NCBI RefSeq assembly: GCF_900090105.1
Contig: NZ_FMDM01000013.1
Span: 62,001-126,000 of the forward strand
From: Micromonospora humi
GTDB lineage: Bacteria > Actinomycetota > Actinomycetes > Mycobacteriales > Micromonosporaceae
DNA: 64,000 bases
Direction: 5' to 3'
In this document: piece after piece, positions 1-64,000 of the stretch
Layout of the letters: every line of letters begins with the position of its first letter
Numbering within the stretch: position 1 is the stretch's first letter
Notes under the pieces: model-generated
Seen by the model: only the letters and a program-made list of their open reading frames with translations
What the model was told of the DNA's origin: nothing
The model's database searches: none
Translations under genes and position numbers: made by a program

Positions 1-1159
1 GGGCCGCCACCCGCTTCTCGGCCCGGTCGGTCACGCCGTCGACGACGTACGTGCGGACCTGCGTGCTGGGGCTCAGCCCGCGTTCCACGCCGAGGATCCG
101 ACCGGCCGCCACGTTGGTGGTCAGGAAGTTGAGCACGTCCACCACCACGCCCGGGTGGCGGGTGCCGCGGAAGCCGGCCCAGTACATCGACGCCCGCGGC
201 CACTGGGCGGCCGGCGTGCCCGGGAAGGCGACGACGCCCAGGTTGTCCTCGGTGAGGCGTTGCAGCTCCGGGAACTGGTGCGACCAGGCGAAGGACGCCG
301 CGGTGTGGCCGGTGACCACGAGCTGGCGGGCCAGCTCGCCGGTGTCCGCCTGCTCCACCAGGGCCGCGCTCGGGGTGGCCCGGTCGAAGCGGGCGACCTC
401 CCAGAACTCGAACCAGGCGAGCAGTTCGGCCGAGCTGAAACCGAGCTGCCGCCCCTGGTACAGCTCGCTGCCCTGGCCGCGCAGCCAGAGCCAGAGCGCC
501 CGGTAGTCGCCGGAGGGGTCCATGGTGCCGGCCACCCGGTTGCCGGAGGCCCGGGTGACGCGGGCCGCCCAGCGGGCGTACTCCTTCCAGGACATGCCGG
601 TGCGCGGCTCGGGCTGGCCCAGCCGGCGCAGCAGGTCCCGGTTGAAGACCAGCGCCGCGTTGGTCTGCGCGGCGGGCACCGCCACGGTCCGCTCCTCCAC
701 CCGGCCGTAGCGGGCCAACTGCTCCGGCAGGCCGCGCAGCTCCAGCCGGTCGTCGTCGGCGTAACGGGTGAGGTCGAGCAGGATGTCGCGGCGGTCGTAC
801 TCGGTGAGCAGGGTGTCGTCGATCTGGAACAGGTCGGGCACGTTGCCGCTGGTGGCCTGGGTGGCGAGGCGGTCGTAGTAGCCGGCCAGCCCCTGCCAGG
901 TGATCCGGAAGCTGACCCGGGGGTTCTGCTGGGTGTAGAGGCGCAGCGCCTGCTCGGTCACCTGGGCGCGGCGGTTGCCGCCCCACCAGAACACCGACAG
1001 CTCGATCGGCCCGTCGTCGGCCGCGGCCTCGTCCTCCGCCGGGCTGCAACCGGCCAGCCCGCCGCTCAGCCCGCCGGCGAGCAGCGGCAGGCCGGTGAGC
1101 GCGCCGAGGAACCGTCGCCGGTCGAGGCCGGGACGGGGGACGGGCCGCTGAGCGCGCAC
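1..1159 (-). CDS. Extracellular sugar-binding lipoprotein of an ABC importer (3' end beyond window)
   Basis: Predicted periplasmic-type solute-binding lipoprotein (SBP family 1) that would hand an oligosaccharide or sugar to an ABC importer. About 386 codons are visible and the C-terminus lies left of the window. The N-terminus has a twin-arginine stretch (DRRRFLG, residues about 13-19), a hydrophobic segment and a lipobox LAGC with the lipidated Cys at about residue 38, so Tat export followed by lipidation is likely. The mature part shows the family's WWGGN start and a Trp/Tyr-rich ligand-binding body. The GTG start is preceded by GGAGA. Partner permease genes are not in view. The substrate cannot be deduced. 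Confidence 0.85.
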   Translation of the reverse strand, partial: MRAQRPVPRPGLDRRRFLGALTGLPLLAGGLSGGLAGCSPAEDEAAADDGPIELSVFWWGGNRRAQVTEQALRLYTQQNPRVSFRITWQGLAGYYDRLATQATSGNVPDLFQIDDTLLTEYDRRDILLDLTRYADDDRLELRGLPEQLARYGRVEERTVAVPAAQTNAALVFNRDLLRRLGQPEPRTGMSWKEYARWAARVTRASGNRVAGTMDPSGDYRALWLWLRGQGSELYQGRQLGFSSAELLAWFEFWEVARFDRATPSAALVEQADTGELARQLVVTGHTAASFAWSHQFPELQRLTEDNLGVVAFPGTPAAQWPRASMYWAGFRGTRHPGVVVDVLNFLTTNVAAGRILGVERGLSPSTQVRTYVVDGVTDRAEKRVAA

Positions 1160-1282
1160 GGTTCTCTCCGATGATGGGCTGGACGAATCATTCCACCGGC
1201 CCCGGACGGGGGTGTCAACGCCGGGTGGGACGGCCGGCGGGCGCGCCGGACGGCGTACGCCGGTCATGGTGTACTTACCGCC

Positions 1283-2116
1283 GTGGAACTTCTGCACTCG
1301 GGCAAGGTCCGGGACGTCTACGCCGACGGCGCGGACCTGATCCTGGTCGCCTCCGACCGCGTCTCCATCTACGACGTGGTGCTGCCGACCCCGATCCCGG
1401 ACAAGGGCCGCCTGCTCACCGCGCTCTCGCTGTGGTGGTTCGAGCAACTGTCGGACCTGGTGCCGAACCACGTCGTCTCCGCCACCGACGTGCCGGCGGA
1501 GTTCGCCGGGCGGGCGGTCCGGTGCCGGCGGCTGGAGATGGTGCCGGTCGAGTGCGTGGCCCGGGGCTACCTGACCGGCGGTGGTCTCGCCGAGTACGAG
1601 CGCACCGGCTCGGTGTCCGGCGTGCCGCTGCCCCGGGGCCTGGTGGAGGCGTCGATCCTGCCCGAGCCGATCTTCACTCCGTCGACGAAGGCGCCGAAGG
1701 GCGAGCACGACGAGCCGATCACCTACGACCAGGTGGTCGACAAGGTCGGGCCGGAGACCGCGGAGCGGCTGCGGGAGATCACCCTCGACGTCTACCGGCG
1801 GGGCGCGGAGATCGCCGCGGATCGGGGCATCCTGATCGCCGACACCAAGCTGGAGCTGGGCTGGGCGCCGGACGGCACGCTGGTCCTCGCCGACGAACTG
1901 CTCACCTCCGACTCGTCCCGGTTCTGGCCGGCCGAGTCCTACCAGCCCGGTCGGGCCCAGTTCTCCTTCGACAAGCAGTACGTGCGGGACTGGGCCGTCG
2001 AGAGCGGCTGGGACAAGCTCCCGCCGGCGCCGGAGGTGCCGGCCGACGTGGTCGAGGCGACCCGCGCGCGCTACGTCGAGGCGTACGAGAAGCTCACCGG
2101 CGACCGCTGGGACTGA
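1283..2116 (+). CDS. purC: SAICAR synthetase (phosphoribosylaminoimidazole-succinocarboxamide synthase)
   Basis: Catalyses the ATP-dependent joining of CAIR and aspartate to give SAICAR in de novo purine synthesis; cytosolic. The 277-residue protein matches the usual family length. It begins with the conserved GKVRDVY loop (residues 7-13) and carries the VECVARGYLTGG segment, DTKLELG and the D-E-x-x-T-S-D-S-S-R-F block near residue 205, all hallmarks of PurC. The GTG at 1283 is the only start that leaves the N-terminal motif intact. No other pur gene is in the window; the next gene downstream has its own promoter. Confidence 0.97.
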   Translation: MELLHSGKVRDVYADGADLILVASDRVSIYDVVLPTPIPDKGRLLTALSLWWFEQLSDLVPNHVVSATDVPAEFAGRAVRCRRLEMVPVECVARGYLTGGGLAEYERTGSVSGVPLPRGLVEASILPEPIFTPSTKAPKGEHDEPITYDQVVDKVGPETAERLREITLDVYRRGAEIAADRGILIADTKLELGWAPDGTLVLADELLTSDSSRFWPAESYQPGRAQFSFDKQYVRDWAVESGWDKLPPAPEVPADVVEATRARYVEAYEKLTGDRWD

Positions 2117-2125
2117 CCGGACGTC

Positions 2126-2131
2126 TAGTCT
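2126..2131 (+). promoter_or_regulatory. -10 box TAGTCT of a leaderless promoter for the VOC gene
   Basis: TAGTCT ends exactly 7 nt before the ATG at 2139, immediately after the purC stop. The spacing predicts transcription starting on the A of the start codon. No convincing -35 was seen. Confidence 0.5.
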
Positions 2132-2138
2132 CGTCCGC

Positions 2139-2876
2139 ATGGCGACGAGGCTCGTGCAGATCAACATGAAGGCCCGGAACGACGCCGCGCTCGGCGGCTT
2201 CTGGGCGAAGGCGCTGGGCTGGGGCATCTCCAGCGAGGGGCCGGGCGTGACCAACCTCGAACCCGAGGGCATCGTCTACCCCGACCCGGTCGCGGTCTGC
2301 GTCGACCTCGTCGTCTCCACCGAACCCAAGGTGGGCAAGAACCGGGTGCACGTCGACCTGGCCACCACGTCGGCGGCCCATCAGGCGGAGCTGGTCGCGC
2401 GGCTGACGGAGCTGGGCGCGACGCCCGCCGACATCGGCCAGGGTGACGTCCCGTTCACGGTGCTGGCCGATCCGGAGGGCAACGAGTTCTGCGTGCTGGA
2501 GCCGCGCCCGATCTACCGGGACACCGGGCCGATCGCCGCGGTGGTGGTCGACTGCGCGGACCCGCGCGAGATGGCCCGGTTCTGGGGCGAGGCGACGGAC
2601 TGGACCGTGCACGAGGTGACCGACCAGCACGCCTCGCTGCGTTCCGCCGCGGGTGTCGGCCCCTACCTGGAGTTCGTCCGCAACCCCGACCCGAAGACCG
2701 GCTGGAACCGCGTCCACCTTGACGTCCGCCCCTACCCGGGTGACGACATGGCGGCCGAGGTGGCCCGCCTGGAGACGCTCGGCGCCACCCGCATCGACCT
2801 GTCCGGCGCCCACATCCACTGGACGGTCATGGCCGACCCCGAGGGCAACGAGTTCTGCGTCCTCACCCCCTCCTGA
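2139..2876 (+). CDS. VOC-family protein with two tandem glyoxalase-like domains
   Basis: A 245-residue soluble protein made of two repeats of the vicinal-oxygen-chelate fold (residues about 5-122 and 128-245). Each repeat ends with the same signature ADPEGNEFCVL, the second reading MADPEGNEFCVLTPS. The family includes glyoxalases, dioxygenases and antibiotic-binding resistance proteins, so the reaction cannot be assigned. It follows purC on the same strand, but a TANNNT box 7 nt before its ATG suggests its own leaderless transcript. A 17-bp inverted repeat directly after its stop separates it from the convergent glpK. Confidence 0.85.
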   Translation: MATRLVQINMKARNDAALGGFWAKALGWGISSEGPGVTNLEPEGIVYPDPVAVCVDLVVSTEPKVGKNRVHVDLATTSAAHQAELVARLTELGATPADIGQGDVPFTVLADPEGNEFCVLEPRPIYRDTGPIAAVVVDCADPREMARFWGEATDWTVHEVTDQHASLRSAAGVGPYLEFVRNPDPKTGWNRVHLDVRPYPGDDMAAEVARLETLGATRIDLSGAHIHWTVMADPEGNEFCVLTPS

Positions 2877-2953
2877 CCCGCGATCTTGCACTTCCTGCCC
2901 CGGCACAAGGGGCATTCAGGGCGGATCGCGGGCCGAAAGTGCAAGATCGCGGG
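2877..2953. repeat. 17-bp perfect inverted repeat with 43-nt loop; intergenic palindrome and likely bidirectional terminator
   Basis: Arms at 2877-2893 and 2937-2953 are exact reverse complements (core GATCTTGCACTT / AAGTGCAAGATC). The loop contains a smaller hairpin TGCCCC/GGGGCA. It fills nearly all of the space between the convergent VOC gene and glpK. Such a long perfect stem is more than a terminator needs and looks like a dispersed palindromic element. Confidence 0.75.
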
Positions 2954-2970
2954 GGAGGGCGGGCGGGAGG

Positions 2971-4455
2971 TCAGTCTTCCCAGTTCAGGGTGCGTTGGAC
3001 GGCCTTGTGCCACTGGTGCAGCTCGTGCTCGCGGTGGGTCGGGTCCATGGCGGGCTCCCACTGGGCGTCGGAGCGCCACTTGTCCCGCAGCGTCGCCAGG
3101 TCGGGCCAGAAGCCGACGGCCAGGCCGGCCGCGTACGCGGCGCCGAGGCAGGTGGTCTCCGTGATCCGGGAGCGCACCACCGGCACGTCGAGCACGTCGG
3201 CAAGGAACTGCATCAGCAGCGCGTTGCCGGTCATCCCACCGTCCACCCGCAGCCGGCGCAACGCGACGTCGGAGTCGGCGTTCATCGCGTCGACCACCTC
3301 GCGGGTCTGGAACGCGGACGCCTCCAGCACCGCCCGGGCCAGGTGGCCCTTGGTGATGTAGCCGGTCAGGCCGGCGATCACACCCCGGGCGTCGCTGCGC
3401 CAGTGCGGCGCGAACAGGCCGGAGAAGGCCGGCACCACATAGCAGCCGCCGTTGTCGTCGACCGTGCGGGCCAGCTCCTCGACCTGACCGGCGGTGGAGA
3501 TCAGGCCGAGGTTGTCGCGCAGCCACTGCACCAGCGAGCCGGTGACCGCGATGGCACCCTCCAGCGCGTACGTGGCCGGCTGCCCCTCGATCCGGTAGGC
3601 CACGGTGGTGAGCAGGCCGTGTCGCGACGGCACCGGGCTCGCGCCGGTGTTGAGCAGCAGGAAACTGCCGGTGCCGTAGGTGCACTTGGCCTCGCCGGGC
3701 TGGAAGCAGGTCTGCCCGAACAGCGCGGCCTGCTGGTCGCCGAGCGCGCTGGCCACCGGCACCCCGGCGAGGACGCCCTCGGCGGTGCCGTAGACCTCGG
3801 CCGAGCAGCGGATCTCGGGCAGCATCGCGGCCGGGATGCGCAGCGCGTCGAGCAGCTCCGGCGCCCAGTCGAGCGTCTCCAGGTCCATCAGCAGGGTGCG
3901 GCTGGCGTTCGTCACGTCGGTGACGTGCCGCCCGGTCAGCTTCCAGATGATCCAGCTGTCCATGGTGCCGAACAGCACCTCGCCCCGCTCGGCCCGCTCG
4001 CGCAGCCCGTCGACGTGGTCGAGCAGCCAGCGCAGCTTCGGCCCGGCGAAGTAGGTGGCCAGGGTCAGCCCGGTGCGGGCCCGCAGCCGGTCGGTGTCGT
4101 ACGCCTCGGCCAGCTCGCGCAGCTGCGGGCCGGTGCGGGTGTCCTGCCAGACGATCGCGTTGGCCACCGGCCGGCCGGTGGCCCGGTCCCAGACCACTGT
4201 GGTCTCCCGCTGGTTGGTGATGCCCACCGCGGCGAGTCGCTCGGGGCCGATGTCGGCGTTCGCCAACGCCTCCCGCACCACGTGCTCCACGTTGGTCCAG
4301 ATCTCCTCGGCGTCGTGCTCGACCCACCCGGGTCGCGGGAAGATCTGCCGGTGTTCGCGTTGGGCCACCGCGACGATCTCACCGGCGGAGTCGAAGACGA
4401 GGCACCGCGAGGAGGTGGTGCCCTGGTCGATGGCGGCGACGAACTCTCCGGTCAC
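2971..4455 (-). CDS. glpK: Glycerol kinase
   Basis: Phosphorylates glycerol with ATP to sn-glycerol-3-phosphate; cytosolic FGGY-family kinase. The 494-residue protein has the N-terminal phosphate-binding [13 protein letters not shown] (about residues 4-16), the substrate-site [10 protein letters not shown], the hinge segment [13 protein letters not shown] and the C-terminal DGGMTGN adenosine-binding motif. The GTG at 4455 is chosen because the protein starts just before the first FGGY strand and because a TACGGT box lies 6 nt upstream. No glpF or glpD neighbour is present, so it appears to be a solitary gene. Confidence 0.97.
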
Positions 4456-4461
4456 GCAGGC

Positions 4462-4467
4462 ACCGTA
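4462..4467 (-). promoter_or_regulatory. -10 box TACGGT, leaderless promoter of glpK
   Basis: On the minus strand TACGGT ends 6 nt before the GTG start of glpK, predicting a transcript that begins at the initiation codon. Confidence 0.5.
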
Positions 4468-4519
4468 CCCGCCGGGCGCGTCCCGCGCCTCCGTCGGCCG
4501 GTCCGTACGATCATCAGAC

Positions 4520-5458
4520 GTGCGTGACATTGCCGTGTTCAGCGGGACCGCCCACCCGGACCTCGCCGCCGAGATCTGCGCCCACCTCGCCGTTCCGCTG
4601 CACCCGGTGCGGGTGTCCCGGTTCGCCAACGACTGCCTCGAGGTGCAGTTGCAGGCGAACTGCCGGGAGCGGGACGTCTTCCTCATCCAGCCGCTGGTGC
4701 CACCGGTGCAGGAGCACCTGGTCGAGCTGCTGCTCATGATCGACGCCGCCCGGGGCGCGTCGGCCGCCCGGATCACCGTGGTGCTGCCGCACTACGCGTA
4801 CGCCCGGTCGGACAAGAAGGACGCGCCGCGGATCTCCATCGGCGGCCGGCTCGTCGCCGACCTGCTCACCTCGGCCGGCGCGCACCGCGTGCTGGCCATG
4901 ACGCTGCACTCGCCGCAGGTGCACGGCTTCTTCAGCGTCCCGGTCGACCACCTGCACGCGCTGCGTGAGCTGGCCGCCCACTTCAAGGGACACGACCTGA
5001 GCAACGCGGTGGTGGTCTCGCCGGACCTGGGCAACGCCAAGGAGGCGGCGGCGTTCGCCCGGATGCTCGGCACCCCGGTGGCGGCCGGCGCGAAGCAGCG
5101 GTTCAGCGACGACCGGGTGCAGATCAGCACGATCATCGGCGAGGTGGCGGACCGGGACGTGATCGTGCTGGACGACGAGATCGCCAAGGGCAGCACGGTG
5201 GTCGAGCTGATCTCGCACCTGCGGGAACGGCAGGTGCGTTCGATCCGGCTGGCGTGCACGCACGGGCTCTTCTCCAGCGGCGCGCTGGAGCGGCTGAGCG
5301 CGCAGGACGGCGTACTGGAGATCGTCTGCACCAACACGGTGCCGATTCCGGCCGAGAAGCGGGTGCCGAAGCTGGAGGTGCTCTCGGTGGCGCCGGCGCT
5401 GGCCGAGGCGATGCGCCGGATCCACAACGGCGAGTCGGTGAGCGCGCTCTTCGGCTGA
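4520..5458 (+). CDS. prs: Ribose-phosphate pyrophosphokinase (PRPP synthetase)
   Basis: Makes PRPP from ribose-5-phosphate and ATP for nucleotide, His and Trp synthesis. The 312-residue protein shows the family start ([18 protein letters not shown]), the ATP loop region [15 protein letters not shown], the catalytic-loop segment around GAKQRF and the PRPP-binding segment [13 protein letters not shown] near residue 215. The PRPP loop departs from the canonical DDMIDTGGT and the catalytic loop has KQR rather than KRR, so this may be a divergent paralogue beside a housekeeping prs elsewhere. A TACGAT box lies 8 nt before the GTG start. It is divergent from glpK. Confidence 0.88.
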
Positions 5459-5481
5459 GGGCGAGGCGGCCCGGCGGCCGG

Positions 5482-5949
5482 TCAGCCGTCCGGTGGACGG
5501 GTGGCGCTCCGCCGGGCGGTCACCGCCGTGGTGATCCGGACGACCGTGCCGGCGTCGCCGGTCTCGACCTCCATCGTGTCGCTCAGCTCCCGGGCCAGCC
5601 AGAGGCCCCATCCGCCGGCGGTCTCGGGAGCCGGGCGGTCGCGGTCGCGCAGTCGCCGTTCGCTGATCCCGTGCCCGTGGTCGGCGACCTCGCAGACCAG
5701 GTCGTCGCCGCGTCGCCAGAGCCGCAACCGGCCCTGCCCGCCGCCGTGGCGCACCGCGTTGGTGATCAGCTCGTTGACCGCCAGCACGAAGTCGTCGAGC
5801 CGCTGCCCGGTGAGCCCCACCGCGAGCGCGCAGGAGGTGACCGTGTGCCGCAGCTCGGTCACGTGGGCCTGGTCGAAGGCCTCGGCGATCAGTTGGGAAG
5901 GTTCGATGGGCACAACCGTACGCGGTGCGGGGAGTTCTGCGTTTGTCAT
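5482..5949 (-). CDS. RsbW/SpoIIAB-like ATP-binding protein (putative anti-sigma regulatory kinase)
   Basis: A 155-residue single-domain GHKL ATPase. Visible motifs are the N-box (NELITNAVRHGGG, about residues 62-74), the G1 box DHGHGIS and the G2 region GGWGLWLARELSD. Proteins of this type phosphorylate anti-anti-sigma factors or bind sigma factors directly, but no STAS partner or sigma gene is adjacent, so its target is unknown. ATG at 5949 is chosen because it has ACGGGG upstream. It is divergent from the histidine kinase at 6065. Confidence 0.8.
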   Translation of the reverse strand: MTNAELPAPRTVVPIEPSQLIAEAFDQAHVTELRHTVTSCALAVGLTGQRLDDFVLAVNELITNAVRHGGGQGRLRLWRRGDDLVCEVADHGHGISERRLRDRDRPAPETAGGWGLWLARELSDTMEVETGDAGTVVRITTAVTARRSATRPPDG

Positions 5950-6064
5950 GACCCCGTCCCGGCGATGGCCCTCGACGAATTTCGCGGCTTTTCCACCGTA
6001 CGTCAGGGTTTCCCGACCCGCACCCCGCGGCCCGCGCGTGACCGACTGTGGCAGGGTGACGCCC

Positions 6065-7189
6065 ATGCCGTCGTCCTCCGGCCTGGAAGGCCCGTTCTGG
6101 CGGTCCATCGCGGTGTTCCGGTTCGCCTCGCTCGCGTACGTCGGTGTGCTCGTGCTGCGCGACGGCGGCGAGTACGCGCACCCGGTGGCCGCCGGCGCCG
6201 TCCTGCTGGGCATGCTGGCCTGGAGCGGCGTGACGGCGGTCGGCTACCGGCGCCCGGCAGGGCGACGCTGGCCGCTGCTCCTGGCCGACCTCGCCGTGGT
6301 GCTGGCGATCATCCTGGCCACGCCGTGGGTGGTCGGCCGCCCGGCGCTCGCCGCCGGCGTGCCGGTGCTGACCTCGGCCTGGCTGGCCGGGCCGGTGCTG
6401 GCCTGGGCGGTCTCCGGCGGCCGGCGGCGGGGCACGGTGGCCGCGCTGGTGCTCGGCGGCGCCGACCTGGCCACCCGCGACCCGATCAACCCGTCGGCGT
6501 TCACCGGGGCCATCCTGCTGCTGCTCGCCGGCCTGGTGGTCGGGCACGTGGGCCGGCTGGTCGTCGAGGCGGAGGCCCGGTTGCAGCGGGCGGTGGAGCT
6601 GGAGGCCGCCACCCGGGAACGGGAGCGGCTGGCCCGCGACATCCACGACTCGGTGCTCCAGGTGCTGGCGCTGGTCCGGCGGCGGGGCGCCGACCTGGAC
6701 GGCGAGGCGGCCGAGCTGGCCCGGCTGGCCGGGGAGCAGGAAGCCGCCCTGCGGTCGCTGATCGGCCGGGTGGACGCCGAGCCGGAGCGGGCCGGGGCCG
6801 ACCGGGACCTGCGCGACCTGCTGGACCGCTACGCCTCGGCGGCGGTGCAGGTGGCCGCGCCGGCCACCCCGGTGCCGCTGCCCGCGCGGGCGGCCGGTGA
6901 GCTGGCCGCGGCGGTCGGCGCGGCGCTGGACAACGTGACCCGGCACGCGGGCGGGCGGGCCTGGGTGCTGATCGAGGACGAGGAGGCGACGGTGACCGTG
7001 TCGGTCCGCGACGAGGGGCCGGGGATCCCGGACGGGCGGCTGGCGGAGGCCGCGGCGCAGGGCCGGCTCGGGGTGGCCCAGTCCATCCGGGGCCGGGTGG
7101 CGGACCTGGGCGGCGAGGTGCGGATCGTCTCCGCCCCGGGCGCCGGGACCGAGATCGAGCTGACCGTGCCGAGGAGCCGGCGGCGGTGA
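6065..7189 (+). CDS. NarL-type sensor histidine kinase
   Basis: Membrane sensor kinase of 374 residues. Five or six hydrophobic segments fill the first 165 residues (N-terminus to GAILLLLAGLVVGHVG). A HisKA_3 dimerisation segment follows, ERERLARDIHDSVLQVLALV, with the phospho-accepting His, then a HATPase domain with DNVTRHAGG (N-box), DEGPGIPDG (G1) and GRLGVAQSIRGRV. It overlaps the response-regulator gene by 4 nt (GTGA), so the pair is co-translated. There is no periplasmic sensor domain, which suggests sensing within the membrane. The signal is unknown. A GTG at 6056 is an alternative start. Confidence 0.88.
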   Translation: MPSSSGLEGPFWRSIAVFRFASLAYVGVLVLRDGGEYAHPVAAGAVLLGMLAWSGVTAVGYRRPAGRRWPLLLADLAVVLAIILATPWVVGRPALAAGVPVLTSAWLAGPVLAWAVSGGRRRGTVAALVLGGADLATRDPINPSAFTGAILLLLAGLVVGHVGRLVVEAEARLQRAVELEAATRERERLARDIHDSVLQVLALVRRRGADLDGEAAELARLAGEQEAALRSLIGRVDAEPERAGADRDLRDLLDRYASAAVQVAAPATPVPLPARAAGELAAAVGAALDNVTRHAGGRAWVLIEDEEATVTVSVRDEGPGIPDGRLAEAAAQGRLGVAQSIRGRVADLGGEVRIVSAPGAGTEIELTVPRSRRR

Positions 7190-7833
7190 GCATCCGGGTG
7201 ATGGTGGTCGACGACCACCCGATGTGGCGGGAGGGGGTGGCCCGCGACCTCACCGAGGCCGGCCTCGACGTGGTCGCGACCAGCGGCGAGGGACGGCAGG
7301 CGGTCCGGGTCGCCGCGGCGGTCCGGCCCGACCTGGTCGTGCTCGACCTGCAGCTGCCGGACGTCTCCGGCGTCGAGGTGGTCCGGGGGTTGCGCGCCGC
7401 GTTGCCCGAGGTGCGGGTGCTCATGCTCTCGGCCAGCGGCGAACCGCAGAGCGTGCTGGACGCGGTGAAGGCCGGCGCCACCGGCTATCTGGTCAAGTCG
7501 GCCGCCCCGGCCGAGTTCCTGGACGCGGTGCGCCGCACCGCGGCGGGTGAGCCGGTCTTCACGCCGGGACTGGCCGGGCTGGTGCTGGGCGAGTATCGCC
7601 GGCTGGCCGCCGCGCCGCCGGCCCCGCACGACGACGCGCCCCGGCTCACCGACCGGGAGACCGAGGTGCTGCGGCTGGTCGCCAAGGGGCTGTCCTACAA
7701 GCAGATCGCCGAGCGGCTCCGGCTGTCCCACCGGACCGTGCAGAACCACGTGCAGAACACCCTGGGCAAGCTCCAGTTGCACAACCGGGTCGAGCTGACC
7801 CGGTACGCCATCGAGCGGGGCCTGGACGGGTGA
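7186..7833 (+). CDS. LuxR/NarL-family response regulator
   Basis: Cognate regulator for the upstream kinase. The 215-residue protein has a receiver domain with acidic pocket D9-D10, phospho-acceptor D54 (VVLDLQLPD) and the Lys of YLVKSAA, then a C-terminal LuxR-type HTH (about residues 150-210; LTDRETEVLRLVAKGLSYKQIAERL). It starts inside the kinase stop codon. Its stop lies 1 nt from the stop of the convergent DUF5709 gene, so there is no room for a terminator between them. Confidence 0.92.
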   Translation: MSIRVMVVDDHPMWREGVARDLTEAGLDVVATSGEGRQAVRVAAAVRPDLVVLDLQLPDVSGVEVVRGLRAALPEVRVLMLSASGEPQSVLDAVKAGATGYLVKSAAPAEFLDAVRRTAAGEPVFTPGLAGLVLGEYRRLAAAPPAPHDDAPRLTDRETEVLRLVAKGLSYKQIAERLRLSHRTVQNHVQNTLGKLQLHNRVELTRYAIERGLDG

Positions 7834-7834
7834 G

Positions 7835-8407
7835 TCAGCGGGCCGGCGGCGGCTGGGTCTCGTGCACCGCCAGCTCCTCCGCGGTGGCCCCGCCGCCGGC
7901 GGCGCCCGCGTCGTAGGCGACGTTGTCGGTCTCCTGGTCGGTGTGCGCGCCCTCGTCCGGTTCGACCAGCCGGCCCACCTCGTGGTCGGCGACGGTGCCG
8001 AGCTGGCCGTGGTCGTAGACGGAGACCGGGGAGTGCGGGTCGGAGACCGGCCCCGGGTCGATCACGTCCGCGTCGAGCTGCGCCTGCGCGGCGGCCTCCT
8101 CGCTGTCCGCCTCGGCCGCGATCGCCGGGTCGACGGTGCCGGCCAGCGGGTCGTCGGCGGGACGCTCGTACTGCTCGCGGTCGAGCTTGTAGTCCAGCGA
8201 CTCGCCGTCGAGCTGCTCCTCGGCGGTGGTGCCGAACCGGTCGACGGCGACCGGGGTGCGGTCGCCGGGGATCTGGGCCGGCTCCGGGCCGTCCGCCTCG
8301 CGCCCGGTCAGCACGTCGTCGTTGGCGGTCGAGTCGTCGTCGGCGGTGTCCGGCAGGCCCTCCGCCTCGGGATCGGACACGGGGGTGGGGTACTCGTCGT
8401 CGCGCAT
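7835..8407 (-). CDS. DUF5709-type acidic protein
   Basis: A 190-residue very acidic, soluble protein rich in Asp, Glu, Ala and Pro. It matches the actinobacterial DUF5709 pattern as I remember it: an acidic N-terminal half with GTTAEEQLDGESLDYKLDRE, a middle VDPAIAAEADSEEAA and a C-terminal region with DNVAYDAGA. No enzyme motif, signal peptide or membrane segment is visible. Function unknown. Monocistronic by position: it is convergent with the response regulator and 80 nt from the next gene on the same strand. Confidence 0.7.
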   Translation of the reverse strand: MRDDEYPTPVSDPEAEGLPDTADDDSTANDDVLTGREADGPEPAQIPGDRTPVAVDRFGTTAEEQLDGESLDYKLDREQYERPADDPLAGTVDPAIAAEADSEEAAAQAQLDADVIDPGPVSDPHSPVSVYDHGQLGTVADHEVGRLVEPDEGAHTDQETDNVAYDAGAAGGGATAEELAVHETQPPPAR

Positions 8408-8487
8408 GGGAGTGACCTACCCACTGCGCTCACCGCATTAACCGCGACCGGCGGGGTGGATCGGGATCAACGGGGCGAAACGGCACC

Positions 8488-9162
8488 TCAGTTGCGGAAG
8501 GCCGCCTCGTCCTCGGCGTACAGCACGCACCAGACCACCTTGCCGTCGGGCAGCGGCGTGCTGCCCCAGCGCCGGGCCACCGTGTCGATGAGCAGCAGCC
8601 CACGACCGCCGACCGAGTCGACCGGCGCCGGCCCGGTGTACGCGGGACGCCCGGCGGCGTGGTCCCGGACCGCCACGTGCAGGGCGGCGCCGCGCGGGGC
8701 GAGCCGCAGCGTCATCGGGGTCGCCGCGTGCGAGACCACGTTGTTGACCATCTCGGTGACCGCGATGCAGGCCGGCTCGGCCAGCTCGGGCAGGCCCCAT
8801 CGGGCGCACCCCTCGGCGATCAGCGAGCGGGCCACGCGTGCCGCCTCCACCACCGGTGGTAGCTCGACCTCGAGCAGGTCGGGTGGCGCCGGCCGGGGCT
8901 CCGGTGGGGCGCCCGAGTCCAGCAGCAGCTCGGCGGCCGGCCAGTCGGCGACCTCGCGGCGGACCTCGTGGAGCGCGTCGCGCACCGCCGGGTCGGGGAT
9001 CCGCACCCCGGACAGGTCGACCCGCACCGGGCCCGGCCGCTGCCACAGCCGGGCGAGCAGCGTGCCCCGTACGGCCTCGGCCTCGGACCGGTCGAGCACA
9101 CCCGTCAACCTGACCGTCGAGGATTCGTCGGTCTCGACCAGGCAACGCGCGTCCGTCCGCAT
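8488..9162 (-). CDS. STAS-like plus RsbW-like ATPase fusion (anti-sigma regulatory protein)
   Basis: A 224-residue protein. The N-terminal third resembles a STAS/anti-anti-sigma domain (VRLTGVLDRSEAEAVRGTL; PVRVDLSGVRIPDPAV). The C-terminal part is a GHKL ATPase with N-box AVTEMVNNVVSHA and G1/G2 region DHAAGRPAY...GGRGLLLIDTVARRWG. This fused arrangement is seen in actinobacterial partner-switch regulators. Normally the ATPase phosphorylates a Ser/Thr in a STAS domain, but no clear acceptor is obvious here. ATG at 9162 is used; an in-frame GTG at 9180 is possible. Confidence 0.75.
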   Translation of the reverse strand: MRTDARCLVETDESSTVRLTGVLDRSEAEAVRGTLLARLWQRPGPVRVDLSGVRIPDPAVRDALHEVRREVADWPAAELLLDSGAPPEPRPAPPDLLEVELPPVVEAARVARSLIAEGCARWGLPELAEPACIAVTEMVNNVVSHAATPMTLRLAPRGAALHVAVRDHAAGRPAYTGPAPVDSVGGRGLLLIDTVARRWGSTPLPDGKVVWCVLYAEDEAAFRN

Positions 9163-9218
9163 GATCGTCCCATTGTGCACGTCGGTCCCGGCGCGCGCAT
9201 CAGTCCGGTCGACGGGAC

Positions 9219-10220
9219 TCACGCTCGCCCCGAACGGGAGCGCCGGTTGATCGCCGCGACGGTGCCGACCGCCGTGCCGGCGGCCGCCAGGCCGAACGCC
9301 GCCGTCATCCGCAGCAACTGGCCGCGCCGGCCGGACCAGCCGTCGGTCCGCTCGGCCGCCGAGCCGGGCGTGAAGACGTTGCCGGTGGCGTCCAGGCGGA
9401 CGCCGGGGCCGAACTGGGTCCGCGCGGTGTACCAGCCGAGCGCCCGCTCGGCCAGCGCCGGGGCGAGCCGCCACTGGACCCCCATCAGCCGGGCCGCGCC
9501 GCCCGCGTACGCCTCGCGCCGGGGCCGGCGTAGCAGCCGGACCATCGTCTCGGCCACCATCTCCGGCGGGTAGACCGGCGGCGGCGGGGTCAGCTCGCGC
9601 CCGGTGTGGTTCGCCGCGTGCCGGAAGAACGGGGTGTCGATGCTGGCCGGCAGCACGGTGCAGAGCGAGATGGTGGTGCGACCGGTGACCCGGAGCTCCT
9701 GCCGCACCGTGTCGGTCAGCCCGCGAATGGCGTGCTTGGTCGCGTTGTACGCCGACTGGTACGGCATGGCCACCTCGGCCAGCACGGACGCGTTGTTGAT
9801 CAGCACGCCGCCGCCGGCCGCGGTGAGCCACGGCAACGCGGCCCGGGTCCCGTGCACGGTGCCGAGCAGGTTCACCTCGACCACCCGGCGGAACTCGGCG
9901 ACCGGGATCTCGTCGAACAGTCCCACCGTGCCCACGGCCGCGTTGTTGATCCAGGCGTCGATCCGGCCGAACTCGTCCGCCGCCCGGGCCGCCAGCAGCT
10001 CCACCGCGTCCGGATCGGTCACGTCGGTGGGCACCACGAGGGCCTGCCCGCCCAGGTCCCGGCAGTGCTCGGCGACGCGCCGCAACGCCGCCTCGCTCCG
10101 GGCGGCCAGCACCACCGCGACGCCCCGGCCGGCCAGCGCGTAGGCGGTGGCCGCACCGATGCCACTGGAGGCGCCGGTGATGACGACGGTGGCGTCGGCG
10201 AGACTGCGGGTGAGTGGCAT
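9219..10220 (-). CDS. Short-chain dehydrogenase/reductase with C-terminal extension
   Basis: NAD(P)-dependent oxidoreductase of 333 residues. The Rossmann motif TGASSGIG lies at about residues 15-22, the NNA motif (WINNAAVG) follows, with catalytic Ser (NNAS) and YNATK giving the Tyr-x-x-x-Lys pair. The SDR core ends near residue 240; the remaining ~90 residues form an extension with a hydrophobic stretch (LLRMTAAFGLAAAGTAVGTVAAI) followed by basic residues, which may anchor it to the membrane. Substrate unknown. It is divergent from the glycosyltransferase at 10414. Confidence 0.85.
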   Translation of the reverse strand: MPLTRSLADATVVITGASSGIGAATAYALAGRGVAVVLAARSEAALRRVAEHCRDLGGQALVVPTDVTDPDAVELLAARAADEFGRIDAWINNAAVGTVGLFDEIPVAEFRRVVEVNLLGTVHGTRAALPWLTAAGGGVLINNASVLAEVAMPYQSAYNATKHAIRGLTDTVRQELRVTGRTTISLCTVLPASIDTPFFRHAANHTGRELTPPPPVYPPEMVAETMVRLLRRPRREAYAGGAARLMGVQWRLAPALAERALGWYTARTQFGPGVRLDATGNVFTPGSAAERTDGWSGRRGQLLRMTAAFGLAAAGTAVGTVAAINRRSRSGRA

Positions 10221-10413
10221 TCCCCGGCGGTACCCCGACGCCGGCCGGTCATGCCGGCGAACCCCGCGCTGATCGGGTTCGGTCCGCCGTGCTGTCCCGT
10301 GGACGGGACGCCGGACACAGTGGCGATCTGCCAGGTTTGGGGCCACCGACCCCGGGTTAATGGGACGCTCTACCGGGAGACCCCGCTACCGAAGCAACGC
10401 ATGGAGGTGCACC

Positions 10414-11667
10414 ATGCGCGTCGGCCTTGTTTGCGCGCACGCCGGCTCGTCCACCGACGGTCCCACCGTCGGGACTCAGGAGCATATTGCGCGTGTGGCG
10501 GCTGAACTCGCCGCCCGGGGCCACGAGGTCCGCGTGTACGAGCGCCGCGACGCGGCCACCCAACCGGCCCTGGTCGAGCTGGACGGCTACCGCCTGGAGC
10601 GGGTGCCGGTCGGCCCGCCCGATCCGCTGCCCACCGGAGAACTGGTGCCGTACGTGGCCGAGTTCGGCCGCTGGCTGGCCGGCGAATGGTCCGGCGACTG
10701 GGCGCCCGAGGTGGTGCACGGGCACTACTGGGTGGGCGGGCTGGCCGCCGCGCACGCGGTCCGCGCCACCGACATCCCGGTGGTGCAGACGTTCCACTCG
10801 CTCGGCGTCGAGCAGCTCCGCCACCTCGGCCGCGGCTACGCCGGGCCGGGCCAGCGCATCCCGCTGGAACGGGCGCTCACCCGGGCCGTGGACGTGGCGG
10901 TCGCCCAGTGCAACGACGAGGTCGACGAACTGACCCGGATGGGCCTGCAACGGACCTCGGTGGCGATGGTGCCGACCGGTGTGGACACCGGATACTTCCA
11001 CCCCGACGGCGAGGCGGCCCCCCGGGACCAGCGCCCGCGCATCCTCTCCGTGGGCGGGCTCGCGCCCGGGCACGGCCAGGACGACCTGATCCGGGCGATG
11101 CGCCTGGTCGGCGACGCGGAGCTGGTGATCGCCGGCGGCCCACCGGCCGAGCGGCTGGCCGGGCACGCGGAGGCACGCCGGCTGCGCGAGCTGGCCGAGC
11201 GGGCCGGGGTGGCGGAGCGGATCCAGCTCGTCGGCGCGGTGCCGCACGACCAGATGGCCACCTGGTACCGCTCCGCGGACGTGGTGGCCTGCACCCCGCA
11301 CTACTCCTCCGCCGGCCGGGTGTCGCTGGAGGCGATGGCCTGCGGCGTGCCGGTGGTCGGCTACGCCATGGGCGGCATCGCCGACGCGGTCGTCGACGAG
11401 GTGACCGGCAAGCTGGTGCCGCCCGGCGACGTGCGCACCCTCGGGGTCACCCTGCGCCGGATGCTCACCGACAACGCCGGCCGGTTCGCGTACGGGCACG
11501 CGGCCGTGGACCGGGTGCGGTGCAGCTACACCTGGGAGCGCACCGCCGCCGCCCTGGAGCGGCTCTACGAGCGGGTGATCGGCCGTCGCCGGCCGGCCAT
11601 GCCGGTGGAGCCGACGCCGCCGGTCGAGGTGGTCGTCTCCGAACGCGGGCCGGTCGAGGCGGCCTGA
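10414..11667 (+). CDS. GT4-family glycosyltransferase
   Basis: Retaining GT-B glycosyltransferase of 417 residues. The N-terminal domain has GTQEHIARVAAELAARGHEV; the C-terminal nucleotide-sugar domain has SVGGLAPGHGQDDLIRAM and the diagnostic E-x7-E segment EAMACGVPVVGYAMGGIAD (about residues 308-326). The architecture is that of MshA-like and sucrose- or trehalose-type transferases, but donor and acceptor cannot be named. The start is fixed by GGAGG upstream of the ATG. The last 103 nt overlap the convergent gene, and the C-terminal ~30 residues (Pro/Val/Glu-rich) are unlikely to be catalytic. Confidence 0.88.
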   Translation: MRVGLVCAHAGSSTDGPTVGTQEHIARVAAELAARGHEVRVYERRDAATQPALVELDGYRLERVPVGPPDPLPTGELVPYVAEFGRWLAGEWSGDWAPEVVHGHYWVGGLAAAHAVRATDIPVVQTFHSLGVEQLRHLGRGYAGPGQRIPLERALTRAVDVAVAQCNDEVDELTRMGLQRTSVAMVPTGVDTGYFHPDGEAAPRDQRPRILSVGGLAPGHGQDDLIRAMRLVGDAELVIAGGPPAERLAGHAEARRLRELAERAGVAERIQLVGAVPHDQMATWYRSADVVACTPHYSSAGRVSLEAMACGVPVVGYAMGGIADAVVDEVTGKLVPPGDVRTLGVTLRRMLTDNAGRFAYGHAAVDRVRCSYTWERTAAALERLYERVIGRRRPAMPVEPTPPVEVVVSERGPVEAA

Positions 11668-12554
11668 GCCGGCACCACCCCGGCGCCGATCATCGCCGGT
11701 TCCCGGTCCCGGGCGGTCACGTGGTGGTGCTGCGGCTCGGCGTACCGGGTCAGGCCCACCACGGCCGCCAGGGTGACCAGGAAGCCGAGCCCGGCCAACC
11801 ACTCCCGGCCCGGCCAGATCTTGTCGTTGAGCAGCAGCAACCCGACGATCGCGGCGGGCACCGCCCCGGCCGCGTCCATCGCGGCCACCGCCGCGGTGGT
11901 CGACCCGCGTTGCATGGCCAGGCCGAGCAGCAACTGGCCGACCACCGAGTGGGCGATCAGCAGGTAGAGCAGCGGGTCACGGACGAACGCCTCCGCCGAG
12001 TCGGCGGAGGCGAGCGGGCGGGCGGCGACCGCGGCGGCCGAGAACGCCATCCCGGCCAGCGACCCGAGCACCACCGAACCGAGCGCCCCCCGTAACCGGG
12101 CGGCGAAGAAACCCGACCCGGCGATCAGGCCGAGCGCCGCCACCAGGCCTACCAGCCCGGCGGTGCCGAGCTGCCGGGACGGCGCCGGCTCGGCCGCCAG
12201 CACCAGCGCGGTGATGCCGCCGAACAGCAGCACCAGCAGCACCACCTCGGCGGCCGGCAGGCGCCACTTGAGCACCAGCACGCCCAGCACCGCGGTGACC
12301 CCGAGCCCGGCCGCCACCGACGCCTGGACCAGGAACAACGGCAGGTCCCGCCGGGCCAGGAAGGCCAGCACGAAGCCGACGACCTGGCAGGCCAGGCCGA
12401 TCAGGTACGTCCGGTGACCGGCCAGCCGCAGCAGCAGCCCCGGGTCGAAGGTGTGGTGCACGGTGGTCCGCGCCGCGGCCACCGACTGGAGGAGGTTGGC
12501 GAAGCCGTACGCGACGATCATCGCCGCGAGAAAGCACCAACCGGAGGAGACCAC
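11565..12554 (-). CDS. EamA/DMT-like integral membrane protein
   Basis: A 329-residue polytopic membrane protein with about nine hydrophobic helices between residues 5 and 285, starting MVSSGWCFLAAMIVAYGFANLLQ. The two-half layout, short loops and DKIWPGREW before a last helix resemble drug/metabolite transporters, but no substrate can be assigned. The last ~35 residues are hydrophilic and are encoded antisense to the 3' end of the glycosyltransferase gene (103-nt tail-to-tail overlap). A TATCCT box 6 nt before the GTG start suggests a leaderless transcript. Confidence 0.75.
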   Translation of the reverse strand: MVSSGWCFLAAMIVAYGFANLLQSVAAARTTVHHTFDPGLLLRLAGHRTYLIGLACQVVGFVLAFLARRDLPLFLVQASVAAGLGVTAVLGVLVLKWRLPAAEVVLLVLLFGGITALVLAAEPAPSRQLGTAGLVGLVAALGLIAGSGFFAARLRGALGSVVLGSLAGMAFSAAAVAARPLASADSAEAFVRDPLLYLLIAHSVVGQLLLGLAMQRGSTTAAVAAMDAAGAVPAAIVGLLLLNDKIWPGREWLAGLGFLVTLAAVVGLTRYAEPQHHHVTARDREPAMIGAGVVPAQAASTGPRSETTTSTGGVGSTGMAGRRRPITRS

Positions 12555-12560
12555 CTGGCG

Positions 12561-12566
12561 AGGATA
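12561..12566 (-). promoter_or_regulatory. -10 box TATCCT, leaderless promoter of the EamA-like gene
   Basis: TATCCT on the minus strand ends 6 nt before the GTG at 12554, between this gene and the hisN stop. Confidence 0.5.
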
Positions 12567-12581
12567 GAGGCTCGGGCCCCC

Positions 12582-13400
12582 TCAGCGCTCGGCCGGCCGG
12601 CCGAGCCGGCCCAGGATGTCCTCGTGCAGCCGGCCGTTGCTGGCCACGGCGCTGATGTCGGCGGCGTCGACGCCGGCCGGTGCGGGTCGCCCGGCCAGGT
12701 CGGTGAACCGGCCTCCCGCCTCGGTGACGATCGGCACCAGCGCGGCGACGTCCCACAGCGACAGCTCCGGCTCCACCATCACGTCCAACGCGCCCTCGGC
12801 CAGCAGCACGTAGCCGTAGAAGTCGCCGTACGCCCGGCTGCGCCAGGTGTCCCGCATGAGCTGGAGCATCGCGTCCAGCCGGCCGGCCTGTTCCCAACCG
12901 GTCAGCGAGGAGTAGCAGACGCTCGCGTCGGCCAGCGCCGAGACACCCGAGACCCGGATCGGCGTGCCGTCCGCCGCGCCGGTGCCGGCGAACGCGCCCG
13001 CGCCGAGCGCGCCCCACCAGCGCCGGCCCAGCGCCGGAGCGGAGACCAGCCCGAGCACCGGCCGATCGTGCTCCAGCAGCGCGATCAGGGTGGCCCAGAC
13101 CGGTACGCCCCGGACGAAGTTCTTCGTCCCGTCGATCGGGTCGACCACCCAGCGCCGCCCGTCCGGGCCGGCCGGCGGCTGCTCCCCGTACTCCTCGCCG
13201 AGCAGGCCGTCGGCGGGGCGGTGGGTGGCCAGCAGCGCGCGGATCTCCCGCTCCACGGCGGTGTCCGCGTCGGAGACCGGCGTCAGGTCCGGCTTCGACT
13301 CCACCCGCAGGTCGAGCGCGCGGAACCGGGCCGACGAGACCGCGTCGGCGGCGTCGGCGAGCAGGTGGGCGAGGGCGAGGTCGTCGGCGTACCCGGTCAT
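12582..13400 (-). CDS. hisN: Histidinol-phosphatase of the inositol-monophosphatase family
   Basis: Mg-dependent phosphatase predicted to hydrolyse histidinol phosphate in histidine synthesis. The 272-residue protein has the IMPase motifs: DxD-type SDADTAVE, LLGEEYGE, the metal-binding DPIDGTKNF (about residues 85-93) and LSLWDVAALVPIV near residue 204. The assignment to HisN rather than a general inositol phosphatase rests on resemblance to actinobacterial HisN proteins and its place beside rsgA-aroA. ATG at 13400 is supported by a TAGCGT box 7 nt upstream; an in-frame GTG at 13409 would lie inside that box. Confidence 0.85.
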   Translation of the reverse strand: MTGYADDLALAHLLADAADAVSSARFRALDLRVESKPDLTPVSDADTAVEREIRALLATHRPADGLLGEEYGEQPPAGPDGRRWVVDPIDGTKNFVRGVPVWATLIALLEHDRPVLGLVSAPALGRRWWGALGAGAFAGTGAADGTPIRVSGVSALADASVCYSSLTGWEQAGRLDAMLQLMRDTWRSRAYGDFYGYVLLAEGALDVMVEPELSLWDVAALVPIVTEAGGRFTDLAGRPAPAGVDAADISAVASNGRLHEDILGRLGRPAER

Positions 13401-13407
13401 GGTCGAC

Positions 13408-13413
13408 ACGCTA
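13408..13413 (-). promoter_or_regulatory. -10 box TAGCGT, leaderless promoter of hisN
   Basis: TAGCGT on the minus strand ends 7 nt before the ATG of hisN and argues for that start over the in-frame GTG at 13409. Confidence 0.5.
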
Positions 13414-13460
13414 GCGCCGCCGCCGCGGCCGGGACCGGCGGGTGCCGTGCGGCCCGCCGG

Positions 13461-14507
13461 TCAGGAACCGGCGAGCGGATCACCGGGGTTGCGCTCCGGC
13501 TCGCGCGCGTCGCCCTCGCCGCTCTGCGAGGCCAGCAACCGACGGTACGAGGCCAGCCGGCGCGGGTCCGCCTTGCCGGCGGCGACCCAGGCGTCCAGCG
13601 CGCAGGTCGCCTCGTCGGCGGTGTGCGGACAGTTGGCCGGGCAGTCGACGGTCGCCTCGACCAGGTCGGGGAAGCCGTGCAGCAGGCTCTCCGCGGAGAC
13701 GTGCGCCAGCCCGAAGCTGCGCACCCCCGGGGTGTCGACGATCCAGCCCGGGTCGCCGCCGGCCCGCGCGCCCGGCTCCGGCGGCAGGCGCAGCGCCACC
13801 GCGCTCGTCGAGGTGTGCCGGCCCCGCCCGATCGCGCTGACCGTGCCGACCGCCCGCTCCGCCTCCGGGACCAGGCGGTTGACGAGCGTCGACTTGCCCA
13901 CCCCGGAGTGCCCCACCATCACCGAGACCCGCCCGGCGAGCAGCGTGCGCAGATCGGCCAGCTCGGAACCCGGCCGGATCAGCACGTACGGCAGCTCCAG
14001 CTCGGTGTAGTAGCCGAGCACCGCCTCCGGGCCGGCCAGGTCGGCCTTGGTCAGGCAGAGCAGCGGCTCGATGTCCGCGTCGTACGCGGCCACCAGGCAG
14101 CGGTCGATGAACCCGGTACGCGGCGGCGGGTCGGCCAGCGCGCTGACGATCACCAACTGGTCGGCGTTCGCCACCACCACCCGCTCCAGCCGCCCCTCGG
14201 CGGTGGTGTCGTCGTCGTCGGCGGTGCGCCGCAGCACGGAGGTGCGCTCGGCGATGCGCACGATGCGGGCCAGCGCGCCGGGTGCGCCGGAGACGTCACC
14301 GACCAGACCCACCCGGTCGCCCACCACCACCGACTTGCGGCCCAGCTCGCGGGCGCGCATGGCGGTGACGACCGGATCGTCGAGGCCGGCGTCCGGTCGG
14401 ACGCAGGTGTAGCGACCGCGGTCGACCGCGATCACGAACCCGTCGACCGCGTCGTCGTGCCGGGGTCGGGTGCGGGTGCGGGGCCGCGACGACCGGCCGG
14501 GGCGCAC
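13461..14507 (-). CDS. rsgA: Ribosome small-subunit-dependent GTPase A
   Basis: GTPase that checks late 30S assembly. The protein has an OB-fold (VDRGRYTCVRPDAG to SVVVGDRVGLVGD) and a circularly permuted GTPase domain with LTKADL (G4), GHSGVGKSTLVN (G1), DTPGVRSF (G3), then a zinc knuckle CPANCPHTADEATC near residue 290. As written from GTG 14507 it is 348 residues. An in-frame CTG at 14549, 4 nt after GGGGGGA, would add LATRRREYDEDDVR, a stretch that resembles the N-terminus of actinobacterial RsgA. The real start is therefore uncertain. It lies 57 nt after aroA, so the two are probably one operon. Confidence 0.93.
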   Translation of the reverse strand: MRPGRSSRPRTRTRPRHDDAVDGFVIAVDRGRYTCVRPDAGLDDPVVTAMRARELGRKSVVVGDRVGLVGDVSGAPGALARIVRIAERTSVLRRTADDDDTTAEGRLERVVVANADQLVIVSALADPPPRTGFIDRCLVAAYDADIEPLLCLTKADLAGPEAVLGYYTELELPYVLIRPGSELADLRTLLAGRVSVMVGHSGVGKSTLVNRLVPEAERAVGTVSAIGRGRHTSTSAVALRLPPEPGARAGGDPGWIVDTPGVRSFGLAHVSAESLLHGFPDLVEATVDCPANCPHTADEATCALDAWVAAGKADPRRLASYRRLLASQSGEGDAREPERNPGDPLAGS

Positions 14508-14564
14508 CCGGACGTCGTCCTCGTCGTACTCCCGCCGCCTGGTCGCCAGGACGTCCCCCCGCTG

Positions 14565-15866
14565 TCAGTTCTTGCCGGTCACCATTCCCGACCATAGTGC
14601 CGGGAACTCCGGCATGGTCTTCGAGGTGCACGTCACGTCGTCGACCTCGATGCCGGGGACGGCCAGCCCGGCGACCGCCGCGGCGTGCGCCATCCGGTGG
14701 TCGGCGTACGTCCGGAAGGTCCCGCCGCGCAGCGGGCGGGGCCGGATCTCCAGGCCGTCGCGGGTCTCGGTGATGTCGGCGCCCAGCGCGGTGAACTCCT
14801 TGGCCAGCGCGGTGACCCGATCGGTCTCGTGGCCCCGGATGTGGCCGATGCCGGTCAGCCGGGACGGCGTGTCGGCCAGCAGGGTGAGCGCGCTCAGCAC
14901 CGGGGTCAGCTCACCGACGTCGGAGAGGTCGGCGTCGAGGCCGCGCACCGTGCCGGTGCCCCGCACCCGCAGCCCGTCGGTGCCGAGCGTCACCTCGCCG
15001 CCCATCCGGTGCAGCAGCTCGCGCAGCCGCTCCACCGGCTGGAGGCTGCTGCGCGGCCAACCCTGGAGGGTGACCTCACCGCCGGTGACCAGGGCGGCGG
15101 CGAAGAACGGCGCGGCGCCGGAGAGGTCGGGCTCGATCTCCCAGCCGCGCCCGGTGAGCGGGCCGGGCTCGACCACCCAGACGTCGGGGGTGGTGTCGTC
15201 CACCGCCGCCCCGGCGGCGCGCAGCATCTGCACGGTCATCCGCACGTGCGGCGCGGAGGGCACCGGTGGGCCCTCGTGCCGGACCACCACGCCCCGGTCG
15301 AAGCGGGGCCCGGCGAGCAGCAGCCCGGAGACCAGCTGGCTGGACGCGGAGGCGTCGATGACCACCTCGCCGCCGGCCACCCGGCCGGCGCCCAGGACGA
15401 CCAGCGGCAGGCTGCCGACCGGTGGGGCGTCGATGCGGACGCCGAGCGCGCGCAGCGCGTCGATCAGCGGGCCGAGCGGACGGGTGCGGGCGTGCGGGTC
15501 GCCGTCGAAGGTGACCCGGCCGGCCGCCAGCCCGGCCACCGGGGGCAGGAAGCGCATCACGGTGCCGGCCAGGCCGACGTCGACGTGCGCCGGGCCGACC
15601 GGCGGGTGCGGCCGGACCAGCCATCGTTCGTCGTCGGAGATCGACACGTGCGACCCGAGCGCGCGCAGGCCACCGGCCATCAGCTCGGTGTCCCGGGCGC
15701 GCAGCGGCCGGTCGAGCGTCGACGGCCCGCTGGCCAGCGCGGCGAGCACCAGGGCCCGGGCGGTCATCGACTTGGAGCCGGGCAGGCGCAGCGTCGCGGC
15801 GACCGGGTCGCTCGCGGTCGGCGCGGTCCACGGCTGCGGCGGACGCGTAGCGGTCGGATTCCCCAC
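14565..15866 (-). CDS. aroA: 3-phosphoshikimate 1-carboxyvinyltransferase (EPSP synthase)
   Basis: Sixth step of the shikimate pathway: PEP plus shikimate-3-phosphate to EPSP; cytosolic target of glyphosate. The 433-residue protein has LPGSKSMTARALVLAALA (S3P and PEP site, residues about 28-45), VGLAGTVMRFLPP (the PEP-binding segment; the usual GNAGT reads GLAGT), DGDPHARTRPLGPL, ASASSQLVSGLLLA and the C-terminal TYADHRMAHA. GTG at 15866 has GAGGGC just upstream. It is divergent from the SRAP gene with 103 nt between them. Confidence 0.96.
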   Translation of the reverse strand: MGNPTATRPPQPWTAPTASDPVAATLRLPGSKSMTARALVLAALASGPSTLDRPLRARDTELMAGGLRALGSHVSISDDERWLVRPHPPVGPAHVDVGLAGTVMRFLPPVAGLAAGRVTFDGDPHARTRPLGPLIDALRALGVRIDAPPVGSLPLVVLGAGRVAGGEVVIDASASSQLVSGLLLAGPRFDRGVVVRHEGPPVPSAPHVRMTVQMLRAAGAAVDDTTPDVWVVEPGPLTGRGWEIEPDLSGAAPFFAAALVTGGEVTLQGWPRSSLQPVERLRELLHRMGGEVTLGTDGLRVRGTGTVRGLDADLSDVGELTPVLSALTLLADTPSRLTGIGHIRGHETDRVTALAKEFTALGADITETRDGLEIRPRPLRGGTFRTYADHRMAHAAAVAGLAVPGIEVDDVTCTSKTMPEFPALWSGMVTGKN

Positions 15867-15956
15867 GCCCTCATTCTGCCAACCCGACACCGCCGGTGGG
15901 ACCGGTCGTCGGGCCTGCTCCCGGTGGGCGGGACAGCCGGATCGGCCGGGTGGGGC

Positions 15957-15962
15957 TAGCGT
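15957..15962 (+). promoter_or_regulatory. -10 box TAGCGT, leaderless promoter of the SRAP gene
   Basis: TAGCGT ends 7 nt before the ATG at 15970, inside the short aroA/SRAP divergent spacer. Confidence 0.55.
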
Positions 15963-15969
15963 GGGCGCC

Positions 15970-16677
15970 ATGTGCGGGAGGTACGCGACGACCCGGAGCG
16001 CGGGCGACCTGAGCGCGCTGTTCGAGGCGGCCGACCCGGCCGGTGCGGTCGGGCCCGACTTCAACGTCGCGCCGACCGATCCCGCGCCGTTGGTGCGGCT
16101 CGCGCCCGAGGGGCACCGGCTGCTCTCGCTGGGTCGCTGGGGGCTGCTTCCGCCCTGGGCCCGCAGCGCGACCGGCGCCGCCCGGATGATCAACGCGCGG
16201 GCCGAGACGGTCGCCACCAGCCGGGCCTACGCCCCGTCGTTCGCCCGCCGTCGCTGCCTGGTCCCGGCCGACGGGTGGTACGAGTGGGTCCGTCGGCCCG
16301 ACGGCGGCCGGCAGCCCTACTTCATGACCCCGCGCGACGGCTCGGTGCTGGCCTTCGCGGGCATCTGGTCGGTCTGGGAGTCGACCGGGTCGTCCCGGCT
16401 CACGTTCAGCGTGCTGACCACCGCGGCCCTCGGCGAGCTGGCGGAGGTGCACGACCGGATGCCGCTGCTGCTGCCCCGGGAGCGGTGGGCGTCCTGGCTC
16501 GGCCCGACCGACGAGCCGGCCGCGTTGCTCGTTCCGCCCGACACCGGGCAGCTGGCCGGGTTGGAGATCCGGCCGGTCTCGACGGCGGTCGGCGACGTCC
16601 GCAACGACGGCCCGGAGCTGATCGCCCGGGTCGTGCCGGCGGGTGCGGAGGCCGACGCCGAACCGACGCTGTTCTGA
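15970..16677 (+). CDS. SRAP-family abasic-site DNA-protein crosslinker (YedK/HMCES-like)
   Basis: A 235-residue SOS response-associated peptidase-domain protein that forms a thiazolidine link between Cys2 and abasic sites in single-stranded DNA. MCGRY places the catalytic Cys at residue 2, so the start is fixed. The Asn/Arg motif MINARAETV, the WYEW strand and the His of EVHDRMP are all present. The M. tuberculosis Rv3226c gene holds the same position beside aroA. No LexA box was recognised upstream; expression appears to use the TAGCGT box. Confidence 0.94.
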   Translation: MCGRYATTRSAGDLSALFEAADPAGAVGPDFNVAPTDPAPLVRLAPEGHRLLSLGRWGLLPPWARSATGAARMINARAETVATSRAYAPSFARRRCLVPADGWYEWVRRPDGGRQPYFMTPRDGSVLAFAGIWSVWESTGSSRLTFSVLTTAALGELAEVHDRMPLLLPRERWASWLGPTDEPAALLVPPDTGQLAGLEIRPVSTAVGDVRNDGPELIARVVPAGAEADAEPTLF

Positions 16678-16683
16678 TCACAC

Positions 16684-16705
16684 TCAGCACATTGTCGAGT
16701 GCTGA
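16684..16705 (+). terminator. Stem-loop after the SRAP gene
   Basis: TCAGCAC (16684-16690) and GTGCTGA (16699-16705) form a 7-bp stem with an 8-nt loop, followed by TTT. It starts 6 nt after the SRAP stop codon. Confidence 0.5.
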
Positions 16706-16889
16706 TTTGCCGGGGTTGCGCCTGATACGTCGCCCGGCCGTTTAGTCATGTTTACCGAAGACACTTGTCCCCGCGTGCGCGAGTGCGATAGAACACAGCG
16801 CCGGTGATGGGCGTCTGTTCGCACGGGGCGGATGACATCCATCGATCTCTAGCAAGATCTTCGCCGGTCCCACGGGGGAGGTGGGTGTA

Positions 16890-17282
16890 TTGACACGGGC
16901 ACGCATGCCGCGCCCGCACGAGGTGGCCGCCGCGCGGCGTGATCCGCGCCTGTTGCGGGCCTTGCGCGAACGGCGCCAGGACGAGGCGTGGCGCACCAGG
17001 GGAACCTGCCAGAGCGTCGATCCGGAGACGTTCTTCCCGGCGCCCAACGAGCCGGCCGACGCGGCGGTGGCACTCTGCCGCACCTGCGACGTGCAGGGCT
17101 CCTGTCTGGCCTGGGCGCTGGAGGTGGGCGACTGCCACGGCGTCTGGGGCGGCACCACGCCGCGGGAAAGGCGGGCCATGCTGGTCGCCTGGCGCAGCGA
17201 GGTGCAGCCGGATCCGGACGCGGTCGACGAGCCCGGTCCGCCGGTGCGCGACCGCCTGCTCACCCTGGTGCCGCTGAGCTGA
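16890..17282 (+). CDS. WhiB-family iron-sulfur transcription factor
   Basis: A 130-residue WhiB-like protein with cluster-binding Cys at about residues 40, 63, 66 and 72 (C-x22-C-x2-C-x5-C) followed by the turn GVWGGTTPRERR. TTG at 16890 is preferred because GGGGGAGG lies 8 nt upstream; the in-frame GTG at 16881 falls inside that ribosome-binding site. The 40-residue N-terminal extension is Arg-rich. It is not the WhiB1 type encoded at 33365. The WhiB class cannot be fixed from motifs alone. About 200 nt of non-coding DNA precedes it, including a relatively AT-rich patch near 16738-16770. Confidence 0.88.
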   Translation: MTRARMPRPHEVAAARRDPRLLRALRERRQDEAWRTRGTCQSVDPETFFPAPNEPADAAVALCRTCDVQGSCLAWALEVGDCHGVWGGTTPRERRAMLVAWRSEVQPDPDAVDEPGPPVRDRLLTLVPLS

Positions 17283-17463
17283 CGCCGACGTCGCCCGTGG
17301 CCCGCCTGCCGGCCACGATCGACGTCGGCTGCCGCCCGGGGTGGTCCGGCCGGCGACGGAGCGGCCACCCCGGGGTGGTCCGGCCGGCGATGGCGTCCCG
17401 CGTCGGGTCTACCCGGCGTCTGCGTGCCGGCCGGCCGCCTGTGGCGTCTGGGTGCCGGCCAGG

Positions 17464-17547
17464 TGGCGATGGCGTCTGGGTGCCGGGGCCGGGTGGCGAT
17501 GGCGTCTGGGTGCCGGGGCCGGGTGGCGATGGCGTCTGGGTGCCGGA
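17464..17547. repeat. 30-bp tandem repeat, about 2.8 copies, in a repeat-rich spacer
   Basis: The unit starting TGGCGATGGCGTCTGGGTGC recurs at 17464, 17494 and 17524 with no change over the overlapping parts. Upstream in the same spacer, GGGGTGGTCCGGCCGGCGA occurs near 17338 and 17373, and a degenerate GTGGCGTCTGGGTGCCGGCC lies near 17440. The whole 17283-17616 stretch between the whiB gene and the hydrolase holds no convincing gene; open frames through it simply translate the repeat. Confidence 0.85.
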
Positions 17548-17616
17548 TCGGTCCGGCGGCGACGGCTGTCGCCGGGTCTGCGTCGCCGGGCGATGTGCCG
17601 TGCGCAGAATGGGCCG

Positions 17617-18231
17617 GTGCGGCACGACGACGAGATCGACACACCGAGGGGACCGGCCCGCATCCGGCTCGACCCGCCGTCGGTGGCCGGCGGCACCGTG
17701 CTGGTGCTGGGTCACGGCGCGGGCGGCGACGTCGACGCGCCGGATCTCGTGGCGGTCCGCGACGCGGTGTGCGGCGCCGGGGCGGGGGTGGCGTTGGTGA
17801 CCCAGCCCTACCGGGTCGCCGGGCGGCGCGCGCCCGCGCCGGCCGGGCACCTGGACGAGGCGTGGGCCGTGGTGCTGGCCGAGCTGCGTCGACGCCTGCC
17901 GGAGGCCGGCCGCTGGGTGGTGGGCGGTCGGTCCAGTGGCGCGCGGGTGGCCTGCCGGACCGCCGACGTGGTCGGGGCGGCGGGCGTGGTGGCGTTGGCG
18001 TTCCCGCTGCATCCGCCCGGCCGGCCGGAGCGTTCCCGGGCCGGCGAGCTGGGCACCGGCCTGCCCACGCTGGTGGTCAACGGTGACCGGGACCCGTTCG
18101 GCGTACCCGATGCCGGGCCCGGGATCGAGGTGGTCGTCCGGCCGGGGGAGCGGCACGACCTGCGGCGGGATCCGGCCGGCACGGCCGAGGTGGTGCGCGG
18201 GTGGCTCGCGGCCCGGGGTTGGCTGCCGTGA
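17617..18231 (+). CDS. Small alpha/beta hydrolase (KANL3/Tex30-like)
   Basis: A 204-residue protein with an alpha/beta-hydrolase layout: HGAGGDVDAPDLVAVRDA (oxyanion region), nucleophile elbow GGRSSGARVA (GxSxG, about residue 100), an Asp in VNGDRDPFG and a His in ERHDLRR. The family of small dienelactone-hydrolase-like proteins has no agreed substrate. GTG at 17617 is chosen because CAGAAT ends 6 nt upstream; ATG at 17593 would add MCRAQNGP without a ribosome-binding site. Confidence 0.75.
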   Translation: MRHDDEIDTPRGPARIRLDPPSVAGGTVLVLGHGAGGDVDAPDLVAVRDAVCGAGAGVALVTQPYRVAGRRAPAPAGHLDEAWAVVLAELRRRLPEAGRWVVGGRSSGARVACRTADVVGAAGVVALAFPLHPPGRPERSRAGELGTGLPTLVVNGDRDPFGVPDAGPGIEVVVRPGERHDLRRDPAGTAEVVRGWLAARGWLP

Positions 18232-18437
18232 CGTCGGCCTGAGGCCGGAACCGTCCTGCTCCGGGCATGGGCATCGGCGTGCGTGACCGTCCCTGGTGGG
18301 CGGTCGTTGCACCGGTTGGTGCCGTCCGCCCGGTTCGGGCGGGGCCGGGACCACCTCCCAGGCCCTTCCTGGTCCCAGCGTCGGTCGCGGCCGAGGCTGG
18401 GGCCGGGACGGGTGGCCGTCCCTCCGACGCGCATCGC

Positions 18438-18464
18438 GGAATGCGGTGGCCCGTGGTCCGCGTT
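18438..18464 (+). promoter_or_regulatory. Sigma-R/sigma-H type promoter GGAAT-N19-GTT upstream of sigR
   Basis: GGAAT (18438-18442) and GTT (18462-18464) are 19 nt apart, matching the consensus of the actinobacterial thiol-oxidative-stress sigma factor. The start point would be near 18472, upstream of the long sigR start at 18507. This would give positive autoregulation. Confidence 0.75.
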
Positions 18465-18506
18465 GACCCCCTTGGAACGACATTGTCAGCGCGAGGGGGG
18501 TGACCG

Positions 18507-19313
18507 GTGCCGATCGAGACACGGAGCCGGGAGCGGGACGAACGGGACGAACGGCAGCTCCGGCGGCTGCTCGACGCGCCGGAGTGGCCCGCGGCGGCGT
18601 CGGCCGTGAGCACCGGCACACACTCGGGAAGTGAATCTGCCGTCAGGCGGGTACGCGTATCCTCGGCGGGAAAGCATCCGACGCGAGGGGATGTGCGGTT
18701 GACCACCGAGAAGACGGACGAGCGCAGGGCCCGCTTCGAGCGGGACGCGATGCCCTTCGTCGACCAGCTCTACGCTGCCGGGCTGCGGATGACCCGCAAC
18801 CCGGCGGATGCCGAGGACCTGGTCCAGGAGACATACCTGAAGGCGTACGCGGCCTTCCACCAGTTCGAGCAGGGCACCAACCTGAAGGCCTGGCTGTACC
18901 GGATCCTGACCAACACCTACATCAACTCCTACCGGAAGCGGCAGCGCCAGCCGGTCCAGGCGCCGACCGACGAGATCACCGACTGGCAGCTCGCCGAGGC
19001 GGAGTCGCACACGTCCAGCGGCCTGCGCTCGGCCGAGACCGAGGCGCTCGACCGGCTGCCGGACAGCGACGTCAAGGAGGCCCTCCAGCAGTTGCCGGAG
19101 GAGTTCCGCCTGGCGGTCTACCTGACCGACGTCGAGGGCTTCTCCTACAAGGAGGTCGCCGACATCATGGGCACGCCGATCGGCACCGTGATGTCCCGCC
19201 TGCACCGCGGCCGACGCAATCTGCGGAAGCTCCTGGAGCGTTACGCGGCGGAGCGCGGGTTCAGCGCCGCGCCGTCGAAGGGTTCGACCGCCGCCGCCGG
19301 CCGGGAGGTGTGA
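18507..19313 (+). CDS. sigR: ECF sigma factor SigR/SigH (thiol-oxidative stress), with a long and a short start
   Basis: RNA polymerase sigma factor that switches on thioredoxin and mycothiol genes under disulfide stress. Region 2 reads [36 protein letters not shown] in pieces and region 4 has [18 protein letters not shown]. From GTG 18507 (GAGGGGGG 6 nt upstream) it has 268 residues, including a ~64-residue N-terminal extension. From TTG 18699 (GAGGGG 8 nt upstream) it has 204 residues, the standard SigR length. This matches Streptomyces coelicolor, where a sigma-R-dependent promoter yields an extended, unstable SigR'. The anti-sigma gene follows directly. Confidence 0.95.
18658..18663 (+). 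promoter_or_regulatory. Possible internal -10 box TATCCT for the short sigR transcript
   Basis: TATCCT lies inside the N-terminal extension, 36 nt before the short TTG start. A transcript starting near 18670 could only make the 204-residue form. No good -35 is seen. Confidence 0.35.
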
Positions 19314-19315
19314 CC

Positions 19316-19603
19316 GTGAGTTGTGGACAACCGCACGAGACGGACTGCCGTGAGGTGCTCGCCGAGGTCTACCTCTACCTCGACCTGGAGTGCGGCGAGG
19401 AGCGCCGGGTGCTGATCCGGCACCACCTGGACGAGTGCGGGCCGTGCCTGCGCGAGTACGGCATCGAGCAGGAGGTCAAGGCCCTGGTCGCCCGGTGCTG
19501 CGGTAACGAGGCGGCGCCCGAGAAGCTGCGCGAGCGGCTCCGGCTGCGGCTGACCGAGCTGGTGGTGTTCGAGACCAGCGAGTCCCGCGAGCTGGCCGAC
19601 TGA
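19316..19603 (+). CDS. rsrA: Redox-sensing zinc anti-sigma factor RsrA
   Basis: Binds SigR under reducing conditions and releases it when its cysteines form disulfides. The 95-residue protein has Cys3, Cys11, His37, Cys41, Cys44, Cys61 and Cys62; this numbering equals that of S. coelicolor RsrA, including the zinc ligands C11, H37, C41 and C44 (H-x3-C-x2-C). That agreement fixes GTG 19316, which also has GGGAGG 7 nt upstream; the GTG at 19310 overlaps the sigR stop but sits on the ribosome-binding site. An additional Cys26 is present. Confidence 0.94.
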   Translation: MSCGQPHETDCREVLAEVYLYLDLECGEERRVLIRHHLDECGPCLREYGIEQEVKALVARCCGNEAAPEKLRERLRLRLTELVVFETSESRELAD

Positions 19604-19620
19604 GGTCGGCGACCGATCAG

Positions 19621-19662
19621 ACACCGGTGGCCCGGGTCCACGTGGACCCGGGCCACCGGTGT
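19621..19662. terminator. 42-bp perfect palindrome, bidirectional terminator between rsrA and the bL37 gene
   Basis: The two 21-bp halves (19621-19641 and 19642-19662) are exact reverse complements, core GGTCCACGTGGACC. It sits between the convergent rsrA and bL37 genes, 18 nt after the rsrA stop. Confidence 0.8.
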
Positions 19663-19695
19663 GTCCGGCCCCGGGCCGGCGTCGCTGATCGGTGA

Positions 19696-19770
19696 TCAGG
19701 AGTTGGGGCGCTTGCCGTGGTTGGCGCCGCTCTTCTTCCGGGCCTTCTTCTTCCGGGCCTTCTTCGCCAT
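19696..19770 (-). CDS. 50S ribosomal protein bL37 (24 residues)
   Basis: Tiny, extremely basic protein that starts MAKKARKKKARKK and ends SGANHGKRPNS. It matches actinobacterial bL37, an extra large-subunit protein first placed in the mycobacterial ribosome structure. GAGGAGG lies 7 nt upstream of the ATG. The gene sits between rsrA and the biotinyl-carrier gene, the same general neighbourhood I recall for mycobacteria. It is too short for most gene finders and easily missed. Confidence 0.9.
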   Translation of the reverse strand: MAKKARKKKARKKSGANHGKRPNS

Positions 19771-19995
19771 GCTCTGCCTCCTCGTACTGGTCACGGTCCG
19801 GCCGCGGGCGAGCGCGGCGGAGGTCGCGTGCGGCCGGCGGATCGCCGGGCGCCGACCCGCACGATGCTAGTGCCGCCGCTGCCGCGCCGGGCGCGGTGGG
19901 GCCGCGTCGCGGGCCGGTGGTCAGCGGGCCGGCGTGACCGGGGTCATGGTTGGATACGTTCGCAGGACCCGTCGGACTTGAGGGAGGGCCCGGAG

Positions 19996-20211
19996 ATGGC
20001 CGAGGAGATCCGCGCCGAGATGGTGGCGAACGTCTGGAAGGTCGTCGCGTCGGCCGGGGACACCGTGTCCGAGGGTGACACGCTGGTGATCCTGGAGTCG
20101 ATGAAGATGGAGATCCCGGTGGTCGCCGAGTCCGACGGCGTGGTGCAGCAGCTCGCGGTGAACGAGGGCGACGTGGTGCAGGACGGCGACCTGATCGCGG
20201 TGATCGGTTGA
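19996..20211 (+). CDS. Stand-alone biotin/lipoyl attachment protein (TB7.3-like BCCP)
   Basis: A 71-residue single-domain biotinyl carrier. The attachment lysine is in ESMKMEIP (about residues 36-43), the classical AMKM/SMKM hairpin, flanked by GDTVSEGDTLVILE and NEGDVVQDGDLIAVIG. It corresponds in position and size to the biotinylated M. tuberculosis protein TB7.3 (Rv3221c). No carboxylase subunit is nearby, so the partner enzyme is unknown. ATG at 19996 follows AGGGAGGG closely. It overlaps the next gene by 4 nt. Confidence 0.9.
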   Translation: MAEEIRAEMVANVWKVVASAGDTVSEGDTLVILESMKMEIPVVAESDGVVQQLAVNEGDVVQDGDLIAVIG

Positions 20212-20720
20212 CCGGCCCGCTCGTCCGCCGGGCCCGGCCGGCGGACTTCCCGGCGGTGGCCCGCCTGACGGTGGCCGCGTACGAGGCGGACGGCCAGCTC
20301 AAGGCCGAGAACGGGTACGAAGCGGTGCTCGCCGACGTGGCCGGCCGGGCGGCGACAGGTGAGGTGCTGGTCGCGGTGGACGAGTCCACCGGCGCGGTGC
20401 TCGGCGCGGTGACGTTCGTGCTGCCCGGCACCCCGTACGCGGAACTCGCCGGGCCCGGCGAGGCCGAGTTCCGGATGCTCGCGGTCGATCCGGCCGCGCA
20501 GGGTCGGGGCGCCGGCGCGGCGCTGGCGGAGGCGTGCGTGGCGCGCGCCACCGAGCTGGGGTGCGTGGCCGTGGTGATCTGCGTGCGCGCCGGCATGTCG
20601 GCGAGCGCGCGCCGGCTCTACGACCGGCTCGGGTTCGTCCGCGTGCCGGAGAAGGACTGGACCCCCGCGCCCGGCGTCGACCTGCTCGGCCTGCGCCTGG
20701 ACCTGACCGCCGCCCGCTGA
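20208..20720 (+). CDS. GNAT-family N-acetyltransferase
   Basis: A 170-residue acetyl-CoA-dependent acyltransferase. The start is a TTG overlapping the BCCP stop. Motif A (acetyl-CoA binding) reads FRMLAVDPAAQGRGAGAALAEACV, with the Q-x-x-G-x-G/A loop, and the C-terminal strand is ARRLYDRLGFVRVPE. Co-translation with a biotin carrier is suggested by the 4-nt overlap, but this does not define the acceptor. Confidence 0.85.
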   Translation: MTGPLVRRARPADFPAVARLTVAAYEADGQLKAENGYEAVLADVAGRAATGEVLVAVDESTGAVLGAVTFVLPGTPYAELAGPGEAEFRMLAVDPAAQGRGAGAALAEACVARATELGCVAVVICVRAGMSASARRLYDRLGFVRVPEKDWTPAPGVDLLGLRLDLTAAR

Positions 20721-20748
20721 GCCGGCCCGCACCGTCCCGGTCGTCGGC

Positions 20749-21318
20749 TCAGTCGCCGTCGCCGATCCTGGCGAGCAGCTCGTCCGCCACCTCCAGGGCG
20801 ATCTTCTTGCGCTCCTCGTCGGTGACCCCGGGGGCGCGCACCGCGAACCAGCTGCTGTGCACCGCGAACAGGGTGAGCGCGGCGCGCAGCTGCGCGGCGG
20901 GCGACTCGTCGCCGCGGCTCAACTCACCGGCGAGCCGCATCATCCGGTCACGCATCTGCTGACCGACGACGAGGCTCTTCAGCAGGGTCTGGTTCTGCTC
21001 GAAGAAGCGCATCACCTTGGGCAGCTCGCCGGCGAACATGCTGTCCGCGTACCGGCCGATGAGGGTGCGCCGGGTCGCCAGCGTGGCCGGCTGCTCGGCG
21101 GCCCAGGCGATCAGCTCGTCCATCCGCCGCAGTCGGTCGTCGGCGAAGCTGCTGACGATCTCGTCCTTGCTCTTGAAGTGGTAGTAGAGCGCGGCCTTGG
21201 TCACGTTGAGCCGCTCGGCGATCTCCCGGAGCGAGGTCTTCTCGTACCCCTGCTCGGTGAAGAGCTCCAGCGCGACGGCCTGGATCCGTTGCCGTGTGCC
21301 GCCTGTGCTCTCGCTCAC
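20749..21318 (-). CDS. TetR-family repressor, likely controls the divergent MFS pump
   Basis: A 189-residue regulator with an N-terminal TetR HTH (TRQRIQAVALELFTEQGYEK, then TSLREIAERLNVTKAALYYHF, about residues 8-54) and an all-helical ligand domain. GTG at 21318 is chosen because longer versions would run through the operator region. It is divergent from the EmrB/QacA-type transporter and a CTTACC/GGTAAG palindrome lies between them, the normal layout of a drug-responsive repressor-pump pair. Confidence 0.9.
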   Translation of the reverse strand: MSESTGGTRQRIQAVALELFTEQGYEKTSLREIAERLNVTKAALYYHFKSKDEIVSSFADDRLRRMDELIAWAAEQPATLATRRTLIGRYADSMFAGELPKVMRFFEQNQTLLKSLVVGQQMRDRMMRLAGELSRGDESPAAQLRAALTLFAVHSSWFAVRAPGVTDEERKKIALEVADELLARIGDGD

Positions 21319-21363
21319 CCGACCGACACCTTCCAATCCGCTTGACGTTGTCCTCGCATCGAG

Positions 21364-21383
21364 CTTACCGTGCGGCTGGTAAG
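21364..21383. promoter_or_regulatory. Putative TetR operator (CTTACC-N8-GGTAAG)
   Basis: Arms 21364-21369 and 21378-21383 are reverse complements. A related half AAGTAAGTC follows near 21401. The site lies between the divergent tetR and MFS genes. Confidence 0.6.
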
Positions 21384-21437
21384 TCAACTAGCCGGGCGGC
21401 AAGTAAGTCGATCACCGATCTGCGGGGGAGCCTACCC

Positions 21438-23027
21438 ATGAGTCAACCAACCCCGGTCACCGCGAAACCGAACGTCCGGGTCGTCCTGTTCGGCCTGATG
21501 ATCGCGATGATGCTCGCGATGCTCGACAACATGATCGTCAGCACCGCGCTGCCGCGCATCGTCTTCGAGTTCGGCGGCGCCGACCACTTCACCTGGGTGG
21601 TCACCGCCTACGTGCTGGGCACCACGGTCTCCACCCCGATCTGGGGAAAGCTCGGTGACCTCTACGGCCGCAAGGCGGTCTTCCTCACCGCGGTGGTCGT
21701 CTTCCTCGTCGGCTCCGCGCTCTGCGGCATGTCCGGCTCCGGCGTCTTCGGCGGCACCGACAGCGGCATGATCGAGCTGATCGCGTTCCGGGCGGTCCAG
21801 GGCCTCGGCGCGGGCGGTCTGATGGTCGGCGTCATGGCGATCATCGGTGACCTGGTCCCGCCCCGCGAGCGCGGCCGCTACCAGGGCATGATCGCCGGCA
21901 TCATGGCCATCGCCATGGTGGCCGGCCCGCTGGTCGGCGGCTTCATCACCGACAACCTCTCGTGGCGCTGGGCGTTCTACGTCAACCTGCCGCTCGGCGG
22001 CGTGGCGCTGCTGGTCCTCGCCACCACCATGCACCTGCCGAAGTACCGCACCGAACACAAGATCGACTGGCTGGGCGCGGCGCTGCTCTCCGTCGGCATC
22101 ACCGCGATCGTGCTGGTCACCACCTGGGGCGGCAACGAGTACGCCTGGGCCTCGCCGCAGATCCTCGGCCTGGCCGTGCTGGCCGCGCTCGCGCTGGCCG
22201 CGTTCGCGGTGGTGGAGCGGCGGGTGCCCGAGCCGATCCTGCCGCTCGGCCTGTTCACCAACCGCAACTTCGCCCTCATCTCGGTGATCGGCTTCCTGCT
22301 CGGCTTCGCCATGTTCGGCGCGATGAACTTCCTGCCGCTCTACCAGCAGACCGTGCAGGGCGCCTCGGCCACCAACAGCGGCCTGCTGCTGCTCCCGCTG
22401 ATGTTCGGCATGCTCGTGGTCTCGCTGGTGGTCGGCCGGACGATCACCAAGACCGGCCGCTACCGTGCCTTCCCGATCATCGGGGGCGTGGTGATGGCGC
22501 TCGGCATGGGCCTGCTCAGCCTGCTCGACCTCGACACCAGCAAGGCCCAGTCCTCGCTCTACATGGTCGTGCTCGGCGTGGGCATGGGCTTCCTCATGCA
22601 GACCTCGATGCTGATCGCGCAGAACAGCGTCGAGCAGAAGGACCTGGGTGCGGCGAGCGGCGCGGCCACCTTCTTCCGCTCCATCGGTGGCTCGTTCGGC
22701 GTCTCGCTCTTCGGCGCCGTCTTCGCCAACCGGCTGGCCGACTCGCCGGCCGGGCCGGCGTTCGCCACCAAGGGCGGCGGCGAGGGCGGCGCGATGGACC
22801 TGGAGAAGCTCAAGGAGCTCACCGGCCCGGCGCGGGAGCTGGTGCTCGGTGCGCTCTCCGACGCCATCTCGCACGTCTTCCTCTGGGCCGTCTTCTTCAC
22901 CGTGGCGGTCCCGGTGCTCGCCTGGTTCATCAAGGAGGTGCCGCTGCGCGCGACGAACGACGCCCCGCCCGCCGGTGCCACGCCGGAGGACGAGGCCGAG
23001 GTCGCCCTCGGCAAGGCCCCCGTCTGA
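21438..23027 (+). CDS. MFS drug exporter, DHA2/EmrB-QacA type (14 TMS)
   Basis: Proton-driven multidrug efflux permease of 529 residues. The N-terminus has the TM1 motif MLAMLDNMIVSTALPRI (motif D1 with conserved Asp), then motif A as GKLGDLYGRKAVF and motif C near GPLVGGFITD. About 14 hydrophobic helices are visible, the last (AVFFTVAVPVLAWFI) followed by an acidic tail. Substrates are unknown. Regulation by the divergent TetR protein is inferred from the shared promoter region. A copy of the GGGGCCCC/TTAAC repeat follows its stop. Confidence 0.92.
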   Translation: MSQPTPVTAKPNVRVVLFGLMIAMMLAMLDNMIVSTALPRIVFEFGGADHFTWVVTAYVLGTTVSTPIWGKLGDLYGRKAVFLTAVVVFLVGSALCGMSGSGVFGGTDSGMIELIAFRAVQGLGAGGLMVGVMAIIGDLVPPRERGRYQGMIAGIMAIAMVAGPLVGGFITDNLSWRWAFYVNLPLGGVALLVLATTMHLPKYRTEHKIDWLGAALLSVGITAIVLVTTWGGNEYAWASPQILGLAVLAALALAAFAVVERRVPEPILPLGLFTNRNFALISVIGFLLGFAMFGAMNFLPLYQQTVQGASATNSGLLLLPLMFGMLVVSLVVGRTITKTGRYRAFPIIGGVVMALGMGLLSLLDLDTSKAQSSLYMVVLGVGMGFLMQTSMLIAQNSVEQKDLGAASGAATFFRSIGGSFGVSLFGAVFANRLADSPAGPAFATKGGGEGGAMDLEKLKELTGPARELVLGALSDAISHVFLWAVFFTVAVPVLAWFIKEVPLRATNDAPPAGATPEDEAEVALGKAPV

Positions 23028-23032
23028 GGAGG

Positions 23033-23086
23033 TAAGGAGGGGGCCCCGGTTAACGCCTGGCGTGGTGGAGGGGCCCCTTCTTAACG
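23033..23086. repeat. GGGGCCCC/TTAAC composite repeat, copy A
   Basis: Two GGGGCCCC palindromes (23040-23047, 23070-23077), each followed by TTAACG, joined by a degenerate spacer CCTGGCGTGGTGG. It lies between the convergent MFS and TPR genes. See copies B-E at 38.6-41.4 kb. Confidence 0.8.
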
Positions 23087-23139
23087 CCGCCGCGGGACGC
23101 CGCGGCGAGGCGCCGAGCGGCGGCGTCGCCGACGCGTGC

Positions 23140-24750
23140 TCAGGCGCGGCGGAACAGGCCGGTGAGGCGTCGCCACAGGCGGCGCAGCGGGCCGGCCCCG
23201 GCCTCGGCGACCACCGACTCGGCGGTGGCGCGGGTGGCCGGATCGAGGGCCGGAGTGGCGCGTGCCAGGTGCGCCAGCGACACCGCCGCCGGGCTGCGGC
23301 GGGCGGCGCCGACCGCCACCCCGGCGAGCCGCCCGGCCACCAGGCCGGCCACGTCGGCGCGGACCGCCGGGTCCACCCAGGCGGCCGTGACCAGGGCGAA
23401 CAGTGCCGCCTCGGCGACCGCTCCCGGCTCGCCCCCGGCCAGTTCCCGCAGCACCCGGCGGCGCGTCGACTCCGCCCACGGCTCGTCGGTGCGGTGATGC
23501 AGCAGGCCGAGGCAGGCCCAGACCTGCGCGCAGCGCGCCCAGAGCGCCGGGTCCTGGTCGCCGAGCACCCGGCCCAGCGCGGTGGACGGCGCGTCCGGCG
23601 GGAACGTCACCAGGCCGAGCAGGTCGGCCAGGTCCAGCGTGGCCAGCCCGACCGCGGCGTCGTAGGCGGCCGGCGGGTGCGGCCAGGCCGGATGGGCCAG
23701 GTGCTGGAGCCGCCGTGCCGCGTTCGCCGACGGGCGCGCGGCGTCGGCGGACGGCGCGGGGACGGGATCCGGACCGGCGGGGGTGACCTGGCCGAGCCAC
23801 GGGCGCCCACGGCAGCACTCGGCGAGGTCCCCGTGCTCGTGCGAGTCGTCCGGATGGTCCCGGACGAAGTCGGCGAGCGCCACCAGGTGGTCCACGTCGC
23901 CGTCGCGCTGGAAGCGCAGCCGGTGTGCGGTGTGCACGGCGCAGTCGAACGTCGGGTCCTTGGCCAGCGCCCGGTCGACCCACACCAGCGCCGTGTCGAG
24001 CTTGCCGTGGTCGGCCAGCGTGCCGGCGATGTCCGCGTAGACCGCCAGGTCGTCCGGGTCGAGCGCGACCGCCCGTTCCAGCGCGGCGAGCGCGTCGGTG
24101 GGGCGGCCGGCGCTGCGGTACGCGTACCCGAGCCACACCTCGCCGAGTTTGGTGGGCTCCGCGCGTACCCCCCGGGTGGCCCAGCCGACCGCGAGGGCGA
24201 CCTCGCCGAGGCGCCGGGCCAGCGCGGACGCGGCGCCCAGCAGCAGCGGGTGCGTGGGGTGCACGGCGATCGCGTTGCGGGCCAGGGTGAGGTAGGGCAG
24301 CAGCGGTTCGTGCAGCCGGCGCGGGACGGGGTCGGGCGTGGCGGCGCAGACCTGCATGAGGATCCGGGCGGTGCGTTCGGGGTCGAGCCGCTCGGGCAGG
24401 TCGGCCGCGGTCACCCAGGGCACGGCGGCCCACGGCGCGCCGGGGGCGTAGCCGGTGGCGGCGGCCAGCAGGTCGAGTCCTTCGGCGGGCCGGCCGGCGG
24501 CGGCGAGCAGGTGTGCGCGGGCCACCACGGCACCGACGAAGGCGTGCTGGCCGAGCGGGAAGAGGTCCAGGTCGCCGCCGCTGGCCGCGGCGAGCCGGGA
24601 CAGCGTCTCGTGCGCCTCGGGCAGGGTGGGGGAGCGCACCAGCGCGGCGGCGACGTGGTCGGCGGCGTGCTTGAGGTCGCCCTCGCCCAGCGCCAGCCGG
24701 GCCAGCGCGAGTTCCTCCTCCGCGGAGAGCGCGGCGTCGTCCTCGGGCAC
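23140..24750 (-). CDS. TPR-repeat protein of unknown function
   Basis: A 536-residue soluble, Ala-rich helical protein. Tetratricopeptide-like pairs are visible in the first 290 residues, clearest at LAYAYRSAGRPTDALAALERA-type segments (WLGYAYRSAGRPTDALAALE, then VYADIAGTLADHGKLDTALV). The C-terminal 200 residues are helical without a recognised domain. No enzyme motif, signal peptide or membrane segment. TPR proteins scaffold other proteins, but no partner is obvious from the neighbours. GTG at 24750 follows AAAGGAC. Confidence 0.75.
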   Translation of the reverse strand: MPEDDAALSAEEELALARLALGEGDLKHAADHVAAALVRSPTLPEAHETLSRLAAASGGDLDLFPLGQHAFVGAVVARAHLLAAAGRPAEGLDLLAAATGYAPGAPWAAVPWVTAADLPERLDPERTARILMQVCAATPDPVPRRLHEPLLPYLTLARNAIAVHPTHPLLLGAASALARRLGEVALAVGWATRGVRAEPTKLGEVWLGYAYRSAGRPTDALAALERAVALDPDDLAVYADIAGTLADHGKLDTALVWVDRALAKDPTFDCAVHTAHRLRFQRDGDVDHLVALADFVRDHPDDSHEHGDLAECCRGRPWLGQVTPAGPDPVPAPSADAARPSANAARRLQHLAHPAWPHPPAAYDAAVGLATLDLADLLGLVTFPPDAPSTALGRVLGDQDPALWARCAQVWACLGLLHHRTDEPWAESTRRRVLRELAGGEPGAVAEAALFALVTAAWVDPAVRADVAGLVAGRLAGVAVGAARRSPAAVSLAHLARATPALDPATRATAESVVAEAGAGPLRRLWRRLTGLFRRA

Positions 24751-24919
24751 GTCGTCCTTTCCTCGCCGGCGGGTCTGTCGGTCAGCCGGGCCAGCGTAGG
24801 GGATCTTGCCAACCAATGGTGATCCACTGCGCAGTAGTGTTCGTTGCTTTGCTTCAGGCGGCAGAAACGTGCAAGACTGAGCATCGAACGCGCGGCAATC
24901 GCGCAGAAGGGGGTGCGGG

Positions 24920-25969
24920 GTGACCCGACCAGGGGCCGGCATGGCAGCCGACATCGACGAGCAGCCGGCGGGCTACGAGCGGCTGCTCTCCACCGAGCAC
25001 GCCACGGCGATCGCCGAAGTCGCGGCCGTCGTCGCCGACCGGCGACCCCGCCACGTGGTCTTCACCGCCCGGGGCACCTCCGACCACGCCGCGCTCTACG
25101 CCGCCTACCTCACCGAGATCCGCCTCGGGCTCCCCGCCGGGCTCGCCTCGCCCAGCGCGGTCACCCTCTTCGGCGCCCGCCCCGACCTCTCCGACGCGCT
25201 CGTCGTCGGCGTCAGCCAGAGCGGCGGCTCGCCCGACCTGGCCGAGGTGCTCCGGGTGGCCCGGGCCTCCGGCGCGCTCACCCTCGCGGTCACCAACAAC
25301 CCCGACTCGCCGCTGGTGGAGACCGCCGAACTCAGCGTGGACATCGCCGCCGGCCATGAGCGCGCGGTCGCCGCCACCAAGACCTACACCGCCGAGCTGC
25401 TCGCGCTGCTCATGCTGGTCGAGGGGGTACGCGCCGGCGACGGCGCGCTGCCGGCCGAGGAGCGGGCCGCCCTGGCCCGGCTGCCCGAGCTGGCCGCCCG
25501 CACGCTGGCCGACGACACCCCGGCCCGGCTCGCCCCGCGCTACCGGTTCGCCGCCCAGCTCGTCACCACCGGCCGGGGCTACGCGTACCCGACCGCCCGG
25601 GAGGCGGCGCTGAAGCTGATGGAGACGTCCTACCTGCCGGCGCTCGCCTTCTCCGGCGCCGACCTGCTGCACGGCCCGCTCGCCATGACCGACCCGGACG
25701 TGCCGGTGCTCGCCGTGGTCGGCTCCGGCCCCGGCGGCACGTCGATGCGCGAGGTGCTGCCCCGGCTCGGCGAGCGCCGCGCCGACGTGGTGGTGGTCGG
25801 CTCCGCCGACGTCGGCACCACCCGGATGGCGGTGCCGGACGTCGACGAGCGCTACGCGCCGCTGCTCGACATCCTGCCGCTGCAACGGCTCGCCCTGTCC
25901 CTGGCGCTGGCCCGGGGCGAGGACCCGGACGCACCACGCGGTTTGAAGAAGGTCACGGCGACGATGTGA
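24920..25969 (+). CDS. SIS-domain sugar-phosphate isomerase/deaminase-like protein
   Basis: A 349-residue double SIS-domain protein resembling the isomerase half of GlmS and AgaS/NagB-II type glucosamine-6-phosphate deaminases. The first SIS domain has FTARGTSDHAALYAAYL and GVSQSGGSPDLAEVL (sugar-phosphate Ser loop); the second has GRGYAYPTAREAALKLMET. There is no glutaminase domain, so it cannot be GlmS. GTG at 24920 has GAAGGGG 7 nt upstream. It is divergent from the TPR gene and 24 nt before pdtaS. Confidence 0.85.
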   Translation: MTRPGAGMAADIDEQPAGYERLLSTEHATAIAEVAAVVADRRPRHVVFTARGTSDHAALYAAYLTEIRLGLPAGLASPSAVTLFGARPDLSDALVVGVSQSGGSPDLAEVLRVARASGALTLAVTNNPDSPLVETAELSVDIAAGHERAVAATKTYTAELLALLMLVEGVRAGDGALPAEERAALARLPELAARTLADDTPARLAPRYRFAAQLVTTGRGYAYPTAREAALKLMETSYLPALAFSGADLLHGPLAMTDPDVPVLAVVGSGPGGTSMREVLPRLGERRADVVVVGSADVGTTRMAVPDVDERYAPLLDILPLQRLALSLALARGEDPDAPRGLKKVTATM

Positions 25970-25993
25970 GCCCGGCGTGGCACGCTGTGGGGC

Positions 25994-27541
25994 GTGTCCA
26001 CCCTCCGTGACCTCGCCGAGGAGCACACCGCGCTCCGGCCGGCCGACATCGACCACCTGCACCGCATCGCCGGTGACTGGCAGCTGCTGTCCGACCTGTC
26101 CTTCGCCGACCTGCTGCTCTGGGTGCCGGTGGACGGCGACGGCACCTTCCTCTGCGTGGCCCAGGTGCGCCCGACCACCGCCCCGACCGCCTACCTGGAC
26201 GACCAGGTCGGCCGGATCGTCGGCGGCCCCGAGGTGGCGCACCTGGAGGTCGCCCACCGGCAGGGGCGGATCTGGCGGGAGGGCGACCCGGTCTGGTACG
26301 GCGACGTGCCGGCCCGGCACGAGGCCATCCCGGTGCGGCTGCGCACCGGCGACGGGGAGAACGGCGAGGTCATCGCCGTGGTCGGCCGGGACACCAACCT
26401 CTCCACCGCGCGCACCCCGAGCCAGCTCGAACTGAACTACCTGACCACCGCCGACGACCTCGCCCAGATGATCGCCGACGGCACGTTCCCGCCGCCCCGG
26501 CACCCGGGCGAGACCACCTCCGCGCCCCGGGTCGGCGACGGCCTGGTGCGGCTGGACGCCAACGGCAAGGTCACCTACGCCAGCCCGAACGCCCAGTCCG
26601 CGTACCGCCGGCTGGGTTACGCGTCCCACCTGGTCGGGGAGGACCTGGCCAAGCTGCACCGCCGGCTGGCCGGCGACCCCCTCGACGGCACCGAGGCGGG
26701 CAACGCGGTGCTCGCCGCGCTGCGCGGCGAGGCACCGCCCCGGCGGGAGATCGACGCCCGGGGCGCCACCATGCTGACCCGGGCGCTGCCGCTGATGCCC
26801 GCCGGGGTGCCGATCGGCGCGCTGGTGCTGGTCCGCGACATCACCGAGGTACGCCGCCGCGACCGCGCGCTGATCACCAAGGACGCCACCATCCGGGAGA
26901 TCCACCACCGGGTGAAGAACAACCTGCAGACCGTCGCCGCGCTGCTGCGCCTCCAGGCCCGCCGGGTGGCCATGCCCGAGGCGCGGGTCGCGCTGGAGGA
27001 GTCGGTACGCCGGGTCGCCTCCATCGCGCTGGTGCACGAGACGCTCTCCATGTCCAGCGACGAGGCGGTGGAGTTCGACGGCATCGTGGACCGGGTGGCC
27101 AGCGCCGCGACCGAGGTGGCCGCCACCGAGGTGACCGTCGGCATGCGCCGTAGGGGCAGCTTCGGCATACTGCCCGCCGAGATCGCCACCTCGCTGGTGA
27201 TGGTCCTCAACGAGCTGCTGCTCAACGCCGTCGAGCACGGCTTCCCGCCGGCCGACGAGGAGGCGGAACCCGCACCGGCCGACGCGCCGCGACCCGAGGT
27301 GGTGGTCTCGGTGCACCGGCTGCGCAAGGAACTGCACGTCTCGGTCACCGACAACGGCCGGGGCCTGCCCGGCCAGTTCGACGCCGAGCGCGGCGGCAAC
27401 CTCGGGCTCCAGATCGTCCGGGCGCTCGTCACGGGCGAGCTGCGCGGCACCATCGCGCTGCGTGACGGCGCGGCCGGCGGCACCGAGGCGGTCCTCGTCG
27501 TCCCGCTGGCCCGGGGCACCACCGACCGCCTGTCCGGCTGA
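25994..27541 (+). CDS. pdtaS: Cytosolic sensor histidine kinase PdtaS
   Basis: Kinase for an ANTAR-type RNA-binding antiterminator (PdtaR), which is not in this window. The 515-residue soluble protein has an N-terminal GAF-like H_kinase_N domain (about residues 1-145), a PAS domain (about 175-290), a HisKA_2 segment with EIHHRVKNNLQTVAALLRLQARR (phospho-His in IHHRVKNN) and a HATPase with NELLLNAVEHGF and DNGRGLPGQF. No transmembrane segment. Position relative to BCCP and whiB1 matches the M. tuberculosis Rv3220c locus. Confidence 0.92.
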   Translation: MSTLRDLAEEHTALRPADIDHLHRIAGDWQLLSDLSFADLLLWVPVDGDGTFLCVAQVRPTTAPTAYLDDQVGRIVGGPEVAHLEVAHRQGRIWREGDPVWYGDVPARHEAIPVRLRTGDGENGEVIAVVGRDTNLSTARTPSQLELNYLTTADDLAQMIADGTFPPPRHPGETTSAPRVGDGLVRLDANGKVTYASPNAQSAYRRLGYASHLVGEDLAKLHRRLAGDPLDGTEAGNAVLAALRGEAPPRREIDARGATMLTRALPLMPAGVPIGALVLVRDITEVRRRDRALITKDATIREIHHRVKNNLQTVAALLRLQARRVAMPEARVALEESVRRVASIALVHETLSMSSDEAVEFDGIVDRVASAATEVAATEVTVGMRRRGSFGILPAEIATSLVMVLNELLLNAVEHGFPPADEEAEPAPADAPRPEVVVSVHRLRKELHVSVTDNGRGLPGQFDAERGGNLGLQIVRALVTGELRGTIALRDGAAGGTEAVLVVPLARGTTDRLSG

Positions 27542-27568
27542 GCCTCGGGTCGGCGACGGTCCGGGCGT

Positions 27569-29446
27569 TCACCTGGCGAGCAGGGCCACCGTGAGGCCCG
27601 GGCGGGGCCAGACCTGGCGGACCGTGAAGCCGTCGCGCAGCGCCTCGCCCTTGACCCCGGGCACCGCCGCCAGCGGGTCCGCCCGGCGACCGGTGACCAC
27701 CAGCCAGACCCGGTCCACGCCGGCCAGGCAGCGGGCCGGGTCGCCGCACTCGACGGCCCAGAGGCTCGCGTTCGCCCGCTGGTCGCGCACCACCAGCACG
27801 TCACGCGGTCGCCGCGACCCCAGGTGGTACGCCAGGCCGAGGTCCGGAAAGAGCCACCCGTCGCGGGGCGAGTAGACGATCGCGTCTCCCGGACGCCGGC
27901 CTCCGGCCACGATCCCGGCCGCGCCCGCGTAGTCGACCGGGGCGCTGCGAGGCCACTCGTGGGTCCGGCGCAGCGCCGCCTGGTCGGGCAGGCCGAGCAG
28001 CCCGGCCAGGGCGACCACGGCCACCGCCGCCGCGAGCCCCCTGCCGTCCGATCCCCTGCCGTCCGATCCCCTGCCGGCCGCTCCCGGTCCGGGCGGTGGT
28101 GTTCGGGTCGGGCTGGTTCGCGCTGGTCCTGGTTCGGGCGGTCCCGCCGCGGCGGGACCGGCGCCGGCCGGCGCCGGTCCGGCCAGCGCGGCCCCGGCCG
28201 GCAGGCAGGCGAACGGCAGGATGAAGACCAGGTAGCGGGTCACCCAGAGCGGCACCACCGTGCCGGCGGCGAAGAGCAGCAGCACCGGCAGCAGCACCGC
28301 CGCCCCGGGCAGCAGCGCCCGCCGACCGAGCCGGACCGCGCCGAGCGCGGCGAGAGCCAGCACGAACCCACCGACCGCGCCGCTCTGCGCCAGCCCGCCG
28401 GGCAGCGAGGCCAGATCCGGCAGGCGCGCCGGGTCCACCCAGTCGAGCTGCCGGCCGCGCTGGCCCCGGGCGACAAGTGCCAGCGGGACGACGAGCACGA
28501 CGGCCGGCACCAGCGCCAGCAGCCACCACGCGAGCACTCGCCGGCCGGTCACCGGTGTCCCGGGGTCGCCCCGATCCGTGCCGCCCACGTCCCTCGGCTG
28601 CGTTCCCGGGCCGTCGGTTGGGTTCGCGTCGCGATCCTCGCTCGCGTCGTGCTCGCTGCTCGCCGCGTGCGGTGACACCCATGGCGTTCCACCCGCGGTC
28701 GATGTCGCCGGTGAGTGGAACGCCATGGGTGTCTCCCGGGTGCCGTGACACCCATGGCGTTCCACTCCCGGTCGGCGTCCGGGGCGGGTGGGACGCTGTG
28801 GGGGTGAGGGCTGGGTGGGTGGGTCGAGGCCGGCGGCGGCCGGGCCGCGTGCGGTGGTCAGCAGCACCGCCACGGCGTGCGCGGCGAGCAGGGTGAGCGC
28901 GATGAGGTGGAGCAGGCCGAGCGCGGCGACCGCGACGGCGTACCCGGCCCAGCGCCGCCACGTCGGCCGGCGCAGTCCGTCGACCAGCAGCAGCGTGGCG
29001 AGCACGGCGAGCAGCGTGGCGAGCGCGTACGGGCGGGCCTCCTGGCCGTACCGCGAGGTGGCCGGCAGCACGCTGAACAGCAGTCCGGCCAGCAGCCCGG
29101 CCCGGTCACCGGCGAGCCGCGCGCCGAGGCGGGCGGTCAGTGCGGCGGCACCGGCCATGGCGAGCGCGGAGGGCAGGCGCAGCGCGGTGGGCGAGGTGCC
29201 GGCCAGCGCGGTCCAGGCGTGCATGAGCAGGTAGTACGGGCCGGTGGCGGCGTCGATGGTGCCGGTCAGGCGGGCCAGGTCGGGAAGGGGGCGGGTGGCG
29301 GCGCTCCAGGTGGCCAACTCGTCCCGCCAGAGCTGCGCGTGGCCGATCCCGACCAGCGTGACCGCGAGCGTGAGCAGGCCGGGGACCGCCCACACCGGCC
29401 AGCCGAGGCGGACTCGGGACGGCGCGGGCTCGGCGTAACCGCTCAC
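27569..29446 (-). CDS. GT39-like polytopic membrane glycosyltransferase with a repeat-derived insertion
   Basis: A 625-residue integral membrane protein. The first extracytoplasmic loop after TM1 has the GT39/ArnT-like acidic pattern LWRDELATWSAATRP, and LGARLAGDRAGLLAGLLFSVLP and SRYGQEARPYALATLLA follow, typical of lipid-phosphate-sugar-dependent mannosyl- or arabinosyltransferase-like proteins. Around residues 205-300 a long hydrophilic stretch interrupts the helices; residues about 213-258 are translated from 19-bp inverted repeats. A second low-complexity stretch (GRGSDGRGSDGRG) comes from a 15-bp tandem repeat near 28045-28080. GTG 29446 is used. Donor and acceptor unknown. Confidence 0.78.
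   Translation of the reverse strand: MSGYAEPAPSRVRLGWPVWAVPGLLTLAVTLVGIGHAQLWRDELATWSAATRPLPDLARLTGTIDAATGPYYLLMHAWTALAGTSPTALRLPSALAMAGAAALTARLGARLAGDRAGLLAGLLFSVLPATSRYGQEARPYALATLLAVLATLLLVDGLRRPTWRRWAGYAVAVAALGLLHLIALTLLAAHAVAVLLTTARGPAAAGLDPPTQPSPPQRPTRPGRRPGVERHGCHGTRETPMAFHSPATSTAGGTPWVSPHAASSEHDASEDRDANPTDGPGTQPRDVGGTDRGDPGTPVTGRRVLAWWLLALVPAVVLVVPLALVARGQRGRQLDWVDPARLPDLASLPGGLAQSGAVGGFVLALAALGAVRLGRRALLPGAAVLLPVLLLFAAGTVVPLWVTRYLVFILPFACLPAGAALAGPAPAGAGPAAAGPPEPGPARTSPTRTPPPGPGAAGRGSDGRGSDGRGLAAAVAVVALAGLLGLPDQAALRRTHEWPRSAPVDYAGAAGIVAGGRRPGDAIVYSPRDGWLFPDLGLAYHLGSRRPRDVLVVRDQRANASLWAVECGDPARCLAGVDRVWLVVTGRRADPLAAVPGVKGEALRDGFTVRQVWPRPGLTVALLAR
28674..28806. repeat. Tandem hairpin element of 19-bp inverted repeats inside a coding sequence
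   Basis: GACACCCATGGCGTTCCAC occurs at 28674-28692 and 28747-28765; its exact reverse complement occurs at 28715-28733 and a degenerate one near 28788-28806. The result is two adjacent hairpins. They keep the GT39 reading frame open. Confidence 0.85.
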
Positions 29447-29530
29447 ACCCCGCAGCGTCACACGCCCACCCGCCCCCACCACCCCGCTCCGCCGATTCCA
29501 CCCCGGCGCGGTTGCCTCGACGGAGTCGAC

Positions 29531-29579
29531 CAAGGAGTTCGCGTCCCGGGGAGAGCCCTCCGCCGACCCGAACTCCTTG
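29531..29579. repeat. 11-bp inverted repeat CAAGGAGTTCG / CGAACTCCTTG
   Basis: Arms at 29531-29541 and 29569-29579 enclose 27 nt. It lies in the divergent spacer between the GT39 gene and the sulfur operon leader. It may be another dispersed palindrome or a regulatory site. Confidence 0.6.
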
Positions 29580-29733
29580 ATCACCTCAAGGGAGGGAGGG
29601 GTGGGGTGGGAGTGACGCTGGTCACGAGGGGTGGGGGGTGGACGGGCGTCGATCTGGGCGGCGTTGGCCCGTGATGTGGGATCGGCGGGCCTGGCGGTGG
29701 TCGGGCCTGCCGTGGTGTGGCAGCATGAGGCGC

Positions 29734-29820
29734 ATGACCGCCGCTGTCGTCCGCCGCTTCGTGGCCCGTCGCCACGTCGACTACGGCCGCGTGCGCAGCG
29801 CGATCTGTCCGGCCCACTGA
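29734..29820 (+). CDS. Cysteine-type regulatory leader peptide upstream of sulfite reductase
   Basis: A 28-codon open frame whose product contains ARRHVDYGRVRSAICPAH. Actinomycete sulfur-assimilation genes are often preceded by short ORFs with an RRHVDL-R-x-SA-x-C pattern, thought to act as cysteine-responsive attenuators through ribosome stalling at the Cys codon. The motif, the single C-terminal Cys and the position 133 nt before sir fit this. CAGCAT ends 7 nt before the ATG, so the peptide may be made from a leaderless transcript; an in-frame ATG at 29725 is an alternative. Confidence 0.8.
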   Translation: MTAAVVRRFVARRHVDYGRVRSAICPAH

Positions 29821-29883
29821 CGACGCCCGACCCATCCGTCTCGGGCGCGTATCCGCGCCGGCCGTCATCGACATCGCCGTCCA

Positions 29884-29900
29884 CGGCCCCTGAAGGGCCG
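29884..29900 (+). promoter_or_regulatory. Hairpin in the sulfur-operon leader
   Basis: CGGCCC (29884-29889) and GGGCCG (29895-29900) form a 6-bp stem with a CTGAA loop, between the leader-peptide stop and the sir ribosome-binding site (CGGAGG). It could take part in attenuation; there is no U-run, so a translational switch or Rho effect is as likely as intrinsic termination. Confidence 0.4.
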
Positions 29901-29953
29901 GCCGTCGCGTCCGCGCTCCCAGGCACCGCAGCAGACAAACGGAGGACGCCGCG

Positions 29954-31663
29954 ATGGCGGTCAGCAGCACCCCCACCCGCCCGGACCAGCCGGCTCCCGC
30001 CGCCCGGGCGCCCCGTCGGCCGCGTGGCGAGGGCCAGTGGGCGCTCGGGCACCGCGAGCCGCTCAACCCCAACGAGCGGATCAAGAAGGACGACGACCCG
30101 CTGAACGTGCGGGACCGGATCGAGAACATCTACGCCCACCGGGGTTTCGCCTCGATCGACCCGCAGGACCTGCGCGGCCGGTTCCGCTGGTGGGGCCTCT
30201 ACACCCAGCGCAAGGCCGGCATCGACGGCGGACGCACCGCCGTGCTGGAGCCGCACGAGCTGGAGGACGAGTTCTTCATGCTCCGGGTGCGGGTGGACGG
30301 CGGCCAGCTCAGCCTGGCGCAGCTCCGGGTGATCGCGGAGATCTCCCGGGAGTTCGCCCGGGACACCGCCGACATCACCGACCGGCAGAACATCCAGTAC
30401 CACTGGATCCGGGTCGAGGACATGCCGGAGATCTGGCGCCGGCTGGAGGCGGTCGGCCTGCAGACCACCGAGGCGTGCGGGGACTGCCCGCGGATCGTGC
30501 TCGGCAGCCCGGTCGCCGGGGTGGCCCGCGACGAGCTGCTCGACCCCACCCCCGCGATCGACGAGATCGTCCGCCGGTACGTCGGCGACAAGCAGTTCTC
30601 CAACCTGCCCCGCAAGTTCAAGACCTCGATCTCCTGGCTCGTCGACACCCCGTACGAGGCGAACGACATCGCGCTGCTCGGGGTGGACCACCCGGAGCAC
30701 GGGCCGGGCTTCGACGTGTGGGTCGGCGGCGGGCTCTCCACCAACCCGATGCTGGCCAAGCGGCTCGGCGTCTGGGTGCCGCTGCACGAGGTGCCGGACG
30801 TGTGGGCCGGCGTGGTCGGCATCTTCCGCGACTACGGCTACCGCCGGCTGCGCAACCGGGCCCGGCTGAAGTTCCTGGTCGCCGACTGGGGCGTGGAGCG
30901 GTTCCGCGAGGTGCTGGAGAAGGACTACCTGGGTCGGGCCCTGCTCGACGGGCCGGCCGCGGAGCTGCCGGCGAAGCCGGTCGACCACATCGGCGTGCAC
31001 CCGCAGCGCGACGGCGCCAACTACGTGGGGGCGGCCCCGGTGGTGGGTCGGGTCTCCGGCACCCAGCTCGCCGCGCTGGCCGACGTGGTGGAGGCGCACG
31101 GCAGCGACCGGGTGCGGCTCACGCCGTACCAGAAACTGCTCGTGCTGGACGTGGCGCCGGAGCGGACCGAGGAGCTGGTGACGGCGCTGCGGGGGATCGG
31201 CCTGGAGGCCCGGCCGTCGGCCTGGCGGCGCGGCACCATGGCCTGCACCGGCATCGAGTTCTGCAAGCTGGCCATCGTGGAGACGAAGCGGCGCGGCGAG
31301 GAGCTGGTGGCCCGGCTGGAGGAGCGGCTGCGCGACTTCGACGCGGACATCTCCATCCACCTCAACGGCTGCCCGAACGCCTGCGCCCGCACCCAGGTCG
31401 CGGACATCGGGCTCAAGGGCCAGCTCGTGGTCGGCCCGGACGGCCGGCAGGTCGAGGGCTTCCAGGTGCACCTCGGCGGCGGGCTCGGCATGGCCGCCGG
31501 GCAGACCGCCGGCTTCGGGCGCAAGCTGCGCGGCCTGAAGACCACCGCCGACGAGCTTCCGGAGTACGTGGAACGGCTGGCCCGCCGCTATCTGGCCGGC
31601 CGGAGCGACGGCGAGAGCTTCGCCAACTGGGTGATCAGAGTCGACGAGGAGGAACTCCGATGA
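29954..31663 (+). CDS. sir: Ferredoxin-dependent sulfite (or nitrite) reductase
   Basis: Six-electron reduction of sulfite to sulfide using a siroheme-[4Fe-4S] centre. The 569-residue protein carries the two Cys pairs ACTGIEFCK and NGCPNACAR (about residues 430-480), the siroheme-binding TDRQNIQYHWIR and RKFKTSIS segments. Sequence alone hardly separates sulfite from nitrite reductases, but the leader peptide, APS reductase and chelatase next to it favour sulfite, as for M. tuberculosis NirA/SirA. ATG at 29954 has CGGAGG 9 nt upstream. It overlaps the next ORF by 4 nt. Confidence 0.93.
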   Translation: MAVSSTPTRPDQPAPAARAPRRPRGEGQWALGHREPLNPNERIKKDDDPLNVRDRIENIYAHRGFASIDPQDLRGRFRWWGLYTQRKAGIDGGRTAVLEPHELEDEFFMLRVRVDGGQLSLAQLRVIAEISREFARDTADITDRQNIQYHWIRVEDMPEIWRRLEAVGLQTTEACGDCPRIVLGSPVAGVARDELLDPTPAIDEIVRRYVGDKQFSNLPRKFKTSISWLVDTPYEANDIALLGVDHPEHGPGFDVWVGGGLSTNPMLAKRLGVWVPLHEVPDVWAGVVGIFRDYGYRRLRNRARLKFLVADWGVERFREVLEKDYLGRALLDGPAAELPAKPVDHIGVHPQRDGANYVGAAPVVGRVSGTQLAALADVVEAHGSDRVRLTPYQKLLVLDVAPERTEELVTALRGIGLEARPSAWRRGTMACTGIEFCKLAIVETKRRGEELVARLEERLRDFDADISIHLNGCPNACARTQVADIGLKGQLVVGPDGRQVEGFQVHLGGGLGMAAGQTAGFGRKLRGLKTTADELPEYVERLARRYLAGRSDGESFANWVIRVDEEELR

Positions 31664-31818
31664 GTGATGCCCGATCTGCGCCTCTCTACTGCCCGTACTG
31701 CGGCGAGGAGGACCTGCGACCGCACGAGGCCGGCCACGGCGCCTGGGAGTGCCACGCCTGCGCGCGGGTCTTCTCGGTGAAGTTCACCGGCCTGCTGAGC
31801 CGGGCGGTGAACCGGTGA
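31660..31818 (+). CDS. 52-residue zinc-ribbon protein of the sulfur operon
   Basis: Small protein with two CxxC knuckles, CPYCGEEDL near residue 11 and CHACARVFSVKF near residue 31, which should bind one zinc or an iron-sulfur centre. It overlaps sir by 4 nt upstream (ATGA) and cysH by 4 nt downstream (GTGA), so it is translationally coupled into the middle of the operon. Similar small ORFs sit between sir and cysH in other actinomycetes as I remember. Function unknown; electron transfer to, or assembly of, either reductase is a guess. Confidence 0.8.
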   Translation: MSDARSAPLYCPYCGEEDLRPHEAGHGAWECHACARVFSVKFTGLLSRAVNR

Positions 31819-32579
31819 CCGGCCTGCTCTCCGCCGCCGGCCTGGGTCTGGTCGGCGCGACCGCGACCGCCCCGGCGGACGAGGCCCGGCGGGATCCGGA
31901 GGAGCTGCGCGCGCTGGCCGAGGAGGCCGGGCGGGAGCTGGCCGACGCGCCCGCGTTGGAGATCGCCCGCTGGGCGGCGCAGACGTTCGGCGACCGGTTC
32001 TGCGTGACCAGCTCGATGGCGGACGGCGTGGTGGCGCACCTGGTGTCCCGGGTCGCGCCCGGCGTCGACGTGGTGTTCCTGGACACCGGCCTGCACTTCC
32101 CGGAGACGCTCCGGGTCCGCGACGAGGTGGCCCGGCGGATGCCGGTGCGGGTCCGCTCGATCCGGCCCCGGATGACGGTCGGCCAGCAGGACGGCCAGTA
32201 CGGCCCGCGCCTGTTCAACAGGTCCCCGGACGAGTGCTGCCAGTTGCGCAAGGTGGAGCCGTTGGAGCGGGCGCTGGCCGGGTACGACGCCTGGGCCGCC
32301 GGGCTGCGCCGGGACGAGTCGCCGACCCGGGCCAACACGCCGGTGGTCGGGTTCGACCCGCGACGCGGCAAGGTCAAGGTGAACCCGATCGCGGCCTGGA
32401 CGCAGCGCGAGGTGGACGCGTACGTGGCCCGCCACGACATCCCGGTCAACGAGCTGTTCGCCCGGGGCTACGGCTCGATCGGCTGCTGGCCGTGCACCCG
32501 CCGGACGAAGGCGGGGGAGGACCCCCGGGCCGGCCGGTGGGCGATGTTCGAGAAGACCGAGTGCGGCCTGCACACCTGA
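31815..32579 (+). CDS. cysH: Adenylyl-sulfate (APS) reductase, [4Fe-4S] type
   Basis: Reduces activated sulfate to sulfite with thioredoxin. The 254-residue protein shows VTSSMADGVVAHL (P-loop of the PAPS-reductase fold), DTGLHFPETL, the cluster-binding pairs CCQLRKVEPL and GCWPCTRR (CC...CxxC), and a C-terminal ECGLHT with the catalytic Cys. The CC/CxxC ligands indicate APS rather than PAPS as substrate. cysDN are not in the window. GTG start overlaps the preceding stop. Confidence 0.95.
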   Translation: MTGLLSAAGLGLVGATATAPADEARRDPEELRALAEEAGRELADAPALEIARWAAQTFGDRFCVTSSMADGVVAHLVSRVAPGVDVVFLDTGLHFPETLRVRDEVARRMPVRVRSIRPRMTVGQQDGQYGPRLFNRSPDECCQLRKVEPLERALAGYDAWAAGLRRDESPTRANTPVVGFDPRRGKVKVNPIAAWTQREVDAYVARHDIPVNELFARGYGSIGCWPCTRRTKAGEDPRAGRWAMFEKTECGLHT

Positions 32580-33301
32580 CGGGCGCGCCGCCCGTGGTGC
32601 TGGTGGCGCACGGCAGCCGTGATCCGCGCGCGGCGGAGGCGACCCGGGCGTTGGCGCGGGCGGTGGCCACCGCCTGCCCGGGCCGGCCGGTGCGGCCGAG
32701 CTGGCTCGACCACACCGATCCCGGGCCGGCCGGCGTGCTGCGCGACCTGGCCGCCGACGGGCACTCCCGGGTGGTCCTGGTGCCGTTGCTGCTGACCGCC
32801 GCGTACCACCGGAAGGTGGACATCCCGGCGGCGGTGGCGTCGGCGGGCGTCGACCTCGACGTGCGGGTGACGGAGGTGCTGGGGCCGTCCGACGGCGTGG
32901 TCGACGGCCGGTTGCTGGCCGCGCTGCGGCGCCGGCTGGGCGAGGCGGCCGGCGCGGACGCGGACGCGGTGGTGCTGGCCGCGGCCGGCACCCGCGATCC
33001 CGGGGCCCGCGCGTCGGTGGGCCGGGTGGCCGCGGCGCTCGGCGCCGGCCTGGGCGTGCCCTGCCGCGTCTCGTACGCCTCGGCGGCGCCCCCGGAGGTC
33101 GGCGGCGCGGTGACGCGGCTGCGCGCGGCGGGCGCCCGCCGGGTCGCGGTGGCTGCCTACTTCCTGGCCCCGGGCCGGTTCCACGACGGGGTACGCGCGG
33201 CGGCCCGCTCGGCCGGCGCGGTGGCGGTCGCCGAACCGCTCACCGACCTGCCGGAACTGGCCGACCTGGTGCGTCGACGGGTGACGGCGGCAACGGACTG
33301 A
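32561..33301 (+). CDS. Sirohydrochlorin ferrochelatase/CbiX-like protein
   Basis: Class II chelatase of about 246 residues with two CbiX repeats. The N-terminal half has VVLVAHGSRDPRAAEATRAL with the metal-binding His, then VPLLLTAAYHRKVDIP with a second His; the C-terminal half repeats the fold (VVLAAAGTRDPGARA; VAAYFLAPGRFHDGV) with His degenerated. It probably inserts iron to finish siroheme for the sulfite reductase. The start is uncertain: GTG 32561 lies inside cysH; a non-canonical CTG at 32576 is possible. It is the last gene of the operon. Confidence 0.85.
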   Translation: MRPAHLTGAPPVVLVAHGSRDPRAAEATRALARAVATACPGRPVRPSWLDHTDPGPAGVLRDLAADGHSRVVLVPLLLTAAYHRKVDIPAAVASAGVDLDVRVTEVLGPSDGVVDGRLLAALRRRLGEAAGADADAVVLAAAGTRDPGARASVGRVAAALGAGLGVPCRVSYASAAPPEVGGAVTRLRAAGARRVAVAAYFLAPGRFHDGVRAAARSAGAVAVAEPLTDLPELADLVRRRVTAATD

Positions 33302-33318
33302 CCGGAGCGGACAGCGCG

Positions 33319-33348
33319 ACGCCCCGGCCGGGATCCCGGCCGGGGCGT
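33319..33348. terminator. 30-bp perfect palindrome between the convergent chelatase and whiB1 genes
   Basis: ACGCCCCGGCCGGGA and its exact reverse complement adjoin (33319-33348), 17 nt after the chelatase stop and 16 nt after the whiB1 stop on the other strand: a bidirectional terminator. Confidence 0.8.
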
Positions 33349-33364
33349 TCGCGTGTGATGTGGG

Positions 33365-33622
33365 TCAGGCGGAGTGAGCGCGCAGCACCCGGAGACCGCC
33401 GCGGCGCTTGACCGCGCGGCGCTCCTCCTCGCTCATCCCGCCCCAGACGCCGGCGTCCTGACCGGACTCCAGCGCCCACTGCAGGCACTGGTCGGTCACG
33501 GGGCAGCGCCGGCAGACGGCCTTCGCCTGCTCCACCTGCAGGAGGGCCGGACCGGACGTCCCGATCGGGAAGAACAGCTCCGGGTCCTCGTCGCGGCAGA
33601 CCGAATCGTGGCGCCAGTCCAT
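33365..33622 (-). CDS. whiB1: WhiB1/WblE-type iron-sulfur regulator
   Basis: An 85-residue WhiB protein starting MDWRHDSVCRDEDPELFFP. The cluster-binding cysteines are C9, C37, C40 and C46, the numbering of M. tuberculosis WhiB1, an essential NO-sensitive regulator that binds the primary sigma factor. The turn GVWGGMSEEERRAVKRR follows. ATG 33622 has GAGGAG about 11 nt upstream. A 447-nt non-coding region with a CRP-like palindrome precedes it. In M. tuberculosis whiB1 is likewise under CRP control. Confidence 0.94.
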   Translation of the reverse strand: MDWRHDSVCRDEDPELFFPIGTSGPALLQVEQAKAVCRRCPVTDQCLQWALESGQDAGVWGGMSEEERRAVKRRGGLRVLRAHSA

Positions 33623-33783
33623 GGCGGCAACACTCCTCATTCTTAGTGGATGGCTGGATAACGCTTTGTTGCTATTCCTATATGCATCCGCATTGCCGAT
33701 CGGTGACGGTCAGCATCCGTCAATTCGGCGCTGCGTGAGCAGGCTGCTGGCCCCCGGACCTGCTGGAACAGCTCAACCTGACG

Positions 33784-33789
33784 AGCATA
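33784..33789 (-). promoter_or_regulatory. Candidate whiB1 -10 box TATGCT
   Basis: Minus-strand TATGCT would start transcription near 33777, giving a whiB1 leader of about 155 nt. A weak TGTTAC sits 16 nt upstream. The CRP-like site is centred about 52 nt upstream of that start. Confidence 0.4.
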
Positions 33790-33821
33790 TCCAGGCAATG
33801 TCGCGGTAACACGAGTTCGCT

Positions 33822-33837
33822 TGTGAATACTTTCACG
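33822..33837. promoter_or_regulatory. CRP-like site TGTGA-N6-TCACG upstream of whiB1
   Basis: TGTGAATACTTTCACG matches the CRP/Cmr consensus TGTGA-N6-TCACA in nine of ten conserved positions; flanks extend the symmetry. Confidence 0.6.
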
Positions 33838-34069
33838 AACTACAGCGATGTCAAGGGTGACGCTCGGAAAAACTCCGAACAGTGAGCGGGCTCACCACCC
33901 ATTTGTCCCGGTTTGCGAGGGCTCTCGTTACCCGGCGTGCCACAGTCGAGGATCAATATAGTACGGTCTGCGTGACGTTGCTGACATTTCCGGCACCCTT
34001 CCTCGGCGTGGCGGCCACCTCACCCTCTGCGGTGGGGGGTCCGCGTCAACCGACGGGGATACCCGAGAC

Positions 34070-35020
34070 CTAGCAGATTACTCTCAGTGCGGCCGGCACG
34101 GAGGTGAATCTGACTTTTTCCCGTTCGCCGAGATAGTCGCCGTCCAGCTGGAACGGCAGCGGCCGCGTCGTGACCAGCGTGAACTCCGACAGGTCGTGCA
34201 ACCGGAGCACCTGCTTGCCGTGCGGATCGGGCTGCCGGGAGAAGAACTGGGTCACCGTCCGTGCGGTGCTCGCCACCTTGAGCTGCCGGATGGCGAGCAC
34301 GTCGAGCCCGAGGTCGAACGACGCCTCCGGATTCGGGTTGATCTCCCGGTCGCCGAGGAAGGTCCACGGTGCGGTGTTCTGGATGATGGCGGTCGCCAGC
34401 TCGGTCGCCGGGGCCTCACCGGGGCGCTCCAACGTGATCGACGGGTGGCGGCGGTCCGAGCCGACGAAGTACTGGCTCGCGGTGGAGCGGAAGTAGAGCG
34501 CCGGCGTGGAGACGCGCCCACGCTTGCGGGCCTGCTCCACCCGGCGGATGACGGCCGCGTCGAGCCCGAAGCCCGCGCAGAACGTGAAGTAGCGGTCGTC
34601 CGCCCGGCCCAGGCCGATGGTGCGCGAACGGCCCAGCCGCAGCCCCTCCAGGATCATGCTGGTGCCGTCCGGCCACTCCCGCGGCAGGCCGAGGGCGCGG
34701 GCGAAGACGTTCGTCGAGCCGCCCGGGACGGTGGCCAGCGCCGGCAGCCGCTCGGCCGACGTCGGCCCGGTGCGGAACGTCGGCGGCTCCGCCGCCATCA
34801 ACCCGTTGACCACCTCGTTGACCGTGCCGTCACCGCCGAGCGTGACGACCAGGTCCACACCCTCCTGGGCGGCCTCCCGGGCCAGATCCATGGCGTGGCC
34901 CCGTCGGCGGGTGTAGCGCACCGACAGGTCGACTTCACTGCGCAGAGCCCGGACCAGCACGTCCCGGCTGCGCTCGCTTGTGGTGGTGGCCTTCGGATTG
35001 ACCACCAGGACGGCCCGCAT
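34070..35020 (-). CDS. Diacylglycerol kinase-family lipid kinase
   Basis: A 316-residue DAGKc-domain protein (YegS/DgkB/sphingosine-kinase fold) that would transfer phosphate from ATP to a lipid. The nucleotide-binding motif VVTLGGDGTVNEVVNGL lies at about residues 58-74, then LATVPGGSTNVFARALGLP and the Asp-rich FCAGFGLDAAVIRRVE. The C-terminal domain is the usual beta-sandwich ending with QLDGDYLGE. Lipid substrate unknown. ATG 35020 is supported by TAATGT 7 nt upstream. It shares the promoter spacer with the membrane-protein gene at 35064. Confidence 0.88.
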   Translation of the reverse strand: MRAVLVVNPKATTTSERSRDVLVRALRSEVDLSVRYTRRRGHAMDLAREAAQEGVDLVVTLGGDGTVNEVVNGLMAAEPPTFRTGPTSAERLPALATVPGGSTNVFARALGLPREWPDGTSMILEGLRLGRSRTIGLGRADDRYFTFCAGFGLDAAVIRRVEQARKRGRVSTPALYFRSTASQYFVGSDRRHPSITLERPGEAPATELATAIIQNTAPWTFLGDREINPNPEASFDLGLDVLAIRQLKVASTARTVTQFFSRQPDPHGKQVLRLHDLSEFTLVTTRPLPFQLDGDYLGEREKVRFTSVPAALRVIC

Positions 35021-35027
35021 GGGCGGC

Positions 35028-35033
35028 ACATTA
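35028..35033 (-). promoter_or_regulatory. -10 box TAATGT, leaderless promoter of the lipid-kinase gene
   Basis: Minus-strand TAATGT ends 7 nt before the ATG at 35020, in a 43-nt divergent spacer that also carries a plus-strand box. Confidence 0.55.
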
Positions 35034-35050
35034 CCGCGCCTACCCACCGG

Positions 35051-35056
35051 TATCGT
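35051..35056 (+). promoter_or_regulatory. -10 box TATCGT, leaderless promoter of the 35064 gene
   Basis: TATCGT ends 7 nt before the GTG at 35064. The two divergent -10 boxes in this spacer are only 17 nt apart. Confidence 0.55.
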
Positions 35057-35063
35057 GGCGGCC

Positions 35064-35468
35064 GTGACGATCGACTCCGACCCGGTCCCCGGCCCGCTCC
35101 GCGCGGCGGTGCTCCTGCTGCGCGCCGAGGCGGTGGCGCTCGGGCTGGTCGCGGTGTGGCTGATCTGGTCGGATCTCACCGCGACCACCACCGACCTGAC
35201 CTCCGCGCTGCTGGTGACCGCGTTCGCGGTCGGCGGCGCGGCGGCCCTCTGGGCGCTCGGTGGGGCGTTGTCACGCCGCCGGGCCGGTGCCCGCGCGCCC
35301 GCCATCGTGCTCCAGCTCATGCTGATGCCGATCGGGTTCTTCATGATCCAGGGCGGGATGGGCTGGCTCGGCGTGCCGCTGATGGCGCTCGGGCTCGGCG
35401 TGGCCGGGCTGCTGGTCAGCGGCCCGACGAACCGGGCGCTCGGCTTCGGCGACCCGGCCGGCCGCTGA
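35064..35468 (+). CDS. Small four-helix membrane protein
   Basis: A 134-residue protein with four hydrophobic helices (LLLRAEAVALGLVAVWLIW; LLVTAFAVGGAAALWALGG; PAIVLQLMLMPIGFFMIQGG; GVPLMALGLGVAGLLV) and little else. No catalytic motif. GTG 35064 is supported by the TATCGT box. Function unknown. M. tuberculosis has a small integral membrane protein in the comparable position (Rv3217c), from memory. Confidence 0.7.
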   Translation: MTIDSDPVPGPLRAAVLLLRAEAVALGLVAVWLIWSDLTATTTDLTSALLVTAFAVGGAAALWALGGALSRRRAGARAPAIVLQLMLMPIGFFMIQGGMGWLGVPLMALGLGVAGLLVSGPTNRALGFGDPAGR

Positions 35469-35535
35469 CCGCCCACCGGTGCCTCCGCGCCGTGGCCGAT
35501 CGCAGCGGGCCGGCGCGACCCCCGGCCCGGACCGG

Positions 35536-35943
35536 TCAGAAGCCGCCGGAGCGGCGGGTCAGCAGCGAGATGGTGGCCCGGCCGTCGGCCGCCCGGGCAC
35601 CCGCCGAGGTGGTCAACGCGGTGAGCACCTTCCAGGCGAAGGACGACTCGGACGGGAGCGTGGCCCCGCGCACGGTCGGCACGGTCACCTCGACGGTGAG
35701 CGCGTCCTCGGTGACCGCGAAGCGGCACTCCAACTCGGCGTCACGGGTGGCGATGGCGAGCAGCATGGCGCACGCCTCGTCGACCGCGATGCGCAGGTCC
35801 TCGATCTCGTCGAGGGCGAACTGGAGTCGGGCCGCGAGCCCGGCCGTGGCGGTGCGGAGCACGCCGAGGTAGCCACCGTCGGCGGGCACGGTGAGGTGCA
35901 CGACGTCGTCATCCGTCGTCGGCTGCCCGGTCAGTTGAGTCAC
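35536..35943 (-). CDS. RsbW-like anti-sigma ATPase
   Basis: A 135-residue GHKL-fold protein with LRIAVDEACAMLLAIA (N-box with DEA) and a compact C-terminal ATP lid ESSFAWKVLTALTTSA. It looks like RsbW/UsfX, which bind stress sigma factors of the SigF/SigB group, but the G1 box is poorly conserved and no sigma gene is adjacent. GTG start with a run of G (GGGGGGATGA) upstream on its strand. It stands 33 nt after the GNAT gene on the same strand and may be the third gene of the sodN operon. Confidence 0.72.
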   Translation of the reverse strand: MTQLTGQPTTDDDVVHLTVPADGGYLGVLRTATAGLAARLQFALDEIEDLRIAVDEACAMLLAIATRDAELECRFAVTEDALTVEVTVPTVRGATLPSESSFAWKVLTALTTSAGARAADGRATISLLTRRSGGF

Positions 35944-35975
35944 GGCTCATCCCCCCGGTGCGGGACTCTACCCGG

Positions 35976-36500
35976 TCAGGCGGCCGGGCGCGTGGGTGCG
36001 GGCGTCGCCTGTGCGGCGAGGTCGCGCAGCGCGGCCCCGGCCAGCCGGTACGGCGTCCACTCGTCCATCGGCGTGGCGCCGATCGCGGCGTAGAAGCGGG
36101 CCGCCGGATTCCAGTTGATCATCCACCACTCGAGTCGCCGGTAGCCACGCTCGACGCAGATCGCGGCCAGGGCGGCCAGCAGCAGCCGACCGGCGCCGCT
36201 GCCCCGGGCGTCCGGCCGGACATAGAGATCCTCCAGGTAGATGCCGTGCACGCCGGCCCAGGTGGAGAAGTTGAGGAACCAGAGGGCGAAGCCCACCGGG
36301 TGGTCCGCGGCGTCCACCGCGACGTGTCCGAACAGCGCCGGCTGCGGACCGAACAGTGCGGTGTGGAGCTGGTCGTCGGTCAGGTGGCACTGCTCCGGGG
36401 CGCGCTCGTACGCGGCGAGTTCGTGCACCATGACGACGACGGCCGGCACGTCCTCGGGACGTACCGGCCGGATCGTCGGTGCCGTGGCGGGCGACGTCAC
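35976..36500 (-). CDS. GNAT acetyltransferase (diamine/spermidine-type), downstream of sodN
   Basis: A 174-residue N-acetyltransferase. YLEDLYVRPDARGSGAGRLLLAALA is the acetyl-CoA motif A, with WMINWNPAARFYAAIGA as motif B; GVHGIYLEDLYV is typical of the SSAT-like subgroup. GTG overlaps the sodN stop by 4 nt, so it is translated from the sodN transcript. Its connection with superoxide detoxification is unexplained. Confidence 0.85.
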   Translation of the reverse strand: MTSPATAPTIRPVRPEDVPAVVVMVHELAAYERAPEQCHLTDDQLHTALFGPQPALFGHVAVDAADHPVGFALWFLNFSTWAGVHGIYLEDLYVRPDARGSGAGRLLLAALAAICVERGYRRLEWWMINWNPAARFYAAIGATPMDEWTPYRLAGAALRDLAAQATPAPTRPAA

Positions 36501-36901
36501 GCCTGCTTGGTCTCCCAGAAGATCTTGGAGATCTCGTCGATCTTCGAGAGCAACTCGTCGGCCTTGGCCGGGTCGGTGCCGCCCTTGGCGCCGGCCGCAC
36601 CGGCCAGCTTGGTGGCCTCGTTGAAGAGCTGGTGCAGGTGCGGGTACTTCTCGAAGTGCTGCGGCTTGAAGTAGTCGGTCCAGAGCACCCACAGGTGGTG
36701 CTTGACCAGGTCGGCCCGCTGCTCCTTGATCAGGATGGCGCGGGTGCGGAACTCCGGGTCGGTGTTCGCCTGGTACTTCTCGCAGATCATTTTGACCGAC
36801 TCGGCCTCGATCCGGGCCTGAGCCGGGTCGTAGACGCCGCAGGGCAGGTCACAGTGGGCACTGGCGGTCGTACGGGGCATGAGGATGCGAGGAAGGCGCA
36901 T
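36497..36901 (-). CDS. sodN: Nickel-dependent superoxide dismutase
   Basis: Converts superoxide to oxygen and hydrogen peroxide with a Ni centre. After a 15-residue propeptide (MRLPRILMPRTTASA) the mature protein starts with the nickel hook HCDLPCGVY, in which His1, Cys2 and Cys6 are ligands. The 134-residue precursor has the four-helix body expected of the family. GGAGG lies 7 nt upstream of the ATG. The processing protease gene is divergent, 83 nt away. Confidence 0.97.
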   Translation of the reverse strand: MRLPRILMPRTTASAHCDLPCGVYDPAQARIEAESVKMICEKYQANTDPEFRTRAILIKEQRADLVKHHLWVLWTDYFKPQHFEKYPHLHQLFNEATKLAGAAGAKGGTDPAKADELLSKIDEISKIFWETKQA

Positions 36902-36984
36902 CAGGGTCCTCCACGGGATGTTTGCGATGATCCAAGACGACATTACTCCTGGAGATGCTTTCCAGCGGGCGGGAGGTGAAACCC

Positions 36985-37293
36985 GTGCTGCCCGTCCTGA
37001 TCACCGGCCCGTCCATGTCGCCGACGCTGCGCCACGGCGACGCGGTGCTGGTCCGCACCGGTGGCCGCCCGGTCCGCGCCGGCGACGTGGTGATCGCGGT
37101 CTTCCGCAGCCGCCCCGACCTGCTGGTGGTCAAGCGGGCGGTCGAGCCGCGGGACGGCGGCTGGTGGCTGCGCGGCGACAACGACCTGGTCACCGACGAC
37201 TCCCGGGCGTACGGGGTGGCCGACGTGCGCGGCCGGGTGGTGCTCCGCTGGTGGCCGCGCCCCGGCCGGATCAGGGGCGGACAGGGGTGGTGA
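36985..37293 (+). CDS. sodX: Nickel-SOD maturation protease (S26 signal-peptidase-like)
   Basis: A 102-residue S26-family serine protease predicted to remove the Ni-SOD propeptide. The catalytic Ser is in TGPSMSPTL (Ser10) and the general-base Lys in LLVVKRAV (about Lys50); the box DNDLVTDDSR matches the C-terminal S26 motif. It lacks a transmembrane anchor, unlike type I signal peptidases. GTG 36985 is chosen because GGGAGG lies 8 nt upstream; GTG 36976 and ATG 36955 are in frame. The gene is divergent from sodN rather than directly downstream. Confidence 0.88.
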   Translation: MLPVLITGPSMSPTLRHGDAVLVRTGGRPVRAGDVVIAVFRSRPDLLVVKRAVEPRDGGWWLRGDNDLVTDDSRAYGVADVRGRVVLRWWPRPGRIRGGQGW

Positions 37294-37442
37294 TGGATAT
37301 GACCCCGCTCACATCCTGGGAGCCGGTGCGTGACTATGCTCGGAAAGTGCCCGGGTGACCCCCCGCACCGCCGCCCCGCCGGTCGCTGACCTCCGCTGAC
37401 CGCGCCGGCCGGTCCGTCTGCTCGACAGATCCTGGAGTCACC

Positions 37443-38618
37443 ATGTCTGCGTCCACCCCGGACCCCGCCGATCCCGTCTTCCGACTGCACGTCGGCGGCA
37501 AGATGGCCGTCGCCTCCACCGTGCCGCTGACCAGCCGGGAGGACCTCTCCCTCGCGTACACCCCGGGGGTGGCCCGGGTGTGCGAGGCGATCGCCGCCGA
37601 CCCCACCCTCGCCGACACCTACACCTGGGTGTCGCACACCGTCGCCGTGGTCACCGACGGCTCCGCCGTGCTCGGCCTGGGCAACATCGGCCCGCGTGCC
37701 GCACTGCCCGTGATGGAGGGCAAGGCCGTGCTGTTCAAGCAGTTCGCCGGCGTGGACGCGGTGCCGGTCTGCCTGGACACCCAGGACGTGGACGAGATCG
37801 TCGCGACGGTGAAGGCGCTCGCGCCCTCGTTCGGCGGGATCAACCTGGAGGACATCAGCGCGCCCCGCTGCTTCGAGGTGGAACGCCGGCTGGACGAGGC
37901 GCTCGACATCCCGGTCTTCCACGACGACCAGCACGGCACCGCGATCGTGGTGCTGGCCGCGCTGCGCAACGCGGCGACGCTGCTCAACCGCAAGCTCGGC
38001 GACCTGCGGGTGGCGGTCAGCGGCGCCGGCGCGGCCGGGGTGGCGGTGACCAAGATGCTGATCGCCGGCGGCGTCGACCCGGCCCGGGTGGTGGTGTGCG
38101 ACTCGCGCGGCATCATCGGCCGGCACCGCGAACTCACCGGCACCAAGGCCGAGCTGGCCGACCTCACCAACGCCGACGGCCGCCAGGGCGACGTCACCGA
38201 GGCGCTGCGCGACGCGGACGTGCTGATCGGCGTCTCCGGCGGCCAGATCCCCGAGGCGGCGGTGGCCGGCATGGCCCCCGGCGGCATCGTGTTCGCGCTG
38301 GCCAACCCCACCCCGGAGGTGCACCCCGAGGTGGCCGGCCGGCACGTCGCGGTGGTCGCCACCGGGCGCAGCGACTACCCCAACCAGATCAACAACGTGC
38401 TGGCGTTCCCCGGGGTGTTCCGCGGCGCGCTGGACGCCGGGGCCACCCGGATCACCGACGCGATGAAGGTGGCCGCCGCCGACGCCATCGCCGGCGTGGT
38501 CGCCGAGTCGCTGACCGCGGACGCGATCGTGCCGTCCCCGCTCGACCCGCGCGTCGCCCCCGCGGTCGCCTCGGCGGTGGCCGACGCCGCCCGCCGCGAC
38601 GGGGTCGCCCGCCGCTGA
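37443..38618 (+). CDS. NAD(P)-dependent malic enzyme
   Basis: Oxidative decarboxylation of malate to pyruvate. The 391-residue protein is the short bacterial form without a phosphotransacetylase domain. Motifs: LSLAYTPGVARVCEAI (active-site Tyr), GKAVLFKQFAGVDA, NLEDISAPRCFEVE, FHDDQHGTAIV (metal and malate site) and the Rossmann segment VAVSGAGAAGVAVTKML. Whether it prefers NAD or NADP cannot be decided. ATG 37443 lies after CTGGAGTCACC. A repeat (copy B) follows the stop by 2 nt. Confidence 0.94.
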   Translation: MSASTPDPADPVFRLHVGGKMAVASTVPLTSREDLSLAYTPGVARVCEAIAADPTLADTYTWVSHTVAVVTDGSAVLGLGNIGPRAALPVMEGKAVLFKQFAGVDAVPVCLDTQDVDEIVATVKALAPSFGGINLEDISAPRCFEVERRLDEALDIPVFHDDQHGTAIVVLAALRNAATLLNRKLGDLRVAVSGAGAAGVAVTKMLIAGGVDPARVVVCDSRGIIGRHRELTGTKAELADLTNADGRQGDVTEALRDADVLIGVSGGQIPEAAVAGMAPGGIVFALANPTPEVHPEVAGRHVAVVATGRSDYPNQINNVLAFPGVFRGALDAGATRITDAMKVAAADAIAGVVAESLTADAIVPSPLDPRVAPAVASAVADAARRDGVARR

Positions 38619-38620
38619 GG

Positions 38621-38676
38621 TGTAAGGAGGGACCCCTCCTTAACGCCTCCGGTAGAGGAAGGGCCCCTTCTTAACG
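38621..38676. repeat. GGGGCCCC/TTAAC composite repeat, copy B
   Basis: GTAAGGAGGGACCCCTCCTTAACG, shown here in parts as GTAAGGAGGGACCCC plus TCCTTAACG, then CCTCCGGTAGAGG and AAGGGGCCCC-TTC-TTAACG. The first palindrome reads GGGACCCC, the second GGGGCCCC. It fills the space between the malic enzyme stop and the next promoter. Confidence 0.8.
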
Positions 38677-38690
38677 CCCGCTCAGCTTGT

Positions 38691-38696
38691 TACCGT
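38691..38696 (+). promoter_or_regulatory. -10 box TACCGT, leaderless promoter of the dehydrogenase gene
   Basis: TACCGT ends 7 nt before the ATG at 38704, just downstream of repeat copy B. Confidence 0.5.
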
Positions 38697-38703
38697 GCCG
38701 ATC

Positions 38704-39657
38704 ATGCGTGCTGCCTATGCCTCGGCCTTCGACGCCGACAACCCGCTCGCCGCGCTCGCCGTCGGCGACCGCCCCGAGCCGACCCACCCGCAGGACGACT
38801 GGGTCACCGTGCGGGTGCGGGCCAGCTCGCTCAACCACCACGACCTCTGGTCGCTGCGCGGCGTGGGCCTCACCGCCGACCAGCTCCCGATGATCCTGGG
38901 CTGCGACGCGGTCGGCACCGACCCGGACGGCAACGAGATGGTCCTCTACCCGGTCGTGCCCACCCCGGGCGACCCGCGCGGGGTCTCCATCCTCTCCGAG
39001 CACTACCAGGGCACGTTCGCCGAGCTGGTCGCCGTACCCCGGACGAACCTGCTGCCGCTGCCCGACGGCCTGTCGGCCACCGACGCGGCGTGCCTGCCCA
39101 CGGCCTGGCTCACCGCGTGGCGGATGCTCACCACCAAGGGCCGGGTCGCCGACGGCGAGTCGGTGCTGGTCCAGGGCGCCGGGGGTGGCGTGGCCACCGC
39201 GGCGGTCGCGCTCGCCGTCGCGCTCGGCAAGCGGGTGTACGCGACCAGCCGCGACGCCGCGAAGCGGGAGCGGATCGCCGAACTGGGCGCCACCGCGCTG
39301 GAGCCCGGCGCCCGGCTGCCGGAGCGGGTCGACGTGGTGATCGAGACGGTCGGCGCGGCCACCTTCGACCACTCGCTGAAGTCGGCCGCCCCGATGGCCC
39401 GGATCGTGGTCTCCGGCGCCACCGCCGGGCACGAGCCCACTGTCAACCTGCGCCGCGTCTTCGCCATGCAGCTGGAGATCCTCGGCACCTCCATGGGCAC
39501 CCCGGACGAGTTGGCCGAGCTGCTCGCGTTCTGCGCCGAGCACGGGGTCCGCCCGGTGGTGGACCGGGTCGTGCCGTTCAGCCGGATCGACGAGGCGTTC
39601 GCGCGGCTGCACTCCGGCGACGTCTTCGGCAAGGTGGTCGTCGACCACACGGCGTGA
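38704..39657 (+). CDS. Zinc-less MDR-family quinone/alcohol dehydrogenase
   Basis: A 317-residue medium-chain dehydrogenase/reductase. N-terminal GroES-like domain (VTVRVRASSLNHHDLWSLRG; ILGCDAVGTD), then a Rossmann domain with VLVQGAGGGVATAAVALAVALG (about residues 157-178). The structural-zinc Cys cluster is absent, as in quinone oxidoreductases. Substrate unknown. ATG 38704 is supported by the TACCGT box. The gene is bounded by repeat copies B and C. Confidence 0.88.
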   Translation: MRAAYASAFDADNPLAALAVGDRPEPTHPQDDWVTVRVRASSLNHHDLWSLRGVGLTADQLPMILGCDAVGTDPDGNEMVLYPVVPTPGDPRGVSILSEHYQGTFAELVAVPRTNLLPLPDGLSATDAACLPTAWLTAWRMLTTKGRVADGESVLVQGAGGGVATAAVALAVALGKRVYATSRDAAKRERIAELGATALEPGARLPERVDVVIETVGAATFDHSLKSAAPMARIVVSGATAGHEPTVNLRRVFAMQLEILGTSMGTPDELAELLAFCAEHGVRPVVDRVVPFSRIDEAFARLHSGDVFGKVVVDHTA

Positions 39658-39659
39658 GG

Positions 39660-39715
39660 TGTTAAGCGGGGCCCCCGCCTCTACCGCAGGCGTTAAGCGG
39701 GGGCCCCGCCTTACA
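39660..39715. repeat. GGGGCCCC/TTAAC composite repeat, copy C (inverted)
   Basis: On the minus strand: GTAAGGCGGGGCCCC, CGCTTAACG, CCTGCGGTAGAGG, CGGGGGCCCC-GCTTAACACC. It starts 3 nt after the dehydrogenase stop and its minus-strand TAA (39711-39713) is the stop codon of the convergent hydrolase. Confidence 0.85.
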
Positions 39716-40667
39716 GCCGGTCGTCGAGGGTGGCGACGCCGCCACGAGTCGCGTCGGCAGGGAGGCGCTTCTTCGCGGCGGGATCGCCGTAGAGGGTCCA
39801 GCGGAGGAACTCGACGGTGGTGTCGGCGACCACCCGCAGCGCCTTCCCGTCGCCGAGCAACGCCCGACCGTGGTCACCCTTCGGCAGGCTGAGCATCGCC
39901 TTCGGCCACGGGACCGCGTCGAAGACGGCCTTGCCGGCGGCGTAGGACACCACCTCGTCGGCCTCGCCGTGCACGAACAACTGCGGCGCCGCCGCGCCGG
40001 CGAACGCGGTGCCCACGCCGAGCGCGGTGCCGGCGAACACGATCCCGGCGTCCAACCGCTCGTCCCGGCCGGTGGTGAACAGCCCGATCGTGGTCACCCC
40101 ACCGGCGCTGTGCCCGGTCGCGGCGACCCGTTCCGGATCCAGCCGGCCGCGCAGCGGGTCCCCCGCCGTCTCCCCGAGCGCGAGCACCCGGGTCAACACG
40201 TACGACACGTCGGCCGGCTGGTTGAGCACGTCCAGCGGGTTGCCGTCACCGCCCCGGGAGGTGTGCGGGAAGCGCGGCGCGGCGACCACGAACCCGGCCG
40301 CCGCCCAGCGGGTCAGCAGCACCTGGTAGTCCTCCGGCCGGGCGCCCAGGCCGTGGCTGAACAGCACCACCGGGAACCGCCCGGTGGCCGCCCGGGCGGA
40401 CCGCTCGGCCGTGCCGCCGGCCGCGCCCGTCGCCGGGTACCACAGCGTCACCGGCAGCGGCCGGTCGCCGTCGCGGGTCAGCTTCAGCTGGCGTACCCCG
40501 ACCGCGAAGCTGTTCGTGGGCGCCGTGCCGGCGGCTACCCGCGGACCGGGCGTGGTGGCCCGCGGCGGGCTGTCGGGAGCGGGCCGCCCGGCCGGGGCAG
40601 CCGGCGGCCCGGAACAGCCGGCCAGACCGACGCCGAGCAGCGCAACGGCAACGAGACGATGGCGCAT
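39711..40667 (-). CDS. Secreted alpha/beta-hydrolase lipoprotein
   Basis: A 318-residue predicted lipoprotein: signal peptide MRHRLVAVALLGVGLAGCSG with lipobox LAGC, a Pro-rich linker, then a dienelactone-hydrolase/PAF-acetylhydrolase-like domain. The nucleophile elbow is ATGHSAGGV (about residue 182), the oxyanion region VVLFSHGLGARPEDY, an Asp in HGEADEVVS and a His in KGDHGRAL. Likely an extracytoplasmic esterase or lipase. A paralogue lies at 41424. CACAAT ends 7 nt before the ATG. The stop codon falls within repeat copy C. Confidence 0.87.
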   Translation of the reverse strand: MRHRLVAVALLGVGLAGCSGPPAAPAGRPAPDSPPRATTPGPRVAAGTAPTNSFAVGVRQLKLTRDGDRPLPVTLWYPATGAAGGTAERSARAATGRFPVVLFSHGLGARPEDYQVLLTRWAAAGFVVAAPRFPHTSRGGDGNPLDVLNQPADVSYVLTRVLALGETAGDPLRGRLDPERVAATGHSAGGVTTIGLFTTGRDERLDAGIVFAGTALGVGTAFAGAAAPQLFVHGEADEVVSYAAGKAVFDAVPWPKAMLSLPKGDHGRALLGDGKALRVVADTTVEFLRWTLYGDPAAKKRLPADATRGGVATLDDRL

Positions 40668-40690
40668 GAACCCGATTGTGCCTCGCGATC

Positions 40691-40747
40691 TGAAGGAGGG
40701 GCCCCTTCTTAACGCCTGCGGTAGAGGCGGGGCCCCCGCTTAACACC
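40691..40747. repeat. GGGGCCCC/TTAAC composite repeat, copy D
   Basis: GAAGGAGGGGCCCC-TTCTTAACG, CCTGCGGTAGAGG, CGGGGCCCCCGCTTAACACC. Both halves match copy C closely. It lies between the hydrolase promoter and the 3' end of the nucleotidyltransferase gene. Confidence 0.85.
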
Positions 40748-40768
40748 TCGTGGGGGCGGTGCGGCGGG

Positions 40769-41302
40769 TCAGGCCGGTGGACGGTCGCCGACCGACGCTC
40801 GGAGGCGGGCCACGTCGGCGGCGTCCTTGGCGCGGCGGGGACGCTCCGGCATCCAGACCGGGAACATCTCCTTGAACTCGATCTGCGCGGTGACACTGAT
40901 CACCGGTGCCACCAGCGAGCCGATCCGGCCGGGCGGAGCGGCCAGCATCCCGTCCGGCAGGGCGGTGCCGGCCCACGGCCCGGCGCCGACGACCACCCGG
41001 CCGGCCGGATCCCGCGCCAGGTAGGCGAAGCTCAGTTCCACGTCGTCGTGGATCAGGTCGAGCTGCTTCGCGGCCGGCATCCGGGGATCGGGACGCCAGC
41101 CCCACCCACGGAGCAGGGTGGCCAGCCCGTCGGCGTCGTGCCGCCAGCAGTACCAGTCGACGTCGACGTGCGGGCGGCTCACCGCGCCGAGGTGGAAGTC
41201 CATCGCCCAGCCGCCCCGCAGCCAGACCTCGATCCCGGCCGCGCCGGCCAGGTCGACCACCTCACGGATCGCGTCCAGTTGCCGCCCGGTCACCTCGTCC
41301 AT
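40769..41302 (-). CDS. Nucleotidyltransferase-fold protein (LinA/ANT-like)
   Basis: A 177-residue protein of the aminoglycoside/lincosamide nucleotidyltransferase type. The signature is WLRGGWAMDFHLGAVSRPHVDVDWYCW, with GG-W and the D-x-D metal pair at about residues 46-48. The C-terminal EFKEMFPVWMPERPRRAKDAADVARL is also typical. It could modify an antibiotic or another small molecule; resistance activity should not be assumed. ATG 41302 is supported by TAGCGT 7 nt upstream. Bounded by repeats D and E. Confidence 0.82.
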   Translation of the reverse strand: MDEVTGRQLDAIREVVDLAGAAGIEVWLRGGWAMDFHLGAVSRPHVDVDWYCWRHDADGLATLLRGWGWRPDPRMPAAKQLDLIHDDVELSFAYLARDPAGRVVVGAGPWAGTALPDGMLAAPPGRIGSLVAPVISVTAQIEFKEMFPVWMPERPRRAKDAADVARLRASVGDRPPA

Positions 41303-41309
41303 CGCGGCA

Positions 41310-41315
41310 ACGCTA
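41310..41315 (-). promoter_or_regulatory. -10 box TAGCGT, leaderless promoter of the nucleotidyltransferase gene
   Basis: Minus-strand TAGCGT ends 7 nt before the ATG at 41302, about 12 nt from repeat copy E. Confidence 0.5.
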
Positions 41316-41327
41316 CCGCCGCCGGGG

Positions 41328-41384
41328 TGAAGGAGGGGCCCCCTGTTAACGCTCCCGGTAGAGGCGGGGCCCCCTGTTAACACC
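41328..41384. repeat. GGGGCCCC/TTAAC composite repeat, copy E
   Basis: TGAAGGAGGGGCCCC-CTGTTAACG, CTCCCGGTAGAGG, CGGGGCCCCCTGTTAACACC. Between the nucleotidyltransferase promoter and the next gene's 3' end. Confidence 0.85.
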
Positions 41385-41423
41385 CGGCGACGGGTACGGG
41401 CGGCCGGCGACAGGGTGCCCGGG

Positions 41424-42635
41424 TCAGGCGGGGAAGGAGCGGGTGGTGAAGGCGGTGACGCCGGGCGTGGTGGCGTCGGCGGGGAGGCGGCGCAGGGCGG
41501 CCCGGTCGCCGTAGAGCGTCCAGCGGAGGAAGTCGGTGGTGGTGGCGAGCACCTCCGGGAAACCCGGCCGACCGGGCCCCAGGTACTCGCCGTGGCCCTG
41601 GCCGCGCAGGCTGAGGAACGCGGCCGGCCCGAGACAGCGGGCGTACGCGGCCCGGCCGATCGACTGCGGGACGATCCGGTCGGCGGTGCCGTGTACGAAC
41701 AGCACCGGTGCGAGCGGCCGGACCGGGCCGACGACCGGTCGGCCACCGGCGATCACGATGGCTGCCCGCAGCGGGACCGGTGGTGCGGATCCGAACATGC
41801 CGAGGGTGGTGTGGCCACCCGCCGAGTGCCCGGCGGCGGCGAGCCGGTCCATGGCCAGGTGTGCGCCGAGCGGGTCACCGGGGCGGGTGCTCAGCCGGAC
41901 GAGGTGGCGGACCAGCCGCCAGGCGTCGGCCGGTTGGTTGCGGACGTCATCGCGGCTGAAGGTCCGGGCCCGCCGGTTGGTACGCGGATAGGCGGGCGCG
42001 ACCACCACCAGGCCGGCGGCCGCCCAGCGGCTGGTCAGCGGCGCGTGCAGCGCGGGGAGGCTGCGCAGCCCGTGGCTGTAGACGACCACCGGGAACCGTC
42101 CGGCGGCCACCGGCGCCCCGGCCCACACCCTCGGCCCGGTCTTCGTGCCGGGGCTCGGCGCGACGGCCGGTCGACCCGACCCGGACCGGCCGGGTGCGGG
42201 CGCCGCGTGGGAGGCCACGTCGGCGGCCGGATCGGAGGAGGGCGGCGCGGGCACGGTGCCGGAGGAAGGGCTGTCGGCGGCCGGATCGGCGGAGGACGGC
42301 GCGGGCACCGTGGCGGAGGAAGGGCTGTCGGCGGCCGGATCGGCGGAGGGCGGCGCGGGCACCGTGGCGGAGGAGGGGCTGTCGGCGGCCGGACCGGGCG
42401 CGGTGCGGGACGTGGTCCGGCCGGGGGAGGCCGGCGGGTCCACCGGGTACCAGACGGTGACCGGCAGGGGTCGGGGGCCGTCGGGGTCGACGGTGAACTG
42501 GCGCATGCCCACCGCGTACGGGTGCTCGGGCGCGGGCCGGACGGTGGCCGGGACCGGGTCGGAGGTCGCGACGGCCGGCCCGCAGCCGGCCAGCAGCGCT
42601 GTCGTCAGCGCGGCCACCAGCCGCTGCCCCCTCAC
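41424..42635 (-). CDS. Secreted alpha/beta-hydrolase lipoprotein with an 18-residue repeat linker
   Basis: Paralogue of the hydrolase at 39711: both share lipobox, the VGMRQF/VGVRQL start of the mature domain, PLPVTVWYP and the FLRWTLYGDRAALRRLPADAT ending. Signal peptide MRGQRLVAALTTALLAGCG; nucleophile elbow AAGHSAGGH; Asp in HGTADRIVP; His in GQGHGEYL. It differs by an insert of three to four AADSPSSATVPAPPSADP repeats (residues about 75-140) between the first strand and the core. GTG 42635 follows TACCGT by 6 nt; longer open frames upstream are not used. 403 residues. Confidence 0.85.
   Translation of the reverse strand: MRGQRLVAALTTALLAGCGPAVATSDPVPATVRPAPEHPYAVGMRQFTVDPDGPRPLPVTVWYPVDPPASPGRTTSRTAPGPAADSPSSATVPAPPSADPAADSPSSATVPAPSSADPAADSPSSGTVPAPPSSDPAADVASHAAPAPGRSGSGRPAVAPSPGTKTGPRVWAGAPVAAGRFPVVVYSHGLRSLPALHAPLTSRWAAAGLVVVAPAYPRTNRRARTFSRDDVRNQPADAWRLVRHLVRLSTRPGDPLGAHLAMDRLAAAGHSAGGHTTLGMFGSAPPVPLRAAIVIAGGRPVVGPVRPLAPVLFVHGTADRIVPQSIGRAAYARCLGPAAFLSLRGQGHGEYLGPGRPGFPEVLATTTDFLRWTLYGDRAALRRLPADATTPGVTAFTTRSFPA
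42219..42400. repeat. 54-bp in-frame tandem repeat, about 3.3 copies
   Basis: A unit containing GGCACCGTGGCGGAGGAAGG and GCTGTCGGCGGCCGGATCGG recurs with a 54-bp period and encodes the Ala/Pro/Ser linker of the hydrolase lipoprotein. Few base changes separate the copies, which indicates recent expansion. Confidence 0.85.
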
Positions 42636-42641
42636 CCCTGC

Positions 42642-42647
42642 ACGGTA
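42642..42647 (-). promoter_or_regulatory. -10 box TACCGT, leaderless promoter of the 41424 gene
   Basis: Minus-strand TACCGT ends 6 nt before the GTG at 42635, which supports the short start. Confidence 0.5.
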
Positions 42648-42782
42648 AGCGGCCGAGCGGTCGACGCGCGCCCGCCGTCCGGCCGGGCCGGGCCTCCACC
42701 GGCCGGACCGGTTTCGCCGGAAGCGGGACGCCGTGGGCGCGGGCGCCGGCCCGGCGGGGCACTCGGGTCCGGCGGGTTTCGC

Positions 42783-42788
42783 TAGGGT
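42783..42788 (+). promoter_or_regulatory. -10 box TAGGGT, leaderless promoter of the 42796 gene
   Basis: TAGGGT ends 7 nt before the ATG at 42796. Confidence 0.5.
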
Positions 42789-42795
42789 CACGCGC

Positions 42796-42972
42796 ATGAC
42801 TGAGAACTACACCGACCCGAGCGGCAACACGGCGCAGTTCCGTGCCTTCGTCGACGCGCCCGACTCGGCCGCGGCACCGTCGCCCGCCCCGTCCCGGCTG
42901 CCGCTGATCGCCGGGCTCGGCGTGGCCGTCGTGGTCGTCGTCGCCCTGGTCGCCTGGCTCGCGCTGCGCTGA
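42796..42972 (+). CDS. 58-residue tail-anchored membrane protein
   Basis: Small protein with a hydrophilic N-terminus (MTENYTDPSGNTAQFRAF), a Pro/Ala linker and a single C-terminal transmembrane helix (LPLIAGLGVAVVVVVALVAWLAL). Reading frame, ATG and -10 spacing support a real gene. Function unknown. It is divergent from the hydrolase lipoprotein and convergent with ackA. The stop codon lies in the first unit of a 15-bp tandem repeat. Confidence 0.7.
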   Translation: MTENYTDPSGNTAQFRAFVDAPDSAAAPSPAPSRLPLIAGLGVAVVVVVALVAWLALR

Positions 42973-43008
42973 GCCGGGCCGCGCTGAGCCGGGCCGCGCT
43001 GAGCCGGA
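42968..43008. repeat. 15-bp tandem repeat (GCTGAGCCGGGCCGC), 2.7 copies
   Basis: Copies at 42968 and 42983 are identical and a third partial copy begins at 42998. Each contains a TGA; the first supplies the stop codon of the 58-residue gene. Confidence 0.75.
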
Positions 43009-43045
43009 GGGCGCCGCGCCGCGCCGCACCGGGCCGGGCGGGTGG

Positions 43046-44155
43046 TCAGGCGAGCACCTCGCGGGTCTCGCGGGCGATCTCCCGCTCCTCGTCGGTGCCG
43101 ACCACGAGCACGGTGACCTCCGCGCCGGCCGGCGAGACGGCCCGGTCGCCCGTACCGTCGTTGCGGGCCGGGTCGACGGCGATGCCGAGCCGGTCCAGGC
43201 CGGCCAGCGACGCGGCCCGGACGGCCGCGGCGTGCTCGCCGACCCCGGCGGTGAAGGCGATCGCGTCGACCCGCCCGAGCAGCGCGTAGTACGCGCCCAC
43301 GTAACCGGTGATCCGGCGGCAGTAGACGTCGAACGCCAGCGCGGCGGCCGGGTCGCCGGCGTCGCGGCGGGCCAGCACCTCCCGCATGTCGTTGGCCCCG
43401 GTGAGCCCGAGCAGACCGCTGCGGTGGTTGAGCAGGTCGTCGATCTCGTCCACGCCCATGCCGCCCTCGCGGCGCAGGTGGAAGATGACGGTCGGGTCGA
43501 GGTCGCCGCTGCGGGTGCCCATCACCAGGCCCTCCAGCGGTGACATGCCCATCGAGGTGGCGATGCTGCGGCCACCCCGGACCGCGCACGCGCTCGCCCC
43601 GTTGCCCAGGTGCAGCGTGATGGTGTTCAGCTCGGCGTACGGCCGGTCCAGCAGTTCGGCGGTCCGCCGCGACACGTACGCGTGCGAGGTGCCGTGGAAG
43701 CCGTACCGTCGCACGTCGTACCGTTCGGCGGTGGCCCGGTCGATGGCGTAGGTGGCGGCGGCCTCCGGCAGCGTGTGGTGGAACGCGGTGTCGAAGACCG
43801 CGACCTGCGGGGTGTCCGGCAGCGCTTCTCGGGCCACCCGGATGCCGGCCAGGTTGGCCGGGTTGTGCAGCGGGGCGAGCGGGACGAGTTCCTCGATCGC
43901 GGCGACGACCGCGTCGTCGATCAGCACCGGGGCGCTGAACCGTCGCCCGCCGTGCACCACCCGGTGCCCGACGCCGGCCAGGCCGGTGAGGTCGAGCCGG
44001 TCGATGATCTCCCGCACGGCGCTCTCGTGGTCGGCCGGCCCGCCGCCCGGCTCGCCGACCCGCTCCACGATGCCCTGGTCGAGGACGTCGTCGCCGTCGT
44101 ACAGCCGGTACTTGACCGACGAGGATCCGGTGTTGAGGACCAGGATGCGGCTCAT
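43046..44155 (-). CDS. ackA: Acetate kinase
   Basis: Interconverts acetyl phosphate plus ADP and acetate plus ATP. The 369-residue protein has the N-terminal VLNTGSSSVKYRL, the catalytic GHRVVHGG, FDTAFHHTLP, RRYGFHGTSHAYV (His of the active site) and HLGNGASACAV. ATG overlaps the pta stop by 4 nt, so pta-ackA form one translationally coupled operon. Confidence 0.97.
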   Translation of the reverse strand: MSRILVLNTGSSSVKYRLYDGDDVLDQGIVERVGEPGGGPADHESAVREIIDRLDLTGLAGVGHRVVHGGRRFSAPVLIDDAVVAAIEELVPLAPLHNPANLAGIRVAREALPDTPQVAVFDTAFHHTLPEAAATYAIDRATAERYDVRRYGFHGTSHAYVSRRTAELLDRPYAELNTITLHLGNGASACAVRGGRSIATSMGMSPLEGLVMGTRSGDLDPTVIFHLRREGGMGVDEIDDLLNHRSGLLGLTGANDMREVLARRDAGDPAAALAFDVYCRRITGYVGAYYALLGRVDAIAFTAGVGEHAAAVRAASLAGLDRLGIAVDPARNDGTGDRAVSPAGAEVTVLVVGTDEEREIARETREVLA

Positions 44156-46218
44156 TCCGACGCCTCCGTGGCGGCCTGGATGGCGGTGATCGCCACCGTG
44201 TTGACGATGTCCGGTACGGTCGCGCCCCGGGACAGGTCGTTGACCGGCCGGCGCAGGCCCTGCATGACCGGGCCGACCGCCACCGCGCCGGCCGAGCGCT
44301 GCACCGCCTTGTAGGTGTTGTTGCCGGTGTTCAGGTCCGGGAAGATGAACACGGTGGCCCGTCCCGCCACCGCGCTGTCCGGCAGCTTGGTGGCCGCGAC
44401 CTGCGGGTCGATCGCCGCGTCGTACTGGATCGGGCCCTCGACCAGCAGCTCCGGCCGGCGTTTCCGGACCAGCTCGGTGGCCGCCGCGACCTTCTCCACG
44501 TCCGCGCCGGCGCCGGAGCTGCCGGTGGAGTAGGACAGCATGGCCACCCGGGGTTCGATGCCGAACCGGGCCGCGGTGTCGGCCGACGAGATGGCGATGT
44601 CGGCGAGCTGGGCGGCGTCCGGGTCCGGGTTGACCGCGCAGTCGCCGTAGACCAGCACCCGGTCGGCGAGCAGCATGAAGAAGACGCTGGACGCGACCGA
44701 GACGCCGGGCACGGTGCGGATGATCTCGAAGGCCGGGCGGATGGTGGCGGCCGTGGTGTGGGTGGCCCCGGAGACCATCCCGTCGGCGCGACCGGCCTGC
44801 ACCATCATGGTGCCGAAGTAGTTGGGCTGCGCCACGACGTCGTGCGCCAGTTCCTGGGTCATCCCGCGGTGCGCGCGCAGCTTCGCGTACGCGGCGGCGA
44901 ACTCGTCCCGCCACTCGCTGGTCGCCGGGTCGACCACCTGCGCGTCGCCGACGTCGACGCCCAGCTCCCGGGTCCGTCGGGCGATCTCGTCCGGCCGGCC
45001 GAGCAGGGTCAGGTCGGCGACGCCGCGGCGCAGCAGCACCTCCGCCGCGCGCAGGATCCGCTCCTCGCTGCCCTCGGGCAGCACCAGCCGGCGACGGTGG
45101 GCCCGGGCCCGGTCGATCAGGTCGTTCTCGAACATCAGCGGGGTGACCCGCGCGGAGCGGGTGACCCGCAGCCGGCGGGCCAGGTCGTCGGTGTCCACGC
45201 AGCGCTCGAACGCGCCCAGCGCGGCCTCCACCTTGCGCGGGTTGGCGGTGCTGGGGCGGCCCTCGATCCGGCTGGACGCCTCGACCGTGTCGTAGCTGTC
45301 GCTGGTCACCGAGAGCACGGCCAGCCCGGTGTTCATCCGCTCGACCAGCCGCATCGCCCGCGGGTCGGGTTGTTCGCCGAGCGTGAGCACCAGCCCGGCC
45401 AGCGAGACCTGCCCGGCCACGTGCGCGGCGCCGGCGGCGACCAGCAGGTCGGCCCGGTCGCCGGGGGTGATCACCAGCGCTCCGTCGGTGAGGTGGTCCA
45501 GCAGCGTCGGCACGTGCGCGGCGCCGACCACGTAGTCGAGCACGTCGCGGTCCAGCGCGGCCTGGTCGCCGGCGAGCCGGCTGGCGCCGAGCGCCGCCGC
45601 CACCTCGGCCACCGTCGGCGCCGACACCGTCGGCACCTCCGGGATGGTGTACGCGGGGACCGGTAGCTCGGGCGCCGTGGTCGGCTCGGGCACCCGGTTG
45701 GCGACCACCGCGACCACCGTCGCACCCAGGTCGGCGAGATCGTGGTACGCGCCGCGCATCGTGGCCGCGATCGCCTCGGGTGGCTGCCCGAGCCCGTCCA
45801 CCACGGGCACCACGACGCTGCCGAACTCGGTCGCGAGGCGGGCGTTGAAGGCCAGCTCGCGGGGGCCGGCGCCGTCGCCGTCGGCGAAGTCGCTGCCCAC
45901 CACCACGACGGCGGGGCAGCGCCGCTCCACCTCCCGGTAGCGGGCCACGATCCGCGAGATCAGTTCCTCCCGCCGACCGTTCGCGACCAGGTCGGTGGCC
46001 TCGGCGTACGTCGCGCCGTGCAGCTCGTCGACCGGCAGCTCCACCCGGTAGCGCTCGGTGAGCAGGGCGAGGATCGGGTCGGTGCCGTCGCCGGCCACCA
46101 GCGGCCGGAACGCGGCGATCCGGCCGACCTGCCGGGACAGCAGCTCGGCCAGCCCGAGCGCCAGTGTCGACTTCCCGCCGCCCGATCCCACGCTGGTCAG
46201 GTACACGCTGCGCGCCAC
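44152..46218 (-). CDS. pta: Phosphate acetyltransferase, long form
   Basis: Converts acetyl-CoA and phosphate to acetyl phosphate. The 688-residue long form has an N-terminal P-loop domain of the BioD/cobyrinate type (SVGSGGGKSTLALGLAE, residues 9-25), a DRTGG regulatory domain (about 205-330) and the C-terminal PTA catalytic domain (about 370-688; PEGSEERILRA, GTMMVQAGRADGMVSGATHTTA in parts, YSTGSSGAGADVEKV). GTG 46218 is preceded by TAGCGT at 6 nt. Head of the pta-ackA operon. Confidence 0.97.
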   Translation of the reverse strand: MARSVYLTSVGSGGGKSTLALGLAELLSRQVGRIAAFRPLVAGDGTDPILALLTERYRVELPVDELHGATYAEATDLVANGRREELISRIVARYREVERRCPAVVVVGSDFADGDGAGPRELAFNARLATEFGSVVVPVVDGLGQPPEAIAATMRGAYHDLADLGATVVAVVANRVPEPTTAPELPVPAYTIPEVPTVSAPTVAEVAAALGASRLAGDQAALDRDVLDYVVGAAHVPTLLDHLTDGALVITPGDRADLLVAAGAAHVAGQVSLAGLVLTLGEQPDPRAMRLVERMNTGLAVLSVTSDSYDTVEASSRIEGRPSTANPRKVEAALGAFERCVDTDDLARRLRVTRSARVTPLMFENDLIDRARAHRRRLVLPEGSEERILRAAEVLLRRGVADLTLLGRPDEIARRTRELGVDVGDAQVVDPATSEWRDEFAAAYAKLRAHRGMTQELAHDVVAQPNYFGTMMVQAGRADGMVSGATHTTAATIRPAFEIIRTVPGVSVASSVFFMLLADRVLVYGDCAVNPDPDAAQLADIAISSADTAARFGIEPRVAMLSYSTGSSGAGADVEKVAAATELVRKRRPELLVEGPIQYDAAIDPQVAATKLPDSAVAGRATVFIFPDLNTGNNTYKAVQRSAGAVAVGPVMQGLRRPVNDLSRGATVPDIVNTVAITAIQAATEASE

Positions 46219-46224
46219 GCCCCC

Positions 46225-46230
46225 ACGCTA
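46225..46230 (-). promoter_or_regulatory. -10 box TAGCGT, leaderless promoter of pta-ackA
   Basis: Minus-strand TAGCGT ends 6 nt before the GTG start of pta. Confidence 0.55.
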
Positions 46231-46342
46231 CAAGATCGCGGTAGCCCTCGCCCGGGTCCTTGGGCCCCCTGCGGCGCGGGCCGGAGTCTGTTGTGGCTGG
46301 TCAGGAGCGGGGGCGGGGGAGAAGGTGTGGTTTTTTCGCATC

Positions 46343-46348
46343 TATAGT
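46343..46348 (+). promoter_or_regulatory. -10 box TATAGT, leaderless promoter of the 46356 operon
   Basis: TATAGT, the best -10 in the window, ends 7 nt before the GTG at 46356; a T-run (TTTTTT) lies just upstream. Confidence 0.6.
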
Positions 46349-46355
46349 GATCCGG

Positions 46356-46904
46356 GTGGAAGGCCCGACCGATCTGATCCCCGTCACCCCCGAACCGCCG
46401 CCCGTCTTCGTCGACTCGACCGGCCGGCGGCGTCGACGGCTGCGCCGTCTCGCCTACTGCGCCGGGGCGGCCGGGGTGCTCTACACGGGGCTGGTGGGGA
46501 TCAGCTTCGCCGGCGGGCCGGTGACCCCGGACACCGTCATCCCGTTCGTCGAGGCGACCGCCGAGGACCAGCGGCCGGCGTCGACTCCGCCGACGACCTC
46601 GCCCCCGCCCTCGGCGACGGCCGTGCCGCCCCCGGCCCGTACCGCCCCGGCGCGGCCACCGGTCACCTCGGCCACGCCCGGCGGGACGTCCGGTACCGCC
46701 GGCCCGACCGCCGGTCGGTCCCCGCGACCGACCGGGAGCCCGTCGACCGTGCCCCCCACCACGAGGCCTCCGGCGGCCACCACCGCGCCGCCGACCACGA
46801 CCCCGGCCACCACCGCGCCGCCCACCACGACCCCACCCCCGGTGATCGACCTGCCCGACCTGCCCGACCTGCTCACCGAGGCGGCCGGTACCGCCGGTGC
46901 GTGA
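46356..46904 (+). CDS. Single-pass membrane protein with a Pro/Thr-rich exported tail
   Basis: A 182-residue protein: short basic N-terminus, one transmembrane helix at about residues 28-50 (LAYCAGAAGVLYTGLVGISFA), then a Pro/Thr/Ala-rich tail (TTTPATTAPPTTTPPP) ending PDLPDLLTEAAGTAGA. It overlaps the deacetylase-synthase gene by 8 nt and shares its promoter. It may serve the synthase as an accessory subunit. No known domain was recognised. Confidence 0.72.
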   Translation: MEGPTDLIPVTPEPPPVFVDSTGRRRRRLRRLAYCAGAAGVLYTGLVGISFAGGPVTPDTVIPFVEATAEDQRPASTPPTTSPPPSATAVPPPARTAPARPPVTSATPGGTSGTAGPTAGRSPRPTGSPSTVPPTTRPPAATTAPPTTTPATTAPPTTTPPPVIDLPDLPDLLTEAAGTAGA

Positions 46905-49176
46905 CGACCCCACCACCCGCCTCGACGGCCGCCGCCTCGCCGCCCTCCGCCGTCGCCGCGCCGCGCCGCCACTGGCGGACGCCCCCACCGTCGTGCTCGA
47001 CGCCCGGGGGACGACCGCCGCCCGGCGGGTCCGCAGCCGGCGGATCGCGCCCCGGCCGAGCTGGCTGATCCTCACCATGGTCCTCGTCGTCCTGGGCGGC
47101 CTGCTCTTCGTCGAGGCGTACGCCAACGCCGCGTTCGTGCCCGGGGAACGGACGGCGCCGGGCAGCCAACGGGAGGTGCCCACCTCAATCGTCGAGGGCG
47201 GCCCGATCGTCAACGTCGGCGCGGAGGGCCGGACCCAGTCGCACCGGCTGCCGCCGCGTACCGTCGCGCTCACCTTCGACGACGGCCCGGACGCCCGGTG
47301 GACGCCCGAGGTGCTGCGGGTCCTGGACAAGCACCAGGTGAAGGCGACCTTCTTCGTCATCGGCACGCAGGTCGTGCGCAATCCTGAGCTGGCCCGCCGG
47401 ATGGTGGCCGACGGGCACGAGCTGGGCGTGCACACGTTCACCCATCCCGACCTCGCCGCGCTGCCGGGCTGGCGGCGGGAACTGGAGTACGCGCAGACGC
47501 AGCTCGCCATCGCCAGCGCCACCGGCGTGCGGACGTCGCTGCTGCGCTTCCCCTACTCGTCGAGCGCGGACGCCTACACCGACCGGGACTGGCCGATGCT
47601 GCGCCAGGCCGGCGAGCTGGGCTATCTCACCGTGGTGAACGACGTGGACAGCCGCGACTGGGAGAAGCCCTCCGTCGACGCGATGCTCGCCAACGCCACC
47701 CCGGCAGGGACCGGCGGCACGATCGCGCTGTGGCACGACGCGGGCGGCGACCGGGCCGGCACCGTCGCCGCGCTGGACCGCTACATCCCGATGATGCGGC
47801 AGCGCGGATACACCTTCACCACGGTGAGCGAGGGCTTCGGCCGCACGCTCACCGACGCCGGCGTGACCGGTCCCGGTGCCCAGGTGGCCGCCCCGCGCGC
47901 CGACAGGTGGCGGGGTGACGTGCTGGTCGGCGCGGTGCGCGCGGCCGACGGCATGTTCCGGGTGTTCGGCGTCTTCTTCGTGGTGGTCGGCGTGCTCACC
48001 GTCGGCCGGGCCCTGCTGCTCTTCGTGCTGGCGCTGCGGCACGCGTACCGCCGTCGCCGGCGCGACTGGTCCTGGGGGCCGCCGGTCACCGCGCCGGTCT
48101 CGGTGATCGTGCCCGCCCACAACGAGAAGGAGGGCATTGCGGCGGCCGTCCGGTCGCTGGCGGCCGGCGACCACCCCGGCGGCATCGAGGTGGTGGTCGT
48201 CGATGACGGGTCGACCGACGGCACCGCCGACATCGTGGCGGCGCTCGGGCTGCCCGACGTGCGGGTGGTCCGCAAGCCCAACGGCGGCAAGCCGAGCGCC
48301 TTGAACACCGGCGTGGCGCTGGCCCGCCACGAGCTGATCGTCATGGTCGACGGCGACACGATCTTCGAACCCGACGCGGTCCGACGGCTGGTCCAGCCGT
48401 TCGCGGACCCCCGGGTCGGCGTGGTCGCCGGCAACGTCAAGGTCGGCAACCGCCGGAGCCTGATCGCCAAGTGGCAGCACATCGAGTACGTCATCGGCTT
48501 CAACCTGGACCGCCGCCTCTACGAGACGCTGCACTGCATGCCCACCGTCCCCGGCGCGATCGGCGCCTTCCGGCGGGAGGCACTGGCCCAGGTCGGCGGG
48601 ATGACCGACGAGACGCTCGCCGAGGACACCGACGTCACCATGGCGTTGGGCCGGGCCGGCTGGCACATCGTGTACGAGGAGAGCGCCCGCGCCTGGACCG
48701 AGGCGCCGGCCACGCTCGGCCAGCTGTGGAAGCAGCGGTACCGGTGGAGCTACGGCACCATGCAGGCGATGTGGAAGCACCGGCGCGCGGTGCTCGACCG
48801 TGGCCCGTCGGGCCGGTTCACCCGCCGGTGCCTGTCCTTCCTGACCCTGTTCGGCGTGCTGCTGCCGCTGGCCGCCCCGGTGATCGACCTGCTCGCGCTC
48901 TACGGGCTGATCTTCCTCGACCGGGGCGAGACAGTTTTGGCCTGGCTGGCGATGCTCGCGGTGCAGTTCCTCACCGCGGTGGTGGCCTTCCGGCTCGACC
49001 GGGAGAAGCTCGGCGTGCTGTGGGTGCTGCCGTTGCAGCAGTTCGTCTACCGGCAGTTGATGTACCTGGTGCTGCTCCAGTCGGTGGTCACCGCGTTGAC
49101 CGGCGGCCGGTTGGGCTGGCAGAAGTTGCGGCGTACCGGCGAGCTGGACCTGGCCGCGCGGCGCGGCACCGCTTGA
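46897..49176 (+). CDS. Fused polysaccharide deacetylase (NodB) and GT2 synthase, MatB-like
   Basis: A 759-residue membrane protein joining two enzymes. After TM1 (about residues 54-78) comes an extracytoplasmic NodB deacetylase (TFDDGPD at about 126-132, HTFTHPD zinc His pair, RFPYSSS, DSRDW). After a second helix (about 350-375) comes a processive GT2 domain (PVSVIVPAHNE at about 400, VVDDGSTDGT, VDGDTIF, AEDTDVTM and the QRYRW motif at about 612), then C-terminal helices. The layout suggests synthesis and partial deacetylation of a beta-linked GlcNAc polymer, as proposed for Streptomyces MatB. Confidence 0.87.
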   Translation: MRDDPTTRLDGRRLAALRRRRAAPPLADAPTVVLDARGTTAARRVRSRRIAPRPSWLILTMVLVVLGGLLFVEAYANAAFVPGERTAPGSQREVPTSIVEGGPIVNVGAEGRTQSHRLPPRTVALTFDDGPDARWTPEVLRVLDKHQVKATFFVIGTQVVRNPELARRMVADGHELGVHTFTHPDLAALPGWRRELEYAQTQLAIASATGVRTSLLRFPYSSSADAYTDRDWPMLRQAGELGYLTVVNDVDSRDWEKPSVDAMLANATPAGTGGTIALWHDAGGDRAGTVAALDRYIPMMRQRGYTFTTVSEGFGRTLTDAGVTGPGAQVAAPRADRWRGDVLVGAVRAADGMFRVFGVFFVVVGVLTVGRALLLFVLALRHAYRRRRRDWSWGPPVTAPVSVIVPAHNEKEGIAAAVRSLAAGDHPGGIEVVVVDDGSTDGTADIVAALGLPDVRVVRKPNGGKPSALNTGVALARHELIVMVDGDTIFEPDAVRRLVQPFADPRVGVVAGNVKVGNRRSLIAKWQHIEYVIGFNLDRRLYETLHCMPTVPGAIGAFRREALAQVGGMTDETLAEDTDVTMALGRAGWHIVYEESARAWTEAPATLGQLWKQRYRWSYGTMQAMWKHRRAVLDRGPSGRFTRRCLSFLTLFGVLLPLAAPVIDLLALYGLIFLDRGETVLAWLAMLAVQFLTAVVAFRLDREKLGVLWVLPLQQFVYRQLMYLVLLQSVVTALTGGRLGWQKLRRTGELDLAARRGTA

Positions 49177-49182
49177 CCGCCG

Positions 49183-49878
49183 TCAGGCCGGTGTGGTGGA
49201 GCGGGGGTTGGGGTCGAGGGTGACCCGGGGTTCGGCGGCGCGCAGCAGGGCGTCGCTCTTCGCCACCCAGGCCGCGCCGAAGGCGAACACGGCGAGCGTC
49301 TCGCACCACAGCACCGGCTTGACGGTGTGCCGGACGTCCTCGGGAAGCTGCGTGCTGGCCAACGCGAGCGCGATCGCCAGCACGATCAGCCCGCCGCAGA
49401 CCCGGTAGAAGACCACCGCCGAGCGGCGCGGCGGTACGCCGGCGGTGTCCGGGCGGACGAACAGCACCAGGCAGAAGATCGCGAGCAGGGCGAAGAGGCC
49501 GGCGGCCGCGACCTGGTGCACCACGCCGGCGGTCCGGTCCAGCCCGTCGACCGTGACGGCCGGCGCGCCGGTGGTGGTGGGGAAGAGGGCCACCGTGACG
49601 GCCAGGACGCCGGCGACGGTGCCCAGCACGTCCTCCGGCCGGCGGTAGCGGTAGCCGATCAGGAAGACGCCGACGGCGCACATCGACCCGACGAAGACGT
49701 CCCGCATCTCGGAGTGGTAGTAGCCGCTGAGCGAGTCCAGCAGGGTGAGTCGCCGGGTGGCGGCCATGTGGCCGACCACCAGCACGACGGGCAGCGCGAG
49801 ACCTACCGATCCGACACCGAGGCGCAGGTGGCGTACCGTCACCGCGTCCTGCGGTGGTTTGTGGCTCCGGGGGTTCAT
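49183..49878 (-). CDS. Six-to-seven-helix membrane protein, DUF998-like
   Basis: A 231-residue polytopic protein with helices at about residues 18-38, 58-75, 83-100, 120-140, 158-178 and 195-213. The first periplasmic loop has DSLSGYYHSEMRDVFVGSM, which recalls the SxYYxxxxRD pattern of DUF998-like proteins. No function known. Convergent with the deacetylase-synthase (6 nt between stops). Confidence 0.7.
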   Translation of the reverse strand: MNPRSHKPPQDAVTVRHLRLGVGSVGLALPVVLVVGHMAATRRLTLLDSLSGYYHSEMRDVFVGSMCAVGVFLIGYRYRRPEDVLGTVAGVLAVTVALFPTTTGAPAVTVDGLDRTAGVVHQVAAAGLFALLAIFCLVLFVRPDTAGVPPRRSAVVFYRVCGGLIVLAIALALASTQLPEDVRHTVKPVLWCETLAVFAFGAAWVAKSDALLRAAEPRVTLDPNPRSTTPA

Positions 49879-49925
49879 ACCTCAACAGTGGACGTCACGC
49901 AGGGGAACTAGTCAAATGCGAAGCG

Positions 49926-50105
49926 TCACTCATCGTCCTCGTCGTCGAGGCGGGCCAGCCAGGTGGCGAACCGCTCGACCGGGGTCTCGAACTCCGGGTT
50001 CAGGTCGACGAAGTCGCGCAGGCGCTCGCCCAGCCACTCCAGGCTGACCTGCTCGTCGCCCCGGCGCTCGACCAGCTCCTCGATGCCACGGTCGGTGAAG
50101 TACAC
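49926..50105 (-). CDS. DUF6104-type small protein downstream of kgd
   Basis: A 59-residue acidic protein starting MYFTDRGIEELVERRGDEQV and ending WLARLDDEDDE; this matches a small family conserved in actinomycetes next to the 2-oxoglutarate decarboxylase gene. GTG start with AGAGGA 6-7 nt upstream. A strong hairpin lies between kgd and this gene. Function unknown; its constant neighbour suggests a role with Kgd. Confidence 0.82.
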   Translation of the reverse strand: MYFTDRGIEELVERRGDEQVSLEWLGERLRDFVDLNPEFETPVERFATWLARLDDEDDE

Positions 50106-50124
50106 GATCGTCCTCTCGTCGTAC

Positions 50125-50162
50125 GGCAGCGGCCCGCCCCGGTGCCGGGACGGGCCGCTGCC
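50125..50162 (-). terminator. Hairpin after kgd, before the DUF6104 gene
   Basis: GGCAGCGGCCCG (50125-50136) pairs with CGGGCCGCTGCC (50151-50162). It starts 8 nt after the kgd stop on the minus strand, so the downstream small gene is reached only by readthrough or from its own promoter. Confidence 0.7.
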
Positions 50163-50169
50163 GGCAGTG

Positions 50170-53100
50170 TCACGGGCGGGGGAGAGCCGCCTCGATCAGC
50201 GCGTTCTGCTCGACCTCGTGCATCTTCGCCGAGCCGACCGCCGGGGCGGCGGCGGCCGGGCGGGAGATGCGACGCAGCCGCACCTCGGGCAGGTGCTCCA
50301 GCAGGTTGAGCGCGACGAACGACCAGGCGCCCTGGTTGGCCGGCTCCTCCTGGACCCAGGCGAAGTCCTCGGCGTTCGGATACTGCGCCAGCGCGGCGCG
50401 GACCTCGTCCACCGGCAGCGGGTAGAGCTGCTCCATCCGGAGGATCACGGTGTCGGTGACCCCCCGCTCCTGCCGGGCCTGGAACAGGTCGTAGTAGACC
50501 TTGCCCGAGCAGAGCAGCACCCGCTTCACCTGCTCCGGCGCCGGGGCGCCGGTGTCGGCCAGCACGGGCTGGAAGGTGCCGGTGGTGAAGTCCTCCACCG
50601 ACGACACGCAGAGCTTGTGCCGCAGCAGCGACTTCGGCGTGAACACCACGAGCGGCTTGCGCTTGGGCGACAACGCCTGACGGCGCAGCAGGTGGAAGTA
50701 GTTCGCCGGGGTGGTCGGGATGGCCACCCGCATGTTGTCCTCGGCGCACTGCTGGAGGAACCGCTCCGGGCGGCCGGAGGTGTGGTCCGGCCCCTGGCCC
50801 TCGTGGCCGTGCGGCAGCAGCAGCGTGACCGCCGAGCGCTGGCCCCACTTCACCTCGCCGGAGGAGATGAATTCGTCGATCACCGACTGGGCGCCGTTGA
50901 CGAAGTCACCGAACTGGGCCTCCCAGGCCACCAGCGCGTTGACGTTCTCCACCGAGTAGCCGTACTCGAAGCCCATCGCGGCGTACTCGGAGAGCAGCGA
51001 GTCGTGCACGAAGAAGCGGGACCGCTCGCCGTCGGCGGTGAACGTCTTCAGCGGCAGGTAGTCGTCGCCGGTGCGGGCGTCGACGATCGAGGCGTGCCGC
51101 TGGACGAACGTGCCGCGGCGCGAGTCCTGCCCGGCGAGCCGGACGGTGACACCGTCGTGCAGCAGCGCGCCGAAGGCGATGATCTCGCCGAAGCCCCAGT
51201 CGATGTTGCCCTCGACGGACATCTTCCGGCGCCGCTCCAGCAGCTGCTGGATCCGCTTGTGCGGGGTGAAGCCCTCGGGCAGGTTGACGTGCGCCTCACC
51301 GATCGCCTTCACCACCGAGGCGTCGGTGGCGGTGTCGACCTGCGGCTCCGGCTCGTCCTCCCGCTTCGGGCGGCCGAGCTGGCGCGGCGTGGTGGCGGCG
51401 TCCCGGGTGGCCTTGAAGACGCGTTCGAGCTGGGCCTGGTAGTCGCGCAGCAGCTCCTCGGCGTCCTCCACGGTGATGTCACCGCGCCCGATCAGCTCCT
51501 CGGTGTAGAGCTTGCGGACCGACCGCTTCGAGTCGATGATCTTGTACATCTGCGGGTTGGACATCGACGGGTCGTCGCCCTCGTTGTGCCCGCGCCGGCG
51601 GTAGCAGACCAGGTCGATCACGACGTCCTTGTTGAACGCCTGGCGGTATTCGAACGCGAGCCGGGCCACCCGGACCACGGCCTCGGGGTCGTCGCCGTTG
51701 ACGTGGAAGATCGGCGCCTGGATCATCCGGGCCACGTCGGTGCTGTAGAGACTGGACCGGCTGTATTCCGGGGCGGTGGTGAAACCGACCTGGTTGTTGA
51801 CCACCACGTGCACGGTGCCACCGGTGCGGTAGCCGCGCAGCTGGGACAGGTTGAGCGTCTCCGCGACCACACCCTGCCCGGCGAAGGCGGCGTCACCGTG
51901 CACCGCCAGCGGCAGCACGGTGTAACCCTCCAGCTTGAGGTCGATCCGGTCCTGCTTGGCCCGGACGATGCCCTCCAGCACCGGGTCGACGGCCTCCAGG
52001 TGCGACGGGTTCGCCACCACCGACACCTTGACCGCGTGGTCGCCGTCCGGGGTGGTGAACTTGCCGTTCTGGCCGAGGTGGTACTTCACGTCGCCCGAGC
52101 CCTGCGTGGAGCGCGGGTCGAGGTGCCCCTCGAACTCGGAGAAGATCTTCTCGTACGGCTTGCCGACGATGTTGGCCAGCACGTTGAGCCGGCCCCGGTG
52201 GGCCATGCCGATGACGACCTCGTCCAGCCCGGCCTCGGCGGAGGACTCCAGCACCTCGCCGAGCAGCGGGATCAGCGACTCGCCGCCCTCCAGCGAGAAG
52301 CGCTTCTGGCCGACGTACTTCGTCTGCAGGAACGTCTCGAACGCCTCGGCGGCGTTGAGGCGGTTGAGCACGTGCTTCTGCTCGTCGGAGCCGGGCTTCT
52401 CGTATTTCCGCTCGACCCGCTCCTGGATCCAGCGCCGCTCCTCCGGGTCCTGGATGTGCATGTACTCGATGCCGACCCGGCGGCAGTAGGAGTCGCGCAG
52501 CACGCCGAGGATCGAGCGCAGCTTCATCCGCTGCTGGCCGGCGAAGCCGTTGACCGGGAAGACCCGGTCCAGGTCCCACAGCGTCAGCCCGTGCTGGAGC
52601 ACGTCCAGGTCGGGGTGCTTGCGGATCTCGAACTCGAGCGGGTCGGTGTCGGCCATCAGGTGACCGCGCACCCGGTACGCGTGGATCAGCTCGTGCACCC
52701 GCGCGGTCTTGTTGATCTGGCCTTCGCTGTCGACGGCCACGTCGCGCATCCAGCGCACCGGCTCGTACGGGATGCGCAGCGAGGTGAAGATGTCGTCGTA
52801 GAACCCGCGCTCGCCGAGCATCAGCTCGTGCATCACCTTGAGGAACTCGCCGGACTGCGCGCCCTGGATGATCCGGTGGTCGTACGTGCTGGTCAGCGTG
52901 ATGACCTTGCTGACCGCGTTCTCGGCCAGGGTGGCCTCGCTCATGCCCTGGTAGGGCGCGGGGTATTCCATCGCGCCGACGCCGATGATGGCGCTCTGCC
53001 CCTGCATCAGGCGCGGGATCGAGTGCACCGTGCCGATGCCGCCCGGGTTGGTCAGCGAGATGGTGGTGCCGGAGTAGTCCTCCATGGTCAGCTCGTTGCG

Positions 53101-53910
53101 GCGGGCGCGCCGGACCACGTCCTCGTACGCCTGCCAGAACTGCCGGAAGTCCATCTGCTCGCAGGCCTTGATGGACGGCACCACCAGGTTGCGGGAGCCG
53201 TCCGGCTTGGCCAGGTCGATGGCGATGCCCAGGTTGACGTGCTCGGGACGGAGCATCGCCGGCTTGCCGTCGACCTCGACGAAGGAGTTGTTCATCTCGG
53301 GGTGCTCGATCAGCGCCCGGACCATCGCGTAGCCGATGAGGTGGGTGAAGCTGACCTTGCCGCCGCGGCCCCGGGCCAGGTGATTGTTGATCACGATGCG
53401 GTTGTCGACCAGCAGCTTCGCCGGGACCGCCCGCACGCTGGTGGCGGTCGGGACGGCGAGCGAGGCGTCCATGTTCTGGACGATCTTGGCAGCCACGCCG
53501 CGCAGCGGGGTGGTGCCGGCGGCGCTCGCGGCCGGCGCCTTGGCGGCCGGCTTGGCCGGGGCCGCCTTCTTCGTCGGGGCCGGCTCGGCCGCCTTCGCCG
53601 CCGGTTTGGCGGCGGGCTTCTCGGCCGGCTTGGCCGGCGCGGCCTTGGCGGGAGCCGGCTTCTCGGTGACCGTGGCCACCGCCTCCTGCTGCTCGGCGGG
53701 CTCCGGTGCGGCGGCCGGCTTGGCCGCCGGCTTCTCCGGACGCGGGGTGGCGGCGCCGGGTGCCGGCCGGTAGTCGGCGAAGAAGTCGTGCCAGGCCGAG
53801 TCGACGCTCGATGGGTCGGCGAGGTAGCGCTGGTACATCTCCTCGACGATCCACTCGTTCGGGCCGAAACCCGCCAGTGGGTTCTCCTGCGATGTCTGCT
53901 GGGTCGACAC
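50170..53910 (-). CDS. kgd: Multifunctional 2-oxoglutarate decarboxylase/dehydrogenase E1 with E2-like domain
   Basis: A 1246-residue ThDP enzyme of the actinobacterial SucA/Kgd type. It starts with the E1-type N-terminal helix ([19 protein letters not shown]), an Ala/Lys/Pro-rich linker (about residues 45-125), an E2-like succinyltransferase domain without a lipoyl lobe (about 130-360; the HxxxD-like [14 protein letters not shown]) and the E1 domain, with [25 protein letters not shown] and HNEGDDPS as ThDP and Mg site motifs. It supplies 2-oxoglutarate oxidation in the TCA cycle with a separate lipoyl-E2. GarA-type control cannot be judged here. Confidence 0.97.
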
Positions 53911-54115
53911 GGCCGCTAATCGCCTCTTTCACGCGGTTGTGAATGTCACGCGGTGGGCTCCCGCGCCCGGTTCGCCGGGGCACAGGAGACGGATCCCAGG
54001 CTACGCCGTGCGATTGCCGCAGGCATTCTCGCCTCCGGCTGGTGGCCCGTTTCACAGAAGATGCCAGAACTTCGGCAAACGCTGCGTGTTCCGCCGACTC
54101 CTGCTAGATGACGAC

Positions 54116-54154
54116 GGGCCCCGCCCGGTGACGCAGGGTCACCGGCCGGGGCCC
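54116..54154 (-). terminator. 17-bp stem-loop downstream of the ABC-2 permease gene
   Basis: Arms 54116-54132 and 54138-54154 pair over 17 bp with one mismatch and a GCAGG loop. It ends 15 nt after the permease stop. The rest of the spacer up to the kgd start (53911-54115) shows no gene; it should contain the kgd promoter. Confidence 0.75.
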
Positions 54155-54168
54155 GGTCGGGTCGTGAC

Positions 54169-54993
54169 TCAGGAGATGTCGCGCCGCCGGATGGTCAGCA
54201 CGCCGATCACGCCGGTCACCACCGCGTAGCCGATCAGCACCGCGGCACCCGCCCAGCGCGGCGGGTTGCCGGGAATCTCGGTGCCGCTGACCATCAGCGT
54301 GGAGGCCAGCGACGGGACCAGCAGCTGCAGCTCGTTGATCCAGTCGCCGAACCGCTGCGCCAGCAGCCCGATGGCGATGGCCGCGCCGATGGTGCCGCCC
54401 AGGTAGAGCAGGATGCCGGTCACTGTCGCGCCGATCTGGCTGCGGATCAGCACGCCGAGCCCGACGCCCAGCACCGACCACAGCAGGTAGGCCAGCCCGT
54501 TCAGGGCCACCGCGCGCCACACCGCCCCGCTGTCGAGCTGCGTGCCGACGTCCGTGGCGTTCAGGATCAGCGGTGCGAAGACCAGGTTGAGCACCGTGGT
54601 GACGATCCAGAAGAGCAACGCCAGCACGCCCGCCGCGACCAGCTTGGCCAGCATCACCGCGGTCCGGTGCGGCGCGGTGAGGAACGTGGTGGTCACCGTC
54701 TGGTGGAAGAACTCGCTGGTCACCACCACGATGCCGAGCAGCATCACGATGAGCAGGCCGAAGAACTGGCCGTTGGTGTAGAGGTTGGCGGCGATGCTGT
54801 CGGCGCTCGAGACCGCCTGGATCTGGTCGGCCTGGTCGGCCGGCACGTCGCCGACGTTCCCGCTGGCCAGGGCGTCGGTCTGCAGCCAGTTGAAGCCCAG
54901 CGCGAGCGCCCACAGCGGCAGGCTGATCAGCCCGAAGATCCACCAGGTGCTGGTGGTACGGATCTTGAGCAGTTCGGATCGGACCAGCGTCAT
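54169..54993 (-). CDS. ABC-2 type permease
   Basis: A 274-residue membrane subunit of an ABC exporter with six helices. The N-terminal LVRSELLKIRTTSTWWIFGL is typical of ABC-2 permeases such as NatB/BcrB-like proteins, followed by an extracytoplasmic loop of about 40 residues (ALASGNVGDVPADQADQIQA). It overlaps its ATPase gene by 4 nt. Substrate unknown; lipid, peptide antibiotic or ion export are all possible. Confidence 0.88.
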   Translation of the reverse strand: MTLVRSELLKIRTTSTWWIFGLISLPLWALALGFNWLQTDALASGNVGDVPADQADQIQAVSSADSIAANLYTNGQFFGLLIVMLLGIVVVTSEFFHQTVTTTFLTAPHRTAVMLAKLVAAGVLALLFWIVTTVLNLVFAPLILNATDVGTQLDSGAVWRAVALNGLAYLLWSVLGVGLGVLIRSQIGATVTGILLYLGGTIGAAIAIGLLAQRFGDWINELQLLVPSLASTLMVSGTEIPGNPPRWAGAAVLIGYAVVTGVIGVLTIRRRDIS

Positions 54994-55928
54994 CGGATCT
55001 CCGCCTTTCCGGCCGTCAGCTCCAGGAAGACCCCTTCGAGGTCGGGACGTTCGGTGGTCAGCTCGTGCAGCTCGACCTTCGCGGCCAGCGCGACGCGGCC
55101 CACGGCCGGCGCGTCCACGCCGCTGACCAGCAGCGCGCCGTGCGGGTCGGCGTCCACCGTGGCGGACTGCTCGCGCAGCGCCGCGGCCAGCTCGTCCGCC
55201 TGCGGGGTACGCACCCGCACCCGGGCGCCGTGCGTCATCGAGCCCATCACCTGCTCGACCGGCCCCTGCCGGACCAGCTTGCCGGCTGCGATGATCACCA
55301 CGTCGTCGGCGAGCAGCTGCATCTCGGAGAGCAGGTGGCTGGAGACCAGCACCGTCCGGCCCTCGGCGGCCAGCCCCTTCAGGAAGCCCCGCATCCAGCG
55401 GATGCCCTCCGGGTCGAGGCCGTTGGCCGGCTCGTCCAGGATGAGCACCTGCGGGTTGCCGAGCATCGCGGCGGCGATCCCGAGTCGCTGCTTCATGCCC
55501 AGCGAGTAGCCCTTGAACTTGCGCTTCGCCGCCGGGGAGAGCCCGACCAGGGCGAGCGCCTCGTCCGCCCGCTCCTTCGGCAGCCCGGCCGCCGCGCAGA
55601 TCACCCGCAGGTGGTTGATCCCGGTGCGGCCCTTGTGCGCGCTGGACGCCTCCAGGACCGCGCCCACCGTGCGCAGCGGGTCGGCCAGGTCGGCGTACCG
55701 GTGGCCGCCGATGGTGGCCGTGCCCGCGGTCGGCGTGACCAGGTTGAGCAACATGCGCAGCGTGGTCGTCTTACCGGCGCCGTTCGGGCCGAGGAAGCCG
55801 GTGACCCGGCCCGGCTCGACGGTGAACGACAGGTTGTCGACCGCGCGGACGTTCTTGTACTGCTTGGTCAAGCCGGACACGATGATCTGGCCGGTCGCGG
55901 CGTTGGGGCGTGACTGCCCGTCGGACAT
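54990..55928 (-). CDS. ABC transporter ATP-binding protein
   Basis: A 312-residue ATPase of the DrrA/NatA type. Walker A FLGPNGAGKTTTLRML (about residues 45-60), Q-loop region AVLEASSAHKG, signature YSLGMKQRLGIAAAML, Walker B VLILDEPANGLDP, and a switch His in SSHLLSEM. The C-terminal ~80 residues form the extra domain common in this subfamily. ATG 55928 is preferred; ATG 55931 immediately before it has less spacing to AGGAG. Pairs with the permease at 54169. Confidence 0.95.
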   Translation of the reverse strand: MSDGQSRPNAATGQIIVSGLTKQYKNVRAVDNLSFTVEPGRVTGFLGPNGAGKTTTLRMLLNLVTPTAGTATIGGHRYADLADPLRTVGAVLEASSAHKGRTGINHLRVICAAAGLPKERADEALALVGLSPAAKRKFKGYSLGMKQRLGIAAAMLGNPQVLILDEPANGLDPEGIRWMRGFLKGLAAEGRTVLVSSHLLSEMQLLADDVVIIAAGKLVRQGPVEQVMGSMTHGARVRVRTPQADELAAALREQSATVDADPHGALLVSGVDAPAVGRVALAAKVELHELTTERPDLEGVFLELTAGKAEIR

Positions 55929-56067
55929 CATTCTCCTCTCCTGCCCCGGCGCACTGGACGCACGCCGGTGGGACGCCGTTGCGGGGGCGCCCCGCACAGC
56001 CTTCCAACCCGCCGCAAGGGGGTCAATCAGGCGGGATGTGTACGCGCCGTCCTCCTCAGGGAGGAGA

Positions 56068-56742
56068 TCACCCGGCCGGCAGCGCGACCCAGGTGGCACG
56101 AGCCCGGCCCAGCAGCGCGCCGTCCGGACCGTACAGGCTGGTGTGCACCTCGGCCTTTCGTCCCTCGCGGCCCACCGCGCGGCCGGTCACCACGCACGCG
56201 TCGCCGGGCCGTGGCAGCGCCGTGACCTGCGCCGCGATCCGACCCAGCACGTACGGGCGGCCCGCGGAGAGCACCGCCCACCCGCCGGGGCAGTCCAGCG
56301 CCGCCCAGACCGTCGCCGGCACCACCTCGGCCGGGGCGCGGAACGGCGCCGCGGTCCGCCCGTCCGGCAGCCGGCCGGGAAAGATCCGCAGGCCGTCCGG
56401 GTGGTCCGGGCCGCAGACGAAGCAGCCGGGGAAGGGGTGGTCCACCAGCCCGGGGTACGCCCGCGCGGCGTCCTCGGCGGTGGCCGGGTCCACCGGCGGC
56501 ACCACCACGTCGACCGGCTCGACCCGGCGTACCTCGGCGACCAGCCGGCCCTGCGGGTCGCGCACCTCGCCGTCGGCGGCGGTCAGCGGGGTGTCCAGCG
56601 GCGGCGGCCGGCGCAACGTGACCTCCACCGGCCCCCGGTCGTCGAGCAGCGCGGCGAAGACGCCGGCGCTCCAGCCGCCGTTGCCGGAGCCGTCCGGTCC
56701 GTGGAAGCGGGCCTCGACCAGCACGTGCACCTCCGGGTTCAC
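56068..56742 (-). CDS. Hotdog-fold thioesterase-like protein
   Basis: A 224-residue protein with a double-hotdog outline. The N-terminal half has FHGPDGSGNGGWSAGVFAALL and EVTLRRPPPLDTPL; the second half starts after HPFPGCFVCGPDHPDGLRIFPG, which contains a CxxC pair, and contains WAALDCPGGWAVLS. Acyl-CoA thioesterase activity is a guess from the fold. The start is uncertain: GTG codons at 56742, 56730 and 56724 are in frame, with GGAGG overlapping the first. Neighbouring acyltransferases would fit a lipid role. Confidence 0.72.
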   Translation of the reverse strand: MNPEVHVLVEARFHGPDGSGNGGWSAGVFAALLDDRGPVEVTLRRPPPLDTPLTAADGEVRDPQGRLVAEVRRVEPVDVVVPPVDPATAEDAARAYPGLVDHPFPGCFVCGPDHPDGLRIFPGRLPDGRTAAPFRAPAEVVPATVWAALDCPGGWAVLSAGRPYVLGRIAAQVTALPRPGDACVVTGRAVGREGRKAEVHTSLYGPDGALLGRARATWVALPAG

Positions 56743-56883
56743 CTCCGCCGGCGCCGTCGCCGCGGTCGCCCGGCAGCCTCGCACATCCGCCGGCCCGGTG
56801 CCGCACGCCGCCGCCGACCGGCGTTCACCGGATCGACACCCCTCACCCCGGGCACGGCAACCCGGGGCCCCTACACAGGACCC

Positions 56884-57663
56884 ATGGCCGTTCTGCACGC
56901 CGCTGGCGCACCCATCACGACCAGCGGTTACACCCTGCTGATCGCCGACGACCCGACACTGGTCGCGGCCGCGCAACGCCTGCGCCACGAGGTGTTCGCC
57001 GGGGAACTCGGCGCCACCCTGCCGCCCGGCGCCGCCGGGCTCGACACCGACGAGTTCGACGCGCACTGCGACCACCTGGTGGTGCTCCGCGAGGACACCG
57101 GCGAGGTGGTCGGCACCTACCGGCTGCTGCCCCCGGGCCGCACCGACCGGCGCTACGCCGACGGCGAGTTCGACCTGGGCCCGCTGGCCCCGCTCCGCGA
57201 CGACCTGGTCGAGGCCGGCCGCTCCTGCGTGCACCCGGACCACCGCACCGGCGCGGTGATCAACCTGATGTGGGCCGGCATCTGCCGCTACCTGCACCTG
57301 CGCGGGTCACGCTGGCTCGGCGGCTGCGCCTCGGTGCCGGTCGCCGACGGCGGGGTCGCCGCCGCCGAGGTGTGGGCGCAGGTCACCGACCGGCACCTCG
57401 CCCCGCCGCCGCTGCGGGTCACCCCGCGCCGGCCCTGGTTCGCCGAGGCGCCGACCGCCGCCGTCCCCGCCCCGCTCACCCCGGCCGAACGTCGGGCGCT
57501 CGTCCCACCGCTGCTCCGCGGCTACCTGCGGCTCGGCGCCTGGGTCGCCGGCGAACCGGCGTACGACAGGGACTTCGGCTGCGCCGACTTCTACGTGCTG
57601 TTCTCGCTGGACCGGATGAACCCGCGCCACCTGCGGCACTTCCTCGGTGAGGTGGCACCGTGA
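56884..57663 (+). CDS. olsB: OlsB-like ornithine N-acyltransferase (GNAT)
   Basis: Predicted 3-hydroxyacyl-ACP-dependent N-acyltransferase making lyso-ornithine lipid, or a related N-acyl amino acid. The 259-residue protein has the autoinducer-synthase-like GNAT core RLRHEVFAGELG, DEFDAHCDHLVVLRED, VGTYRLLPPGR and the strand VEAGRSCVHPDHRTGAVINLMWAGI, all typical of the PF13444/OlsB group. AGGA lies about 5 nt before the ATG. It overlaps the following acyltransferase by 4 nt (GTGA), the classical olsBA arrangement. Confidence 0.85.
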   Translation: MAVLHAAGAPITTSGYTLLIADDPTLVAAAQRLRHEVFAGELGATLPPGAAGLDTDEFDAHCDHLVVLREDTGEVVGTYRLLPPGRTDRRYADGEFDLGPLAPLRDDLVEAGRSCVHPDHRTGAVINLMWAGICRYLHLRGSRWLGGCASVPVADGGVAAAEVWAQVTDRHLAPPPLRVTPRRPWFAEAPTAAVPAPLTPAERRALVPPLLRGYLRLGAWVAGEPAYDRDFGCADFYVLFSLDRMNPRHLRHFLGEVAP

Positions 57664-58772
57664 CGCTGCTCGTGGACGACGCTCACCCGGGCCGGGTCGG
57701 CGTCGCCGCTCTCCCGGCCGGGGGCCGCCCGCCCGGCGACGGGCTGTGGCGGCCGGCTTCCGGCTGCGGGCCGTGCTGCCTGCCACCGCCGGCCGCGCCG
57801 GACGTGTCCGCCCCGCGCCGGATCGGCCGGCTGCTCGGCGTACTCGGAATGCTCGTGCTCGGTGCCGGTCTGGCCGCGTTGCTGCCGGTGTTGCCGGCGG
57901 CCGACCGGCAGGCCGCGTTGCGCGGGTGGGCCCGGCGGACGCTCCGCGTCCTCGGCGTGCGGCTGGTGGTCCGGGGCCGGCCGCCGCGCCGCCGCGCGCT
58001 GCTGGTCGCCAACCATGTCTCCTGGCTGGACGTCCTCGCCGTGCTCGCGGTGTCGCCGGCCCGGATGCTGGCCAAGCGGGAGGTCCGGAGTTGGCCGGTG
58101 GTGGGCGCGCTGGCCGCCGCGGCCGGCACCGTCTTCGTGGACCGGTCCCGCCCGCGCGACCTGCCGGCCACCGTCGCCCGGGTGGCCGACTCGCTGCGCG
58201 CCGGGCATCCGGTGGCGGTGTTTCCGGAGGGCACCACCTGGTGCGGTGCGGCGATCGGCTGCCGCCCCGGCCGCGGCTTCCGCCCGGCGATGTTCGAGGC
58301 GGCGGTGAGCGCCGGCGCGCCGGTGGTGCCGCTCACCGTCGCCTACCGGTACGCGGGCGACCCGAGCACGCTGCCCGCCTTCCTCGGCGCGGAGACGCTC
58401 TGGGCGTCGCTCCGCCGGGTGCTGGCCGCCCGGGGCCTGACCGTGGCGGTCACCGTCGCCGCCGCCCTGCACCCCGCCGACGGTGCCGACCGCCGCCTCC
58501 TGGCCCGCGCCGCCGAGTCCGCGATCCACCGGGCCCCGCCCCCACGGCCACGAACTGGCTGCCTGACCGCACCTTCCGCGCGGCGATCAAGTGCCGCCTC
58601 CGGGGCCCGGGCGTGTCGCGCCGGGAAAGAAGTTAGTCCCGAGAGCGGTATACCTCAGGGTCATAATTATGACTCTCAGGCATATCGCAGAAAAGCACAC
58701 ATCGATCCAGGAGTCGTCACGCGGCGTGAGGCTGGCGGGAATCGGGTCGGGAACGCGATACAGTCTTGTTAG
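57660..58772 (+). CDS. PlsC/OlsA-like 1-acylglycerol-3-phosphate or lyso-ornithine-lipid acyltransferase; frame probably shifted near the 3' end
   Basis: O-acyltransferase with motif I VANHVSWLDVLAVL (NHxxxxD), motif II VFVDRSRP, motif III AVFPEGTTW and motif IV VVPLTVAYRY, preceded by one membrane helix (LLGVLGMLVLGAGLAALLPVL). The open frame is 370 codons, but after about codon 295 the sequence loses its high third-position GC and runs through AT-rich promoter-like DNA. A one-base shift in the C-run near 58543 would end the protein in HGHELAA and a stop at 58564-58566, a normal length. The last ~70 codons are therefore doubtful. Confidence 0.82.
   Translation: MTLLVDDAHPGRVGVAALPAGGRPPGDGLWRPASGCGPCCLPPPAAPDVSAPRRIGRLLGVLGMLVLGAGLAALLPVLPAADRQAALRGWARRTLRVLGVRLVVRGRPPRRRALLVANHVSWLDVLAVLAVSPARMLAKREVRSWPVVGALAAAAGTVFVDRSRPRDLPATVARVADSLRAGHPVAVFPEGTTWCGAAIGCRPGRGFRPAMFEAAVSAGAPVVPLTVAYRYAGDPSTLPAFLGAETLWASLRRVLAARGLTVAVTVAAALHPADGADRRLLARAAESAIHRAPPPRPRTGCLTAPSARRSSAASGARACRAGKEVSPESGIPQGHNYDSQAYRRKAHIDPGVVTRREAGGNRVGNAIQSC
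58653..58680. promoter_or_regulatory. 28-bp imperfect palindrome around GTCATAATTATGAC
   Basis: A perfect 14-bp core (58660-58673) is flanked by partly symmetrical CCTCAGG/CTCAGG. It stands in an AT-rich patch after the real end of the acyltransferase gene and upstream of the DUF4097-PadR promoter. It resembles a repressor or activator site of unknown owner. Confidence 0.5.
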
Positions 58773-58795
58773 GTCGCGATGTATCGCGTTACGCT
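58752..58795 (+). promoter_or_regulatory. Promoter of the DUF4097-padR operon with palindromic operator in the spacer
   Basis: -35 TTGTTA (58766-58771) and -10 TACGCT (58790-58795) are 18 nt apart. CGCGATGTATCGCG (58775-58788) fills the spacer, and AACGCGATACA (58752-58762) is the exact reverse complement of TGTATCGCGTT (58780-58790). A repressor bound here would block RNA polymerase. Confidence 0.65.
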
Positions 58796-58845
58796 TCTTC
58801 CGCTACTCGACGTGTCGGGCGACACGTCGTCGAGGGGAGGACGCC

Positions 58846-59685
58846 ATGGCCAGTTGGACAGTCGACGGCCCGCAGCGGATCACGCTGGACGAGCCGGTCA
58901 CCCGGCTGGACGTCCGGCTGGTCAGCGGGCGGCTCAACGTGGTCGGCACGGACGGACCGGCCCGGGTCGACGTCACCCGGGTCAGCCGCCGTCCGCTCGT
59001 GGTCGAGTTGCGCGACGGGCGGCTGAGCGTGCGGCACGAGCGGTTCCCCCGCTGGCCGGGCGTGCTGTGGTGGCTCGGTCAGCTCCGTCGCCGGTTCCGC
59101 GCCGAGGTGTCGGTCGCCGTGCCCGCCCAGGCGCTGGCCGACCTGCATCTGGTCGACGGCGCGCTGGTCGCCTCCGGGCTGCGCCGGGACACCCGGGTCG
59201 ACGTCACCTCCGGCCAGGTCACCCTGATGGGGCTGCGCGGCCGCACCACCGCCAAGGTGGTCTCCGGCCCGGTGGAGGCGCTCGGCATCGGCGGCGAGCT
59301 CGACCTGGAGACCGTCTCCGGCGAGCTGATCCTGGCCGACAGCGCGCCCGATCGGGTCCGCGCCCACGCGGTCTCCGGCTCGATCACCTGCGACCTGGAC
59401 AACCCGCGGGGCAGCGAGATCAAGCTCAGCGCCATCTCCGGCAGCATCACCGTCCGGGTCCGCGAGGACAGCGACCTCAGCGTGCACCTGCACACCACCT
59501 CCGGGCGGATCACCAGCGGCTTCCCGCAGATCTGCGGCGGCCAGCACGGCTTCGGCGCGGTCAAGGACAGTCACGGGGTGCTCGGCGGGGGCGCGGGTAA
59601 GCTCTGGGCGTCCGCGACGTCCGGCAGCATCGCGCTGCTGGCCCGCCCGGTCCCGGACGCCGACGACCCGGAGGACCTGCCGTGA
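58846..59685 (+). CDS. DUF4097-family beta-helix-like protein
   Basis: A 279-residue protein composed of repeated short beta strands with a T/VSG turn (VTSGQVTLMG; VSGPVEALG; VSGELILAD; VSGSITCDLD; ISGSITVRV; TSGRITSGF; TSGSIALLA), the DUF4097/DUF4098 pattern of a right-handed beta-helix. No signal peptide. GAGGGGAGG precedes the ATG. A 9-bp inverted repeat CGACGTGTC/GACACGTCG sits in its 5' leader (58808-58829). It overlaps padR by 4 nt; such pairs are common in actinomycetes. Function unknown. Confidence 0.82.
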   Translation: MASWTVDGPQRITLDEPVTRLDVRLVSGRLNVVGTDGPARVDVTRVSRRPLVVELRDGRLSVRHERFPRWPGVLWWLGQLRRRFRAEVSVAVPAQALADLHLVDGALVASGLRRDTRVDVTSGQVTLMGLRGRTTAKVVSGPVEALGIGGELDLETVSGELILADSAPDRVRAHAVSGSITCDLDNPRGSEIKLSAISGSITVRVREDSDLSVHLHTTSGRITSGFPQICGGQHGFGAVKDSHGVLGGGAGKLWASATSGSIALLARPVPDADDPEDLP

Positions 59686-60305
59686 CCGCCGTGTTCAGCC
59701 ACGGGCGGCTCCGGCTCTACCTGCTCAAGCTCCTCGACGACGGGCCGAAGCACGGCTACGAGTTGATCCGCCTGCTGGAGGAGCGCTTCCTCGGGCTCTA
59801 CGCTCCCAGCGCCGGCACCATCTATCCCCGCCTGCAACGGCTGGAGGTGGAGGAGCTGGTCAGCCACACCGCGGCGGGCGGGCGCAAGGTCTACGCGATC
59901 ACCGAGGCCGGGCGCGCCGAGCTGCGTCAGCGCGCCGGCGAGCTGGCCACCCTGGAGGCCGACATCAGCGCCTCCGTGGAGGATCTCTCCGCGCTGGCCG
60001 GCGAGATCCGCACCGAGGTACGCGGCTCCGCGCGCGACCTGAAACGGGAGCTGCGCGAGGCGACCCGGCAGACCCGGCAGGGTCGCTGGACGACGCCACC
60101 GCCGACGGTGCGGCCCGGCGGCGACGGCGGCGGCACCCGTCCCGCCGGGTCACCGCTGCTCGCCGAGTTCGATCAGCGGCTGGCCGCGTTCACCGTCGAG
60201 GTCGGCGCGCTGGTGCGGGCCGGTCGGCTCAGCGACAACCAGCTCCGCACCGCGATCCGGCTGCTCGACGGCGCGCTCGACGGGCTGCGGCGACTGCTCC
60301 GCTGA
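59682..60305 (+). CDS. PadR-family transcriptional regulator
   Basis: A 207-residue regulator with an N-terminal PadR winged helix (LRLYLLKLLDDGPKHGYELIRLLEERFLGLYAPSAGTIYPRLQRLE in segments, about residues 9-54; wing VSHTAAGGRKVYAITEAGRAEL) and a long C-terminal helical part for dimerisation. It overlaps the DUF4097 gene by 4 nt and probably represses its own operon through the palindrome at 58775. Ligand unknown. Confidence 0.92.
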   Translation: MTAVFSHGRLRLYLLKLLDDGPKHGYELIRLLEERFLGLYAPSAGTIYPRLQRLEVEELVSHTAAGGRKVYAITEAGRAELRQRAGELATLEADISASVEDLSALAGEIRTEVRGSARDLKRELREATRQTRQGRWTTPPPTVRPGGDGGGTRPAGSPLLAEFDQRLAAFTVEVGALVRAGRLSDNQLRTAIRLLDGALDGLRRLLR

Positions 60306-60369
60306 TCTCACAGGTTGTTTCCAGCTTCCGCCCAGCGCGACCGCAGCCGGAGCACGGATGATGGGTGCC

Positions 60370-61071
60370 ATGGCGGCTACCCAGACCGAGGCCCGACTGC
60401 TCGTGGTCGAGGACGACCCCAACATCCTCGAACTGCTCTCCGCGAGCCTGCGCTTCGCGGGCTTCGACGTCGCCACCGCGACCAGCGGCAGCGCGGCGCT
60501 GCACGCCGCCAAGGACCACCGGCCCGACCTGGTCGTGCTCGACGTGATGCTGCCCGACCTCGACGGCTTCGAGGTGATCCGGATGCTCCGTGAGGGCGGC
60601 ACGCGCACCCCGGTGGTGTTCCTGACCGCGCGGGACGCCACCGACGACAAGATCCGGGGGCTGACGCTGGGCGGCGACGACTACGTCACCAAGCCGTTCA
60701 GCCTGGAGGAGCTGACCGCCCGGATCCGGGCCGTGCTGCGGCGTACCGCTACCGGCGAGCAGGCCCCGTCCCGCCTCACGTTCGCCGACCTGGAGCTGGA
60801 CGAGGAGACCCACGAGGTGCACCGGGCCGGGCAGCGGGTGCAGCTCTCGCCGACCGAGTTCAAGCTGCTGCGCTACCTGATGCTGAACGCCAACCGGGTG
60901 CTCAGCAAGGCACAGATCCTCGACCACGTGTGGAACTACGACTTCCGCGGTGACGACAACATCGTCGAGTCCTACATCTCCTACCTGCGGCGCAAGGTCG
61001 ACAACACCCAGCCCCGGCTCATCCACACCCTGCGCGGGGTCGGGTACGTGCTGCGCAAGCCGGCGGCGTGA
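60370..61071 (+). CDS. OmpR/PhoB-family response regulator
   Basis: A 233-residue regulator. The receiver has E14-D15-D16, phospho-acceptor D58 (VVLDVMLPD) and the Lys of VTKPFSLEEL; the C-terminal winged helix (about 135-230) has LSPTEFKLLRYLMLNANRVLSKAQILDHVW and the wing RGVGYVLRK. ATG 60370 is used because GATGAT ends 7 nt upstream; ATG 60358 is within that box. It overlaps its kinase gene by 4 nt. It resembles TcrX/TrcR-like regulators. Confidence 0.94.
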   Translation: MAATQTEARLLVVEDDPNILELLSASLRFAGFDVATATSGSAALHAAKDHRPDLVVLDVMLPDLDGFEVIRMLREGGTRTPVVFLTARDATDDKIRGLTLGGDDYVTKPFSLEELTARIRAVLRRTATGEQAPSRLTFADLELDEETHEVHRAGQRVQLSPTEFKLLRYLMLNANRVLSKAQILDHVWNYDFRGDDNIVESYISYLRRKVDNTQPRLIHTLRGVGYVLRKPAA

Positions 61072-62612
61072 ACGTCCTCCACGACGCGAAGGGCTGGGTA
61101 CGCGGGATCCCGCTGCGGCTCAAACTGGTCACCGCCGTGCTGGCGCTGGTGGCCGGCGCCCTGCTCGTGATCAGCGTCTCCACCGCGTACTTCCTGCACA
61201 ACTATCTGGTGGACCGGATCGACGGCGAGCTGGACGACCAGCTCGACCGGGGGGTGAGCATCAGCGGGGCGACCAACAGCAGGTTCCCCACCGACTATCT
61301 CGTGGCCCAGTGGAGCCGTAACGACCAGTCCGGCTTCTCCGCCGCCGACCAGCGCCTGAGCCCCAAGGACCTGCCGGCCGGGCTGAACGACCAGAGCTGG
61401 TACGACGAGCACGCCAACGGCGAGGCGTTCACCGAGAGCGGGGCCGACAAGCGGGTCCGCTGGCGGCTGATGGTCCGGCAGGACAGCCAGGACTCCTACC
61501 GGGTGATCGGGCAGAACCTCACCGAGGTCGACCTCTCGGTGCGGCAGCTGCTCTGGATCGACCTGCTGGCCGGTGGCGCGGTGCTGATCATCCTGGCGTC
61601 GGTCGGTGCGGGCATCGTGCGTACCAGTCTCAAACCGCTGGTGGAGATCGAGCGGACCGCGGCGGCCATCGCCGGCGGCGACCTGACCCGGCGGGTGCCC
61701 GACCCGGAGGACGGGCGGCCGTGCCCCACCTCCGAGCTGGGCCGGCTCTCCCGGGCGCTGAACGCCATGCTGGCGCAGATCGAGGCCGCGTTCACCGCGC
61801 GGGCCGCCTCCGAGGCGGCGGCGCGCAGCGCCGAGGTGGGCGCCCGGGACGCCGCCGCGTACGCGCAGGCGTCCGAGGCGCGGGCCCGCCGCTCCGAGGA
61901 GCGGATGCGGCAGTTCATCGCGGACGCCTCGCACGAGCTGCGGACGCCGCTGACCACGATCCGCGGCTTCGCCGAGCTGTACCGGCAGGGCGCGGCGCGG
62001 GCGCCGGAGCAGACCGCCGACCTGCTGCGCCGCATCGAGGACGAGGCGTCCCGGATGGGGCTGCTGGTCGAGGACCTGCTGCTGCTCGCGCGGATGGACC
62101 GGGAGCGGCCGATCGCGCTGGCCCCGGTGGAGCTGCCGGTGCTGGCGTCGGACGCGGTGGAGGCGGCCCGGGTGGTCGACCCGGAGCGGCGGATCGAGCT
62201 GGAGCGGGAACCGGGCGCCGGCCCGCTGGTGGTGCTCGGAGACGACGCCCGGCTGCGGCAGGTGATCGGCAACCTGATGACCAACGCGCTCACCCACACC
62301 CCGTCGGACGCCGCGGTGACGTTGCGGCTGCGTTCGGAGCCGGGGAACCTCGCCGTGGTGGAGGTGGCGGACACCGGCCCCGGTCTCACCCCGGAGCAGG
62401 CGGAACGCGTCTTCGAGCGGTTCTACCGGGTGGACGCCGCCCGGACCCGCCGGGCCGGCGGCCCCACCAGCACCGGCCTCGGCCTGGCCATCGTCGCCGC
62501 GCTGGTGGCGGCGCACCACGGCACGGTGGAGGCGGTGGAGACGCCGGGCGGCGGGGCGACGTTCCGGGTGAAGCTGCCGCTGCTGCCCGAGACGCCCGAG
62601 CCGGGCGAGTGA
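61068..62612 (+). CDS. Membrane sensor histidine kinase, partner of the OmpR-type regulator
   Basis: A 514-residue kinase: TM1 (LKLVTAVLALVAGALLVISVSTAYFL in parts, about residues 19-42), an extracytoplasmic sensor of ~115 residues, TM2 (about 165-188), HAMP, an Ala-rich coiled-coil insert (ARAASEAAARSAEVGARDAAAYAQASEARA in parts) before HisKA (FIADASHELRTPLTTIRGFAEL, phospho-His) and HATPase (NLMTNALTHT, DTGPGLT, FYRVDAARTRRAGGPTSTGLGLAIV in parts). GTG start within the regulator's stop. The HtrA protease gene follows in 63 nt and may be its target. Confidence 0.94.
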   Translation: MNVLHDAKGWVRGIPLRLKLVTAVLALVAGALLVISVSTAYFLHNYLVDRIDGELDDQLDRGVSISGATNSRFPTDYLVAQWSRNDQSGFSAADQRLSPKDLPAGLNDQSWYDEHANGEAFTESGADKRVRWRLMVRQDSQDSYRVIGQNLTEVDLSVRQLLWIDLLAGGAVLIILASVGAGIVRTSLKPLVEIERTAAAIAGGDLTRRVPDPEDGRPCPTSELGRLSRALNAMLAQIEAAFTARAASEAAARSAEVGARDAAAYAQASEARARRSEERMRQFIADASHELRTPLTTIRGFAELYRQGAARAPEQTADLLRRIEDEASRMGLLVEDLLLLARMDRERPIALAPVELPVLASDAVEAARVVDPERRIELEREPGAGPLVVLGDDARLRQVIGNLMTNALTHTPSDAAVTLRLRSEPGNLAVVEVADTGPGLTPEQAERVFERFYRVDAARTRRAGGPTSTGLGLAIVAALVAAHHGTVEAVETPGGGATFRVKLPLLPETPEPGE

Positions 62613-62675
62613 CTTACAGAAAACATTCAGGCGGATTCCAGGCTGGTGACAGTGCGACGGGGAAAGCTGTACGCA

Positions 62676-64000
62676 TGACCGACCACGAGACCGAGCCGCA
62701 GCGGTCGCCGGCACCTGCCGACGCCGAGCCGTCGCACCACACCGCCGAGCTGCCCCGCGCCCAGAGCGGGACATCGGACTCCACCCCGGCCGCCGCGTCG
62801 GTTCCGGCCGACTCCCCGGCCGCCGGAACCACCGCGCACGCCGACAGCCCGTACGCGCCCGCGTCCGGCGCGCCGGCCGGCCCCTACGGCCCGCCGGCCG
62901 CGACCCCGGCCAGCCCCTACGCGCCGCAGTACCCGGTCTCCGGGCAGCCGCAGCAGCCGCACCCCTGGTACGGGGGGCAGCAGCACGGCGGCTGGGCCCC
63001 GCAGGGCGGCGCCGGCCACCCGGCGGCGCAGCAGGCCGGCGGGCCGGTGCCGACCTACCAGGCGCAGCCCGGGTATCACCAGCACCAGGCCGGCCAGCCG
63101 GTCCCGGCGTGGGGCCAGCCGCAGCCGGCCCGGCCGAGCCGGGCCGGCAAGTTCATCGGCGCGGGCGCGCTGGCGCTGGCCCTGATGCTCGGCTCGGGCG
63201 TGGCCGGTGGCGCGCTGGCGCTCGCCCTCGACGGCGACGGCGGCGGGATCACCCGCTCCTACTCCGCCGCTCCGGTGATCAACAGCGCCGACCTGCCCAA
63301 GATCGCGGCCTCCGTCCAGGACAGCATCGTCACGATCATGACGGGCAGCGGTGAGGGCTCCGGGGTGATCCTCAGCGCCGACGGGTTCGTGCTGACCAAC
63401 AACCACGTGGTCGCCTCCGCCGACGGCGACACGGTGAAGGTGGTCTTCGCCGACGGCAAGACCGCCACGGCGAAGATCGTCGGGACCGACCCGAAGACCG
63501 ACCTCGCGGTGGTCAAGGCCGCCGACGTCAGCGGCCTGCAGGCGGCGAAGTTCGGCGACAGCGACGGCATGCAGGTCGGCGACCAGGTGCTCGCGCTGGG
63601 CAGCCCGCTCGGCCTGCAGGGTTCGGTGACCGCCGGCATCCTCAGCGCCCGCGACCGCACCATCTCCGCAGGTGAGGGCGGCCAGCAGCAGCAGAGCCCG
63701 CAGGGCGCCAGCTCGATCTCCGGCCTGCTGCAGACCGACGCCCCGATCAACCCGGGCAACTCCGGCGGCGCGCTGGTCAACACCCGGGGCGAGGTGATCG
63801 GCATCAACACCGCGATCGCCACCGCCGGGCAGGGCAGCAACGGCAACATCGGCGTCGGCTTCGCCATCCCGAGCAACAAGGCCAAGGACGTGGCCGAGAA
63901 GCTCCAGCGCGGCGAGAAGATCAGCCACCCGTCGCTCGGGGTCAGCGTGAACGCCGCCGAGGACGGCGGCGCGCTGGTCGCCGCGGTGACCCCGGGCAGC
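62676..64000 (+). CDS. HtrA/DegP-like membrane-anchored serine protease (3' end beyond window)
   Basis: About 441 codons are visible. A long Pro/Gln/Gly-rich cytosolic N-terminus (residues 1-155) is followed by one transmembrane helix (KFIGAGALALALMLGSGVAGG, about 157-177) and a trypsin-like domain with catalytic His in LTNNHVVASAD, Asp in PKTDLAVVKA and Ser in PGNSGGALVN. A PDZ domain begins at the end (HPSLGVSVN). The layout matches actinobacterial HtrA/PepD envelope-stress proteases. TTCAGG and TTCCAGG lie 10 nt apart upstream (62627-62643), a possible site for the OmpR-type regulator. ATG 62676. Confidence 0.93.

Follow-up and report, generated by a model that had tools for sequence, protein, structure and literature searches.

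A conserved palindrome in the promoter spacer of a Micromonospora DUF4097-padR operon is the probable operator of its own PadR regulator

The window analysed here, a stretch of 64,000 nt from Micromonospora humi, contains an operon of two genes encoding a DUF4097 (Toastrack) protein and a PadR regulator, with a short palindrome between the hexamers of the preceding promoter (Table 1). The padR gene starts with GTG and overlaps the DUF4097 stop by 4 nt. Both products score above the curated Pfam cut-offs, the first as a Toastrack protein and the second as a PadR family member with its winged helix domain, and by eye no membrane segment was noticed in the DUF4097 protein. The structure model of the PadR protein (pLDDT 76.5, pTM 0.50) comprises a winged helix domain with the recognition helix at residues 44-56, a long helix at 85-133 and two more C-terminal helices; among PDB structures, PadR and LmrR proteins match it best. 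Downstream of padR follow genes for a response regulator and a kinase. A Pfam scan (E 0.001) of six neighbouring proteins, i.e. DUF4097, PadR, response regulator, kinase, acyltransferase and GNAT, revealed no HAAS (DUF1700) protein, the partner that characterizes HAAS-PadR systems.

Table 1. Positions of the promoter, leader and gene features of the DUF4097-padR operon within the window.
Feature	Position	Strand	Basis
Upstream half AACGCGATACA	58752..58762	+	perfect inverted partner of 58780-58790
-35 hexamer TTGTTA	58766..58771	+	T at the first position in 45, T at the second in 50 and G at the third in 46 of 50 genus loci
Candidate operator CGCGATGTATCGCG	58775..58788	.	unique in genome; identical in 50/50 genus loci
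-10 hexamer TACGCT	58790..58795	+	TANNNT in register in 50/50 genus loci and 60/61 named family loci with the exact site
Leader hairpin (putative), arms 58808-58816 / 58821-58829	58808..58829	+	fold z -3.8; covariation above shuffles
Ribosome binding site GAGGGGAGG	58832..58840	+	sequence; similar in leader alignment
DUF4097 (Toastrack) gene	58846..59685	+	PF13349, 35.0 bits, cut-off 22.9
padR, second gene of the operon	59682..60305	+	PF03551, 72.7 bits, cut-off 27; winged helix model

The region upstream of the operon (56872-58565) encodes a GNAT protein (Acetyltransf_5) and a PlsC-type acyltransferase, reminiscent of an ornithine-lipid pair. An acyltransferase match is found near padR in 40 of the 50 genus loci and in 35 of 53 other family loci. 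The acyltransferase frame of the window (57660-58772) crosses an imperfect palindrome of 22+22 nt at 58645-58688 (core 58653-58680) before reaching its stop at 58770-58772, between the -35 and the candidate operator. This imperfect palindrome belongs to a dispersed palindromic repeat found at 6 places of the genome with up to 3 mismatches (control 0); a 22-nt part of it is present at up to 2 mismatches in 11 of 61 genus genomes, and some copies have the outer ends GTGTCGCG and CGCGACAC, resembling a small mobile element. In several relatives the end of the acyltransferase (GCCTGA) is read well ahead of the promoter, and the repeat may have lengthened the tail of the frame in the window.

By direct reading, CGCGATGTATCGCG lies inside the 18-nt promoter spacer ahead of DUF4097-padR, and the placement between TTGTTA and TACGCT in the initial annotation is right in letters and coordinates. 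Two perfect 6-bp arms flank a non-palindromic GT centre; in this arrangement, CGCGAT-GT-ATCGCG, about one turn of the helix separates the two outer CGCG blocks. A generic sigma-70 scan called 0 promoters at this position since both hexamers are off consensus, and the promoter is therefore assigned from its conservation and not from the scan. Within the window CGCGATNNATCGCG has a single exact match, while its 5 matches at up to 2 mismatches do not exceed those in shuffles (mean 8.9). A genome-wide regulon search, as proposed in the initial annotation, returned one exact place for CGCGATRYATCGCG in 6,662,588 bases (6.66 Mb). At one mismatch 3 further places were found compared to 2 for the reversed control pattern; of these 3, two are located within long open frames and one is the own site of a PadR paralogue. 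On these counts a wider regulon in the same genome was rejected.

The palindrome is strictly conserved together with padR in the genus. Named relatives place the window within or beside Micromonospora. By our own count 45 of 61 genomes of this genus have an unambiguous padR orthologue (E ≤1.2e-90), and the exact 14-mer occurs in the same 45 genomes and in none of the 16 without the orthologue, while other PadR matches are present in all 61. It occupies 46 places in this set, 45 of them before padR. For comparison of the loci, 5 genus genomes from the family draw were added to the 45. All 50 loci share an unchanged 14-mer, centred in an 18-nt spacer, and a TANNNT -10 at a constant distance from it; the invariant positions comprise the 18 columns TCGCGATGTATCGCGTTA plus the last T of the -10. 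On the side of the protein, the recognition-helix region is nearly invariant among the padR orthologues.

Conservation extends to other genera of the family. Searching 1300 nt upstream in 53 other-genus loci, the best match to CGCGATRYATCGCG is exact in 45 loci and has 1 mismatch in 5, 2 mismatches in 1 and 3 or more in 2, and random resamples (first-order, not exact shuffles) gave 0 exact matches in 1030 trials over both locus groups. The palindrome is thus conserved in front of orthologous operons, as the initial annotation had required of an operator, in 50/50 genus loci and exactly in 45/53 loci of other genera. By our own count, the exact site is present in 60 of the 65 family genomes that have the orthologue and absent from the remaining 5, compared to 18 of the 85 genomes without the orthologue that contain it (Fisher ~1e-19). 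This is matched by a set of named family loci, many from the same species as the other family set, where 61 of 62 have the exact site; of these, 60 show TANNNT in the same register and 53 have TG in the -35. Two observations would agree with a palindrome that belongs to an unrelated regulator, e.g. the response regulator encoded downstream, or is a chance feature. A response regulator gene matches in the vicinity of padR in 49 of the 50 genus loci and 42 of the 53 loci of other genera, and among the 46 copies of the 14-mer in the genus one (G047) sits in an apparent coding frame. We regard such an origin as extremely improbable: the identity in 50/50 loci and the random resamples argue against chance, and the core of the site also accompanies PadR genes outside this operon (see below), for which the response regulator gives no explanation.

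In the wider class, 47 of 85 non-genus places were examined and 32 of the 47 loci carry an exact core, CGATRYATCG, upstream. Among the other 15, 14 have close variants by eye, for example a combination of CGCGACATATCTTGA at the -35 with CGCGACATATCGTG at the -10; the remaining locus (L125) ends 626 nt before padR and does not include the promoter. According to our reading of the promoters, in other actinobacterial families the related palindrome is shifted onto the -10 or doubled over the -35 and -10. In group f20 (probably Streptomyces) the site closely follows TTGAC, and the -10, TATCGT, might be provided by its right half; an exact core lies within 1400 nt of the match in 5 of 9 named Streptomyces loci.

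These positions bear on how a bound protein would act. MerR-type regulators activate transcription by twisting a slightly long promoter spacer. The PadR protein might bind the spacer and activate in a similar manner, as the spacer has 18 nt with a centred site in 50/50 genus loci. A PadR-like protein, PrhP, has also been described as a positive regulator (PMC6804342). The placement of the site on the -10, or doubled over the -35 and -10, in other families fits occlusion and not a fixed twist, and we consider activation very unlikely. A near-symmetric site which is fixed between the hexamers here and moves among lineages, yet stays on the core promoter, is better explained by steric repression.

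The distribution of the site was also compared with that of the two genes. No DUF4097 match was found nearby in 8 of the 103 genus and family loci. Seven of these are padR orthologues with the exact site 35-187 nt upstream, and the eighth (L108) is a divergent second padR copy with no 14-mer. In a further locus (L056) the DUF4097 frame is reduced to a 15-codon remnant between the palindrome and padR. Judged from these loci, the site is linked to padR and not to DUF4097. Of the 18 family genomes which contain the 14-mer without the orthologue, 14 were fetched, and in 6 of them the 14-mer precedes another PadR gene; counted by copies, this is the case for 6 of 20 fetched off-operon family copies (L136-L140, L142). 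Another 2 of the 20 (L144 and L154, from two other genera) lie near the start of DrrA-like ABC transporter genes, where the 14-mer (at positions 1495 and 1512, respectively) is accompanied by a second related site. These copies possibly represent an extended regulon.

The core of the palindrome is associated with other PadR genes in the same genome, which has 21 PadR Pfam matches, 18 of them over the cut-off. CGATRYATCG occurs 8 times at 7 places, compared to 1 for the reversed pattern, and 3 of the 7 places precede PadR genes: the DUF4097-padR operon, a pair at C16:173348/173361 before an Rv0047c-like PadR (C16:173430; PDB 8jxk, E 9.9e-59), and C37:104980 before another PadR (C37:105195). The binomial chance of this is ~1e-6 (1000 nt allowed); omitting the operon from which the pattern was derived leaves 2 of 6 places, with ~1e-5 (300 nt) or 1.5e-4 (1000 nt). 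A list of palindromes around the own PadR genes, which required 40% A+T and took distances from the PadR domain, was discarded because it failed to include sites known from the other searches.

Since two paralogues stand behind the same core in this genome and six family genomes have the 14-mer before a different PadR gene, the palindrome might be bound mainly by another PadR paralogue that shares the core, and the operon would then be cross-regulated instead of self-regulated. This is unlikely, as the 14-mer is missing in the 16 genus genomes without the padR orthologue, all of which have other PadR matches, and follows padR where DUF4097 is missing.

We therefore return to the operon's own PadR and consider it highly likely, on the strength of these comparisons, that the palindrome is the operator of this protein, which would block RNA polymerase and thereby repress its own operon. 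A PadR dimer is predicted to sit on CGCGAT-GT-ATCGCG between the -35 and -10 hexamers. In this position it would block RNA polymerase, and the operon would silence itself until PadR is released, perhaps when the Toastrack (DUF4097) protein of the same operon passes on a signal. Autorepression has been reported for the Listeria LltR operon and for other PadR proteins, with binding to their own promoters. The signal relay is suggested by published Toastrack proposals, as set out in parts of PMC11237479.

Autorepression had already been put forward in the initial annotation, together with an 11-bp inverted repeat across the -35. The conserved site at orthologous operons and its persistence with padR where DUF4097 is lost agree with autorepression, whereas the upstream arm of the repeat does not share this conservation. 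In the window AACGCGATACA pairs perfectly with TGTATCGCGTT (58780-58790) over 11 bp, with 17 nt between the arms. As the 11-mer AACGCGATACA occurs in only 2 of 50 genus loci, the repeat was ruled out as a conserved unit. A shorter half-site (CGCGACA, CGCGATA or CACGACA) is found in 33 of the 50 loci, mostly 19-21 nt before the operator, and the upstream half is probably a decayed second operator, given the second site that other families carry on the -35.

A second palindrome had been noted in the leader and is indeed present, with the arms CGACGTGTC and GACACGTCG and a 4-nt loop. Its sequence changes while the pairing tends to persist. The 50 loci contain 43 distinct stems, and pairing is kept above shuffles, so that a second operator at this place was rejected. 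Helices of 7 bp or more form in 45 of 50 loci compared to 26% of shuffled leaders, and covariation amounts to 36 double-change cells compared to 18.2 in shuffles. RNAalifold predicts 7 pairs (-3.96 kcal/mol) for the leader alignment. The leader fold in the window stands out (Table 1); over the 50 loci the mean z is -0.58, hardly better than shuffles, and 3 leaders fold at or under the 5% level compared to 2.5 expected. In Rfam (E ≤1) the leader gave one match, to a microRNA family with 16.7 bits against a cut-off of 80, which we take as chance. Because it varies in sequence and tends to keep pairing, the leader palindrome behaves like an RNA hairpin, a reading with modest support. We infer the transcription start of DUF4097-padR; a hairpin at the presumed 5' end of the mRNA could possibly be protective, although support for this is weak.

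The proposed operon can be compared with known PadR systems. In Listeria monocytogenes the PadR protein LltR, reported to be autoregulatory, is encoded with a DUF1700 and a DUF4097 protein, and in the lltR mutant lmo0599-lmo0601 are upregulated about 107- to 151-fold (PMC6624303, in part). As described there, a PadR gene and a DUF4097 gene share a single operon, as they do here. In the lltR operon padR is the first gene, separated from DUF4097 by a gene for a DUF1700 membrane protein, and the available description gives no operator. In Micromonospora DUF4097 comes first and DUF1700 was not found among the six neighbours scanned. Similarly, the HAAS-PadR systems with Toastrack (PMC11237479, in part) share the Toastrack protein adjoining a PadR regulator and differ by their HAAS protein, absent from the neighbours scanned here. 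For LmrR, bcPadR1 and cdPadR1, parts of two reports (PMC3506622, PMC5050560) describe inverted-repeat sites at or near the promoter -35/-10, the own promoter included, with ATGT-N8-10-ACAT-like or TACT-N11-12-AGTA sequences. The PadR fold and the inverted repeat at the -35/-10 are common to these systems and the Micromonospora operon, while the Micromonospora site is a compact CGCGAT-N2-ATCGCG. By eye, CGCGATGTATCGCG has no same-strand ACAT 8-10 nt past its ATGT, and thus differs from the ATGT-N8-10-ACAT pattern given for PadR-s1 and the LmrR operator in the available descriptions. The paired site of the PadR paralogue reads ATGT-N11-ACAT.

Among the open-licence papers listed, also for Rv0047c with PadR, none deals with a DUF4097-padR operon in actinobacteria, and among the matches listed in a search by the core letters none was about PadR by title. 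Autoregulated PadR operons are already known; we regard the present one, probably autoregulated and with a compact operator unlike ATGT-N8-10-ACAT, as a new form of them. To our knowledge, the targets of most PadR regulators are unknown, although these proteins are numerous. If our assignment is right, it provides a candidate binding site for the PadR-Toastrack operon of several actinobacterial families, and the apparent absence of a HAAS partner offers an opening to the effect of Toastrack on the repressor. The wider value of the finding is the motif, which would then predict which other PadR genes regulate themselves.

This aspect was followed in 10 other genomes, taking the first 20 places of the class listing for each type of centre, with one orthologous place omitted and tandem partners counted once. 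A PadR domain lies within 1.5 kb of 10 of 20 GT-, AC- or AT-centred cores compared to 0 of 20 GC-centred ones (Fisher 2e-4); two of the places (L291 and L292) share one genus, and dropping one of them gives 4e-4. Of the 10 associated cores, 8 are upstream on the PadR strand and 2 are not. We see an even chance that CGAT(GT/AC/AT)ATCG is a general actinobacterial PadR operator code, distinct from ATGT-N8-10-ACAT, in which paralogues would distinguish their promoters by geometry: one CGCG-ended 14-mer in the present operon, a back-to-back pair 13 bp apart before the Rv0047c-like PadR, and tandem sites 21-29 bp apart elsewhere. If such a code holds, the motif alone would locate self-regulated PadR genes.

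Two further occurrences of the core were observed. A PadR gene of Gemmatimonadaceae (L278) is preceded, ~150 nt before the match, by CGATATATCG, embedded in an array of TACGTACTATC-like repeats; this hints at a possible PadR site outside the actinobacteria and hence a wider range. At L181 (position 1501, G000:C17:195620), a core site together with several CGATACAT-like repeats is located between divergent genes which, by eye, are aminotransferase-like and glycosyltransferase-like.
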